Below, one piece after another: positions 1 to 49,689 of a stretch of 49,689 nt of DNA. A program made the position numbers and the translations under genes. Origin of the DNA: Desulfobacteraceae bacterium (GTDB taxonomy: Bacteria > Desulfobacterota > Desulfobacteria > Desulfobacterales > Desulfobacteraceae); assembly GCA_024226935.1 (NCBI GenBank), contig JAAELK010000213.1:1-49689 (forward strand), read 5' to 3'. The notes beneath the pieces are model-generated. The model did not search any database. It was not told the origin of the DNA and was given only the letters and a program-made list of their open reading frames with translations. The first letter of the stretch is position 1, and the number at the start of each line of letters is the position of its first letter.

Positions 1-40
1 GCCAGCGTTCATTCTGAGCCAGGATCAAACTCTCCAGTTA
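1..40 (-). rRNA. 16S rRNA gene, 5' end only
   Basis: The reverse complement reads AGAGTTTGATCCTGGCTCAG and continues into the usual start of bacterial 16S rRNA, the universal 27F priming region. The gene runs off the left edge, so only about the first 40 bases are present. The mature 5' end is placed by analogy with E. coli, about seven bases upstream of AGAGTTTG, and is uncertain by a few bases. Transcription is leftward from the promoter at 180-208. Confidence 0.95.
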
Positions 41-102
41 TAATCCTTTGATAAAACTTTTTAGGTCTTTACGACCCGCTCATTTCTTTTCTCACTGACC
101 AA

Positions 103-115
103 TTTTCAAAGATCA
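103..115 (-). promoter_or_regulatory. boxA-like antitermination element in the rrn leader
   Basis: The minus strand reads TGATCTTTGAAAA, close to the boxA consensus TGCTCTTTAACA bound by NusB/NusE. It lies between the rrn promoter and the 16S 5' end, where boxA belongs. Identification is by similarity and position only. Confidence 0.6.
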
Positions 116-171
116 AACTTTTTCATCAAGTTAAAACTGTTTTGTGGAAGCCGTTTGTCTGACCCCCAAAA

Positions 172-200
172 ACCAGGTCAATATACATGCGTGACCTGGT
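172..200. repeat. perfect 9-bp inverted repeat over the rrn promoter
   Basis: ACCAGGTCA (172-180) and TGACCTGGT (192-200) are perfect inverted arms with an 11-base centre. The element covers the -10 box and most of the spacer of the rrn promoter. It could be an operator for a dimeric regulator, or a hairpin at the extreme 5' end of the transcript. No bound protein can be named. Confidence 0.6.
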
Positions 201-208
201 CTTGTCAA
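180..208 (-). promoter_or_regulatory. rrn operon sigma-70 promoter
   Basis: On the minus strand TTGACA (203-208) and TATATT (180-185) are separated by exactly 17 bases, a near-consensus housekeeping promoter. It lies about 140 bases upstream of the mature 16S start and just after the tyrS stop codon. A perfect inverted repeat (172-200) covers the -10 box and most of the spacer, so access by RNA polymerase could be regulated. Confidence 0.85.
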
Positions 209-221
209 ACCTTTTTTTCAA

Positions 222-1508
222 TTATTTAAAAATAATTTTATGATACTTTTTTTTACCTGCTCTCAACAAAATTTCATCACCATTTACATCAGTGTTTACA
301 ACGACTTGATCCATTTGTACAATTCGTTCTCCATTGATATATGCACCACCCTGCTGTACTAAACGCCGGGCATCGGACTTTGACTTACACAACAGGGTTT
401 GGGTTAGCAAATCAATCACTAGCATCTTATCCACCACCTCTTCCTTATTATATAAAGAAGAAGGCACAGACTCATCACTGACAGAGCAATGTTTCCCCCT
501 GGGAATAGTGGCACCCGGCAAAAGAGTACCTGGGACCTCAATACTTCCAAATACTGAAACTGAGGCTTTCAATGACTTTAAAGCCTCTTGTTCTCCATGG
601 GCAATCTTTGTAACTTCATAGGCAAGAATTATTTTGGCTTTATTCAAATCCGCCCCCTCAAGAGATTTTACTCCCTCGATCTCATCCATGGACAAAAAGG
701 TAAACAAGGCTAAAAACTTTGGAACATCTGCATCATCGCAATTAACCCAGAACTGATAATATTCATAGGGGGAAAACCTCTCGGGATCCAACCAGACTGC
801 ACCTTTATGGGTTTTACCCATTTTGATTCCACTGGCCGTGGTGATCAAGGGAAAAGTAATACCAAAAGCCTGTTTACCAAGGGTTCTGCGAACCAGATCA
901 ATCCCGGCCACAATATTACCCCATTGATCACTGCCTCCCATTTGCAAAAGACAATCGTGGGTATTTGCAAGCTTCATAAAATCATAAGCCTGAAGCAGCA
1001 TATAATTAAACTCAATAAAAGTCAGCCCATCATCTGACTCCATCCGAGCTTTATAACTTTCAGCTTTGATCATGCGGTTAATGGAAAAATGCTTTCCTAT
1101 ATCCCTTAAAAAAGGAATATATTCAAGGGTTGTCAGCCATTGTGCATTATCCACCATCAAGGCCTTATCATCGGAAAAATCCAAAAACCTTTCCAATTGA
1201 TTGCGTATACCTGCCTTATTTTCATCAATCAATTCCGGAGTAAGAATTTTACGCAATTCAGTTTTACCGGAAGGATCGCCTATCAACCCGGTTCCACCAC
1301 CAACCAGAGCAATGGGCCTGTGACCGGATCTCTGCATATGAGCCAGGGCCATGATACAGACCAAGCTTCCTACATGGAGACTTGAAGCTGTTGGATCAAA
1401 TCCTATATAACAACTAATCTTATTATTATTTAAATGGTCTTCCAACTCTTTAGTATGGGTAACAGAGTCAATAAACCCACGTTCCTTTAATACCGTTAAA
1501 ACACTCAT
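222..1508 (-). CDS. tyrS: tyrosyl-tRNA synthetase
   Basis: Class I aminoacyl-tRNA synthetase that charges tRNA-Tyr with tyrosine using ATP in the cytoplasm. At 428 residues it has normal family length. Visible hallmarks are the HIGH-type motif as HVGS (residues 45-48), the conserved GGSDQW (191-196), the KMSKS-type loop as KMGKT (229-233), and a C-terminal S4 RNA-binding domain from about residue 362 containing the SDARRLVQQGGAYING signature. It lies 17 bases downstream of rny in the same direction and is probably the last gene of that transcript. The rrn promoter begins directly after its stop. No T-box leader is apparent. The family assignment is secure. Confidence 0.97.
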   Translation of the reverse strand: MSVLTVLKERGFIDSVTHTKELEDHLNNNKISCYIGFDPTASSLHVGSLVCIMALAHMQRSGHRPIALVGGGTGLIGDPSGKTELRKILTPELIDENKAGIRNQLERFLDFSDDKALMVDNAQWLTTLEYIPFLRDIGKHFSINRMIKAESYKARMESDDGLTFIEFNYMLLQAYDFMKLANTHDCLLQMGGSDQWGNIVAGIDLVRRTLGKQAFGITFPLITTASGIKMGKTHKGAVWLDPERFSPYEYYQFWVNCDDADVPKFLALFTFLSMDEIEGVKSLEGADLNKAKIILAYEVTKIAHGEQEALKSLKASVSVFGSIEVPGTLLPGATIPRGKHCSVSDESVPSSLYNKEEVVDKMLVIDLLTQTLLCKSKSDARRLVQQGGAYINGERIVQMDQVVVNTDVNGDEILLRAGKKKYHKIIFK

Positions 1509-1525
1509 ACTTATATCCTAAATCT

Positions 1526-3091
1526 TTATTTTTTTGTATATTCTACTGCCCGGGTTTCCCGAATAACCACGACCTTTACTTGACCGGGGAAAGTCAGATT
1601 TTCTTCTATCTGGCGGGCAATATCCCTGGAAAGAAGCATTGCACTCTCGTCTGTTATCTTCTCACTTTCAGTGATCACCCTGATCTCACGCCCAGCCTGG
1701 ATGGCATAAGTATTAACGACCCCTTCAAAAGCGTTGGCAATATTCTCCAGATCCTCGAGGCGTTTTACATAATTTTCCAAACTTTCTTTTCTAGCCCCTG
1801 GACGGGCCCCGGAAAGGGCATCGGCAGACTGGATAATATAATCATAAACAGTCTCAGGCATTCTATCTTCATGATGAGCACCAATGGCATTAGTAACCGC
1901 TTCAATCTCACCATATTTTTTAGCCAGCTTGGCACCAATTATGGCATGCGCCCCATCCACTTCATGATCGACGGCCTTGCCGATATCATGCAAAAGCCCC
2001 ATACGCTTAGCAAGCTTTACATTGAGTCCAAGCTCTGCTGCAATGGTACCTGCCAAAAAGGCAACTTCAATTGAATGTTGAAGTACATTCTGGGCATAGG
2101 ATGTCCTAAATTTCAATTTTCCCAAAACCTTAATCAACTCTGAATTAATTCCATGGACACCCAGATCAAAAGCGGCCTGCTCTCCTGCCTCTTTAATGGT
2201 AAGTTCAACCTCTTCGGTTGCACGTTCCACCACATCCTCAATCCTGGCAGGATGTATTCTTCCGTCGGAAATCAATTTTTCGATGGCAATCCTTGCCACT
2301 TCCCTACGAACCGGATTAAATCCAGACAAAATAACCGCCTCGGGGGTATCATCAATGATAAGATCGATCCCGGTAGCAGCTTCTAAAGCTCTGATATTTC
2401 TTCCTTCCCGACCGATGATCCGACCCTTCATTTCATCTCCCGGTAAATGCACAACAGAGACAGTTCTTTCAGCCACATAATCCCCGGCATACCGTTGGAT
2501 GGCTGTTGAAATAATCTTTTTAGCTTCCTTATCTGCCTGCTCCTTTGCTTCACTGGTGATTTTTTTGATCAACTTCACACCTTCGTGCTTGGCCTCTTCT
2601 TCCATGGCCTTCAGCAAAAGCCCTTTGGCTTCATCCAAAGTAAGACCTGATACTTTTTCAAGTTCTTTTTTGGTTTCTTCAAGAAGAGTTTTATATTGAA
2701 GCTCTCTATTTTGCGCTGAATCCAGCTTCTTTCCAATTAATGTTTCTTTTCTTAGAAGTTCCTGATCCCGCCTTGAAAATTGGTCTTCAACACCATCAAG
2801 TTTTTCACTTTTTTTCGAAAGACGTCTTTCTTCCTTTTTCAATTCGAAACGGGTCTCTTCAGTTTCAGCATCAAAATCACTCTTCATTTCCAGAAGCCTG
2901 GATTTTGCTTCGAGCCTGGCTTCTTTTAAAAGAGTTTCAGATTTTTTTATAGCCTCTTTGACAATTCGTTGCTGTTCTTCTTCAATATTCAGATTTTCCT
3001 GGGTTACCTTTTTCTTTACCACAAAAAGGGCAACAACCCCCAAACCCAACAAAAAGACAATCGTTAATGAGAGTATCATCACATAATCCAT
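1526..3091 (-). CDS. rny: ribonuclease Y
   Basis: Membrane-anchored endoribonuclease that starts mRNA decay. The 521 residues follow the family order: one N-terminal transmembrane helix (about 4-25), a long charged coiled coil (about 30-200), a KH RNA-binding domain containing KGRIIGREGRNIRALE (about 215-275), and an HD metal-dependent hydrolase domain with LLHDIGKA near residue 365. It lies between the 6S RNA gene and tyrS. The start ATG has a good ribosome site (AGGAGAA) a few bases upstream. The leader (3092-3204) contains the perfect 12-base palindrome GGATAATTATCC at 3165-3176, which may belong to regulation of this gene or to 6S RNA 3' processing. Confidence 0.96.
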   Translation of the reverse strand: MDYVMILSLTIVFLLGLGVVALFVVKKKVTQENLNIEEEQQRIVKEAIKKSETLLKEARLEAKSRLLEMKSDFDAETEETRFELKKEERRLSKKSEKLDGVEDQFSRRDQELLRKETLIGKKLDSAQNRELQYKTLLEETKKELEKVSGLTLDEAKGLLLKAMEEEAKHEGVKLIKKITSEAKEQADKEAKKIISTAIQRYAGDYVAERTVSVVHLPGDEMKGRIIGREGRNIRALEAATGIDLIIDDTPEAVILSGFNPVRREVARIAIEKLISDGRIHPARIEDVVERATEEVELTIKEAGEQAAFDLGVHGINSELIKVLGKLKFRTSYAQNVLQHSIEVAFLAGTIAAELGLNVKLAKRMGLLHDIGKAVDHEVDGAHAIIGAKLAKKYGEIEAVTNAIGAHHEDRMPETVYDYIIQSADALSGARPGARKESLENYVKRLEDLENIANAFEGVVNTYAIQAGREIRVITESEKITDESAMLLSRDIARQIEENLTFPGQVKVVVIRETRAVEYTKK

Positions 3092-3204
3092 TCAATAATT
3101 CTCCTAGAATGCTGTTAACATCAGCAACAATGATATTGCTTAATTTTATTAAAAATATGGAATGGGATAATTATCCAGAGGAAGGCTTAAGAAAAAGAAT
3201 TTTT

Positions 3205-3413
3205 TTATACAACAATAACCCCCACAAATTGCCGTGTTGCTTTTTAAGGCTTTGAACCAATGGTTCAAAAGTGGGCGTCCAATAATACTTTTAGGCTTTT
3301 CCTTGCTATTAGGAACCTAGCTCACCGGTATCAGAGTGAACTCCCTTCTTATTATGCGTTAGGACAAAGACTATTGTACAATCACGCACATTGCAGGGGT
3401 GTGTTGTTATATT
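3205..3413 (-). ncRNA. ssrS: 6S RNA
   Basis: 6S RNA binds the sigma-70 RNA polymerase holoenzyme and represses it by mimicking an open promoter. Evidence is position (directly downstream of zapA, the classical proteobacterial site) and structure. The minus strand contains TTTGAACCATTGGTTCAAA followed by GCCTTAAAAAG, matching the conserved 3' half of enterobacterial 6S RNA. The two ends can pair as a long closing stem (AACAACA and CACCCC near 3395-3411 with GGGGGTTA and TGTTGT near 3208-3225). The middle would form the large internal bubble. Ends are estimated from the closing stem and may be off by about 10 bases. There is no protein-coding alternative. Confidence 0.88.
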
Positions 3414-3430
3414 CAACTTAAATTATTGTT

Positions 3431-3724
3431 TTATTCAATTCCTTTATCAATTTTGTATATCAAAGATGAAATTCTTTCTTCCACGTTTCTTTCCAGTTCA
3501 GAATATTGCTGCTTTAATTCATAAAAATCCCTAGATAGATTCATGGCTGCAAGAAGCAAAATAGCGATTCTATTCCTACCCGAAGCTTTATTCTGGAACA
3601 AAGCCCCTGCTTCTTCAATATAGTCCTTTAAATATTGCGCAACCCTATCCGGATCTTTTACCAGTTCATCCGGTTTAAATCTAAATTCTTCACCAAAAAG
3701 ATCAATTTTAACAATTTCATCCAA
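3431..3724 (-). CDS. zapA: cell division protein ZapA
   Basis: Small FtsZ-associated protein that bundles and stabilises FtsZ protofilaments at the division ring. The 97-residue length is typical. The N-terminus (VKIDLFGEEFRFK) matches the ZapA globular head, followed by the conserved region with RIAILLLAAMNLSRDFYEL and a C-terminal coiled coil (about 60-95). It follows zapB by 27 bases and precedes 6S RNA, the usual proteobacterial neighbour, which strongly supports the call. Confidence 0.92.
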   Translation of the reverse strand: MDEIVKIDLFGEEFRFKPDELVKDPDRVAQYLKDYIEEAGALFQNKASGRNRIAILLLAAMNLSRDFYELKQQYSELERNVEERISSLIYKIDKGIE

Positions 3725-3751
3725 TGAAAACCCTCTACCGCATTTTTACGA

Positions 3752-4024
3752 TCACATGTTTGATTGAGGCTCTAATGCTAAATCATCGGAAAAACTATCC
3801 AATTTACTCAAAAGGCCATCAATTTTAGATTGAATCAAAACATCCTGTTCAGAGTTTAATTCTTCCGTTTCATTTTTCTCAGCCAAATCTGCTTCCAACT
3901 CTTTAATTTTTGAACTCATTTCCGAATTCTCAATTTGCAGGGTCTGGCAAAGCTCTATCAGAAAATCAACCTTTATATCAATATCATCAAACTTGTTTTT
4001 AGTTACTTCATTATCCAATTTCAT
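3752..4024 (-). CDS. zapB: ZapB-like cell division coiled-coil protein
   Basis: A 90-residue acidic protein that is almost entirely predicted coiled coil, with heptad-like leucines in FLIELCQTLQIENSEMSSKI and a second helical stretch (about 55-80). ZapB-type proteins connect to ZapA and organise the division site. Sequence conservation in this family is poor, so the name rests on size, coiled-coil character and its place immediately before zapA. It has its own promoter at 4056-4085. A generic coiled-coil divisome protein is the main alternative. Confidence 0.7.
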   Translation of the reverse strand: MKLDNEVTKNKFDDIDIKVDFLIELCQTLQIENSEMSSKIKELEADLAEKNETEELNSEQDVLIQSKIDGLLSKLDSFSDDLALEPQSNM

Positions 4025-4055
4025 AGTCTCACAAAAGAGTTTAATTTTAATGTTT

Positions 4056-4085
4056 AGTATAGTTCAAAATATTTAAGAAAGTCAA
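4056..4085 (-). promoter_or_regulatory. sigma-70 promoter for zapB-zapA-6S RNA
   Basis: The minus strand has TTGACT (4080-4085) and TATACT (4056-4061) with an 18-base spacer, 32 bases upstream of the zapB start. The -35 box overlaps the stop codon of the upstream nucleotidyltransferase gene, so the divisome genes can be transcribed separately from it. Confidence 0.65.
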
Positions 4086-4834
4086 GGTAATTCATTTTCA
4101 ATCTCTTGAATCAGAGATTCCGCTTCTTCAAGCTCTTTCGGGCTGTTCACACCGATAACCTGCCTTGGATCAACCATTAAACGGACACCGATTTTTTCTC
4201 TCTTAGACCTTGCAATTTCAACCATATCCGTCAAATAAAATTCTGCCTGATTATTATCCGGTTTAATCAACTCAATGGCCTGTTCTAAAAAGGTCCTATC
4301 AAAACAATAAATCCCGGTATTAATGGTAGTTATCTGTTTTTCTTCCCGTGTTGCATCGGATTCCTCCCGAATAGAGCTCACCCCCCCCTCCTGATCCAAC
4401 ACAATCCTGCCGTATCCACTGGGATTCTCCAAATTAACAGCCAAAACCGTTAATTTGGCACAGGTTGTCCTATGGGTGGCCAAAAACTGCCTTAGGGTAT
4501 CTTCTCTAATCAAGGGGACATCGCCACATAGTACCAGCACATCTTTTATCTCCGGAGCAAGAAAGGGCAAAGCTTGTTTGACCGCATCACCAGTTCCAAG
4601 CAATAATTTTTGAATCACAAAATTAACCGAAAAATGCCGCCCCACCTCATCTTTAACAAGCTGGGCCTGATGCCCTATAACCACATGAATATTATCCCGT
4701 GTCAATCTTCTGGCAGCATTTAGGACATGCACCACCATACTTTTACCCGCAACCTCGTGGAGCACTTTAGGAATATCTGACTTCATCCGGGTTCCCTTGC
4801 CGGCGGCAAGAATCACAATAGCTAAATCATCCAT
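4082..4834 (-). CDS. GlmU-type sugar nucleotidyltransferase, single domain
   Basis: Resembles the N-terminal uridyltransferase domain of GlmU, which makes UDP-GlcNAc from UTP and GlcNAc-1-phosphate for peptidoglycan and LPS. The start LAIVILAAGKGTRMKSDIPK is the classical nucleotide-binding loop (G-x-G-T-R-M) with the catalytic lysine. VLCGDVPL (about 141-148) carries the metal-binding aspartate, and GYGRIV and the NTGIY region follow. At 250 residues it is about half the length of bifunctional GlmU: the left-handed beta-helix acetyltransferase half is absent and the reading frame ends cleanly. Acetylation must then come from another enzyme, or the substrate differs. It sits between the ATP synthase terminator and zapB. 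Exact substrate is unproven. Confidence 0.85.
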   Translation of the reverse strand: MDDLAIVILAAGKGTRMKSDIPKVLHEVAGKSMVVHVLNAARRLTRDNIHVVIGHQAQLVKDEVGRHFSVNFVIQKLLLGTGDAVKQALPFLAPEIKDVLVLCGDVPLIREDTLRQFLATHRTTCAKLTVLAVNLENPSGYGRIVLDQEGGVSSIREESDATREEKQITTINTGIYCFDRTFLEQAIELIKPDNNQAEFYLTDMVEIARSKREKIGVRLMVDPRQVIGVNSPKELEEAESLIQEIENELP

Positions 4835-4902
4835 CCGGTTCTCACTATTTTTAGTTTCCCTGGTTTGGGATTCATAATTTTGATTTATCCCGTATCTTAA
4901 TC

Positions 4903-4935
4903 AAAAGGGATGCTCCCATATAAGAAAGCACCCCC
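4903..4935 (-). terminator. rho-independent terminator of the atp operon
   Basis: On the minus strand GGGGTGCTTTC and GGGAGCATCCC form an 11-bp stem (with G-U pairs) around a six-base loop, followed by TTTT. It lies about 80 bases after the atpC stop, where the ATP synthase transcript should end. Confidence 0.75.
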
Positions 4936-5011
4936 ATTTTATCATTAACCTGTCATCACCACTTAAGCAAGATAGATCATTTTTAAAACTAAAATCTTAA
5001 AAATCACATTA

Positions 5012-5419
5012 TTACTTGATACCTGAGATTTTAATTCGATCTATCGCCTTTCTTAAAGCGACTTCAGCCCTGACAAAATCAAGATCAGAAGCTTTGTCTA
5101 CCAGGCGTTTTTCCGCCCGCTCCTTCGCTTGTTGGGCCCTTGCAACATCTATATCCTTACGCCGTTCAGCAGATTCAGCAAGAATAGTTACCTTATCGGG
5201 CAGCACTTCTGCAAAACCACCATTAATAAAAAGAAGCCTTTCTTTTCCTTTAAGATCTTTGTATCGAAGCGCACCCATCTTCAAGGATGTCAAGAATGTG
5301 GTATGCCCTTTGAGCGCACCAAATTCACCTTCTGACCCTGGTGCCACAACAAGCTCAACCTCTTCACTGACGACTGCTTTTAGTGGTGTAACTACTTCAA
5401 GAAATAGTTTTTCGGCCAT
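5012..5419 (-). CDS. atpC: F1Fo ATP synthase epsilon subunit
   Basis: Epsilon subunit of the central stalk, which couples rotation and inhibits wasteful ATP hydrolysis. At 135 residues it has family length. The N-terminal beta-sandwich contains LEVVTPLKAVVSEEVELVV and the conserved PGSEGEFGALKGHTTFL. The C-terminal part (about 88-133) forms the two-helix hairpin rich in Ala, Arg and Glu. It is the last gene of the atp operon, 17 bases after atpD, and is followed by the terminator at 4903-4935. Confidence 0.96.
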   Translation of the reverse strand: MAEKLFLEVVTPLKAVVSEEVELVVAPGSEGEFGALKGHTTFLTSLKMGALRYKDLKGKERLLFINGGFAEVLPDKVTILAESAERRKDIDVARAQQAKERAEKRLVDKASDLDFVRAEVALRKAIDRIKISGIK

Positions 5420-5436
5420 GTTATCCCTCCGGATGC

Positions 5437-6888
<1,452 letters not shown>

Positions 6889-7782
6889 CTATCCCTTAAG
6901 TGCCTCTGCACCACCGACAATATCCATGAGGTCGGATGTTATACCAGCCTGCCTTGTTTTATTATATATTGTCTGAAGTTCGTTCACCATATCTTCACAT
7001 GCCTTAGTTGCATTTTCCATGGCTCTCATTCGAGCTCCATGCTCACTGGTGGACGTCTGAAGCAGCGCATCATATATCTGAATAAAAATATTTTTAGGCA
7101 GCATTTCACCCAACAACACCTCGGAAGAAGGTTCGCAGATATGCTCAGGAAGAAATTGATCACCTGCATCCACTTCTATTGTTCCCACCATATCCCCAAG
7201 GGAAGAGATGGGAAGAACCTGCTTTATGGTAGGAATCTGCTTCGCCATGTTTTCGAACTGAGAATAAATCAGATATACTTCATCAACAGCCCCATCAAGG
7301 AAACTGTCTACCAATTTTTGTCCAGAGGTGGATGCCACAGAAAACTCGATATTTCCACCCACAACCCCGACATACTCATCTTCAATGGAAAAGGGAGTTT
7401 TTTTTGCCCAGTCTCTTCCTCTTTTCCCAAAACAGATAAAGGAAACATCCTTGCCTTGAAGCTCGGATTCAATTAATTGTTCAGCTTTATAAATCAGATT
7501 ATTATTAAAACCGCCACAAAGACCTCTGTCGGATGTACAGAGAATCAGGGCCACCTTTTTGACTTCTTCGCGGGGGACAAGCAAAGGGCTCGCATCTTCA
7601 CCGGATTTACCGGCAATGCTTCCCAATACTTCAGCAAATTTGGAAGCATAGGGTTCAAAAGCTTCCATTCTATTTTGCGCACCGCGTAATCTTGAAGTGG
7701 CGACCATCTTCATGGCAGAGGTAATCTGTTTAGTCTTTTTTACACTGACTATTTTCGATTGTACTTCTTTTAAAGTTGCCAT
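6889..7782 (-). CDS. atpG: F1Fo ATP synthase gamma subunit
   Basis: Rotor shaft of F1. The 297 residues begin with the diagnostic MATLKEVQSKI and KKTKQITSAMKMVATSRL coiled coil. LCTSDRGLCGGFNNNL lies in the middle, and the C-terminal helix ends with the conserved ATKACEDMVNELQTIYNKTR and QAGITSDLMDIVGGAEAL. Placement between atpA and atpD is canonical. Confidence 0.98.
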   Translation of the reverse strand: MATLKEVQSKIVSVKKTKQITSAMKMVATSRLRGAQNRMEAFEPYASKFAEVLGSIAGKSGEDASPLLVPREEVKKVALILCTSDRGLCGGFNNNLIYKAEQLIESELQGKDVSFICFGKRGRDWAKKTPFSIEDEYVGVVGGNIEFSVASTSGQKLVDSFLDGAVDEVYLIYSQFENMAKQIPTIKQVLPISSLGDMVGTIEVDAGDQFLPEHICEPSSEVLLGEMLPKNIFIQIYDALLQTSTSEHGARMRAMENATKACEDMVNELQTIYNKTRQAGITSDLMDIVGGAEALKG

Positions 7783-7843
7783 ATGATCTACCTTTACGCC
7801 TATAAGTTGGTGAATAATTCCACTATAAAATCCAAAAAATTAC

Positions 7844-9358
7844 CTAAATGGTATCTTTGAATTCTTCGTCATAGGCTTCAAGGCATTGTTTCAATTTGCC
7901 TTCGATCTCCGAGGTAATCTCTTGTTTTTCTTTCAAACCTGCGAAAATTTCAGGAAAACGATTTTCAACAAAGGGATAAAGACCTTCTTCATATTTTGCA
8001 ACCGCCTCTTTTGGGTATTTATCAATATACCCTTTAGTTCCTGCATAGAGAGCTGTAACCATTCTTTCCATGGAAAGAGGTTTAAACTGAGGCTGTTTTA
8101 AAAGTTCAACCAGTCGTTCCCCCCGGGTCAGCTGTTTCTGGGTAGCGGCATCAAGATCAGATCCAAATGCGGCAAAAGCCTCCAATTCACGGAACTGGGC
8201 AAGATCCAAACGCAAAGTACCTGCAACCTGTTTCATGGCTTTTACCTGGGCTGCACCCCCAACACGGGAAACAGAAAGTCCAACATCAATTGCAGGCCTG
8301 ATACCGGCAAAGAAAAGATCTTTGTCCAGAAAAATCTGGCCATCGGTGATGGAAATAACATTTGTCGGAATAAATGCAGACACGTCCCCTTCCTGGGTTT
8401 CAATAATAGGAAGAGCCGTCAGGGAACCAGCCCCTTCCGCATCACTGAGTTTTGCAGATCTTTCAAGCAGACGGGAGTGATTATAAAAAATATCACCAGG
8501 ATAAGCCTCACGACCCGGCGGACGCCTAAGAAGCAACGATACCTGACGGTAAGCAACTGCCTGTTTTGAAAGGTCATCATAGATAATCAGGGCATGCTCG
8601 CCTTTATCCCTGAAATACTCACCCATGGCGCAACCAGCATAGGGAGCCAGGTACTGCATGGCTGCTGATTCGGAAGCAGATGCAACTACTACCGTGGTAT
8701 ATTCCATGGCACCATGCTCTTCAAGGGCCGCAACAACCTGGGCAACAGTTGATTTTTTCTGGCCGCAGGCAACATAGATACATTTCATATCCGTATCTTT
8801 TTGGGCAAGAATAGCATCAACTGCAACCGCAGTTTTACCGATCTGACGGTCACCAATGATCAACTCACGCTGGCCGCGACCAACAGGAGTCATACCATCA
8901 ACGGCCTTGGCACCGGTATAACAGGGCTCATGAACTGATTTTCTGGCGATAACACCAGGAGCAATCAATTCCATATTCTTATAGATATCAGAGTTGATAG
9001 GACCTTTTCCATCAACCGGCTCACCCGTTGTGGTCACTACACGACCCAGAAGGGCTTCGCCAACCGGAACCGATGCAATACGATCTGTTCTTTTTACAAC
9101 ATCTCCCTCTTTGATAACCTTATCATCACCCAGGATAGCAACACCGACATTATCCGATTCAAGGTTTAACGCAAGACCAAGAATTCCACCGGGAAATTCG
9201 ACCAACTCCATTGCTTTAACTTTTTCCAAACCATACACACGGGCAATACCATCACCCGCAGAGAGGACAACACCGGTTTCAGTCAGATCAACATCGGCAT
9301 CAAATCCTTTGATCTGGTCTTTTATTATTTGGCTTATTTCTTCCGCTTTAATTTCCAT
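7844..9358 (-). CDS. atpA: F1Fo ATP synthase alpha subunit
   Basis: Non-catalytic nucleotide-binding subunit of F1, 504 residues. Hallmarks are the Walker A loop GDRQIGKT (169-176), the region [20 protein letters not shown] with the conserved [12 protein letters not shown] next to it, and the C-terminal helical domain. The start ATG overlaps the atpH stop, which indicates translational coupling. Confidence 0.98.
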
Positions 9359-9909
9359 TAGACACTCTCACCTTTTTTTAATGTTTCCCGCATATTAATC
9401 AGCTGAGTTTTCACGCTGCCGTCCAGAACAAGATCACCGATTTTTGTCACCACTCCACCAATAAGGCTGGGATCCTGCTCAACATTCAGAACAATAGTTT
9501 TCCCCGCCTTTTTAGACAAAACTTCCCTGATTTTCTCTATAACTTCCGAGGAAAGCTGTGTTGCAGAGATAACACTGGCCTTAACAACACCTTTAAGCTC
9601 ATCAGCCAGATCATTATAATAGGACGCAATTTCCCTTAAAAAACCAATTCTGCCCTTATCAAACAAAAGAACCATAAAAGATTTCATTATGGCGGAGAGA
9701 TCTGTTGCAGCCAAAACTGCTTGAAGCACTTTTTTTCGATCTTTTTTATTGTACAAGGGATTAATTAAGGCAAGTTCAAACCCGACCTGAGTATCAAAAA
9801 GCCCGACCACAGACCTCAACTCTTCATTGTATTGTTCTGCCTGACCGTTTTCCTGACCTATTAGAATCAATGCTTTGGCATAACGCCTTGAAACTGCTAA
9901 ATTTTTCAT
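9358..9909 (-). CDS. atpH: F1Fo ATP synthase delta subunit
   Basis: Delta (OSCP-like) subunit of the peripheral stalk, linking the b subunits to the top of F1. At 183 residues it has normal length. It starts with [13 protein letters not shown] (the conserved RYA-AL motif) and ends with the conserved [25 protein letters not shown]. It overlaps atpA by one base at its end and atpF at its start, consistent with one tightly coupled operon. Confidence 0.96.
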
Positions 9910-10499
9910 TATGCCACCACCTTTTTCAAATATTGATCAACCAGATTATCCTGATCTTCAGATGAGATGGAGTCTTTAATGACGGCCTCTGCCTGTGCCA
10001 TTGCTTTTTCAACGATCTCCCGTTGAAGAGTTGCCTTGGCTGCTTTGAATTCCTGTTCAATGGTACGTTTTGCCATATCTTCCAACTTATCTGCCTGGGC
10101 TCTTGCTTCTTTAAGAATTCTTTTTTGAGCTTCTTCACCCTGCTTGATATAATCTTCGATAATTTGTTTAGATTCCTGATCAAGATTTTTAAACTTGGCT
10201 TCATATTCGGCAAGTTTTTTTTCTGCGTCTTTTTTTTTCTGATCCAGTTCACTCAACTCATCTGCAATATCTTTTTTGCGTGATGAAAAAAACTCCGCAA
10301 CAGGCTTTCTGGCAATAAAAAAACCGCCCAGGACAAGGATAGTAAAATTTAATACCTTCCAAGTATCAATCTCAAGCCAACTGTTATGGACACCACCACC
10401 CGCCGTAGATGCCCAGGCAACAGACCCAAAGCTCAAGACAAGAATACTCACAATACCTGGGAATCTAAGGTCTCTTTTTCTTAATTTTAAATTTCCCAT
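9909..10499 (-). CDS. atpF: F1Fo ATP synthase b subunit with signal-like N-terminus
   Basis: Peripheral stalk b subunit. I use the ATG at 10499, which overlaps the atpF' stop (TAATG) and has GGGAGGG eight bases upstream, rather than the TTG six bases further upstream. The 196-residue product has a basic N-terminus and hydrophobic stretch (about 13-30, ending AWA) that looks like a signal peptide or extra membrane segment, then the usual membrane helix (about 48-65) and a long Lys/Glu/Ala-rich coiled coil. An extra N-terminal segment of this kind is common in deltaproteobacterial AtpF. It pairs with the b' subunit encoded just upstream. Confidence 0.93.
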   Translation of the reverse strand: MGNLKLRKRDLRFPGIVSILVLSFGSVAWASTAGGGVHNSWLEIDTWKVLNFTILVLGGFFIARKPVAEFFSSRKKDIADELSELDQKKKDAEKKLAEYEAKFKNLDQESKQIIEDYIKQGEEAQKRILKEARAQADKLEDMAKRTIEQEFKAAKATLQREIVEKAMAQAEAVIKDSISSEDQDNLVDQYLKKVVA

Positions 10500-10930
10500 T
10501 AACAAGCCCTCCCAAGAATTTTTTCGCCGATGGCCTTAGCATAAAGCTCAACCTCACCCTCAAGGGCTTTCCGGGCCTGTTCAGTCTCAGACACCACCTG
10601 CTCTTTAATTTGAGCAAGATTTACCTGAGCCTTCTTGTTAATCTGGTCGATTATTTCCTTTTCTTCTTTTGATGCCACTTCAACAAAGACTTCTTTTTCC
10701 TTCAGTCCTTTGGATCTGGCCTCTTTCAAACCGTTTTTATAGTAATCCTTCTGGGCATAAAGATCAGCAGAGGCTTTTTCAAAGCCGGCTTCAAGGCCTT
10801 CAACCTTTGCTTTTCTTTCCAGAATAATATTACGAATCGGTTTGTAAAGTACCAAATTGAGCACAAAAAGTAGAACAAGGAAATTGATGATCTGATATAA
10901 TAACGATATATCAGGAATCACAGTTATCAT
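10499..10930 (-). CDS. atpF': F1Fo ATP synthase b' subunit
   Basis: Second b-type stalk subunit, 143 residues. One membrane helix lies near the N-terminus (about 8-28, ending in LYKPIRNIILERK, the b-subunit signature), followed by a charged coiled coil. It is the first gene of the atp operon, with a strong ribosome site (GGAGGGG). Two different b subunits are typical of deltaproteobacteria, cyanobacteria and alphaproteobacteria. The a and c subunit genes (atpB, atpE) are not in the window and must lie elsewhere. Confidence 0.93.
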   Translation of the reverse strand: MITVIPDISLLYQIINFLVLLFVLNLVLYKPIRNIILERKAKVEGLEAGFEKASADLYAQKDYYKNGLKEARSKGLKEKEVFVEVASKEEKEIIDQINKKAQVNLAQIKEQVVSETEQARKALEGEVELYAKAIGEKILGRAC

Positions 10931-11032
10931 AAAATCCCCTCCGCCAGTTAATAATTATTAAAAAATCAACTACTTATATCCTACTGACTGTTCCTTTACG
11001 AAAACAGCCTAAATTCCGTTCAAATGGAAACC

Positions 11033-11061
11033 TGAGTACCATCCAGACAAGCATTTGTCAA
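11033..11061 (-). promoter_or_regulatory. probable sigma-70 promoter of the atp operon
   Basis: The minus strand has TTGACA (11056-11061) and TACTCA (11033-11038) with a 17-base spacer. The weak -10 is preceded by TG in the extended -10 position. It lies about 100 bases upstream of atpF', in the only sizable gap between rodA and the atp genes. Confidence 0.5.
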
Positions 11062-11122
11062 CATTGAATAATAAATTATTTACTAGCATGATTTGATATT
11101 TTCACAGGTCTTTTCAGATCAA

Positions 11123-12229
11123 CTAATTAGTGAATTTTCGCATACTGATATTTAGAAGGATTCCAAAACCAACCATATTAGTCACCACAGATGACCCACC
11201 ATATGAAATAAGCGGCAAAGGAACCCCTACCACCGGCATCAACCCCATGACCATCCCGATATTAATAAAAATCTGCCAGAAAATCATGATGGTAATACCA
11301 AATGCTAAAATCGACCCGAAGGTATTACGACAATTATAGGCAATATTCAGCCCCCAAAATAAGAGAATCAAATAAAGAACCAATAATATCAGACAACCAA
11401 CAAGCCCCCATTCCTCAGCAAGTACGGAAAGAATAAAATCGGTGTGTTGCTCTGGCAAAAAAGACAATGCACTCTGGGTTCCTTTCAAAAAACCCTTACC
11501 CATAACCATACCGGACCCAATGGCAATTTTGGACTGAATAATATGGTATCCAGCCCCCAAAGGATCCCGATCAGGATCCAAAAATGTCAATATTCTATCT
11601 TTTTGATATGCTTTAAGCCCCACAAACCACACCAGAGGCACAATGGAAAACCCAATACCAGCCAGAGTAAAAAAAACTTTTTTTTCCACCTTCACAAACA
11701 GGGTAATGGATCCTGCAATCAACAACAACAAAAGCCCCGTACCAAGATCAGGTTGATTAACAATTAAGCCAAAGGGAATAAGACATAAAATTGCAGGTTT
11801 GATAAGGTCACGAAACCCCAGCCCTTCCATGGATACACAAGTGGAATAAACAGATGCCAGACTAATCACCAAAGCAATTTTCATCAGCTCGGAAGGTTGT
11901 ATGCGAACAAACCCAATTACCAACCACCGACGGGAACCACCACCCAACTCTCCAAATAGATAAATTGCGACCAGCATCCCCACACAAAGGGTATAGATGA
12001 ACAAATTCAATTTATCCAATTCCCTAAAATCAATCACCACCGAGGCGAGCATAATACAAAGCCCTGTAACCATCCAGATTATCTGTCTTTTAAAAAGAGG
12101 ATGAACCCCCACCCCATCATGGCCTGCAGTAACCGCGCTGTACAAAATGACAAGACCTGCAGAACAGATCAACAAGATAACAACCAGAAATCCCCAGTCA
12201 AAATTTTCAATCAATCGTCTGTCAAACAT
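11123..12229 (-). CDS. rodA: rod-shape peptidoglycan glycosyltransferase RodA
   Basis: SEDS-family polytopic membrane enzyme that polymerises glycan strands for cell elongation together with PBP2. The 368 residues contain about ten hydrophobic segments and the family motifs GGGSRRWLVIGFVRIQPSEL, the QPDLGTG loop (which carries the essential Asp), QSKIAIGSGMVMGKG, LPEQHTDFILSVLAEE and VPLPLISYGGSS near the C-terminus. Length is normal. It is the last gene of the mreBCD-mrdA-rodA operon, with the ribosome site CAGGAG before the ATG. Confidence 0.96.
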   Translation of the reverse strand: MFDRRLIENFDWGFLVVILLICSAGLVILYSAVTAGHDGVGVHPLFKRQIIWMVTGLCIMLASVVIDFRELDKLNLFIYTLCVGMLVAIYLFGELGGGSRRWLVIGFVRIQPSELMKIALVISLASVYSTCVSMEGLGFRDLIKPAILCLIPFGLIVNQPDLGTGLLLLLIAGSITLFVKVEKKVFFTLAGIGFSIVPLVWFVGLKAYQKDRILTFLDPDRDPLGAGYHIIQSKIAIGSGMVMGKGFLKGTQSALSFLPEQHTDFILSVLAEEWGLVGCLILLVLYLILLFWGLNIAYNCRNTFGSILAFGITIMIFWQIFINIGMVMGLMPVVGVPLPLISYGGSSVVTNMVGFGILLNISMRKFTN

Positions 12230-12253
12230 GATACACTCCTGTGATTCGGGATT

Positions 12254-14080
12254 TTATGGGGTCTGACGTTCAAGATATTGTTTTATCAAAGCCCTGGCAA
12301 TGGGAGCTGATACAGAAGCCCCGTGTTCTCCATGCTCAATAATCACACTGATGGCAATTTTCGGTGCTTGTGCCGGGGCATAACAGACAAACCAAGCATG
12401 ATCCCTCAGACTGCGGCCAAGATTTGTATTATCAAATTTTTCTCCGGCCTTTCGACTGTACACCTGGGCAGTCCCCGTCTTACCAGCGATATCTATCCCC
12501 TTGATCCGGATTTGTCTGCCTGTTCCCCGTCTCCCCTCAACCGTCTTTAAAAGCCCTTTTTGAACCAGGGCCAGGTTTTTTTTGCTGACCGGTAAGCCAC
12601 CGATAATTTCAGGTTCGATTGATTTAATAATATTACCATCACTATCCTCAATTGACTTTACTATCCTAGGTCGATAAAGAGTCCCACTATTTCCCACGGC
12701 TGCAATAAAAACTGCCATCTGAAGAGGAGTAACCAGATCAAACCCCTGCCCAATACTGATGGAAAGAGTTTCTCCTGCCTGCCAGGATTCATGATACCTT
12801 TTTTTCTTCCAGGCCGCCGTTGGAATTAACCCACGCCTTTCATGATCCAGCCTAATCCCAGTCAATCTGCCAAGCCCGCATCCGGTAGCATATTGGGCAA
12901 GAGTATCCACTCCTACTTTTTCTCCGGCCTGGTAAAAAAACACATCACAGGACTGGGCCAGAGCGTCCACCACATTAATTTCCCCGTGTCCATACCTATT
13001 CCAACATTGATAGCGCCTATTTCCAAACTGATAATATCCTGGACAAAAAAAAGTACTGCGTCCATCGATTACCTTTTCTTCCAGAGCAGCAATGGCAGTG
13101 ACAATCTTATAAGTAGAAGCCGGGGGATACTCAGCCTGAATCGCCTTATTATTCATGGGCCTGCCAGGGTCTGCCATCAAGACCTTCCACTTTTTACTGC
13201 TGATCCCGCCGATAAAATCATTTTGATCAAAACTGGGCGCACTCGCCATTACCAGGACATCGCCATTGGATGGATCAATAGCCACCACTGCACCATCATG
13301 ATTACCCAGCAGTTTTTCCGCTGTTTTCTGCAATTCCAGATCAAGGGTCAGGTGTAAATCATTCCCGGAACGAGGTGGAACGGTTTTCAAAACCTTGACT
13401 ACCCTCCCCTTGGCATCTACCTCTACCTGGCGCCCTCCCCCCTTCCCATGCAAATACGATTCAAAACTTTTTTCAACTCCGTAACGCCCAATGGAATCGC
13501 CGGTTTTTACATTGGGAAAGCTACCACTCTCAAGTTCCCTGCGATTGATCTGTCCCAGATAGCCTAAAAGGTGAGCAGCCAGCTTTTCGTATACATAGTG
13601 ACGGGTGGGTTCGATATCAATATGAATTCCCGGCAGATCAAATTTATGGGCCTCTACGATGGCCAGTTGATCTCTTGAAATATCCCGTTTCAATGTCAAC
13701 TGCTTATAGAAAGCAGCTTTCCCAGCCTTTGTAATGTTCTCCATTAGATCTTCATAGGGAACATCAATCAAGGAAGCAAGCTTTTTGACAGTCTCTTTCA
13801 CCGGATTGGCATCTTCCAGGACAATATTCAGATCAAAGGCAGGACGATTTTCCACCAAAAGATTATTATTCCGATCATAAATAAGCCCCCGGGAAGATTT
13901 AATGCTTTTAAGTCGAACGCAATTGGTTTTGGAAAGACGACGGTATTCCTCCCCTTTAATCACTTGAAGATATACCAACCTCAAAAGCAACAAAGCAAAT
14001 ACCATCAAAAAACAAAGGCTTGCCCCCATTAAGCGCTGTTTTATCCATTCCCTATCAACATTTTTATTTAAGCCGCTCAC
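12254..14080 (-). CDS. mrdA: penicillin-binding protein 2 (elongasome transpeptidase)
   Basis: Class B PBP that crosslinks peptidoglycan during elongation, partner of RodA. I choose the GTG at 14080: it directly follows the mreD stop and is preceded by AGGGGG, while a TTG at 14104 would overlap mreD and lacks a ribosome site. The product is 608 residues. Features are one N-terminal membrane helix (about 18-42), a dimerisation/pedestal domain starting at SSRGLIYDRN, and the transpeptidase domain with PASTYK (nucleophile Ser about 322), the SCD motif of the SxN class, and GKTGTAQ near the C-terminus. Confidence 0.95.
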   Translation of the reverse strand: MSGLNKNVDREWIKQRLMGASLCFLMVFALLLLRLVYLQVIKGEEYRRLSKTNCVRLKSIKSSRGLIYDRNNNLLVENRPAFDLNIVLEDANPVKETVKKLASLIDVPYEDLMENITKAGKAAFYKQLTLKRDISRDQLAIVEAHKFDLPGIHIDIEPTRHYVYEKLAAHLLGYLGQINRRELESGSFPNVKTGDSIGRYGVEKSFESYLHGKGGGRQVEVDAKGRVVKVLKTVPPRSGNDLHLTLDLELQKTAEKLLGNHDGAVVAIDPSNGDVLVMASAPSFDQNDFIGGISSKKWKVLMADPGRPMNNKAIQAEYPPASTYKIVTAIAALEEKVIDGRSTFFCPGYYQFGNRRYQCWNRYGHGEINVVDALAQSCDVFFYQAGEKVGVDTLAQYATGCGLGRLTGIRLDHERRGLIPTAAWKKKRYHESWQAGETLSISIGQGFDLVTPLQMAVFIAAVGNSGTLYRPRIVKSIEDSDGNIIKSIEPEIIGGLPVSKKNLALVQKGLLKTVEGRRGTGRQIRIKGIDIAGKTGTAQVYSRKAGEKFDNTNLGRSLRDHAWFVCYAPAQAPKIAISVIIEHGEHGASVSAPIARALIKQYLERQTP

Positions 14081-14081
14081 A

Positions 14082-14615
14082 TCACCCCCTATACCTATGG
14101 GCAAATTGTTTTTTCAACATCTTTACCAGATACATCCAATACTGCCTGAAGACATTTATGATCCAGACACCGGGTGGTATAAAAAGCCCCCCCCAAAAAA
14201 GCTGTTTGACCATCAATGTAAAATTCATCTGTCCAACAGCCCCACGACCGTGCTCAATAAACACTGAAAACAAAATTAATCCCTGCTGAATAAGGACAGA
14301 AACCACACCTATGGCCATGATAAATATAATACTGCGTTGAAAAACAAATTTTTTAAACAATTTTACGATCATATAAATCCACAGATACGAAAAAATATGA
14401 TGAAAAAATGCCACCCCCGATATGCTGTCCATGATACCGCCTATGAGGATAATAGTCAGAATTACAGCATAATTGGAATAAAGAAGACTTAAAAAGATGA
14501 TATTTATTATCATCAGATCAAAACACTGGGAAAACCAGAAAAACGAAGGAAAGACAACGGTTTGAAAAACGATCAGGCAACCAGTGAGAATGACAAAAAA
14601 CAAAACATTCATCAT
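14082..14615 (-). CDS. mreD: rod shape-determining protein MreD
   Basis: Small integral membrane component of the elongasome that supports MreC and MreB. It has 177 residues with about five or six hydrophobic segments and the MreD-like segment IILIGGIMDSISGVAFFHH. Sequence conservation is low, so the assignment leans on topology, size and the fixed order mreB-mreC-mreD-mrdA. AAGGG lies upstream of two adjacent ATG codons, either of which could start it. Confidence 0.88.
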   Translation of the reverse strand: MMNVLFFVILTGCLIVFQTVVFPSFFWFSQCFDLMIINIIFLSLLYSNYAVILTIILIGGIMDSISGVAFFHHIFSYLWIYMIVKLFKKFVFQRSIIFIMAIGVVSVLIQQGLILFSVFIEHGRGAVGQMNFTLMVKQLFWGGLFIPPGVWIINVFRQYWMYLVKMLKKQFAHRYRG

Positions 14616-14633
14616 GGGAAAACCCTTGGTAAA

Positions 14634-15446
14634 TTATTTAGCATTTATAAATACAAGCACGTCTTCGAGTTTATCAAAATTAACACTGGTCTCAACGGTA
14701 ATATTCTGGAACAATTGGGAATGTGTATTCTCAACATCCAATATCCTGCCGATTTTCAATCCCTTGGGAAATACCTGATCAAGCCCCGATGACACAATCA
14801 TCTCACCGGCTTTTATTTCATCCTTTCTCAATGCATAAACAAAAATACATTGGTCTTTATTATTCCCCTTAATCATTCCCCGAACCCGTGTATCTTGAAC
14901 CAGGGCATCCACTGCAGAATTACGATCCGTGATAAGCAGCACCTTAGAAGAAGAGTTGGAAACTTGAATAATCTGGCCAACAATCCCTTCTGAAACCAAC
15001 ACCGGAGAACCTTTAATAACCCCGTCCACCTTCCCCTTGTCTATCATAATGGTCTTAAACCAAGGAGACGGATCCCTGGCAATGACCTGGGCCGCCACAT
15101 AGATATCCGGAACTGAACTTGTAAAATCCACTAATTTTTTCAATCGTGAATTTTCCTGTTCCAACTCTGCATATCTATTCTGAATTTCCATGGCCCGGGA
15201 CAATCGGACCTTAAGTTCAGTATTTTCCTGAACCGCCAGAACCGACATAAAATAGGTTTTCCAGACAGATTCTGTAAAACCCATTGTCTTGCTCACTAAA
15301 AGCTGGAAAGGAGAGGTTAAAGAAATAGCTATTCTCTCAAGACTGCTGACAGGAAGAGATTGTCTACTGGTCATTGTTATTACGGTAAAATTAACCGCAA
15401 TAAACAATAACACTCCCATGAAAACAAGCATTTTCTTTGAAAACAT
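14634..15446 (-). CDS. mreC: rod shape-determining protein MreC
   Basis: Periplasmic scaffold of the elongasome that binds PBP2 and MreD. The 270 residues have one membrane helix (about 8-25), a coiled coil (about 70-108, with the ELEQENSRLKKLVDF segment) and a beta-rich domain with the conserved VIARDPSPWFKTIMIDKG and KGSPVLVSEGIVGQI. It starts four bases after the mreB stop, implying translational coupling. Confidence 0.95.
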   Translation of the reverse strand: MFSKKMLVFMGVLLFIAVNFTVITMTSRQSLPVSSLERIAISLTSPFQLLVSKTMGFTESVWKTYFMSVLAVQENTELKVRLSRAMEIQNRYAELEQENSRLKKLVDFTSSVPDIYVAAQVIARDPSPWFKTIMIDKGKVDGVIKGSPVLVSEGIVGQIIQVSNSSSKVLLITDRNSAVDALVQDTRVRGMIKGNNKDQCIFVYALRKDEIKAGEMIVSSGLDQVFPKGLKIGRILDVENTHSQLFQNITVETSVNFDKLEDVLVFINAK

Positions 15447-15450
15447 TTAA

Positions 15451-16590
<1,140 letters not shown>

Positions 16591-16623
16591 TTACAAGACT
16601 AAAAGTCTGAAACAAATAATAAA

Positions 16624-17685
16624 TCACCTAAAACCCATGGAAACCAAGTCATGGAGTTGGGGTCGAAAATCTTTAATTTTCTGGTTCGCCCGGCTTGGAT
16701 GAACCCGATTGGTCAACAAAATAACGATCAATTGAGAATTTGGATCCAACCAAAAAGAGGTACCGGTAAACCCCAAATGTCCCACAGAAGCTGGTGAAAA
16801 AAAATGGCCGGCAGATGAATTTAATTTTGAGGGAGTATCAAATCCGGCTACCATATCCCGACCCTGCTCTTTGCAAACAAAAGAACCAAGGACATCAGGA
16901 TCCAACACAAGAGTGGATCCATGGCCAATGGCATTGAGTATCTCACAACAAAGAGTATGGATGGACAAAGCATCCCCAAAAAGCCCGGCATGCCCCTCTA
17001 TACCACCGGCAGCCCAGGCGTTATCATCATCCACTTCTCCGGTCAGGTTTTTTCTGCGCCAGGGACAGGCCTGGGTCGAAACCAGACGGTCTTTTTTAAT
17101 TGGCTTACAGTCCAGATCAATAAAAAACAGATCCCGGATACCCAGAGGCTCATATATTTTTTCCCGGACAAATTGATCAAGTCTTTGCCCGGAAATAATC
17201 TCAATCACCCAGGACAATAACATATATCCCAGATCACTGTATATCTGTTTTTTTCCCGGTTCCACCCCGGCAAGTTCTTTAATGATCAAGTTGCGCAATA
17301 ACTGCCGGGGCCTGTGTTTTTCCTTGACCATGGATATGAAAAATTGTCTGTGGGCCGGCAGACCCGAAGTATGACGCAAAAGCATATCAATGGTAATCCT
17401 TGCCTGCCCAACTGCTGGAATCACATCCCCCAATAATGTATCCAGGGATAACATTTTTTCCTTCACCAATTGAGCAACAGCAAGGGCAGTGGCCAAAGGT
17501 TTGGTCAAAGATGCCAGATCAAAAATGGCATTATTTTGCATGGGACGCTGTTCATTCAGGTTTGCCACACCATAGGCCTCATGGAACAAAACATCATTAC
17601 CCTTGGCACATAATAAAACAGCTCCTGGAAATACCGAATCCGCAACACCTGCTGCCATCATCCTGGAAATATCAAGATCTTTCAC
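16624..17685 (-). CDS. beta-lactamase-family serine hydrolase
   Basis: Member of the class C beta-lactamase / D-aminopeptidase / esterase superfamily, a serine acyl enzyme that may act on D-amino acid peptides, cell-wall fragments or esters. Motifs are ASLTKP with the SxxK nucleophile (Ser about 59), a Tyr-containing YSD motif in place of the usual YxN, and HLGFTGTSFW near the C-terminus in place of KTG. No signal peptide is visible, so it is probably cytoplasmic. The chosen GTG at 17685 overlaps the upstream stop by four bases (GTGA) and follows AGGTGA. An ATG five codons earlier lacks a ribosome site. Its place directly after an LD-carboxypeptidase hints at murein peptide recycling. Substrate unknown. 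Confidence 0.85.
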   Translation of the reverse strand: MKDLDISRMMAAGVADSVFPGAVLLCAKGNDVLFHEAYGVANLNEQRPMQNNAIFDLASLTKPLATALAVAQLVKEKMLSLDTLLGDVIPAVGQARITIDMLLRHTSGLPAHRQFFISMVKEKHRPRQLLRNLIIKELAGVEPGKKQIYSDLGYMLLSWVIEIISGQRLDQFVREKIYEPLGIRDLFFIDLDCKPIKKDRLVSTQACPWRRKNLTGEVDDDNAWAAGGIEGHAGLFGDALSIHTLCCEILNAIGHGSTLVLDPDVLGSFVCKEQGRDMVAGFDTPSKLNSSAGHFFSPASVGHLGFTGTSFWLDPNSQLIVILLTNRVHPSRANQKIKDFRPQLHDLVSMGFR

Positions 17686-18572
17686 TGAGTCACCTGCCAT
17701 TTTAACTGCGCCCTTGCAGTATCAAGCACCACATCCAATCCCATGGGAAGGGACAGATTAAGATCTCCATGTCCCGCACAAAGCCCCATGACAAGCGGTA
17801 CCCCATCAAATATTTCCGATAAAATCTGGGGGATATACTCCCAGTTTTCACAATTGTCAAAGGATCCGGTTATGACACCTTTTATACCCATGAGCATCCC
17901 GGCCATCTTCATCTGAGAGAGCATGCGATCGATTTTATAGGCCGGCTCCCCCACATCTTCAAGAAAAAGAATTCCTCCATCAAAATTGGGTTGAAATGGA
18001 GTACCAATCAAATGGGTCAGAGTAGCCATGTTTCCACCCACAAGTTTTCCCTGGGCCTGCCCAGGGAACAGACACAAAGCATCATCGATCTTAATATCCG
18101 CCGGAATATCAGTGATGGCCCTATAAAAAGAAGAAATAGTTCCAGGAGAAGCCGAAGCAAGGGAGACCAGATTGGGTCCATGAACAGCAGCAAATTGAGT
18201 TTGTTGAATTATTGCCGTTAAAAGGGCTGTGACATCTGAAAAACCAATGACCAATTTAGGATTTTTCCGAATCATTTCCCAATCCAGGTTCTCCAACATC
18301 CGCATAGCCCCAAATCCCCCCCTGGCAGCAATAATCCCTTTTATACCAGGATCTGCAAACAACTCATTAATAACCGCAGCCCGGGAAGAATCATCCCCGG
18401 CAAGATACCGTTTTTTTCCAAAAATCCCCCGGGGCACATGGACATGAAAGCCCAGGGTTTTAAGACAATCAATCCCCAGGTTTAATCTTTTGTCATCAAA
18501 ACAAGCACAGGGAGCTGCCACCCCGATGGTATCCCCTTTTTCCAATGGGTAAAAGTTTTTCATCATTTCCAT
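17682..18572 (-). CDS. ldcA: LD-carboxypeptidase (peptidase family S66)
   Basis: Cytoplasmic serine peptidase of the LdcA/MccF family. LdcA removes the terminal D-Ala from murein tetrapeptides during recycling. The 296 residues show a DTIGVAAP start, the substrate-binding AARGGFGAMRML, the nucleophile in IGFSDVTALL (Ser112), the Glu of FLEDVGEPAYKIDRML and the His of AGHGDLNLSLPMG, completing the Ser-Glu-His triad. It overlaps the following serine hydrolase gene by four bases, so the two are co-translated. MccF-type self-immunity function is the alternative, but nothing nearby suggests a microcin. Confidence 0.9.
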   Translation of the reverse strand: MEMMKNFYPLEKGDTIGVAAPCACFDDKRLNLGIDCLKTLGFHVHVPRGIFGKKRYLAGDDSSRAAVINELFADPGIKGIIAARGGFGAMRMLENLDWEMIRKNPKLVIGFSDVTALLTAIIQQTQFAAVHGPNLVSLASASPGTISSFYRAITDIPADIKIDDALCLFPGQAQGKLVGGNMATLTHLIGTPFQPNFDGGILFLEDVGEPAYKIDRMLSQMKMAGMLMGIKGVITGSFDNCENWEYIPQILSEIFDGVPLVMGLCAGHGDLNLSLPMGLDVVLDTARAQLKWQVTQ

Positions 18573-18763
18573 CCCAAATCCCAGATTATTTCCTTGGCTT
18601 ACCTTTGCTCTTTAATACACCCACAAATAAAATCAGGCAATACCCTTGACAAAAGACCTGTATTTATAATTCAAATTCTATTTGATCAACATATATATCA
18701 TATCCATGGATTTTATAACCATCTACAAGTCGCATTTTTCCATTACTCCAAAATATTGATTTT

Positions 18764-18952
18764 TTAAATGGGAATAGTATCAACAATATCTGCAGCACCA
18801 TCAATAACATCATGGGTGGCGTTCCCCGCAACAGGTACGATGGAAACAACAGCCCCGCCCACCCGCATGGGAACAGTCACAACTTTTGTTAAAACACAGC
18901 CACTTAGTTGAAACAATAAAAATAACAATACAATCGTTTTTAATAACCTCAT
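18764..18952 (-). CDS. small lipoprotein, DUF6726-like
   Basis: A 62-residue protein with a lipoprotein signal (hydrophobic core LLKTIVLLFLLFQ and lipobox LSGC, Cys about 19). The mature part is short, with a VVTVPMRVGGAVVSIVPVAG segment and an acidic end AADIVDTIPI. The ATG at 18952 is preferred because AAGGA lies seven bases upstream, and a GTG two codons earlier has poorer spacing. The pattern resembles small lipoproteins grouped as DUF6726, recalled rather than searched. Function is unknown. Between it and the LD-carboxypeptidase (18573-18763) I see no further convincing gene. Confidence 0.7.
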   Translation of the reverse strand: MRLLKTIVLLFLLFQLSGCVLTKVVTVPMRVGGAVVSIVPVAGNATHDVIDGAADIVDTIPI

Positions 18953-19108
18953 AACCACTTCCTTGATCTTAAAAAAAAAACATATCTACGTAGTCCACCA
19001 TCAATTACAATCAGATACACAACGCCATTTTATATCACATATCAATAAGCAAAATCAAAAATGTGTAACTAAAAAGCTCAGCAACATATCTGTATAACCA
19101 AGAATTTT

Positions 19109-19137
19109 TTGACAAAATTCTCAAAAATTGCAATACT
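19109..19137 (+). promoter_or_regulatory. sigma-70 promoter for the U32 gene
   Basis: TTGACA (19109-19114) and AATACT (19132-19137) with a 17-base spacer, about 35 bases upstream of the U32 start codon. The surrounding gap is AT-rich and divides two divergent genes. Confidence 0.55.
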
Positions 19138-19170
19138 ATCAGGTTATTAATTTTATATTTAAAGGTATCA

Positions 19171-21159
19171 ATGAATCCTACCATCCCCATGATCCTGGCA
19201 CCGGCCGGGAATACAAAATCATTTTTAGCAGCCATTGCCGCAGGTGCTGATGCAATTTATTGTGGATTAAAAATATTTTCCGCCCGAATGGAAGCAGATA
19301 ATTTTTCCATTGAAGAACTGAGCAGACTATCTGCCCTGGCACATTCCAAACAGATTAAAGTCTATATCGCTTTCAACTCAATCATCAAGGAAACTGAACT
19401 TGAAAAAGTTTTTAATATATTGACCAAGCTTTGTCAATTTGTCCAATTTGATGCCTTGATTATTCAAGACCTTGCCATGATTCCCCTGGCAAAAAAAGCA
19501 GGGTTTAAAAAACAATTTCATCTGTCCACCCTGGGTAATTGTACCTCCCCCTCGGGTCTTGAAGCCGCCGAAAAAGCTGGATTTTCCCGGGTAGTATTGC
19601 CGAGGGAATTTAATATAGATGAAATTAAAGAGATGGCCCAGAAAAAACCGGACCAGATGACCCTTGAAATTTTTATCCATGGCGCTCTTTGCTACTCCAT
19701 TTCAGGCCGGTGTTATTGGAGTTCCTGGTTTGGCGGAAAAAGTGCCTTGAGAGGGCGCTGTGTCCAACCTTGTCGACGCATATATGAACAAAAGGATCAA
19801 AAAAAACGCCATTTTTCCTGTATGGATTTTTCCGCCGATGTCCTGACAAAAGTGCTAAAAGAAATTGCCGGGGTAAGTACCTGGAAAATTGAAGGCAGAA
19901 AAAAAAGTCCCCATTATGTATATTATACTGTCAAAGCCTACAGACTGCTAAGAGATGACCCCACAAAGAAAAAAGAGGCCATGGCCTATCTCGACTATGC
20001 CATGGGAAGACAATTCTCCCATTACAATCTCTTATCCCAACGCATTCAGAACCCCTTGGACCATACATCGGAAACAGGATCAGGTCTCTTTCTGGGAAGA
20101 ATTAAAAATCCTGCCGAACCATATTTTAATACCCAGGAAGAACTTTTTAATGGCGATTTATTAAGAATAGGGTATGAAGAAAATGAATTCCATGACATCC
20201 AGAAGGTCACCCGGGCAATCCCGAAAAAAGGAAAATTTTATTTATCCAAACGATCCAAATTTAAAATTAAAAAGGGAACCCCTGTTTTTATCATTGACCG
20301 AAGGGGACCAGAATTACAGACTTTAATAAAAGGCCTGGAAGCAGAACTCGACCGGATGGAAAAAGAGAAGGCAGAAAAAATTCGGGTAGAACCAGTTACT
20401 AACATCCCCTTTTTGAGTACCAGGACGGCAAAACAGAGCTCTTCCAAAAAAAGATCGGTTGAATTGTATGTATCCAGGGGAAACCACAATGCCAACAAAA
20501 ACCATTCTATAAAACGCCACGAAGATAAGGGTTTGTGGATTGCTTCCAATGCCTATGGAAATAAACCCCAGGGCAGGACCTGGCTGTGGTTGGACCCTCT
20601 GGTGTTTCCAGGAGAAGAAAATATCTGTCGCAACTATGTGGACAAAGCAATCAAAAAAGGAGCCAAAAACTTCGTTTTAAATGCATTCTGGCAGATCGGC
20701 CTGTTTAAAGATCCCAAGAATCTGAATCTCTGGGGCGGACCCTTTTGCAACATCACCAACTCAATGACTATTAACCTGATGAAAACCCATGGATTTTCCG
20801 GCGCCATTGTAAGCCCGGAATTGGACAAAGAAACCATTCTTCGTCTGCCAGAAACCTCGGATCTGCCCCTGGGAATTGTTACCCATGGTAATTGGCCCCT
20901 TGCCGTCTCCCGGATTATCTCCCCGGACCTTACACTGGGGCAAATATTTCAAAGCCCGAAAGGAGAAGGCGCCTGGATCAGTAAATCAAACAATATATAC
21001 TATGTTTTTCCTAACTGGCCCCTGGACCTTTCCGCCCAGAAAGAAGAGTTGGAACGGGCAGGTTATTCTGTTTTTGTATCCCTCTTGGAAAATATTCCCA
21101 AGACAATTAAAATGAAACAAAGACCCGGACTGTGGAATTGGAATTTAAAACTGCTATAA
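19171..21159 (+). CDS. peptidase U32 family protein (RlhA/YegQ type)
   Basis: A 662-residue member of family U32. Several members are now known as RNA or tRNA hydroxylation enzymes using prephenate (RlhA, TrhP) rather than peptidases. The N-terminal half is a TIM-barrel-like domain with ILAPAGNTKSFLAAIAAGAD and IYCGLK. The signature stretch has HGALCYSISGRCYWS followed by Cys-containing GRCVQPCRR, matching the four-cysteine cluster of the family. The C-terminal half (about 350-662) is less conserved and makes the protein longer than the 300-450 residue members. The start has AAAGG upstream. Which substrate this paralogue uses cannot be read from sequence. Confidence 0.88.
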   Translation: MNPTIPMILAPAGNTKSFLAAIAAGADAIYCGLKIFSARMEADNFSIEELSRLSALAHSKQIKVYIAFNSIIKETELEKVFNILTKLCQFVQFDALIIQDLAMIPLAKKAGFKKQFHLSTLGNCTSPSGLEAAEKAGFSRVVLPREFNIDEIKEMAQKKPDQMTLEIFIHGALCYSISGRCYWSSWFGGKSALRGRCVQPCRRIYEQKDQKKRHFSCMDFSADVLTKVLKEIAGVSTWKIEGRKKSPHYVYYTVKAYRLLRDDPTKKKEAMAYLDYAMGRQFSHYNLLSQRIQNPLDHTSETGSGLFLGRIKNPAEPYFNTQEELFNGDLLRIGYEENEFHDIQKVTRAIPKKGKFYLSKRSKFKIKKGTPVFIIDRRGPELQTLIKGLEAELDRMEKEKAEKIRVEPVTNIPFLSTRTAKQSSSKKRSVELYVSRGNHNANKNHSIKRHEDKGLWIASNAYGNKPQGRTWLWLDPLVFPGEENICRNYVDKAIKKGAKNFVLNAFWQIGLFKDPKNLNLWGGPFCNITNSMTINLMKTHGFSGAIVSPELDKETILRLPETSDLPLGIVTHGNWPLAVSRIISPDLTLGQIFQSPKGEGAWISKSNNIYYVFPNWPLDLSAQKEELERAGYSVFVSLLENIPKTIKMKQRPGLWNWNLKLL

Positions 21160-21259
21160 ATTTCACACAGTCCGGATCTATAATTTAATTTTACAGGTCC
21201 TCCATACGGATTTATATGCAACTCCCGATATGCCAAAAGAGAGTTACAGTCTTTGTTGC

Positions 21260-21293
21260 GGGCGGAACCAAGGGTAAAATCCCTGGTCCGCCC
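21260..21293. terminator. strong hairpin between convergent genes
   Basis: GGGCGGAACCAAGGG and CCCTGGTCCGCCC can pair with two single-base bulges around a TAAAAT loop. It lies between the convergent stops of the U32 and universal stress genes and could stop transcription from both sides. No T-run follows on either strand, so intrinsic termination is not certain. Confidence 0.5.
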
Positions 21294-21300
21294 ATGGCGG

Positions 21301-22131
21301 TTATTGCAAAGATATGTTGCAATGGGGACCTGTAATTAAAAGATTATTGAGCACGGTGGACTGGATATGCTCCATTTTACTGCCCAAAAGAAGTTCTTTG
21401 ATAATTCCATGATCATAGGCACCCAAAACAATCAAAGAATCATGGGGAACCTCATAGAGCATGGTATCAAACTCCTGATTCCCATAAAAATGCCACTTAG
21501 AAACATATTGAGCTACCAAAGATTCCAGACTATTTTTCCGTATTAATTCCCTGTAATCTTCTTCTCCCTTTTTTTCAAGCAGGGTATAGATATTCAACGG
21601 CAAATCCGAGGCCATGCAAATTTTCAACCCAAGCCTTAGGGCGTTCAAAGAATTTTCAGAACCACCCAAAAAAACAGAAATACTTTTCCAAGGTTTAAAT
21701 ACAGGACCGGTAATTAATACAGGAAAAGAAGCGTGTTTAATGATCCTGCGAACCTTAGGCCCAATATGCCCCAACCTGATCTTTGAGGATAAATCACTGA
21801 TAGACCGGGGACAACATAAATAATCAAAATTTGTTGAGATATCAGGCAAGGTGGATGCAGTATAGTTTTTAGGTTCATAAAACATGGGTTTAAGCCCCAT
21901 ATCTTCAAATAATTCTTCTGCATGTCTTTTGGCCGTTTCAGGCGCATTCAAATAGGAATGATTCAGGTCCACCTGGACCGCATCATTGGAAAAATACAAT
22001 AAAAATTTATCACTTTTCGGAATATAAACAATCGGATAGGCACCGATGGTGTTACAAAAATACAAAGACTGAAGGAATGTTTCCCTGCCAAAGGGGGTAT
22101 TCCTGAAAATGTGAAGCAAGCTATAATTCAT
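21301..22131 (-). CDS. tandem universal stress protein
   Basis: A 276-residue protein with two Usp-fold (adenine nucleotide alpha hydrolase-like) units. The second (about 145-276) is clearer, with SISVFLGGSENSLNALRLGLKI and LIVLGAYDHGIIKELLLGSK, which matches the Usp nucleotide-binding tail (GxxG pattern). The first unit contains FPVLITGPVFKPW at its end. UspA-type proteins bind ATP or AMP and respond to stress or membrane energisation. It is the last gene of an operon with the ClC channel and the HTH-EIIA regulator, suggesting a role in ion homeostasis. AAAGGAG precedes the ATG. Confidence 0.85.
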   Translation of the reverse strand: MNYSLLHIFRNTPFGRETFLQSLYFCNTIGAYPIVYIPKSDKFLLYFSNDAVQVDLNHSYLNAPETAKRHAEELFEDMGLKPMFYEPKNYTASTLPDISTNFDYLCCPRSISDLSSKIRLGHIGPKVRRIIKHASFPVLITGPVFKPWKSISVFLGGSENSLNALRLGLKICMASDLPLNIYTLLEKKGEEDYRELIRKNSLESLVAQYVSKWHFYGNQEFDTMLYEVPHDSLIVLGAYDHGIIKELLLGSKMEHIQSTVLNNLLITGPHCNISLQ

Positions 22132-22158
22132 AATCTCTCCTTTATATCTAAAAAAAAC

Positions 22159-23886
22159 TTACTGGATATTGGTCTGCATAATCAATTCCCTGCGGTAAAG
22201 ATCCAATACCTTTGTTTTAGCAATCATGCCGATGAACCGGTCATTTTCAATGACCGGAATATTGTCCATATTATTTAAATCCATCAGATCAAGTACATCC
22301 TGGAGATCATCCCCCAGGGAAGCCGTTACCACTTCTGCATCCATGATCTGGTTAAGAAACACCATATCATACATACCCGGTTCCAGAGCATACCTACGAA
22401 TGGTGCTCAATTGGATGACCCCTTTATAGATTTGGGTTTTATCTTCAATCACCGGGAAAAAATTTTGTTTTGATAGTTTAATGATATTAATAAAATCCCG
22501 GAACACCATATTTTCAGACACTTGGATATAATCGGTTTCAATGAGTTCATTCAGACTCAGATCAGAAAGGATCCTGGCATCGGTCCCGGGCCTCATAAAT
22601 TGCCCCCTCTCAATGAGATCCTTTAGATAAAAGGAAGCTGGTTCTATATAGTGACTCATGGTGGATGCGATGGAAGAAACCAGAATCAATGGAAGAATGG
22701 TTTCATACCCTCCTGTGATCTCTACAATCAAAAAAATTCCGGTCAAAGGCGCCTGCATGACACCACTTATGAGACCTGCCATACCGAGAAGGGCATAGGC
22801 ACCTTCACTGGCACAACCGACGGTGGGAAACAAGACAAATAAAACTTTATGAAATAGCACACCTGTAAGACTACCGATAAGCAGACAGGGAGCAAAAATC
22901 CCGCCGGACCCTCCCCAACCAAGGGTCATGGCCGTGGCAAAAATCTTGGCAAAGATAACCACAAAGGTTAAAAATATGCCCATGGAAAAAGAGCCTGAAA
23001 TCATGGTTTGAATAAATCGGTATCCTTCTCCCAGCACCAAAGGCATGTAGATCCCGATGGCTCCAACTATACACCCACCAACAATGGCCTGGCCCCAGAA
23101 TGGAAGAAAAGATTTTTTTGCAAGCCCTCCGATTTTTCTCAAACTTTTCGTAAAGCAAACCGAAATCAAAGCGGTCAAAACGGCCAGACCAAGACTGGGT
23201 AAAAGATCGACAGCCATCATATTAAAAGGCTGATGATTAAAAATCACCTGTCCCGGAATAATAGCCTGGCAGACCTGGGCCCCCGCCACGGCTGCAATGG
23301 CAATGGGAATAATATTGACAAATTTCCACTCACCCAGAATCACTTCTATGGAAAAGACCAAGCCTGCAATGGGCGCATTAAAAATAGCAGCAATGGCTCC
23401 CGCCGTTCCGCAACCCACCAGAGTAATCCGCTGGCGGTCATTTAATACAAGAAATTTAGCGATATTGGACCCAATGGCAGACCCACTCATGACCACAGGA
23501 GCCTCCGGTCCTGCCGATCCGCCGCTGGCAATGGTAAGAAAGCTGGATAGCAACCTGGAGTAGCTGGAGCGAAGACGGAGTAATCCGCCATATCGAGACA
23601 CCGCATAAATAACCTCAGGTACCCCGTGCCCGGCCCCTTCCCTGGAAACTTTTTCAAGATAGAGGGAAGAAAGAAGAGCTCCCAGGGCCGGCAATACTAA
23701 TGCCCACCAATAATGCCTAAAGGGATGAAGCCATTCAATCATAAACTCAAGGGACAGCCGCAGAACCACGGCAGCAAGGCCACTACAAATACCGGCAACG
23801 GAGCCGGCAATAATCAAGAGCAGTCGATCATCCAACCGGAAAAGTTTGTAATAAATCGCTTTATAAATATTTTTAATGGTTTGCAT
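22159..23886 (-). CDS. ClC-family chloride channel/antiporter with CBS pair
   Basis: Integral membrane anion channel or Cl-/H+ antiporter of 575 residues. The membrane domain (about 15-430) has the family motifs GHGVPEVIYA, GGSAGPEAP (the anion-gate region) and GGSGGIFAP (the GxFAP filter segment). A CBS domain pair follows (about 450-570), with FFPVIEDKTQIYKGVI and NIPVIENDRFIGMI, which in ClC proteins binds adenine nucleotides and gates transport. The selectivity Ser of GSGIP is replaced by a GHGVP variant, so the ion could differ (for example fluoride, nitrate or other halides). It is 27 bases before the Usp gene and 27 bases after the HTH-EIIA gene. Confidence 0.92.
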   Translation of the reverse strand: MQTIKNIYKAIYYKLFRLDDRLLLIIAGSVAGICSGLAAVVLRLSLEFMIEWLHPFRHYWWALVLPALGALLSSLYLEKVSREGAGHGVPEVIYAVSRYGGLLRLRSSYSRLLSSFLTIASGGSAGPEAPVVMSGSAIGSNIAKFLVLNDRQRITLVGCGTAGAIAAIFNAPIAGLVFSIEVILGEWKFVNIIPIAIAAVAGAQVCQAIIPGQVIFNHQPFNMMAVDLLPSLGLAVLTALISVCFTKSLRKIGGLAKKSFLPFWGQAIVGGCIVGAIGIYMPLVLGEGYRFIQTMISGSFSMGIFLTFVVIFAKIFATAMTLGWGGSGGIFAPCLLIGSLTGVLFHKVLFVLFPTVGCASEGAYALLGMAGLISGVMQAPLTGIFLIVEITGGYETILPLILVSSIASTMSHYIEPASFYLKDLIERGQFMRPGTDARILSDLSLNELIETDYIQVSENMVFRDFINIIKLSKQNFFPVIEDKTQIYKGVIQLSTIRRYALEPGMYDMVFLNQIMDAEVVTASLGDDLQDVLDLMDLNNMDNIPVIENDRFIGMIAKTKVLDLYRRELIMQTNIQ

Positions 23887-23913
23887 TCTATATTACCAAT
23901 TTTTGATCCCGTT

Positions 23914-24636
23914 TTAGAGGGTATTCGAGGTTTGTAAAACTTCAATCTTCTCAATCAAGACCTCTGGATCGGGGCGAGATTTAAGAAATTGTATAAAAGA
24001 TTTATCCCGCAAACAAAAAGACAAGGAAGACAACAAGTGCAGATGCAGTTTAAGATCAGGACATAAAATAAAAAACAGGATAAACACGGATTGATTATCC
24101 AAGGCATGATAGTCCACAGGATTTTCAAGAAAACAAATAGCAACCAAAGGCTCATTCAAATATGCCGGCTGGGTTCGGGGGTGAGGAATGGCTATACCAT
24201 TACCAATCCCTGTGGAAAGAGCTTGTTCTCTTTCCATGAGCCGGACTAAAAGATCTGGTTTAAACTCCTGGGGGATGGATTGAATAGTTTCAATGGAGCA
24301 GTTCAATGCGTCTTTCACATCATCCCCTTGTATATTAAAATAGACTCCCCCATTTTGAATGGCTTTCGTCAAAGAAATCAAGGGCCCGATTTTTTTCTCG
24401 AGTGGACTTTGTTTTTCAAAATTCAGGGAAATATTTTTTTTAGCCGCCCATCTTTTTAAATCCGTGGCACAAAAACTATAGGTCGCTCCCCTTCGGGAAA
24501 CCGGCAGTTTACCCTGACGGATCCACCGATCTATGGTATTTTGTTCCACCCCCAAATACTTTGACAATTCAAATTTTGAAAGCTCCATCTCTTTTTTTAA
24601 TTTCCTTAATAGTAAACGATTTAAAGATAAGACCAT
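23914..24636 (-). CDS. HTH (excisionase type) fused to PTS EIIA-like domain
   Basis: A 240-residue regulator. Residues 15-65 form a MerR/excisionase-type helix-turn-helix (SKYLGVEQNTIDRWIRQGKL followed by PVSRRG). Residues about 90-235 form a PTS fructose/nitrogen-type EIIA domain with the phosphorylatable histidine in IAIPHPRT. EIIA-Ntr proteins control potassium transport and sigma-54 genes through phosphorylation by PtsP/NPr. The operon with a ClC channel and Usp fits an ion-homeostasis switch. No PTS permease is nearby. First gene of its operon. The inverted repeat at 24686-24706 lies just upstream. Confidence 0.88.
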   Translation of the reverse strand: MVLSLNRLLLRKLKKEMELSKFELSKYLGVEQNTIDRWIRQGKLPVSRRGATYSFCATDLKRWAAKKNISLNFEKQSPLEKKIGPLISLTKAIQNGGVYFNIQGDDVKDALNCSIETIQSIPQEFKPDLLVRLMEREQALSTGIGNGIAIPHPRTQPAYLNEPLVAICFLENPVDYHALDNQSVFILFFILCPDLKLHLHLLSSLSFCLRDKSFIQFLKSRPDPEVLIEKIEVLQTSNTL

Positions 24637-24685
24637 AATTGGTAAATTCTTTTTTCAAACATACACACGGTTCAATTGGATGCCC

Positions 24686-24706
24686 CTTCCGGAGGAAGTC
24701 CGGAAA
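24686..24706. promoter_or_regulatory. inverted repeat upstream of HTH-EIIA gene
   Basis: TTCCGG (24687-24692) and CCGGAA (24700-24705) form a perfect 6-bp dyad with a 7-base centre, 50 bases upstream of the HTH-EIIA start. It is GC-rich in an AT-rich gap, and its dyad suits a dimeric HTH protein, possibly autoregulation. Function is inferred only. Confidence 0.4.
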
Positions 24707-24866
24707 GATCAGGTCTGATTAATCAAGTATAGCCCAGTTCTTTGTAAGATCATATCATCAGGTGTACATCGGATCAAATTCCATAAACCATTTAACTCAT
24801 AAATATTCATGCTTTATATAGAACAAACTGGTTTGAAAGACAACAAATAAGTTACATCTGTGAAGA

Positions 24867-24906
24867 CAAAAAAACAGATTCCTCATTTTTTGAAGGATGA
24901 ATCTGT
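24867..24906 (-). terminator. intrinsic terminator reading leftward
   Basis: The minus strand has ACAGATTC (rightmost) and GAATCTGT arms with further inner pairing, followed immediately by TTTTTTT. This is a textbook rho-independent terminator, but no annotated minus-strand gene ends here. The region between it and the SulP start (24907-25095) has no convincing protein gene on the minus strand beyond a possible 15-codon ORF starting about 24942, so it may end a small RNA or an antisense transcript of the SulP leader. Confidence 0.6.
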
Positions 24907-24950
24907 CATACCGATTTGCAATGTTTTCATCCCCTGCGATCCAGTTCTCG

Positions 24951-24977
24951 TTGACAAATCAAAAAGGCTCATATAAT
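24951..24977 (+). promoter_or_regulatory. sigma-70 promoter for the SulP gene
   Basis: TTGACA (24951-24956) and TATAAT (24972-24977) are both perfect consensus boxes with a short 15-base spacer, about 120 bases upstream of the SulP ATG. The leader between contains ACTTTTAC and GTAAAAG arms that could pair. A ribosome site (AGGGAG) lies just before the start. Confidence 0.65.
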
Positions 24978-25095
24978 TACTTTTACCTGTATCACTAAGT
25001 TCAATGAATTTTAAAGTAAAAGGGACAAGGCCGCGATGCTGTTGTTCTAAAATATAAGGATGTATTAAAGATTAATTTTAATCAGGGAGAACACA

Positions 25096-27264
25096 ATGAT
25101 CAATAAACTATTTCCTTTTTTGGTATGGCTTAAGGGCTATAACAAAGAAAAAATGAGTGCCGATGTTATTGCCGGGATCACAGTGGCCATGGTTCTGATT
25201 CCTCAATCCATGGCATATGCCCAGCTCGCAGGACTTCCTGCGTACTACGGCCTGTATGCAGCATTTTTGCCCCCGATGGTGGCATCCTTATTCGGATCAA
25301 GTCGCCAGCTGGCAACAGGACCTGTTGCCATAGTTTCGCTGATGTCGGCAGCTTCTCTGGAACCACTTGCCACGGCCGGAGGCTCCCAGTTTATTGCTTA
25401 TTCCATTATTCTTGCGTTAACGGTAGGGTGCTTCCAGCTTTTCCTGGGTGTTTTCAAACTAGGGCTGGTAGTTAACCTGCTTTCCCATCCCGTTGTCAAC
25501 GGATTTACCAATGCGGCTGCCATCGTTATAGCATCCTCCCAGTTTTCAAAACTTTTCGGCGTTTATGTTGACAAGGCCCCCCACCATTACCAAACCATCA
25601 TTAATGTCTGCAAGGCAGCCATACACCACACCCATTTACCCACCCTGGGCATAGGAATTCTGGCAATTGTCATCATGGCTACCTTAAAAAAGGTAAACCC
25701 TAAAATACCCAATGTGCTGGTGGCGGTGGCCGTAACCGTCCTGATTTCCAAATTCACAGGCTTTAACAACGACCAATTCATTCCCCTTGAAAATATCAAG
25801 GATACCCAGATTGTCAAAACAATTCACGCATTCAATACCGATGTCAATACAATAAAAAAGCTATCAACTCTCAGGGCAACTCTTAACAACAAATTAAACG
25901 AAATTACGGCCGACGCCAAAGAACACAATATCCATATTGCCTCTGAAAAACAGCTAAAAATTGAGCATGACCTTGCCCTTATAAACGCCAGAATAGACAA
26001 GACAAAGGGTGCTGCCCATATCAAGCGAGAAAACCTGAGAATGATCCATTTTTTCACTGGAAAAACCGCCAAGGGCACACCAGTATTTTATACAGAGACC
26101 ACACTCCCCAAAACTTTTAAAGGCGATGAATCCATTTGGCGAATCAAGGTCACAAATAAGCCTTTAAACCTGGAAAACCTCAAGATGATTGGTGCCGGGG
26201 CTGTCGTAGGTGAAATCCCCAAGGGTTTTAAAATAGGTATCCCAAAAGCACCTGAAAACACCTCCTATTTTGCGGCCTTTATCCAATTACTTCCCTTTGC
26301 GGTTATTATTTCCCTCCTAGGATTCATGGAAGCCATTGCAATTGCCAAATCCATGGCTGCCAAAACAGGACAAAAGCTGGACCCAAACCAGGAACTGATC
26401 GGCCAGGGACTTGCCAACATAGTCGGTTCCTTCGGCCACAGCTATACAGTATCAGGATCTTTTTCCCGATCAGCTGTTAATCTCCAGGCAAATGGCGTCA
26501 CGGGGATATCATCGGTTGTCACCAGCATCATGGTTGCCATCACCCTCTTGTTTTTAACTCCTCTTTTGTACTATCTGCCACAATCTGTTCTGGCAGCGGT
26601 TATCATGATGGCCGTCATCGGACTCATTAACACCTCCGGGTTTGTCCATGCCTGGAAGGCAAAACGCTCCGAAGGCATCATCTCCATCATCACCTTTTTT
26701 ACCACCCTCTATTTTGCCCCCCATCTTGAGGACGGCATAATGGTGGGAGTTGGACTCACCTTCGCCCTTTTCATCTACAAACACCTGCGTCCACGAGTGG
26801 CACTACTTTCAAAAGGCGAAGATGATACCTTAAGAGATGCAATTGGTGCCGGACTTAAAGAATGCGACCATATTGCAGTAGTCCGGTTTGATGGATCACT
26901 TATCTTTGCCAATGCCACCTATCTTGAAGACAAGGTTCTACAATATATTGCCGAAAAACCCGATCTTCGACATGTGGTAATTGCATCCAAGGGAATCAAC
27001 GATATCGATGCGTCCGGTGAAGATGCCATTTCTATTCTGATCGATACCGTGAGGGGAAGCGGCAGGAAAATTGCGTTCTGCGGGTTAAAAGAAGAGGTCC
27101 TTGCTGTAATGGAAAGAACCCACCTCATCGACAAGCTGGGAAGAGAAAATATTTATATCAATACACGGGCTGCACTTGAGTCCATATATCAACAGATCCA
27201 TTCCAAAGGCGGGTGTGGTCATTGTCCGTTGAAAAATTATATGCCAGCTCAAATCAGAAGTTAA
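25096..27264 (+). CDS. SulP-family anion permease with STAS domain and large insertion
   Basis: Inorganic anion transporter (sulfate, bicarbonate or similar) of 722 residues, well above the usual 550-600. The start DVIAGITVAMVLIPQSMAYA and GLYAAFLPPMVASLFGSSRQ are diagnostic. An extra hydrophilic stretch of about 140 residues (about 222-365) rich in Lys, Asn and Ile interrupts the membrane domain just before the conserved VGEIPKGF segment (371). A STAS domain (about 575-700) follows. The C-terminus carries a CGHC motif (Cys707, Cys710) in a Gly-rich tail. Transcribed alone, with its own promoter and terminator. In a sulfate reducer sulfate is a likely substrate, but bicarbonate cannot be excluded. 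Confidence 0.93.
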   Translation: MINKLFPFLVWLKGYNKEKMSADVIAGITVAMVLIPQSMAYAQLAGLPAYYGLYAAFLPPMVASLFGSSRQLATGPVAIVSLMSAASLEPLATAGGSQFIAYSIILALTVGCFQLFLGVFKLGLVVNLLSHPVVNGFTNAAAIVIASSQFSKLFGVYVDKAPHHYQTIINVCKAAIHHTHLPTLGIGILAIVIMATLKKVNPKIPNVLVAVAVTVLISKFTGFNNDQFIPLENIKDTQIVKTIHAFNTDVNTIKKLSTLRATLNNKLNEITADAKEHNIHIASEKQLKIEHDLALINARIDKTKGAAHIKRENLRMIHFFTGKTAKGTPVFYTETTLPKTFKGDESIWRIKVTNKPLNLENLKMIGAGAVVGEIPKGFKIGIPKAPENTSYFAAFIQLLPFAVIISLLGFMEAIAIAKSMAAKTGQKLDPNQELIGQGLANIVGSFGHSYTVSGSFSRSAVNLQANGVTGISSVVTSIMVAITLLFLTPLLYYLPQSVLAAVIMMAVIGLINTSGFVHAWKAKRSEGIISIITFFTTLYFAPHLEDGIMVGVGLTFALFIYKHLRPRVALLSKGEDDTLRDAIGAGLKECDHIAVVRFDGSLIFANATYLEDKVLQYIAEKPDLRHVVIASKGINDIDASGEDAISILIDTVRGSGRKIAFCGLKEEVLAVMERTHLIDKLGRENIYINTRAALESIYQQIHSKGGCGHCPLKNYMPAQIRS

Positions 27265-27283
27265 CAGCAAATCCAATGATAGG

Positions 27284-27320
27284 AGTCTTTCCGAAATGAC
27301 AATCTCTCGGAAAGACTTTT
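27284..27320 (+). terminator. intrinsic terminator after SulP gene
   Basis: AGTCTTTCCGA and TCGGAAAGACT form a perfect 11-bp stem around a 12-base loop, followed by TTTT. It lies 20 bases after the SulP stop and between two convergent genes, so it may also help stop the opposing operon. Confidence 0.85.
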
Positions 27321-27375
27321 ATCTATCTTGGATTGGTCCTTATTTTACCTATACGATATCAGCTGAAAAGATAAA

Positions 27376-28953
27376 TCAGGAAGAAAAGATAGAATTTTCT
27401 GGAAAATTGATGATGGGAAAACTAAGGGTAAAACAAGCCCCCCGGCCCTCCCGGCTTTCAACGGTAATATTCCCTCCGTGCTTGGCAATAATCCCCTGGG
27501 ATACACTTAATCCCAGGCCGGTACCCTTGCCCTTGGATTTTGTGGTAAAAAACGGATCAAAAACAAAGGGCAGCAGATCCTTTGGAATTCCTTCTCCATG
27601 ATCAGCCACACTTACCTTGACCGAATTTGCTTTGTCCCCGAGGCTTCCTGTCACCTGTATTTTATCGCCTTTTATTGAGGCATCCATGGCATTTAAAAGC
27701 AGATTAATAAAAACCTGCTGAAGTTTCTGGGCATCCCCGTGTATCTTTGGAATTTTTTTTGCACACCGAAGATCAACCTGAACACCTGAAAGTCGGATCT
27801 GACTTTCCAGAAGGCGCAAAGTGTCTTTCAGCAGGATCGATAGATCAACAGATTCCATGGTGGAGGCACTCTCCCTTGCAAAATCCAGAAGATTGCGGAT
27901 AATTTTTTTTGATCGATCTGTTTCTGCTGCAATATCCCCGAGCATCTCAATTTTTTCCTCCTTGGACAGGTCATTATAATCTTCTAAAAGCATATGAACA
28001 GTCAACATGATATTATTCAAAGGGTTATTGATTTCATGGGCCACACCTGCGGTTAGCGTTCCAACCGCTTTTATTTTGTGATCTTGGATCATAACAGCAT
28101 CACGCAGATCAAGTTTTTTCAGCATATCATTAATTGATGTTAAAAGACCGGTAAATTCGTCACGAACTTTTTGCCGAAGGATAATAGGCCGAAAATCCCC
28201 GGAAGAAACCCGCTTGGCATGGATTGTAATTTGTTTGAAGGTTGAATAAAGCCTGATCACAAGCAGATAGGAATTGATGGCGAGAAAAACCAGCAAGATC
28301 AAAAAAGAGTAAACATAGATATATTGGAACCTGAACAAGGTTTTCTCAAGATTTGCTTTTTCAAAGGCAGCCATGAGCTGGGCAGAAGTCAGGATATCTC
28401 TACCAAAGCCCCGCAATTTTAATTCATCTTCTTTTGAAAAAGATTTGATACTTAATCGATTCTTTCCTTTTGTTTCAAGCAGATATAATTGTTCAAGAAG
28501 AGTTTTATAGGCCAAGATTTTATCAGGAATTTTCTGTAGTGCCTGTTTCCCTCCCAAGAGCTTTGAAAACTCTTCCGACTCTTTTATGAAAATAGATTCC
28601 GCCATATGAATGTTTTCCAGGGCATCGTCAAGATTGGTACCATATAAAAAATAATTTTTTTCATACCGCCTTGCCTGTTGAATTTCCAGGGAAAAATCAT
28701 TCACAAACCCCAAAAACTTCATCTGTTTTTGTACCCGATTATTATTTAATATCAATATCAATATCATGACCAAGGCAAAGAAAAAAACCAATATAGTACC
28801 CAGATAGATCTGATCTCTTATACTGAAATGCCTGAAGAAAAAAAAAGTTTTCCCATCCTTGCTTAAGTGCGACCCATGATCAAATTGACCTGCTTGCCTC
28901 GATCCATTATCATCTTTTTTAATTTTCGAGATTGGTGGGTGGGGTCCAGGCAT
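27376..28953 (-). CDS. membrane sensor histidine kinase with helical periplasmic domain
   Basis: A 525-residue sensor kinase. An unusual Gly/Pro/Lys-rich cytoplasmic tail of about 45 residues precedes the first membrane helix (about 50-70). Next come an all-helical periplasmic region (about 71-200, like CHASE3/HBM four-helix bundles) and a second helix (about 205-230). A HAMP-like linker, the phosphorylated His306 in [12 protein letters not shown] and an intact HATPase domain follow (N-box NLLLNAMDAS, then VADHGEGIPKDLLPFVFDPF and GKGTGLGLS). It is last in the minus-strand transporter operon, four bases after the receiver gene. It probably phosphorylates that receiver and/or the NtrC-type regulator at 33425-34774. 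Confidence 0.93.
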   Translation of the reverse strand: MPGPHPPISKIKKDDNGSRQAGQFDHGSHLSKDGKTFFFFRHFSIRDQIYLGTILVFFFALVMILILILNNNRVQKQMKFLGFVNDFSLEIQQARRYEKNYFLYGTNLDDALENIHMAESIFIKESEEFSKLLGGKQALQKIPDKILAYKTLLEQLYLLETKGKNRLSIKSFSKEDELKLRGFGRDILTSAQLMAAFEKANLEKTLFRFQYIYVYSFLILLVFLAINSYLLVIRLYSTFKQITIHAKRVSSGDFRPIILRQKVRDEFTGLLTSINDMLKKLDLRDAVMIQDHKIKAVGTLTAGVAHEINNPLNNIMLTVHMLLEDYNDLSKEEKIEMLGDIAAETDRSKKIIRNLLDFARESASTMESVDLSILLKDTLRLLESQIRLSGVQVDLRCAKKIPKIHGDAQKLQQVFINLLLNAMDASIKGDKIQVTGSLGDKANSVKVSVADHGEGIPKDLLPFVFDPFFTTKSKGKGTGLGLSVSQGIIAKHGGNITVESREGRGACFTLSFPIINFPENSIFSS

Positions 28954-28956
28954 TTT

Positions 28957-29367
28957 TTATCCTCCGACCTTTTTATCATCAAATTGTATTGGAGCTCCCA
29001 AAGCTTTGGCCGCCCTTGCAATAACCGCTTTAAGATCATCGGGCTTGAAAGGTTTTGCAATAAAATCAAAAGCGCCCTTTTCCATGGCTTCCCTGGCAAG
29101 AGAGATCATTGCGTGACCTGTAATCATAATAATTTTGGTTCTGGGTGATTTTTTTCGAACCAAATCCAATACCTGCATCCCGTCCACCCCATCCATATAA
29201 ATATCTGTCACAACTATATCAAACTCTTTTTCCTGCATTCGTTTTATGGCAAGGGCAGAATCTTGAAACACCTCCACGGCACAACCAATTTTTCCAAGGG
29301 CAGGTTTCAGACGTTTTCCAACTATGACTTCATCATCCAATAAAAGAATTTCCAACGGTTTGGACAT
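28957..29367 (-). CDS. single-domain response regulator receiver
   Basis: A CheY-like receiver of 136 residues without an output domain. DDE near the N-terminus, the phosphoacceptor Asp in IVVTDIYMDGVDG, the Thr of MITGHA and the Lys of FIAKPFKPDD are all present. The ATG at 29367 is chosen because AAGGAG lies upstream. An earlier in-frame start would add 11 lysine-rich residues. Placed between a CK-like gene and the histidine kinase, it may relay phosphate between them or act by protein contact. Confidence 0.92.
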   Translation of the reverse strand: MSKPLEILLLDDEVIVGKRLKPALGKIGCAVEVFQDSALAIKRMQEKEFDIVVTDIYMDGVDGMQVLDLVRKKSPRTKIIMITGHAMISLAREAMEKGAFDFIAKPFKPDDLKAVIARAAKALGAPIQFDDKKVGG

Positions 29368-29444
29368 TATAATCTCCTTTTTCTTCTTTGCTTTCAGCAC
29401 CAGCTCTTTTCCAGTTTATCAACACATAAAACCCAAGGGGCAAA

Positions 29445-30266
29445 TCAACGAAAAATTGTGGCTGCCTCGGTTATTATATCCTTATTCCAACGAACCTCCA
29501 GATATCTGATTCCTTCGATACGGCCGGCAATTTCTTTAATGGTCTCAATTTTTTTTGATTTTTCCCGTTTCATTGAACTTGTTGTCACGACAACCGTACC
29601 GTCCTGTACATGAACATGGATATCCGTCAAGGATTTCAAGAGGGTATTTTTCACTCTGGCCCCAAGGAGCTGGTCCGCCATTTTTTTTTTCGAATAGGTC
29701 ATGGCCGTAAATCTTGAATACCCCATTGTCATTGACAGGGTATCCACCACCTCATCAACCTGGATCTGATCCAAATTGATCACCATATCATACAATCCCG
29801 GGTCTGCCTCTTTTCTGTTGAAAGCCGCCATGGACCACTTTTCTCTATTTCGTTCCTGCTGGGCAATATGTTTTTCCATTTTATCCGGGGCCATTGAAAA
29901 CTGACCAGATTGAGAAACTGAACCATACCCGCCAATCAACCGGACCTTCAGAACATGGGATATAACCATCACATAGAGATGTGCTGCCAACCCCCAACAG
30001 ACACAACGATCTTCCAAAAGCTGTTCCAAAACTTCAAGCTCAACACAGGAAAGGTAATAGTGCCAGGTTTTTGCCGGCATTAGCTTCAAGATAGAGGGAG
30101 TTATATTCATCGCTTCGCTTATCTTTTTTATTTCAAGCCTATGCCTGGCAGCAATTTTATTGAAAAACTGTTCGTTAAGTGTTGCAAATGAGAGCTTCTG
30201 GGCTATTTTTTTTCCAATTTCTTTTTCCAACTCCTTATTTTCCGATGATAAAATAAGTATAGACAT
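29445..30266 (-). CDS. cytidylate kinase-like protein, degenerate P-loop, paralogue 2
   Basis: A 273-residue member of the cytidylate kinase-like family (Cytidylate_kin2 type). The first strand MSILILSS is followed by ENKELEKEIGKKIAQKL where the phosphate-binding loop should be, so the Walker A motif is lost. Later family features persist: WGLAAHLYVMV, a VLKVRL strand, the REKW and RKEADPGLYDMVINL segments. The last 60 residues (DIHVHVQDGTVVVTT onwards, to IEGIRYLEVRW) resemble a BON-like domain. AAAAGGAAA precedes the ATG. Part of the transporter operon after paralogue 1. It probably does not phosphorylate CMP. A sensor or adaptor role is inferred. Confidence 0.8.
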   Translation of the reverse strand: MSILILSSENKELEKEIGKKIAQKLSFATLNEQFFNKIAARHRLEIKKISEAMNITPSILKLMPAKTWHYYLSCVELEVLEQLLEDRCVCWGLAAHLYVMVISHVLKVRLIGGYGSVSQSGQFSMAPDKMEKHIAQQERNREKWSMAAFNRKEADPGLYDMVINLDQIQVDEVVDTLSMTMGYSRFTAMTYSKKKMADQLLGARVKNTLLKSLTDIHVHVQDGTVVVTTSSMKREKSKKIETIKEIAGRIEGIRYLEVRWNKDIITEAATIFR

Positions 30267-30300
30267 AATATTTTCCTTTTATTTAAAGCATATAGCCCAA

Positions 30301-31110
30301 CTAAACAGCATTAGCAGGAACAGGTACTCCCGTATGCACCTCGAGATTATGGATGCCAGAATTTTCTTTTTGAAAAGTATTTATGGTTCTCTTAAATTTG
30401 GCCGAATGCGCTACTTTTTCCCCTGCATAAACCAGGAGATTCCCATATTCACAAGTAATCTTGACATCAAAAAAACTTGCTATCAGTGATGCCTTTAAAC
30501 CACAGGCAAAAGACAAATCCTTAACTTGTCTGATACGATCATGGGTCCATTCAAAGGCTTTTCTGGAAGCACATTGACAAATAAAATCAACGGCATCTTC
30601 TTTGGAAAGTTTATCAATACTGATAACCATATCGTAAAGAGAACTGTCATTGGGATCTGCATGATATATTTTTCTAGTCCATTTTTTTCGATGGGCATCA
30701 TCCTCTATAATCCTTGCCCGGGCCATCTGCTCGGAAAAACCGTCTTGCATTTTCCTGGCCACACGACTTTCCAGTTTAGCCGTAATTCTAACTTTAAGGA
30801 CATGGGGCAAAAGACTTAAAAGAATATGCCCTGCCAGTCCATGGTAAACGATATTTCCATCGGCTACCATCTCGGTCAGTGTCGCCCTGAGATAGGCAAG
30901 ATAAACTAATTTTGTGTAGCTATACCGCTCAAAAACCCCGGGTGCATCATGAATTGCCTTTTCCAAAGTTTCTTGGGGAACATGAAACCTACCGCTTGCT
31001 TTCAACAGCAAATCCCGGCTGATAATATCGTATCCTAGTCTTTCAGCTACACCTTCAGCAACTGCTTTTCCCAGGGAAAATGATCCCCGAGAGATGGTAA
31101 TAATAGCCAT
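30301..31110 (-). CDS. cytidylate kinase-like protein, near-intact P-loop, paralogue 1
   Basis: A 269-residue cytidylate kinase-like protein. The N-terminal SRGSFSLGKAVAEGVAERLG keeps GxxxxGK but has Ala where Ser/Thr is standard, so Mg-ATP binding may be weakened. HGLAGHILL, the VRITA strand, an Arg-rich lid and SSLYDMVISIDKLSKEDAVD match the family's later motifs. A BON-like tail (about 205-262, with FDVKITCEYGNLLVYAGE) ends the protein. It follows the SLC13 transporter gene by 17 bases and precedes paralogue 2. Of the three CK-like proteins in this window it is the most likely to bind nucleotide. Function unknown. Confidence 0.8.
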   Translation of the reverse strand: MAIITISRGSFSLGKAVAEGVAERLGYDIISRDLLLKASGRFHVPQETLEKAIHDAPGVFERYSYTKLVYLAYLRATLTEMVADGNIVYHGLAGHILLSLLPHVLKVRITAKLESRVARKMQDGFSEQMARARIIEDDAHRKKWTRKIYHADPNDSSLYDMVISIDKLSKEDAVDFICQCASRKAFEWTHDRIRQVKDLSFACGLKASLIASFFDVKITCEYGNLLVYAGEKVAHSAKFKRTINTFQKENSGIHNLEVHTGVPVPANAV

Positions 31111-31127
31111 TTATAAAATTCCTTTCA

Positions 31128-32942
31128 TTAGTAAAACAAATATATCATGGTAATCATAACTACCAGGAAAAGAGCACTGATCACAGATCCTGCCTTGATA
31201 AAATCAATGGTCCGATATCGACCCGGCCCCATGTAAAGGGCATTGACCTGATGGGTGGGAAGAATAAAGGAATTACTCGTCGCCAACCCCACCACCAAAG
31301 CTGCCAGTCTCGGATCTGTATGGGTAACAAGAGCTATGTTCACCACGAGGGGAACCAGCAACACAGTCGCTCCGACATTGGAAATTACCAGGGTAAACAA
31401 GGTGGAAAGTATCCCTATGACTATCAACAAAACAATCGGTTGTACATCACCGATAATATGAAGAATAAAAGCCGCTATCCAGGCAGCAGTACCGGTTTTT
31501 TGAGTGGCAATACCCAAGGGGATCAAACCGGCCAGCAAAAAAATGGTACGCCAATCAACAGACTGATAGGCCTCGTCAATACTTAATACCTTAGTGATTA
31601 TCATACCAAGGGCTCCTGTCATTAAAGCAACAGACAAGTGAACATGAAATCCCATGACCATTGTCAAAGCCAGAACCAACCAGCCGCCTGCCCATAACGC
31701 TTTTTCCGGACGTGTATCTTCTAAATCCTGGGGCAAACTAAACAACAGTCCGCCCTCCTGGTTCAGGGCTTCCAGACGTTTCCATGTTCCATAAAAACTG
31801 ATAACATCCCCGGTCCGAAGGATAATATCATCCAGTTTAGCCCGGTAGACATCATCCTGATGGTGTATTGACAAAGGAGTAACCCTGAAACGATCATTAA
31901 AATTGTTCTTCCCCAAAGGCCGTCCCACAAAAGATGACCTGGGAGAAACAACCGCTTCCACAATACCGGAATGGGCAGGGTCAAACTCTTTATCATAGTG
32001 TTCAACAGTCTTTTTAAGCAGCATGCCTTCCTTGGCGGCCATTCTTTCCACATTTTTTTTATCACCCCATACCACTAGGTCAACACCGGACCTGATCTCG
32101 ATGTGGGGAGCAGGAGACATGGTTTTAATATCCGGGGGCTCCGTCAATGCAAGAATACTGACCAAATAACGAAGATGAATATCTCCAACCCTTACTATAT
32201 CCCGATAATCCATAAAATCATCGGAAGTTGTCAATTCATAAAAGCACGGATGCTGTGTTCCCTGTTCACAGGAGCTCTCCAAAGCATGTGCATGTTCATC
32301 ATCCTTATTTTCTGATACATCCCCCTGGGGAAGAATAAATTTTCCCAGGAAAACAAAACACAAAATACCACTTGCAACCAAAGCAAGGCCAATGGGCGTG
32401 ACATCAAACAGGCCAAAGGGTTTCAAATCAAACGGCACCAAAAGATCATTTAGAAGAATCAGGGGGGAACATCCAACCAGGGTAACCGTCCCACCAAGAA
32501 TGGCACTGAACCCAACCGGCATCAACAGACGACTCAGCGGTATTTTTTGTATTTTACTGATCCGCTGAATGGCCGGCAAAAAAAGCGCCGCAGCACCGAT
32601 ATTTTGCATAAAACTTGAGATTACCGCCACGGTACATGAGATGGCTATAATAATCCTGGAAGAACTTGTCCCGGCAATGGCTAAGACAGGTTTGACCAAT
32701 TTATTTATCATTCCTGTCTTATCAAGACCGGCACCGATGATAATAACAGCAATAATTGAGACAACAGCATTACTGCTCAATCCCATAAAGGCCTCTTTCG
32801 GTGTTACCAGATGGAGAAGCGGTAAAGCGACCATCATGAGGATGGCCACCACATCGACTCTTATCCACTCCACAATAAAAAGAAAAATTGCAAAGCTTAT
32901 CATCACCATCACTAAAATCATGTCCGGGGTCAATTGATCCAT
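31128..32942 (-). CDS. SLC13-family permease with two RCK_C (TrkA-C) domains
   Basis: Ion-transporter superfamily permease of 604 residues. Two blocks of membrane helices (about 5-200 and 415-604) flank a soluble centre with two RCK_C-type domains (about 240-310, with IEIRSGVDLVVWGD, and about 320-400, with RLDDII-like and GDVISFYGTW segments). This layout is typical of SLC13/CitT-related sulfate or dicarboxylate permeases of the SAC1/SdiA kind. MPVGFSAILGGTVTLVGCSP is the conserved helical hairpin. First gene of the sigma-54 operon, with the ribosome site GGAGAG. It leads CK-like, CK-like, receiver and kinase genes. Substrate is probably an inorganic or organic anion. Confidence 0.9.
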   Translation of the reverse strand: MDQLTPDMILVMVMISFAIFLFIVEWIRVDVVAILMMVALPLLHLVTPKEAFMGLSSNAVVSIIAVIIIGAGLDKTGMINKLVKPVLAIAGTSSSRIIIAISCTVAVISSFMQNIGAAALFLPAIQRISKIQKIPLSRLLMPVGFSAILGGTVTLVGCSPLILLNDLLVPFDLKPFGLFDVTPIGLALVASGILCFVFLGKFILPQGDVSENKDDEHAHALESSCEQGTQHPCFYELTTSDDFMDYRDIVRVGDIHLRYLVSILALTEPPDIKTMSPAPHIEIRSGVDLVVWGDKKNVERMAAKEGMLLKKTVEHYDKEFDPAHSGIVEAVVSPRSSFVGRPLGKNNFNDRFRVTPLSIHHQDDVYRAKLDDIILRTGDVISFYGTWKRLEALNQEGGLLFSLPQDLEDTRPEKALWAGGWLVLALTMVMGFHVHLSVALMTGALGMIITKVLSIDEAYQSVDWRTIFLLAGLIPLGIATQKTGTAAWIAAFILHIIGDVQPIVLLIVIGILSTLFTLVISNVGATVLLVPLVVNIALVTHTDPRLAALVVGLATSNSFILPTHQVNALYMGPGRYRTIDFIKAGSVISALFLVVMITMIYLFY

Positions 32943-33014
32943 ATTCTCTCCAGATTTAATTTCCTTATATCATTATTTGATACATACACACAATTCATTA
33001 GTCACTAATCTTTT

Positions 33015-33110
33015 TTAAAACTTTATCTTTATTTTAATCGAAGACTCACCGTTAACAACTGACATTCCAAATTCAAGACCAGGGGACAAAACCAATGCTT
33101 TCCCTATCAT
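33015..33110 (-). pseudogene. possible relic of an outer membrane barrel C-terminus
   Basis: A 31-codon minus-strand frame ends in SPGLEFGMS and SSIKIKIKF. Alternating hydrophobic residues and a terminal Phe resemble the last strands of outer membrane transporters of the MetA-phenol-degradation type. It has no ribosome site and no upstream body, and a stop codon lies just ahead. A different overlapping frame (33073-33171, 32 codons with AAGGGG upstream) could instead be a small leader ORF. Only one, or neither, is real. It lies in the long leader of the SLC13 operon. Confidence 0.3.
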
Positions 33111-33220
33111 ATGTTAATGCCCCGGAAAAAACCTGTTCATTTTCAAAAATAATCAACAACTTATGATTCATACCCCTTGGCCTTCCATGTTACCAGCTAT
33201 AATATTACAATATCTATTAC

Positions 33221-33237
33221 TGCAATATCCATGCCGA
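33221..33237 (-). promoter_or_regulatory. sigma-54 (-24/-12) promoter of the SLC13/CK-like operon
   Basis: The minus strand reads CGGCATGGATATTGCA, with GG (33234-33235) and GC (33222-33223) exactly 10 bases apart and a consensus TTGCA -12 box. The distal box differs from TGGCACG at two positions. The upstream TTGCA repeats (33315-33415) and an NtrC-type regulator gene directly upstream support it. The resulting leader to the SLC13 ATG is about 270 bases. Confidence 0.75.
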
Positions 33238-33314
33238 CCCAAATAAAAAAGTTAAACTATTGTTTTTTTTTGTTTTTTTTGTCCTGACAAACACGAATGG
33301 AAAAAAAATGAAAC

Positions 33315-33415
33315 GTTGCAGAATGCAACCCAATAACAATTTTAGAAAGGAGAATCCTTGAAGACAATAAGAGTAGAAGGGAGTGTTGCAAAAACAAAAC
33401 AGAGATGTTGCAAAA
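33315..33415. promoter_or_regulatory. upstream activator sites (GTTGCA repeats)
   Basis: GTTGCAGAATGCAAC (33315-33329) is a perfect 6-bp dyad. GTTGCAAAA recurs at 33385-33393 and 33407-33415. The cluster lies 80 to 190 bases upstream of the sigma-54 promoter, the usual distance for enhancer sites of NtrC-type activators, and ends at the stop codon of such a gene. Phased A/T tracts (33263-33280) between enhancer and promoter could bend the DNA. The bound protein is inferred to be the neighbouring regulator. Confidence 0.6.
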
Positions 33416-33424
33416 TCGAACCTA

Positions 33425-34774
33425 TCAGTCCAACCCAAATTTTTTAATTTTCCGCCATAGCGAAGCCCTGTCAATTCCTAAAATTTGTGCTGTTTTTACT
33501 TTAGTATAATTTGTATTTTCCAACAGATGTCCAATATAATCTTTTTCCAATTCGGCCAGAGTCATCATATGTTCTTTAGGACGATGGTAGGTATGCAATT
33601 CAAATTCAACCAGATCCGAAGGAAGATCACAGGCACAAATTTCATGCCCCCGGCAAATCGCAACAGCCCGTTCAAGTATATTTTCCAACTCCCTAATATT
33701 CCCGGGAAAAGCATAACTGGTTAATAATGACATCGCCCTGGATGATATTGAATTAATTTTCCGTCCTTTATTCCGGTCCAGCCTTTTGATAATATGACAG
33801 GCGAGCAGGGAAATATCTTCAGGCCGTTCTTTCAAACAGGGAAGTTTGATGTTCACAACATTGATTCGATAGTACATATCTTTTCTGAACATACCTGCCA
33901 CCACTTCAGCTTTCAAATCCTTTGCAGTGGCAGACACCACACGCAAATCAACTGGTATTGTTCGATTCCCACCAACGCGCATCAATTCTTTTTCCTGGAG
34001 AACACGCAATAACTTAACCTGCATTGAATGGGACATTTCACCAATTTCGTCAAAAAAAATAGTGCCCTTATCCGCCACTTCCAACAAACCTATTTGACTA
34101 TCAACAGCACCTGTAAATGCCCCCTTCTCATGGCCAAAAAGCTCATTATCGAGAAGAGTTTCATTGAAAGCACCACAATTTACAGACACAAAAGGTCCTT
34201 TTGCCCTAGGACTTAATGCATGTATGGAACGAGCCACCAATTCCTTACCACTACCCGAATCACCCGTAATTAACACATTGCAGTCCGTGGGAGCAATCTG
34301 ATGAATCAAAGTTTCTATCTCACAGATTTTAGGACTCTTTCCTATAATGACAGGCAAATCGGATTTTTTTTTCTTTGCAGTATTTTTTTTGTCAAATTCC
34401 CTTCGAACCTGCAATCGATTAACTGCCTTTTCAACAATTTCCAGAAATTGATCCGGGGTAAAGGGTTTTTCAAGATAATAAAACGCCCCTTCCCGCGTTG
34501 CCTCGATGGCCTTATCAATATTTGCATACCCTGTCATAAGAATTACTTCTATTGTAGGATGATGTATCTTCACATTCACCAACAGATCCATTCCATCCAT
34601 TCCAGGCATCTTCACATCTGTAATCACCAGATGGTAGTGGAAAACTTTCATCTGCTTAAGGGCGCCCAGAGGATTTGTATAGGATGAAACCTTATACCCC
34701 AACTTCTCTACAATCCTTCGCAATCGCTTGAGAGTAACAGGGTCATCATCAATAATCATAATTCTTAACGTCAT
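33425..34774 (-). CDS. NtrC-type sigma-54 response regulator
   Basis: A 449-residue enhancer-binding protein. A receiver domain (1-120, phosphoacceptor Asp53 in [12 protein letters not shown]) is followed by an AAA+ domain with Walker A GDSGSGKE, the sigma-54-contacting GAFTGA loop, an intact Walker [10 protein letters not shown] and the conserved [10 protein letters not shown] and [12 protein letters not shown] segments. A Fis-type HTH ends the protein ([20 protein letters not shown]). The ATG at 34774 has AAAAGAG upstream. It probably activates the SLC13/CK-like operon just downstream through the GTTGCA sites next to its own 3' end. Confidence 0.95.
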
Positions 34775-34823
34775 AAACAACTCTTTTATCTTGCCTGCCT
34801 GACCTTGACAACCTTTATTCTCA

Positions 34824-34864
34824 ACCGGGATATAACTCTCACTTCCAATGAGATCAATCCCGGT
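34824..34864. promoter_or_regulatory. stable hairpin between LbH and NtrC-type genes
   Basis: ACCGGGAT and ATCCCGGT form a perfect 8-bp outer stem, with an inner CTCA/TGAG stem. It lies about 50 bases ahead of the NtrC-type gene and just after the stop of the upstream gene. No T-run follows on the minus strand. It could be an attenuator, a processing site or a weak terminator. Function not determinable. Confidence 0.45.
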
Positions 34865-34886
34865 ATCATTATTTTAAAAAAATGGA

Positions 34887-36305
34887 CTAGGGCCTGATCC
34901 TGATGGAAGGATACAGCCCTTCGTTTTCCCCTGATCGATAAGGCTGAAGCGTGCTATAGGCAATGTACTGCCCATCCTGGGCATGGCCACGACAATCCTC
35001 ATCATCATCATCACAATAGGCCCCATTGGCGACCAGAATATTTTCTATCCGGTGTTTAAATGCATCAACAAAGGCCCTGCCAGGACCTGTAAAGGTCATA
35101 TCACCAATTGTAAGGGTACCGATAAATTCATTGAGACTGTCGATGGAGATCGAATGTAATTTTAAATCCGATTCGGACCCGATAAAACCCCATATCAAAT
35201 GATTATCATCTATTTCAAGGGGATGTGATATATCAATAATAGTATGGGGCATGACAATGCACCCCTTACCTATGGTCAACCTGGCGTCCTCTTTTCCAAA
35301 CAAAAAACAATTAAACCCCACAAAAGTCTTTTGCCCTATCCTGGCATTAATTATTTTCCCCCCGTGGGCAGTTACATTCATCCCCACAAGGTTGGAATTA
35401 ACAATATAAGAATTTTCCTGGGCATTTGATCCATTTCCCATTTTGGCATTATCAAGATAGGCGCGCTGGGAAATCAATACATTTTCCCCGATTTCAGTCT
35501 TACCTTTAATTACTGAATAACGGTTTACAGCAGAACTTTCAGGAGCTTGAATAGGCTCAACCTCAACCGTTTTGAACAGATGCTCAAACTCAAACTCCTT
35601 TTCCTTTACAAAATGATAGATCAATCCCCGGGGCTGGAGAGAATCATTCACCCCGATATACTTATCCAACACCTTTTTTTGATGCGTATACATAAATTTA
35701 AATGCATCATTTTCCACCCGGATAACACCCGGTGCAATCTTCTGATGATAAAATTCCCCGGCCTGGATATAGGAAAATTCTCCCACTATACAAGAGTGCA
35801 GATTCATCAGATCCACCGTTGAAAAAGAACCTAAAAAACATCCTTCCATGGTGGAACCATGAATATTGGCATAATGGGAGGACACTGTGTTTCTAATGGT
35901 AAATTCCTCGGGGGTTTCCAGATTATGGGAATTACTGTGCACCAAAGTCTTATAAAGCAAACTTGCGGTGATGACAATGGTTTCATCTTCAACCAGGGGC
36001 AAAGGATTCTCATGATCAAAGATATCCCCTTTACGCTTTAATTCATCTCCTCGAATATCACTTTTGTAAACAGTCGACTGACTAACCATGCATTTACCTA
36101 AAAAATAACTGCCTGACATACTGGAATACTTGAAATTAAAATCAATGGGATGACGGGAGGTAATTCCATAAAAACAATAAAATTTAGACAATTTATCATA
36201 CTCAATTGCATTTTCAACAAAAGATCTTGTATCAAAATTAAATTCACGAAGATTTACATTGGCTCTACTGATAATCCTCTCATTTAAAAGCTTTACCTTT
36301 TCCAT
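34887..36305 (-). CDS. long left-handed beta-helix (hexapeptide repeat) protein
   Basis: A 472-residue protein with many imperfect hexapeptide turns, mainly about 95-200 and 270-350 (for example GKTEIGENVLISQRAYLDNA, VGMNVTAHGGKIINARIGQK, then LTIGKGCIVMPHTIID). Such beta-helices occur in acyl- and acetyltransferases and gamma-carbonic anhydrases. The N-terminus has FYCFYGITSRHPIDFNF, and the C-terminus an acidic CDDDDEDC stretch. It is too long for a simple LpxA/GlmU C-half, and I cannot name a substrate. A general 'transferase' label is all that is justified. Divergent from the PAS-type activator gene at 36527. Confidence 0.75.
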   Translation of the reverse strand: MEKVKLLNERIISRANVNLREFNFDTRSFVENAIEYDKLSKFYCFYGITSRHPIDFNFKYSSMSGSYFLGKCMVSQSTVYKSDIRGDELKRKGDIFDHENPLPLVEDETIVITASLLYKTLVHSNSHNLETPEEFTIRNTVSSHYANIHGSTMEGCFLGSFSTVDLMNLHSCIVGEFSYIQAGEFYHQKIAPGVIRVENDAFKFMYTHQKKVLDKYIGVNDSLQPRGLIYHFVKEKEFEFEHLFKTVEVEPIQAPESSAVNRYSVIKGKTEIGENVLISQRAYLDNAKMGNGSNAQENSYIVNSNLVGMNVTAHGGKIINARIGQKTFVGFNCFLFGKEDARLTIGKGCIVMPHTIIDISHPLEIDDNHLIWGFIGSESDLKLHSISIDSLNEFIGTLTIGDMTFTGPGRAFVDAFKHRIENILVANGAYCDDDDEDCRGHAQDGQYIAYSTLQPYRSGENEGLYPSIRIRP

Positions 36306-36434
36306 AAACTATATCCTTAAAACTCAAAGTAAAAATATTAAATCAAATGAAACCATCCAAAAATAAATCTTCATACCACAGGTTAAAGACAGAAGACAAC
36401 TTCATTATCCTTTGCCAAGAAAACCTATGGCTTA

Positions 36435-36450
36435 TTTATCATTTGATAAA
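36435..36450. repeat. 16-bp palindrome between divergent genes
   Basis: TTTATCA and TGATAAA (perfect 7-bp arms, 2-base centre) lie about 80 bases before the activator gene and about 130 bases before the divergent beta-helix gene. An operator is possible but unproven. The gap otherwise (36306-36526) is AT-rich without a clear promoter. Confidence 0.4.
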
Positions 36451-36526
36451 CTAGAACCAAGATGATAAGTGTACTTAAAAATTAATAATAACCTCAAATA
36501 AGGAAATATTTGTATATAAATAGATC

Positions 36527-37921
36527 ATGATTAAACTTGCCCATCCGCATATCCGTGCCCTCTTAAAAAAAAATATAGACTTTACCCATATGATCGATGA
36601 GATTCCTCTGGGAATTCTCGTACTTGATTGCGACCGCAGAGTAGTCTATCTGAACAGGTTTTTTCAAGCCCTTTCCGGAGTGTCCATAAACAGGGCTTAC
36701 GTAATTGAGTGCCGCAATATATTGAGAAGCTCGGCATGTATCACCAATTGCCCGGTCCTTACCATGGACAAAGAAAACCGATCCATCTCCTGCGAAAACG
36801 ACATGATCAATATGGACCGGCAAAAACTGCCCATCAGGACGACCGTGGCCCCTTTGCTGGATACCGACGGTAAAACTGCCGGATACATTGAAACCATAGA
36901 AGATTTACGGGTGATTGAAACCCTTGACCAGAAAAAAAGTGTGGCCTATAGCTTTGCAAAGATCATCGGCAGGAGTACAAAGATGGAAAAAATATTCCAG
37001 ACTCTGCCCATTCTTGCCCAAAGCGATACTTCCGTTCTGATCACAGGAGAAACCGGAACCGGAAAAGATCTGGTAGCTGAAGCAATTCACCAAACTTCTG
37101 AACGTGCCCCGGGGCCGTTTGTAAAAATTAATTGTGGAGCTCTTCCGGAAACCCTTCTGGAATCTGAAATATTCGGACACCAAAAAGGCGCATTTACAGG
37201 AGCCGTGGAAAACAAACCCGGACGGTTTAAATTAGCACACAACGGCACCATTTTTTTAACGGAAATAGGTGACCTGCCTCTTTCTCTCCAGGTGAAACTG
37301 TTAACCTTTCTGGATGACAAGATTATTTTCCCCTTGGGCAGCACCAAAGGATTTCATGTCAATGTAAGAATCATTGCAGCAACCCATAGAAATCTTGAAC
37401 AGATGGTGAACGATGGTCAATTCCGGAAAGATCTTCTTTTCAGGTTAAATGTGGCAAGGATCCACCTGCCGCCCCTAAGGGAAAGAGAAGGAGATATCAG
37501 ACTGTTACTGGATTATTTTTTCATCAGCTATACCCGACAGCTGGATAAAAAATTAAAGGGATTTTCCAAAACCGCCCTGATGAGACTTATGAACTATGGG
37601 TATGAAGGTAACATCCGAGAATTAAAAAATATTGTGGAGTACGCAGTCAATGTGACAAACGGCAAATTGATAGAAGTGGACAATCTGCCATCTTATCTAT
37701 TCGATCCCGTAACCTTGTTCCGGGAATCCAAACCATCCGAGCCGCCCCTGATAGACAGCCCCAGAATAAAAGAAACTGAAACATGGGCTTCCATCCAACG
37801 TAAAATGATATTGGATGCACTCAAACAAACAAAGGGCAAAAAAAGTGAAGCGGCCAAAATCCTGGGATGGGGCAGAAGCACCCTGTGGAGAAAAATAAAA
37901 CAATATAAAATTGACTCCTGA
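36527..37921 (+). CDS. PAS-domain sigma-54 activator with altered Walker B
   Basis: A 464-residue enhancer-binding protein without a receiver domain. An N-terminal PAS domain (about 20-125) holds a cysteine cluster (Cys62, 71, 75, 89) in the CRNILRSSACITNCPVL region, suggestive of a redox or metal sensor. The AAA+ domain has Walker A GETGTGKD (174-181) and GAFTGA (221-226). Its Walker B reads IFLTEIGDL, with Thr245 replacing the usual Asp. A Fis-type HTH (GKKSEAAKILGWGRSTLWRK) ends it. The ATG lacks a strong ribosome site. First of a plus-strand run of signalling genes. It is the best candidate to act on the sigma-54 promoter at 41374. Confidence 0.92.
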   Translation: MIKLAHPHIRALLKKNIDFTHMIDEIPLGILVLDCDRRVVYLNRFFQALSGVSINRAYVIECRNILRSSACITNCPVLTMDKENRSISCENDMINMDRQKLPIRTTVAPLLDTDGKTAGYIETIEDLRVIETLDQKKSVAYSFAKIIGRSTKMEKIFQTLPILAQSDTSVLITGETGTGKDLVAEAIHQTSERAPGPFVKINCGALPETLLESEIFGHQKGAFTGAVENKPGRFKLAHNGTIFLTEIGDLPLSLQVKLLTFLDDKIIFPLGSTKGFHVNVRIIAATHRNLEQMVNDGQFRKDLLFRLNVARIHLPPLREREGDIRLLLDYFFISYTRQLDKKLKGFSKTALMRLMNYGYEGNIRELKNIVEYAVNVTNGKLIEVDNLPSYLFDPVTLFRESKPSEPPLIDSPRIKETETWASIQRKMILDALKQTKGKKSEAAKILGWGRSTLWRKIKQYKIDS

Positions 37922-37955
37922 CCTGCAAAAAAACATATACATCGTTGGATCATAG

Positions 37956-38003
37956 TGATACTTATAATCATTAATATATCATTGAATCATGATTAAAGTA
38001 TCA
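37956..38003. repeat. long AT-rich inverted repeat
   Basis: TGATACTT..AATCAT and ATGATTAA..AGTATCA pair with one extra base in the left arm, centred near 37980. It lies about 35 bases after the activator stop. It could be a weak terminator hairpin (no clear T-run) or an operator ahead of the NifX-like gene. Confidence 0.45.
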
Positions 38004-38030
38004 TTATCAATTAAATTAAAAAAACTTAAA

Positions 38031-38112
38031 GCAACGCCTTGCCCCAACCTTAGGACAATGGTTTGTTTCTTGTAACACCTTGTCCCAACCTTAGGGAGTA
38101 CTCTGTTTCTTA
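38031..38112 (+). repeat. two tandem imperfect 41-bp repeats before the NifX-like gene
   Basis: CCTTGCCCCAACCTTAGG (38037-38054) and CCTTGTCCCAACCTTAGG (38078-38095) recur with a 41-base period, and the following GTTTCTT recurs too. Each unit contains a TTGYCC...GGACAA-like dyad. The second unit ends at the ATG of the NifX-like gene, so the copies lie in its leader or promoter. Roughly four helical turns separate them, suiting regulator binding on one face of the DNA. Confidence 0.6.
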
Positions 38113-38471
38113 TGATAGATAAAATAACCATCACAATCCACCAGGATCAAATCGCACCGCGCTTTGACCTGACCACTGAAATTTTAATCATTCTAATCTC
38201 AAGCAATTTAGTCGTTGAAGAAAAAAAATCCATTGTCCTTCCCAGATCTTCTGCCGATGATCTGTGTCACCTTCTAATATCGGAAAATATCAACACATTA
38301 ATCTGTGGTGCCATGGAAGATGAGTATTATCAATTCCTGAAATGGAAACAGATCAATATATTTGATTCAGTTATGGGAAGCTGGGCCACAGCATTTAAAA
38401 ACTGGCAGGAAAACACCCTGAACCCCGGTGATATTTTCTCGGACAGAATGATAGAGGGAAAACTTGTTTAA
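38112..38471 (+). CDS. NifX/NifB-type dinitrogenase cofactor domain protein
   Basis: A 119-residue single-domain protein of the dinitrogenase iron-molybdenum cofactor biosynthesis family (NifX, NafY, MTH1175-like). It has the IAPRFDLTTEILII entry strand and INTLICGAMEDEYYQFLKWK middle, with INIFDSVMGSWATAF near the end. Small members bind metal clusters or cofactors, and many occur outside nitrogen fixation. Here it leads a histidine kinase gene that it overlaps by eight bases, implying co-translation and perhaps a metal or cofactor signal. GGGAG lies 13 bases before the ATG, a loose fit. Confidence 0.8.
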   Translation: MIDKITITIHQDQIAPRFDLTTEILIILISSNLVVEEKKSIVLPRSSADDLCHLLISENINTLICGAMEDEYYQFLKWKQINIFDSVMGSWATAFKNWQENTLNPGDIFSDRMIEGKLV

Positions 38472-40191
38472 AAAACTGATAAATTTTATTTTTCTTTTAG
38501 ATGAGAGACCCATCAATCGCTACAAATCCCTGAATCGAAACATTGTCATCATCATGCTTTTGATTACCATTATCCCCTTAACCTGTATGGTCATCATCAA
38601 TAACTTTCAGTTTAAGACCCACCTGAGAGATCAAATCATGGATCCTCTCTATTCCATGGCGGAAAAAAGCCGGCATACATTTGAGCTTTTCATGGATCAA
38701 CAGCTCTCCATCATACGGTTTATCTCAAACACCTATAGTTTGGCAAACCTGGGCAACGAACTAACAATTCAAAAAATACTGACCTCATTAAAAAAAGAGC
38801 ACTACGGCTTTGTAGATATAGGACTGATTGACCCCAAGGGAGACCTGGTCAGTTATGCCGGTCCCTATTCCCTGCTGGGCAAAAACTATTCACAACAAAC
38901 TGCTTTCCAAGAAACACGAGTCAAAGGACAATATATCAGCAATGTATTTCTTGGGCACAGAAAATACCCGCACATTGTCATCGCAGTTGAGATAGTCAAA
39001 AATGACGGGCAAAGCTGGGTGTTAAGAGCAACCGTTGATACAAGCTTTTTTGACAAACTTATTTCCGGCATGGGGCTTGAACGAAACAGCGATGTATTTC
39101 TTGTAAACAGTAAAGGAATTTTTCAGACCAACTCTCTTTATTACGGCGACACCCTTGAAAAGTGCCCACTGGAACTGCCCGGTAAAAGCTTTAAATCCCA
39201 GGGTATCGAAACAAAAGACAACAAAAACCAGGACATTATAATAGTCAGCGCAGGTTTTGCCATTGCAGACTATATCCTGGTGATCATCCAACCCCAGTCT
39301 GTGGCCCTCAAATCATGGCATGCCCTGAAAACTAAAATGGGTATCATTTTTTTTATCAGCCTGGCTATTATACTCTTTACCATTATCAAAATGACGGGAA
39401 TACTGATAAAAAGGATTAAGACCTCCGATGAACACCGGGAGAATGTCCTGACCGAACTTCAACATGCACAAAAATTATCCTCCATCGGAAGATTGGCAGC
39501 CGGAATAGCCCATGAAATTAACAACCCCCTTGCCATTATCAATGAAAAAGCAGGGTTGATGATGGATCTTATTGATCTTTCAAAAGATTTTGATCAAAAA
39601 TCAAAATTTCACGAACTCACCCTATCAATCACAACATCGGTTGACAGGTGCAGAAAAATCACCCACAGACTCCTTGGGTTTTCAAAACGGATCGATTTTA
39701 AAATCGAACCCATCCAAATTAATACCATTATCCATGAAGTAATTGAATTTTTAGAAAAAGATATTTTCTACCGGAGACTTGAAATAAATTTAAATCTTTC
39801 TGATACACTAAAACCAATTTTTTCGGATCACGGTCAGATTCAACAGGTATTGCTCAATCTTTTAACCAACGCCTTTGCGGCAGTTCAAGATGGATTGGGA
39901 CGGGTTGAAATAAAAACAACAAATCATGAAAACAAAGGAATAAGCATTAAAATTACAGATAACGGATGCGGTATTCCAAAGAAAATTATTGAAAACATCT
40001 TTGACCCGTTTTTCACAACCAAGAAAGAAAAAGGCACCGGTCTCGGCCTGTCAATAAGCTACGGGATCATAACAAAATTGGGTGGAGAAATCTTTGTTGA
40101 TAGTAAACTTGGGGAAGGTTCTATTTTTACAATCATCCTTCCTGAAAAACCAAATGAAATGGAAATAAAAAATGGAAATCCAGAAAATTAA
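38464..40191 (+). CDS. Cache-type membrane sensor histidine kinase
   Basis: A 575-residue sensor kinase starting at TTG (38464) inside the end of the NifX-like gene. First membrane helix about 27-46. The periplasmic region about 50-290 has a PDC/Cache pattern ([20 protein letters not shown] and [15 protein letters not shown]), a fold that binds small ligands such as organic acids. Second helix about 293-316, then a DHp with His350 in [11 protein letters not shown]. The HATPase domain is intact ([10 protein letters not shown], then [20 protein letters not shown] and GTGLGLSIS). The following receiver gene overlaps its end by 20 bases. Confidence 0.94.
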
Positions 40192-40564
40192 AATCCTCCT
40201 GATCGATGATGAAGAAGAATTTGTTACGACCCTTGCCGAACGCTTAGAATTAAGGGGATACCTTTGTCAGACCGCAGGAGACGGTGAATCAGGCATTAGT
40301 AAAATCAGCCACCAGACCTTTGACATAGCGATTCTTGATCTTATGATGCCGGGACTGAACGGCTTGAATACCCTACGACAAATAAAAATGATCGATAAAG
40401 AGTTGCCTGTTATACTGCTGACAGGACACGGTTCCACCAAAGACGGTATGGAAGGTATGCGCATCGGGGCCTTTGATTTTCTCATGAAGCCCCTGGACAT
40501 CTCTACACTGATTGATAAAATCAAATCGGCAGTGGATTCAAAATCAACCCAGGAGGAACCATGA
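40172..40564 (+). CDS. single-domain response regulator receiver
   Basis: A CheY-like receiver of 130 residues with the acidic pair in LLIDDEEEF, phosphoacceptor in AILDLMMPGLNG, Thr in LLTGHGS and Lys in FLMKPLD. No output domain. It overlaps the upstream kinase gene and the downstream kinase-like gene (ATGA), so the three are translationally coupled. Its sequence (DDEEEFVTTLAERLELRGY) is closely similar to the receivers at 42293-42678 and 42726-43154, suggesting local duplication. Confidence 0.93.
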   Translation: MEIQKIKILLIDDEEEFVTTLAERLELRGYLCQTAGDGESGISKISHQTFDIAILDLMMPGLNGLNTLRQIKMIDKELPVILLTGHGSTKDGMEGMRIGAFDFLMKPLDISTLIDKIKSAVDSKSTQEEP

Positions 40565-41226
40565 AAACCCGCGATGATGCTACGGCTTTTTTTGGCCAGG
40601 TAACGGCAAGTACCACCCATGAAATCCAGAATGTACTTGCCATCATCAAAGAAAACGCCGGGCTTATGGAAGATATTCTCCTGATGAACCCCGATAATTT
40701 GCCAACTCTTCTGGAGAACCTTAAACGATGCATCGGCAAAACAAAAGAACAAGCTTACAGAGGAGTTGATCTCACTTCAGGACTCAATGCATTTGCCCAC
40801 ACAACAGATACTTTTTTGGCCCCCGTCAATGTATACGAAATCATCAAAAACCTGATATTTCTTACCAAAAGATTTTTTTTGCAAAAAGGGATAAAGCTGG
40901 CACTGACAGACTGTAACTGCCCCCCTTCCATCATGACAGATCCGGTTCTTTTCCAGAAAATTTTATGGATGTGCCTTAAATGCCTTACAGAAACCATGGA
41001 TCTTAACACAAATATAATTATAACTATTTTAACCCCGGATACAGGAAATAAGATTGAATTTCGTCCCGATGATCCAACTCTTGACAATGGGTCTTTCAAC
41101 CAAAGATTATCAAGGTCGGCCAAGTGGGATGACTTAGAAAGGACCTGCAAGCAAATAAACCTGACACCAAGACTCATAACCCAGACATTGCCGGGTATCA
41201 GCATTGGGTTGGATCAAAAGTCCTGA
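40561..41226 (+). CDS. degenerate histidine-kinase-like protein lacking ATP-binding boxes
   Basis: A 221-residue cytoplasmic protein. The N-terminal 60 residues match a DHp helix with His20 in THEIQNVLAIIKENAGL, clearly related to the DHp of the kinase two genes upstream ([16 protein letters not shown]). The rest resembles a HATPase domain in outline, but the N-box asparagine is gone (ILWMCLKCLTETMD), no DxGxG box is present and the second Gly box is absent. It cannot be expected to autophosphorylate. It may be a phosphatase, a phosphotransfer partner or a decoy. Strong ribosome site AGGAGG. Its last codons overlap the first enhancer-like repeat at 41209. Confidence 0.8.
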   Translation: MKTRDDATAFFGQVTASTTHEIQNVLAIIKENAGLMEDILLMNPDNLPTLLENLKRCIGKTKEQAYRGVDLTSGLNAFAHTTDTFLAPVNVYEIIKNLIFLTKRFFLQKGIKLALTDCNCPPSIMTDPVLFQKILWMCLKCLTETMDLNTNIIITILTPDTGNKIEFRPDDPTLDNGSFNQRLSRSAKWDDLERTCKQINLTPRLITQTLPGISIGLDQKS

Positions 41227-41291
41227 CAGCATTGAGTTGGGCCAAAAGCCCTGACACCATTTCGTTTCAATTTGGCCCAAAAACCTTCACA
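41209..41291 (+). promoter_or_regulatory. enhancer-like direct repeats TTGGnCCAAAAG
   Basis: TTGGATCAAAAGTCCTGACA (41209-41228), TTGGGCCAAAAGCCCTGACA (41237-41256) and a weaker copy at 41272-41291 form three direct repeats at 28- and 35-base spacing, 85 to 165 bases upstream of a sigma-54 promoter. The cores contain local dyads such as GGGC..GCCC. They probably bind an enhancer-binding protein. The PAS-type activator at 36527 is the nearest candidate. Confidence 0.6.
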
Positions 41292-41373
41292 TCATCCGTA
41301 TCATTATGTACTATTTTGTTTCATTTTTTTTCATCCATTTCACAACCTATTAACTTAATAGGATTTTAGCAAT

Positions 41374-41389
41374 TGGCATATTCCTTGCT
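41374..41389 (+). promoter_or_regulatory. sigma-54 (-24/-12) promoter of the CK-REC/DASS operon
   Basis: TGGCATATTCCTTGCT has GG (41375-41376) and GC (41387-41388) exactly 10 bases apart, with TGGCA and TTGCT boxes near consensus. Initiation would be near 41400, about 65 bases before the preferred start codon. Confidence 0.8.
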
Positions 41390-41463
41390 GTAAGTAATAT
41401 ATACTGCTAATATATTGGTTCAAGGGCAGAATGAAGTTAACCATAAAAAATATGGAGGCTGTT

Positions 41464-42678
41464 GTGTCAATTTTAACCATAACAAATGGATTATACACAA
41501 ATTCAGAAGAGATCATCCAGATCCTTGGTAAAAAATTCAATTATCGCATCCTGACAGATGCTGATCTTATCGAAAAAACCCATCACGACCATGATATCAG
41601 ACTGGCAACACTCCAAAAAGTATTAGATAGCAGACCAATTGCCTTTAATGACTTCACCCATGAAAAAGAAAGATGCATATCTGCCCTTAAAAAAACTCTC
41701 TCGGACTTTGTTAGTGAGGGCAATTGTATTTTCCATGGGGCCCTGGGCCATCTGATACCCAAAACCATCACCCATGTCATGCGAGTACTGGTTATTGCAG
41801 AAAAAAATCAACGAATTAAAAATGCAGAGGACAAAAAAGGATTATCAAAAAAAGAAGCCCTCAAAAAAATTGAACTTTCTGATAAACACGCATTTTTATG
41901 GACTGCATCCCTGTTTAATGAAAAAGCATGGAACAAATCGCTTTATGATATTGTCATCCCTTCGGACAAAATTGACACAAAAGAAGCGGTTGAACTTATT
42001 TCAAAATATCTTAATAAACTTCTTTTTACCCATAAAGATCTTATAAAACAGGAAGCTTTGGACTTCAAATTAATTGCTGATATTGAATTGGCCCTGGACA
42101 ATATAGGACAAGGACTTTTGGTGGAATCCCACAAAGGGGATGTTGTGGTAACCATCGATAAAAAAGTGATGCTGCTCACAAAATTCCAGCAAAAAATCAT
42201 TCAGACCACAAAAACCATCCCGGGTGTTAACTCAGTGGAAACAAAAATCGGACAAAATTACTACAAGGGCAATATAATCCATAACTATGAATTTGAAACC
42301 CCCCTAAGAATTCTTCTGGTGGACGATGAAAAAGAATTTGTCCAGACATTATCAGAGCGCCTCAAAATGCGGCAATTCACAAATGAAATAGTCTATAACG
42401 GCCAGGCGGCCTTGAATTTCACCGATGAAGAAGATCCTGAAGTCATCCTCCTAGACTTGAAAATGCCCGGAATTGACGGCTTTGAAGTATTAAAAACAAT
42501 CAAAAAAACAAAGCCCCATATTGAAGTCATCATTCTCACCGGTCACGGTTCCAAAGCAGATAAAGCAACCTGTATGGACCTGGGTGCATTTGCTTATCTC
42601 CAGAAACCTGCTGATATTGATTTAATTACCCAGACCATGAAAAAGGCCTATGAAAAAATAGAAGCTCAAAAAGAATAA
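41464..42678 (+). CDS. cytidylate kinase-like / BON-like / receiver fusion protein
   Basis: A 404-residue fusion. Residues 1-195 are cytidylate-kinase-like: VSILTITNGLYTNSEEIIQI (no Walker A left), FHGALGHLIP, a VMRVLVIAE strand and the conserved KSLYDIVIPSDKIDTKEAVE. Residues about 205-265 resemble the BON-like tail of its paralogues (GDVVVTIDKK and IPGVNSVETKIG). Residues 282-402 are a full receiver domain with LLVDDEKEF, phosphoacceptor Asp331 in LLDLKMPGIDG, LTGHGS and LQKPAD. The GTG at 41464 with GGAGG five bases upstream is preferred over the ATG at 41431, because it matches the N-termini of the paralogues. First gene of the sigma-54 DASS operon. Confidence 0.85.
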   Translation: MSILTITNGLYTNSEEIIQILGKKFNYRILTDADLIEKTHHDHDIRLATLQKVLDSRPIAFNDFTHEKERCISALKKTLSDFVSEGNCIFHGALGHLIPKTITHVMRVLVIAEKNQRIKNAEDKKGLSKKEALKKIELSDKHAFLWTASLFNEKAWNKSLYDIVIPSDKIDTKEAVELISKYLNKLLFTHKDLIKQEALDFKLIADIELALDNIGQGLLVESHKGDVVVTIDKKVMLLTKFQQKIIQTTKTIPGVNSVETKIGQNYYKGNIIHNYEFETPLRILLVDDEKEFVQTLSERLKMRQFTNEIVYNGQAALNFTDEEDPEVILLDLKMPGIDGFEVLKTIKKTKPHIEVIILTGHGSKADKATCMDLGAFAYLQKPADIDLITQTMKKAYEKIEAQKE

Positions 42679-42725
42679 TAGTACATTATCTACCCGTTTT
42701 TTATATCATAATAAAAGGGATAAAA

Positions 42726-43154
42726 ATGAAAATAAAGGTATTGATAGCGGATGATGAAAAAGAATTCATCGAAACTTTGGCCCAACGACTTGAGATAAGA
42801 GATTTTGCTGTCACCACAGTAGGGTCTGGATCTGCGGCCATTGAAATAGTTGAAAAAATTAATTTTGATGTCATAATCCTTGACGTTCAGATGCCTGAAA
42901 TAAACGGTATTGATGCATTAAAAAAGATAAAAAAGATAACCCCCCTGACTCCGGTGATCATGCTGACAGGGGAAGCAACCGTAGAAAATGCCATCCAGGG
43001 GATGAAACTGGGAGCATTTGATTTTCTGATTAAACCCACCCAGACAACTCTCCTTGCTGAAAAAATCAAACAAGCACATGCCCATAAGCATGAACATGAA
43101 GAACGTATTCGTCAGGCTGAAATAGAAAATATCTTACGGACCCGAGGCTGGTAG
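42726..43154 (+). CDS. single-domain response regulator receiver
   Basis: A 142-residue CheY-like receiver: LIADDEKEF, phosphoacceptor in VIILDVQMPEING, Thr in MLTGEA and Lys in FLIKPTQ, with a short His/Lys/Glu-rich tail (AHAHKHEHEERI) that may be coiled or bind metal. No output domain. It lies between the CK-REC fusion and the DASS transporter gene with short gaps on both sides, probably co-transcribed. AAAAGGG precedes the ATG. Confidence 0.92.
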   Translation: MKIKVLIADDEKEFIETLAQRLEIRDFAVTTVGSGSAAIEIVEKINFDVIILDVQMPEINGIDALKKIKKITPLTPVIMLTGEATVENAIQGMKLGAFDFLIKPTQTTLLAEKIKQAHAHKHEHEERIRQAEIENILRTRGW

Positions 43155-43167
43155 GAGCAAAAATAAC

Positions 43168-44640
43168 ATGCCAACACAAACCATCTTTTTATATAAAACC
43201 CATATTGACTGGAAGCGGATACTTTTTCTTTTAACCGGGGTTGCCCTGTTTGTGATAGTAAATTTTTCCCCACCCTGGCCCGATGCCATCGATCCCACCG
43301 GAAAGCATTTTATCTTAAGTAAAGAGGCAAAAGGAGCCCTGGCTGTTTTTCTCCTGGGAGGAACCTGGTGGGTATTTGAAGTGGTGCCCATTGGAATCAC
43401 AAGCCTGACCATCGGTGTATTACAGGTTTTATTCATGGTCCGAACGGCAGATGCTGCATTCAAAGACTTTATGACACCATCGGTACTGTTTATTTTTGCC
43501 TCTCTTGTCATAGGGATTGTCTTTACCAAAACGGGACTAACCAGACGACTGGCCTATAAAATGCTCATGATTGTCGGAGAGAAAACCAGTATGATTTATC
43601 TGGGATGTTTTGTGGTAACGGCCGCATTGACCCATATAATGGCCCATACCGCCGTGGCAGCCACCATGTATCCCCTTCTGGTGACCATCTATGGAATGTA
43701 TACAGATGATGATAAACCCACCAATTTTGGAAAGGGCCTGTTCATGGGAATGGCTTTTGTGGCCGGAGCCGGCAGTATTATCACCCTTCTGGGCGCCGCC
43801 AGAGGAGCCGTGGCCCTCGGCTTTTATAAAGATATAATAGGAAAGGACGTTTCATTCTTTGAACTAAGTTACTACATGTTCCCCATTGGCTGGATCATGG
43901 TCTTTATATTATGGGGATTTTTCATGTTTTTTTTCAAACCTGAAAAAAACAATATCCCGGGACTCAGGAGAAAGGCTGCATCATTGAGCAAAGCCATGGG
44001 TAAAATCACAAAAAATGAAATCCTTGCCGCCACCATCATTTTCACCTGTATTCTTACAATGTCCCTTCGATCCTTTGTCCCCTTGCTAAATACCCTGGAC
44101 AAAAATGCCATCATCCTTCTATCAACCATCCTGTTTTTTATCCTTCGCATCCTTGACATCAGGGATCTGGAATCCATTCCATGGAATATCATGCTGCTTT
44201 TCGGCGGGGCCATGAGCATCGGGTTCTGCCTTTGGCAAACCGGGGCTGCTGAATGGCTTGCCATCAAATGGCTCACCCTTTTCCACCAGTCCCACTGGTT
44301 TGTTTTTGTTATGAGCATCTCCTTTTTTGTCATGATAATGACCAATTTTATCATGAATGTTGCCGCCATCGCTATTTCCCTTCCAGTAGCCCTTGTCATC
44401 GCACCCTATCTCGGGGTGGCACCGGAGGTCATTCTTTTTTCAGCCCTTGTCACTGCCGGCATGCCCTTTCTACTGCTTGTCGGTGCTGCCCCCAATGCCA
44501 TCGCCTATGATTCAGGTCAATTTACAACAGGTGAATTTTTTAAATTTGGCATTCCGGCCAGTGGAATATTGATGATAATCGTTGCCATTGCAATAAAGGT
44601 CATATGGCCGCTGATGGGAATGCCCATATTAATAAATTAA
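43168..44640 (+). CDS. DASS/SLC13-family sodium:anion symporter
   Basis: Polytopic transporter of 490 residues with about eleven hydrophobic segments. WWVFEVVPIGITSL matches the family entry helix, followed by ALTHIMAHTAVAATMYPLL and the second inverted repeat with LFGGAMSIGFCLWQTGAAEW and MTNFIMNVAAIAISLPVAL. DASS carriers move dicarboxylates or sulfate with sodium. Some anion-binding Ser-Asn-Thr motifs appear altered (HTAVA in place of the usual SNTA-type loop), so the substrate may be unusual. AGGAG precedes the start. It is the second SLC13-type protein in the window and, like the first, sits with CK-like and receiver genes. Confidence 0.9.
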   Translation: MPTQTIFLYKTHIDWKRILFLLTGVALFVIVNFSPPWPDAIDPTGKHFILSKEAKGALAVFLLGGTWWVFEVVPIGITSLTIGVLQVLFMVRTADAAFKDFMTPSVLFIFASLVIGIVFTKTGLTRRLAYKMLMIVGEKTSMIYLGCFVVTAALTHIMAHTAVAATMYPLLVTIYGMYTDDDKPTNFGKGLFMGMAFVAGAGSIITLLGAARGAVALGFYKDIIGKDVSFFELSYYMFPIGWIMVFILWGFFMFFFKPEKNNIPGLRRKAASLSKAMGKITKNEILAATIIFTCILTMSLRSFVPLLNTLDKNAIILLSTILFFILRILDIRDLESIPWNIMLLFGGAMSIGFCLWQTGAAEWLAIKWLTLFHQSHWFVFVMSISFFVMIMTNFIMNVAAIAISLPVALVIAPYLGVAPEVILFSALVTAGMPFLLLVGAAPNAIAYDSGQFTTGEFFKFGIPASGILMIIVAIAIKVIWPLMGMPILIN

Positions 44641-44660
44641 AAATCATAAGGAATAGTACA

Positions 44661-45224
44661 ATGAAAGTAAAACTTGTTAAGGAATTGATGATTCCATTAT
44701 CAGAATATGCCACGGTCCACGAAGACGACACCCTGAAAATTGCTATCAAAACCCTTCAGGATTCCCAGAAACTCAATATTTCTACCCACTATATGCACAG
44801 AGCCGTTCTTGTATATGACAAAGACAAGAATATTGTAGGAAAGATGAGTCCTTTGGATATTTTAAAATCCCTTGAACCCAAATACCATCAAGTAGGGCAC
44901 CCGGACCAGATGAGAAAGATGCGCCTGTCCAGGTTTGGGCTGAGCAATGAATTCATGTCTTCTATTTTTGAACAATATTGCCTCTGGGATGAAAGCTGCG
45001 AAGAGCTTATAAAAACCGCCTCAAAACTCAAAGTTAAAGAGGTCATGTACTCTCTGGATGAAGGAGAATATGTAAATGAAACCGCCAGCATTGCAGAAGC
45101 CATTCATCAACTGATTGTCGGCCACCATCAATCCCTGCTCGTATCAAGGAACGATAAAGTAATAGGTATCTTAAGGCTGTCGGACCTATTTAAATTGGTC
45201 TGTGACATCATGACAGATCAATAA
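44661..45224 (+). CDS. CBS domain pair protein
   Basis: A 187-residue cytoplasmic protein with two CBS motifs: one near residues 5-70 (VKELMIPLSEYATVHEDDTL and RAVLVYDKDKNIVGKMSPLD) and one near 120-187 (VKEVMYSLDEGEYVNETASI and SLLVSRNDKVIGILRLSDLF). CBS pairs sense adenine nucleotides and often gate the transporter next to them. The ATG at 44661 has AAGGA upstream. An earlier in-frame start would overlap the transporter gene and lacks a ribosome site. Last gene of the DASS operon, so it is likely the transporter's regulator. Confidence 0.88.
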   Translation: MKVKLVKELMIPLSEYATVHEDDTLKIAIKTLQDSQKLNISTHYMHRAVLVYDKDKNIVGKMSPLDILKSLEPKYHQVGHPDQMRKMRLSRFGLSNEFMSSIFEQYCLWDESCEELIKTASKLKVKEVMYSLDEGEYVNETASIAEAIHQLIVGHHQSLLVSRNDKVIGILRLSDLFKLVCDIMTDQ

Positions 45225-45232
45225 GCTCCTCT

Positions 45233-45264
45233 AAAGGCGGACCGTTTTATACCGGCTCCGCCTT
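45233..45264. terminator. hairpin after the DASS-CBS operon
   Basis: AAGGCGGA and TCCGCCTT form an 8-bp outer stem with inner CCG/CGG pairing. It begins nine bases after the CBS gene stop. No T-run follows, so it may be a stability hairpin or rho-assisted terminator. The rest of the gap (45265-45554) holds a TTGACA at 45419 but no firm promoter or gene. Confidence 0.55.
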
Positions 45265-45554
45265 CCACCCCGTCTCATATTGCAAATACTTACCATGAAC
45301 AACCCCATACCATCCAGACCATTTTAATTTTCCATAACCGGATGGGAAGGGCTAATAGCCCATGTTCCCCCTCAAACCTGCAAGATATATCCAAGGTTCC
45401 CACCGGCAGATTTTCCCCTTGACAAAGTATATTTTTTTTACCAAGATACCAGAGAAACAATAAATTTTTAATTTCTGTAAAGATTTGTTTAGCATAACAG
45501 CTTGGTATTATCGATTAAATCGAATTTCATCGTAATTTTTCAAAGGGAAAAAAC

Positions 45555-46115
45555 ATGAAAAAAACTATTATCTATGCCATTGCTTTAATTACGGCCTTCA
45601 CAATTTTCGGATGTGTATCTTCAAAGCTATCCCCTGAAACACAGGCCATAGTAAATAATAAAGGCATCGTGTACACACAGATTTGCATGTGGACCGAAAA
45701 CAGCCATATTATAGCAACAAATTATGCCACAGGAGAACTGATAGCCATAAATTCACCCGTGACAATTGAAGATATAACTTCCAAAACGATTACATTTAAC
45801 TGGGAGGGCGAATCGATTGTACTGAAAAATGTTAAAAAATATACAAAACTTAATATTGACGGACTTTTTAGGAGAACTTTTAAAAATACAAAAGTAGACT
45901 TAAGTCGGTTTAACAAAAATATTACTAATAATATAAAAAAGGGAATTGTTAAAACGGAGATGAGCAAAGACGAAGTAATACTTGCCAGAGGATATCCACC
46001 GGCGCACCGTACGGCATCACTTGAAAAAAACAACTGGAGATACTGGAGCAATAGATTCCATCAAAGCATATATACATTTAAAAATGATTTACTTACTAAA
46101 ATAAAACAATTTTAG
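45555..46115 (+). CDS. lipoprotein with BamE/SmpA-like C-terminal region
   Basis: A 186-residue protein with a lipoprotein signal (KKTIIYAIALITAFTIF, then GC, Cys about 20). The C-terminal 60 residues contain VKTEMSKDEVILARGYPP followed by WRYWSNRFHQSIYTFKND, resembling the BamE/SmpA fold in which a small lipoprotein helps outer membrane protein assembly. The middle part is not recognised. It is flanked by long gaps and probably transcribed alone. AAAGGG lies before the ATG. A general periplasmic lipoprotein role is safest. Confidence 0.7.
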   Translation: MKKTIIYAIALITAFTIFGCVSSKLSPETQAIVNNKGIVYTQICMWTENSHIIATNYATGELIAINSPVTIEDITSKTITFNWEGESIVLKNVKKYTKLNIDGLFRRTFKNTKVDLSRFNKNITNNIKKGIVKTEMSKDEVILARGYPPAHRTASLEKNNWRYWSNRFHQSIYTFKNDLLTKIKQF

Positions 46116-46318
46116 ATATTACAACTTGTAATTCATCTTGGACACAATATATTTACGAGCAATCAAACATCCCGATTTTTGCGTGGGCTAATCCAAAGGG
46201 CATGCTATTATTCCTATCATTTTCTCTGCTTTCAAGTTGTTTTCCATATGATTAAAATAAGTTTCCCCCGGGCTTTTCCAAAAATTACCAAAAACAGTTT
46301 ATGGACCGGATAAACCAA

Positions 46319-46362
46319 TTTTACCTTAAACATTTGACAACCCCGGAACAAACAAGGTAAAA
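46319..46362 (+). promoter_or_regulatory. inverted repeat and possible promoter upstream of trkA
   Basis: TTTTACCTT (46319-46327) and AAGGTAAAA (46354-46362) are perfect 9-bp inverted arms around 26 bases. Between them lies TTGACA (46334-46339), with GTAAAA 17 bases later inside the right arm as a poor -10. The dyad could be an operator over the trkA promoter. The preceding stretch (46116-46318) shows no gene. Confidence 0.4.
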
Positions 46363-46398
46363 CCATCAAAAATAGAAATCACCACCGGGAGATACACC

Positions 46399-47763
46399 TT
46401 GAAAATCATCATTGTCGGAGCGGGAGAAGTCGGATACAATATTGCCAAACGACTGGCATCGGAAAATAAACATGTGATAGTCATAGATCAAAACCCCGAC
46501 GCCTGTCGACGTATTTCTGAAGATCTTGACGTCCAAGTTATCACCGCCTCCGGAAGCAGTCCTGTGGTTTTGCTGAAAGCCGGAGTCCAAGATGCCGATA
46601 TACTTCTGGCAGTCACGGACAGTGATGAAATTAACCTTACCGCCTGTCTGATCACTAACCTCTTATCTCAAACAACCAAAAAACTTGCCAGAATCCGGAA
46701 TTCAGACTTTGATGCTTACCATGACAACTTTAAAAATCAGATTCCCCATATAGACACCATAATCAACCCTGAAATTGAAGTGGTAAATACCATCCGAAAA
46801 CTCATGGATGTCCCAGGTGCCCAGGACATAGGAGATTTTGCTGACGGAAAAGTCAAATATGTAGGTATCAGGCTGAAGAAGGACTCACCCATTGCCGGGA
46901 TGCGCTTGATCGATTTTCATGATACCTTCGGAGAAGACAGACCCCTAATTGCCGCCATTATCCGGAACAACGTGGTGATTGTCCCCAGGGGCAGCCACAA
47001 AATTCACCCGGGAGATCTGGTCTATTTTGTATGTGAAACCGAAAAACTTGAAAAAACCTTAAAACTATTTGGCATGGCAATACACCCCATCCAGAGAGCT
47101 CTGATCATCGGTGGCGGACGCATCGGCAGCAGACTTGCCAAAATACTTGAACAAGACGGGGTAAAGGCCAAGATTATTGAATCAGATCGCCAAAGATGCC
47201 ATAATCTTTCCGAACAAATGGATAAAACAGTGGTCCTCCACGGAGACGGGTCGGACCAAAAACTTTTTATAGAGGAAAATGTCGGGCAAAGTGATGTAGT
47301 GGTGTCTGTCACAAATGATGATGAAACCAATATTCTTGTCTCCTTACTGGCCAAGAACCTAGGGGTTCAAAACACAATCACCCGAATCGGGAAAGCAAGT
47401 TATTATCCCCTGCTTGCCACCATCGGCATCGAAAAAGTGGTCAGTCCACGGTTATCAGCTGTCAGTTCCATCCTCAAAGATGTAAGACAAGGAAATGTCC
47501 TTTCCGATATCTCCATATTGGGAGAAAGGGGAGAATTTATTGAAGCCATCGCCCTTGAAACCTCGGATATCACCAACCGCCCCTTAAGAAAAATATCCTT
47601 TCCCAAGGGGGCGATTCTGGTCTGTATCATCCGAAACAGCCAGGTTATGATCCCTTCAGGATTGAGTATGGTTATACCAGGAGATCGTATAATTCTCTTT
47701 GCCATAAAACAGGCTGTAAAAAAACTTGAAAAACTTCTAACGGTTAAACTGGAATTTTTCTAA
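46399..47763 (+). CDS. trkA: Trk potassium uptake NAD-binding subunit TrkA
   Basis: Peripheral regulatory subunit of the Trk/Ktr potassium transporter. The 454 residues have two RCK_N Rossmann units, with GAGEVGYNIAKRL (residues 7-19) and GGGRIGSRLAKIL (about 239), each followed by an RCK_C (TrkA-C) domain. Length equals E. coli TrkA. The start is TTG with GGGAG upstream. It overlaps trkH by one base, implying coupled synthesis. Confidence 0.96.
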   Translation: MKIIIVGAGEVGYNIAKRLASENKHVIVIDQNPDACRRISEDLDVQVITASGSSPVVLLKAGVQDADILLAVTDSDEINLTACLITNLLSQTTKKLARIRNSDFDAYHDNFKNQIPHIDTIINPEIEVVNTIRKLMDVPGAQDIGDFADGKVKYVGIRLKKDSPIAGMRLIDFHDTFGEDRPLIAAIIRNNVVIVPRGSHKIHPGDLVYFVCETEKLEKTLKLFGMAIHPIQRALIIGGGRIGSRLAKILEQDGVKAKIIESDRQRCHNLSEQMDKTVVLHGDGSDQKLFIEENVGQSDVVVSVTNDDETNILVSLLAKNLGVQNTITRIGKASYYPLLATIGIEKVVSPRLSAVSSILKDVRQGNVLSDISILGERGEFIEAIALETSDITNRPLRKISFPKGAILVCIIRNSQVMIPSGLSMVIPGDRIILFAIKQAVKKLEKLLTVKLEFF

Positions 47764-49214
47764 TGCGCTGGCCCTTTATTTCACGAATTATCGGAATTCT
47801 TCTTATTTTCATGGGACTTGCCATGGCTGTGCCCCTGTTCTGTAGTTTTTACTATAATGAAACGGCATCCCAGGGAATCGTTCACTCAATTCTCATTACC
47901 ATGATTGCGGGGCTGATTCTGATGCTTCTCTCAAAAAAATATGAGAGTGACGATTATATCAATCAAAAAGAAGGAATGACCGTTGTGGCCTTGGGCTGGA
48001 CCGTCATCGGAGCTTTCGGCGCTCTACCCTTTTATTTTTCACCTGAATTTACTAATTTTACAGATGCTTTTTTTGAATCCGTATCGGGATTTACCACCAC
48101 GGGATCATCGGTGATGATCAATATTGAAAGCACCACCCATAGTCTTTTATTATGGCGCAGTTTTATCCAATGGCTCGGGGGCATGGGCATCATCGTCCTC
48201 TCTTTAGCCATTCTTCCTTTTTTAGGAGTAGGCGGAATCCAGCTATACAAGGCTGAAGTGCCAAGTCCTGTGCCAGACAAACTCACTCCCCGCCTCAGTG
48301 ATTCCGCCAAAATCCTGTGGGTGGTCTATGCCGGCATGACCCTGGTTGAAATCTTCTTTCTTCTGGCCGGGGGGATGCCCCCATTTGAATCTATCTGCTA
48401 TGCACTCACCACCCTGCCAACGGGCGGGTTCTCACCCCACAACGGCTCGGTTGCCCATTATGATACTGCTTATTTCGATTATGTAATTGTGGTGTTCATG
48501 CTCCTTGCCGGGATAAATTTTTCCCTGCACTACCAGATGCTTCGGGGCAAGACCCTGGCTTTTTGGAAAGATACCGAATGCCGATTTTTCCTAGGGTTAA
48601 CTATAGTTTTCTCCCTGATAATCACCTGGAACATTTACGGGTCCGTATATGATACTTTCAAAGATGCCTTCAGACATTCAATCTTCCAGGTAAGCTCCAT
48701 TATCACCACCACGGGATTTGCCACGGCTGATTATGAAAAATTCCCGGCTCTCAGCCAGGTGATTTTATTTGTCTGTATGTTCATTGGAGCATCTGCCGGA
48801 TCCACCGGTGGAGGAATGAAATGCGCCAGGATAATTGTCTGTTTCAAATATTGCTACAGAGAATTGTTCAAGCTCATCCACCCCCGAAGCATCAGCCATA
48901 TAAAAATTAACAACACGGTCATACCGGATGATGTTCTGCGGTCCATCATGGGATTTTTAGCTTTATACATACTCTTGTTCTTTGTATCCAGTACAATACT
49001 TGCCTCCATGGGAGTTGACATGATGACAGCCTTGGGAGCTGTTGCTTCCTGCATTGGAAATATCGGGCCAGGATTTGGGACAGTGGGGCCGGCAGAAAAT
49101 TTTGCCCATCTGCCGGCAGCCGGCAAGTGGCTTCTGACTTTATGCATGCTTCTTGGAAGACTGGAAATTTACACGGTTATTATCCTCTTTATTCCTGAGT
49201 TCTGGAAAAGATAA
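47763..49214 (+). CDS. trkH: Trk potassium transporter membrane subunit TrkH
   Basis: Potassium-translocating membrane subunit, 483 residues with about ten helices and the four pore-loop repeats typical of TrkH/KtrB. Filter segments include SVSGFTTTGSSV, TTLPTGGFSPHNGS, TTTGFATADYE and CIGNIGPGFGTVGP. RLEIYTVIILFIPEFW ends the protein as in E. coli TrkH. It starts at the trkA stop. The downstream gap (49215-49303) has no clear terminator. Confidence 0.96.
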   Translation: MRWPFISRIIGILLIFMGLAMAVPLFCSFYYNETASQGIVHSILITMIAGLILMLLSKKYESDDYINQKEGMTVVALGWTVIGAFGALPFYFSPEFTNFTDAFFESVSGFTTTGSSVMINIESTTHSLLLWRSFIQWLGGMGIIVLSLAILPFLGVGGIQLYKAEVPSPVPDKLTPRLSDSAKILWVVYAGMTLVEIFFLLAGGMPPFESICYALTTLPTGGFSPHNGSVAHYDTAYFDYVIVVFMLLAGINFSLHYQMLRGKTLAFWKDTECRFFLGLTIVFSLIITWNIYGSVYDTFKDAFRHSIFQVSSIITTTGFATADYEKFPALSQVILFVCMFIGASAGSTGGGMKCARIIVCFKYCYRELFKLIHPRSISHIKINNTVIPDDVLRSIMGFLALYILLFFVSSTILASMGVDMMTALGAVASCIGNIGPGFGTVGPAENFAHLPAAGKWLLTLCMLLGRLEIYTVIILFIPEFWKR

Positions 49215-49303
49215 AGGATATAGACTAGGATGGCTTATATTTAACATATATCATTCTTTCCAATCCAAATAATCAAGACAAAACCTATAAACAAAGATAT
49301 TTT

Positions 49304-49548
49304 TTAATAGAATTTGATCGGTAAGGTGATCGTAAAGGTTGTTCCTTCATCTATCTTGCTTTTAACATCAATCTTACCATTATGCTCTTTGATAATATTA
49401 TAAGAAATATTCAACCCAAGACCGGTTCCCTTCCCAATTTCTCTGGTAGTAAAAAATGGATCAAATATTTTTAAAAAATATTTCTCTTCAATTCCGCATC
49501 CAGTGTCTGAAATGACAACCACCACATTTTGTCGCTTTTCTTTTGTCT
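49304..49548 (-). pseudogene. histidine kinase C-terminus, cut off upstream
   Basis: The last about 80 residues of a HATPase domain are intact: VVISDTGCGIEEKYFLKIFD, FFTTREIGKGTGLGLNISYN and a normal end TFTITLPIKFY. The reading frame stays open further right, but from about 49545 the encoded sequence (LDPTCRGTGEQPRFKAEGGP) no longer resembles a kinase and the DNA turns GC-rich. The kinase is therefore probably interrupted by an insertion or assembly junction. The exact breakpoint is uncertain by about 15 bases. Confidence 0.7.
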
Positions 49549-49689
49549 GGTCGAGTAGACTGGGGCCTCCCTCGGCTTTAAACCTTGGTTGTTCCCCAGT
49601 CCCTCTACAGGTCGGGTCGAGGACTGGCGCGCGCACTCTAAAGTCACGTTTCCAACCCCCGCCTCATCAAACGCAGCATGCAGATTTCC
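49549..49689. mobile_element. end of an unidentified repeat or mobile element
   Basis: Sequence unlike its AT-rich neighbours, with GCGCGC and CCCC tracts. GACTGGGG and CCCCAGTC (about 49557-49602) form a perfect 8-bp dyad extended by further imperfect pairing (GTAGA and TCTAC). It joins the broken kinase and runs off the window. It could be the edge of an insertion sequence, a group II intron region, or a MITE-like palindrome. No transposase or reverse transcriptase is in view. Confidence 0.4.

Follow-up and report, generated by a model that had tools for sequence, protein, structure and literature searches.

A widespread fusion of cytidylate-kinase-like, BON-like and receiver domains recurs beside anion transporters and probably helps to control anion uptake

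The window (the whole stretch of 49,689 nucleotides of Desulfobacteraceae DNA analysed here) encodes a protein in which a cytidylate-kinase (CK)-like domain, a divergent BON-like domain and a complete receiver are joined in a single frame (Table 1). The fusion probably helps to control anion uptake, since the gene for a SulP- or SLC13-type transporter nearly always adjoins it in related bacteria. Sequence comparison and structural models together establish the three domains, the loss of the Walker A motif from the CK-like part and the recurrence of a cassette, which comprises a SulP or DASS transporter, the fusion, a histidine kinase, a receiver, a ChpT/Spo0B-like phosphotransferase and a further receiver. 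Domains and cassette are well supported, while the order of the proposed phosphorelay and a direct action on the transporter are what we infer.

Table 1. Features of the window discussed in the text, in order of position.
Feature	Coordinates	Strand	Remarks
SulP permease	25096..27264	+	14 kb from the fusion; SulP is a near neighbour in many other loci
Histidine kinase of the parallel module	27376..28953	-	
Free receiver of the parallel module	28957..29400	-	contact residues IVRA
Stand-alone CK-like paralogue	29445..30266	-	P-loop degenerate too
Stand-alone CK-like paralogue	30301..31110	-	
SLC13-type transporter with TrkA_C	31128..32942	-	head of the parallel unfused module
PAS, sigma-54 activator and HTH	36527..37921	+	recurrent in DASS-type loci
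NifX-like protein	38112..38471	+	PF02579 just under cut-off; recurrent in DASS-type loci
Histidine kinase	38464..40191	+	dCache sensor, HisKA and HATPase_c; likely phosphodonor
Free receiver	40172..40564	+	Spo0F-like position in the proposed relay
Likely ChpT/Spo0B-like histidine phosphotransferase	40561..41226	+	DHp (H20/N24) and CA fold without ATP boxes
Fusion, CK-like/BON-like/receiver	41464..42678	+	404 aa; GTG start, GGAGG upstream
CK-like domain (PF13189)	41464..42018	+	residues 1-185; no Walker A; G92, R117, D140, D162 kept
Divergent BON-like domain	42034..42267	+	residues 191-268; alpha-beta-beta-alpha-beta
Flexible linker	42268..42300	+	residues 269-279; pLDDT <50 in the model
Receiver domain	42304..42675	+	residues 281-404; phosphoacceptor Asp331 at 42454-42456
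Second free receiver	42726..43154	+	142 aa
DASS/SLC13 sodium:anion symporter	43168..44640	+	
CBS-domain protein	44604..45224	+	

Domains of the fusion protein

The frame is open from the GTG at 41464 to a TAA ending at 42678 on the forward strand (404 residues). The longest ORF over the gene begins at an ATG at 41431; the GTG start is preceded immediately on its 5' side by GGAGG and agrees in position with the homologues. An earlier note, made from the sequence alone, had described a continuous frame leading from a CK-like N-terminus through a BON-like stretch into a complete receiver with Asp331, and this was confirmed, with the BON-like part scoring below the Pfam cut-off. A sequencing error joining two genes near codon 280, or a chance join, was ruled out, as the frames of full-length homologues run unbroken across the join. 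Upstream of the fusion, two similar tandem copies of about 28 bases were seen by eye at 41201-41257, at the end of the 40561 gene and just beyond it.

The CK-like fold was recovered by the profile search: PF13189 matched residues 3-168 (E 3.2e-21; 76.7 bits against a cut-off of 28). PF00072 likewise exceeded its cut-off, at residues 283-391 (E 1.2e-27). PF04972 (BON), the third profile that the earlier note had proposed, gave no Pfam match in the window protein (cut-off 27 bits); among the fusion homologues it matched 7 of 36 at E ≤ 1, the best of these (5.7e-4) still lying below the Pfam cut-off. The middle stretch is nevertheless accepted as a divergent BON-like domain. An AlphaFold model built from 36 sequences (mean pLDDT 88, pTM 0.64) places helices at residues 191-211 and 238-250 and strands at 218-223, 226-231 and 257-262, and this order equals the alpha-beta-beta-alpha-beta topology given for BON in the covered part of PMC7806268. 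Furthermore, the genome encodes two stand-alone CK proteins that score as BON above the cut-off (E 4e-11 and 2e-11), and a profile of the stretch aligned to their C-terminal part (hhalign probability 91%). At a pTM of 0.64 the arrangement of the domains relative to one another in the model is uncertain. Fold searches with the whole fusion returned receivers as all of the best 50 matches listed in each, and thus barely probed the CK and BON parts.

By sequence, the fusion is a response regulator, with a PF00072 domain that carries the acidic pair, the phosphoacceptor Asp, the Thr/Ser and the Lys. Across 76 aligned fusions, D287 and D331 are invariant, and D288, T359 (Ser in the remaining sequence) and K381 are each present in 75.

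In the CK-like part, PF13189 matched all 36 homologues at E ≤ 1 (best 1.1e-29). A profile of this part also matched PDB entries 3fdi (E 6e-11) and 3hdt (E 2e-10), which we take to be members of PF13189; both matches are confined to the second half of the domain. These matches, together with the Pfam scores, the model topology and the hhalign alignment, are the grounds for accepting the three-part architecture. The Walker A motif GxxxxGK[ST] was found within the first 36 aligned positions in none of the 76 fusions; a relaxed G..GK is present in five, and the GR motif of a canonical relative from the same genome is replaced in the aligned fusions and stand-alone proteins. The fusions have kept G92 and R117 (76/76 each), D140 (74/76) and D162 (75/76). 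Since Walker A is missing from every fusion, the CK-like part is most likely a pseudokinase, perhaps still with a ligand pocket. An active (d)CMP or NMP kinase is disfavoured on the same count, and a kinase function, as implied by the name used in the earlier note, is probably wrong for this part.

The transporter cassette and its signalling genes

The neighbourhood of the fusion was analysed in 76 full-length examples, from loci L041-L091 and L097-L139 and from the window. L054 and L055 contribute two fusions each, and L001-L040 were excluded, being short stretches from genomes most of which were refetched. The most similar pair reached 94%, under the near-duplicate threshold of 97%, so that no row was dropped. 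At least 5 kb of flanking sequence was available on both sides of 49 fusions, and the other 27 were set aside for flanks of less than 5 kb. ORFs were compared with 18 window proteins, and one was counted as a neighbour of a given type if its best match was to a protein of that type and reached at least 50 bits, a lenient criterion for kinases. The loci are related, and hence do not represent 49 independent cases.

A SulP, DASS or SLC13-TrkA_C transporter was encoded within 6 kb of the fusion in 48 of the 49 well-flanked loci, together with a kinase of the 38464 type in 44, a protein resembling that encoded at 40561 in 37 and a free receiver in 46. In the complete set of 76 the transporter accompanied 70 fusions, the kinase 63 and the phosphotransferase 53. 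By comparison, none of the three transporter types was found in 20 control stretches of 17 kb, roughly evenly spaced in five genomes and not matched to signalling loci, of which three gave a kinase or NtrC-type match. For L130 the transporter match is weak (94 bits) and lies 5.8 kb away, L098 has none of the cassette partners, and the phosphotransferase was missing at the threshold used in 12 of the 49 loci. The earlier note was silent on both the transporter link and the phosphotransferase.

The type of transporter varied over the tree of the fusions. Most of the rows furthest removed in the tree have a SulP gene as neighbour, as do 25 of the 34 in one clade; in the clade to which the window belongs, the neighbour is a DASS gene in 27 of the 37 rows. 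The DASS gene of the window exceeds the cut-off of PF00939 and falls just below that of TIGR00785 (194 bits against 199). Many DASS loci also contain a NifX-like protein, a PAS/sigma-54 activator and a CBS protein; in many SulP-type loci the fetched stretch yielded no sigma-54 activator. The NifX-like protein of the window, which scores 23.5 bits with PF02579 (cut-off 26.3), has counterparts next to the kinase of DASS loci; a connection with nitrogenase is not obvious. The SulP permease at 25096-27264 matches its family in two stretches, as if it carried an insert, and adjoins the parallel module described below.

The kinase at 38464, which the earlier note had put forward as phosphodonor, is a likely one, a kinase of the same type being encoded within 6 kb in 44 of the 49 loci. 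Cache sensors were checked in two kinases, those of the window and of L129. A DHp domain combined with a CA-like domain that lacks ATP boxes is the build of ChpT and Spo0B, and the protein encoded at 40561 is likely to be a phosphotransferase of this kind, as judged from its sequence family and model. In 31 members of its family H20 and N24 are invariant, and HisKA was detected in 27 at E ≤ 0.1, weakly in the window member (0.051); HATPase_c was found in two and HPTransfase in one. The model shows a DHp and a CA-like domain (pLDDT 92.5) and matches histidine kinases in a fold search. The ATP box GxG[LM]G occurs in 0 of 69 phosphotransferases versus 70 of 72 kinases, and DxGxG in three of 69 versus all 72.

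Receivers were compared at the contact positions corresponding to V13, L14, I17 and N21 of RR468, which were changed to re-aim that protein (as named in PDB titles). The set EFTR was found in 68 of 76 fusions, in 26 of 57, 17 of 55 and three of eight free receivers of the three cassette types, and in none of 22 other receivers. The free receivers at 40172 and 42726 are 37 and 38% identical to the fused receiver, compared with 26% for the receiver at 28957, whose contact residues are IVRA. On these grounds the receiver at 28957 is disfavoured as a free version of the fused one. In the 142-residue receiver at 42726-43154 and its homologues, the receiver fold is followed by a conserved C-terminal extension whose last residues are GW. 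Kinase and phosphotransferase both commonly carry I, E and L at positions +8, +11 and +15 from the His; within loci, their contact residues matched no better than chance (33 of 64; shuffle mean 34.4), so that the proposed order of the relay is drawn from anatomy only.

A parallel, unfused module lies elsewhere in the window, in the order NtrC, SLC13-TrkA_C transporter, CK, CK, receiver, histidine kinase. As the earlier note had claimed, its two CK-like paralogues share the CK-like part with the fusion (PF13189, E 1e-14 for 29445-30266 and 1e-33 for 30301-31110). The BON-like part is shared by alignment, both proteins aligning through this region; the BON profile itself gave E 0.14 for the former and no match for the latter. 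The P-loop is lost in 29445 and kept as GSFSLGK in 30301. The free receiver of the module is indeed present, placed directly after 29445 rather than two genes later. Among 20 fetched stretches the module is kept in the five closest relatives (L190-L194, with NtrC undetected in L193), and a sixth (L195) has kept the transporter and the two CK genes. No SLC13-TrkA_C gene was detected in the other 14, among which L199 adjoins a fusion cassette. CK-BON, receiver, kinase and anion transporter thus travel together twice, once in fused form, and the proposal that CK-like proteins work with receivers is better supported than by the fusion alone. What stands of that proposal is the common module, fused and unfused.

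Distribution and history of the fusion

The fusion had been presented in the earlier note as new. It is in fact old and widespread, and includes other phyla according to record titles. Of 58 near genomes, 41 gave full-length matches. In a sample of 297 genomes from across the phylum, 36 had matches at E ≤ 1e-55, one of which is cut by a contig end; both counts include the source genome. Full-length fusions also appear under the record titles Zixiibacteriota, LCP-89, Abyssobacteria, GN15, Myxococcota and Bacteroidetes/Chlorobi. The scan of genome contigs that revealed these returned 49 loci, some with the receiver part only, and a plasmid search gave no match at 1e-30.

A tree of the CK-BON part separates the fusions from six stand-alone proteins (support 100/100), a pattern that fits one fusion event. 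Four receiver-less proteins (L090, L091, L100 and L101, the last two paired on a long branch) lie inside the fusion clade, so that two losses of the receiver are needed. In all four, the CK-BON gene stands directly before a DASS gene, in a cluster without a kinase or phosphotransferase gene. The cluster of L090 and L091 has retained a free receiver; about 4 kb from the receiver-less gene begins another, complete cassette that has a kinase and a phosphotransferase of its own. No receiver remnant was seen by eye after the stop in these two loci, in the three forward frames. Conversely, the receiver part occurs without CK-BON in at least nine loci (L081-L085, L133-L135 and L137), with a kinase beside it in all nine and a DASS gene in eight; upstream of five receiver-only loci, no CK-like reading was seen by eye in the forward frames over 900 bases. 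Two loci (L054, 8570-11044; L055, 7995-10448) each carry two different CK-BON-receiver fusions in tandem, the second of which branches apart with L099, tied to SLC13-TrkA_C transporters.

A proposed relay, its alternatives and known systems

The reading that we favour, with moderate confidence, is that the fusion is a response regulator with a CK2-like pseudo-nucleotide-kinase and BON-like output, which ends a short phosphorelay controlling an anion transporter, most likely one for sulfate. An extracellular anion would be sensed by the histidine kinase (here through a Cache sensor), and phosphate would pass from the kinase to the free receiver, to His20 of the phosphotransferase and then to Asp331 of the fusion. 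Phosphorylation of Asp331 would free or dock the CK-BON module, which would bind the transporter or the nearby membrane and thereby alter transporter activity. Rather than catalyse, the CK pocket may recognize a nucleotide, for example APS or AMP.

This reading is favoured by the company that the fusion keeps, namely the transporter in 48 of 49 loci versus none of 20 controls, with the kinase in 44, the phosphotransferase in 37 and the free receiver in 46. A relay is further favoured by the tendency of EFTR to be common to the fused receiver and the free receivers of the cassette, and by the 40561 family, which retains the H-box, lacks the ATP boxes and models as DHp and CA. The four loci that have lost the fused receiver argue in the same direction, their CK-BON clusters having neither kinase nor phosphotransferase gene, although the second cassette close by in L090 and L091 and the long branch of L100 and L101 limit this argument. 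The SulP locus L129 is informative with respect to the output. None of its five scanned proteins (kinase, two receivers, phosphotransferase and permease) has a DNA-binding domain, and CK-BON is therefore the visible output there. Sulfate is favoured as the anion because sulfate uptake is the function given in PMC11887813, in the parts covered, to a DASS cluster that contains Cache kinases and CBS proteins; the window transporter may carry sulfate, given its family match and that assignment. The 12 loci without a phosphotransferase at threshold count against the favoured reading, as does L098 with no partners at all. So do the loci, at least nine in number, that have the receiver part and no CK-BON, by which the latter is not always needed, and the sigma-54 activators of many DASS-type loci, where the output may be transcriptional. 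Docking at the membrane is weakened by the suggestion, in the part of PMC7806268 covered, that BON domains are not general lipid binders. A bolder form of the same reading, in which the pseudo-nucleotide-kinase/BON effector at the end of the relay directly gates SulP and DASS transporters as a fast post-translational switch of sulfate uptake, its dead pocket reading a pathway nucleotide such as APS, is offered tentatively.

Three other readings were weighed against this one. It is possible, if somewhat doubtful, that CK-BON acts as a metabolite sensor for APS, AMP or another nucleotide of the sulfate pathway and sets the phosphorylation of the receiver, the output passing through other receivers or sigma-54 activators. 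The retention of pocket-side residues despite the loss of the P-loop would suit a sensor. So would the loci that have the receiver and no CK part, which retain the kinase and mostly the transporter, and the sigma-54 activators of many DASS-type loci. Nevertheless, in L090, L091, L100 and L101 the CK-BON gene has persisted directly before DASS despite the loss of the receiver, and many SulP-type loci have no sigma-54 activator detected in the fetched stretch.

That the fusion is an ordinary product of duplication, with CK-BON as a structural passenger and the receiver as a phosphate sink for the kinase of the cassette, is distinctly unlikely: three receivers with similar contact residues do lie side by side, and variants without either half exist, but one old fusion with a conserved CK part has been kept across several phyla, as judged from record titles. 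A CK-like part that is still an enzyme, in effect a receiver-gated kinase that makes or uses a nucleotide messenger, is quite improbable. It would account for the PF13189 match in all 36 homologues (E ≤ 1, best 1.1e-29), for the retention of G92, R117, D140 and D162 in 74 to 76 of 76 fusions, by which the pocket may remain under selection, and for the GxxxxGK-like loop of the stand-alone paralogue 30301. It is opposed by the absence of Walker A from all 76 fusions, the relaxed form in no more than five, and the replacement of the canonical GR motif in aligned fusions and stand-alone proteins.

If the bolder form of the relay reading is true, a pseudo-nucleotide-kinase would constitute a new class of response-regulator output; to our knowledge, it is not among the known ones. 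Dissimilatory sulfate reduction begins with sulfate uptake, and the relay would represent a new way to control a secondary transporter and a fast uptake switch for sulfate reducers. With one unusual effector linking a likely phosphorelay to both SulP and DASS permeases, the recurrent cassette points to proteins on which this can be tested. A literature search found no paper on the combination of CK-like, BON and receiver domains. The term "cytidylate" is absent from the main text of PMC11887813, PF13189 is not mentioned in the main text of PMC7806268, and "cytidylate", "histidine kinase" and "response regulator" have no occurrences in PMC5840216. A response regulator with this output was not found described, and the cluster itself has been described in part.

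Several known systems resemble portions of the cassette. Like ChpT of Caulobacter and the Spo0F/Spo0B/Spo0A relay, it combines a kinase, a lone receiver, a likely DHp phosphotransferase without ATPase activity and a final output receiver; in contrast to them, it would end in a pseudokinase-BON module rather than a DNA-binding domain, and it includes a transporter gene. The fusion resembles the PF13189 family in its family score and in its profile matches to 3fdi and 3hdt over the second half of the domain, and differs from it in lacking Walker A and the GR motif and in bearing a BON-like part and a receiver. With the BON domains of DolP, OsmY and Kbp it shares the alpha-beta-beta-alpha-beta order and a GV..V near the end, whereas its stretch scores below the Pfam cut-off and is joined to a CK-like domain and a receiver. 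At the level of gene organization, the cassette resembles the DASS sulfate-transporter cluster of Desulfobacteraceae published in 2025 (PMC11887813), in which, according to the parts covered, DASS transporters, Cache histidine kinases, response regulators and CBS proteins occur together in sulfate reducers; the window likewise combines a DASS transporter, a Cache kinase, receivers and a CBS protein. The control of sulfate uptake is presented in those parts as a model, with kinase-driven formation of the transporter, CBS proteins and TetR repressors. The kinases, WalR-type regulators, CBS proteins and TetR repressors of that cluster are described there, whereas a phosphotransferase or relay, as proposed for the present cassette, is absent from the parts covered.
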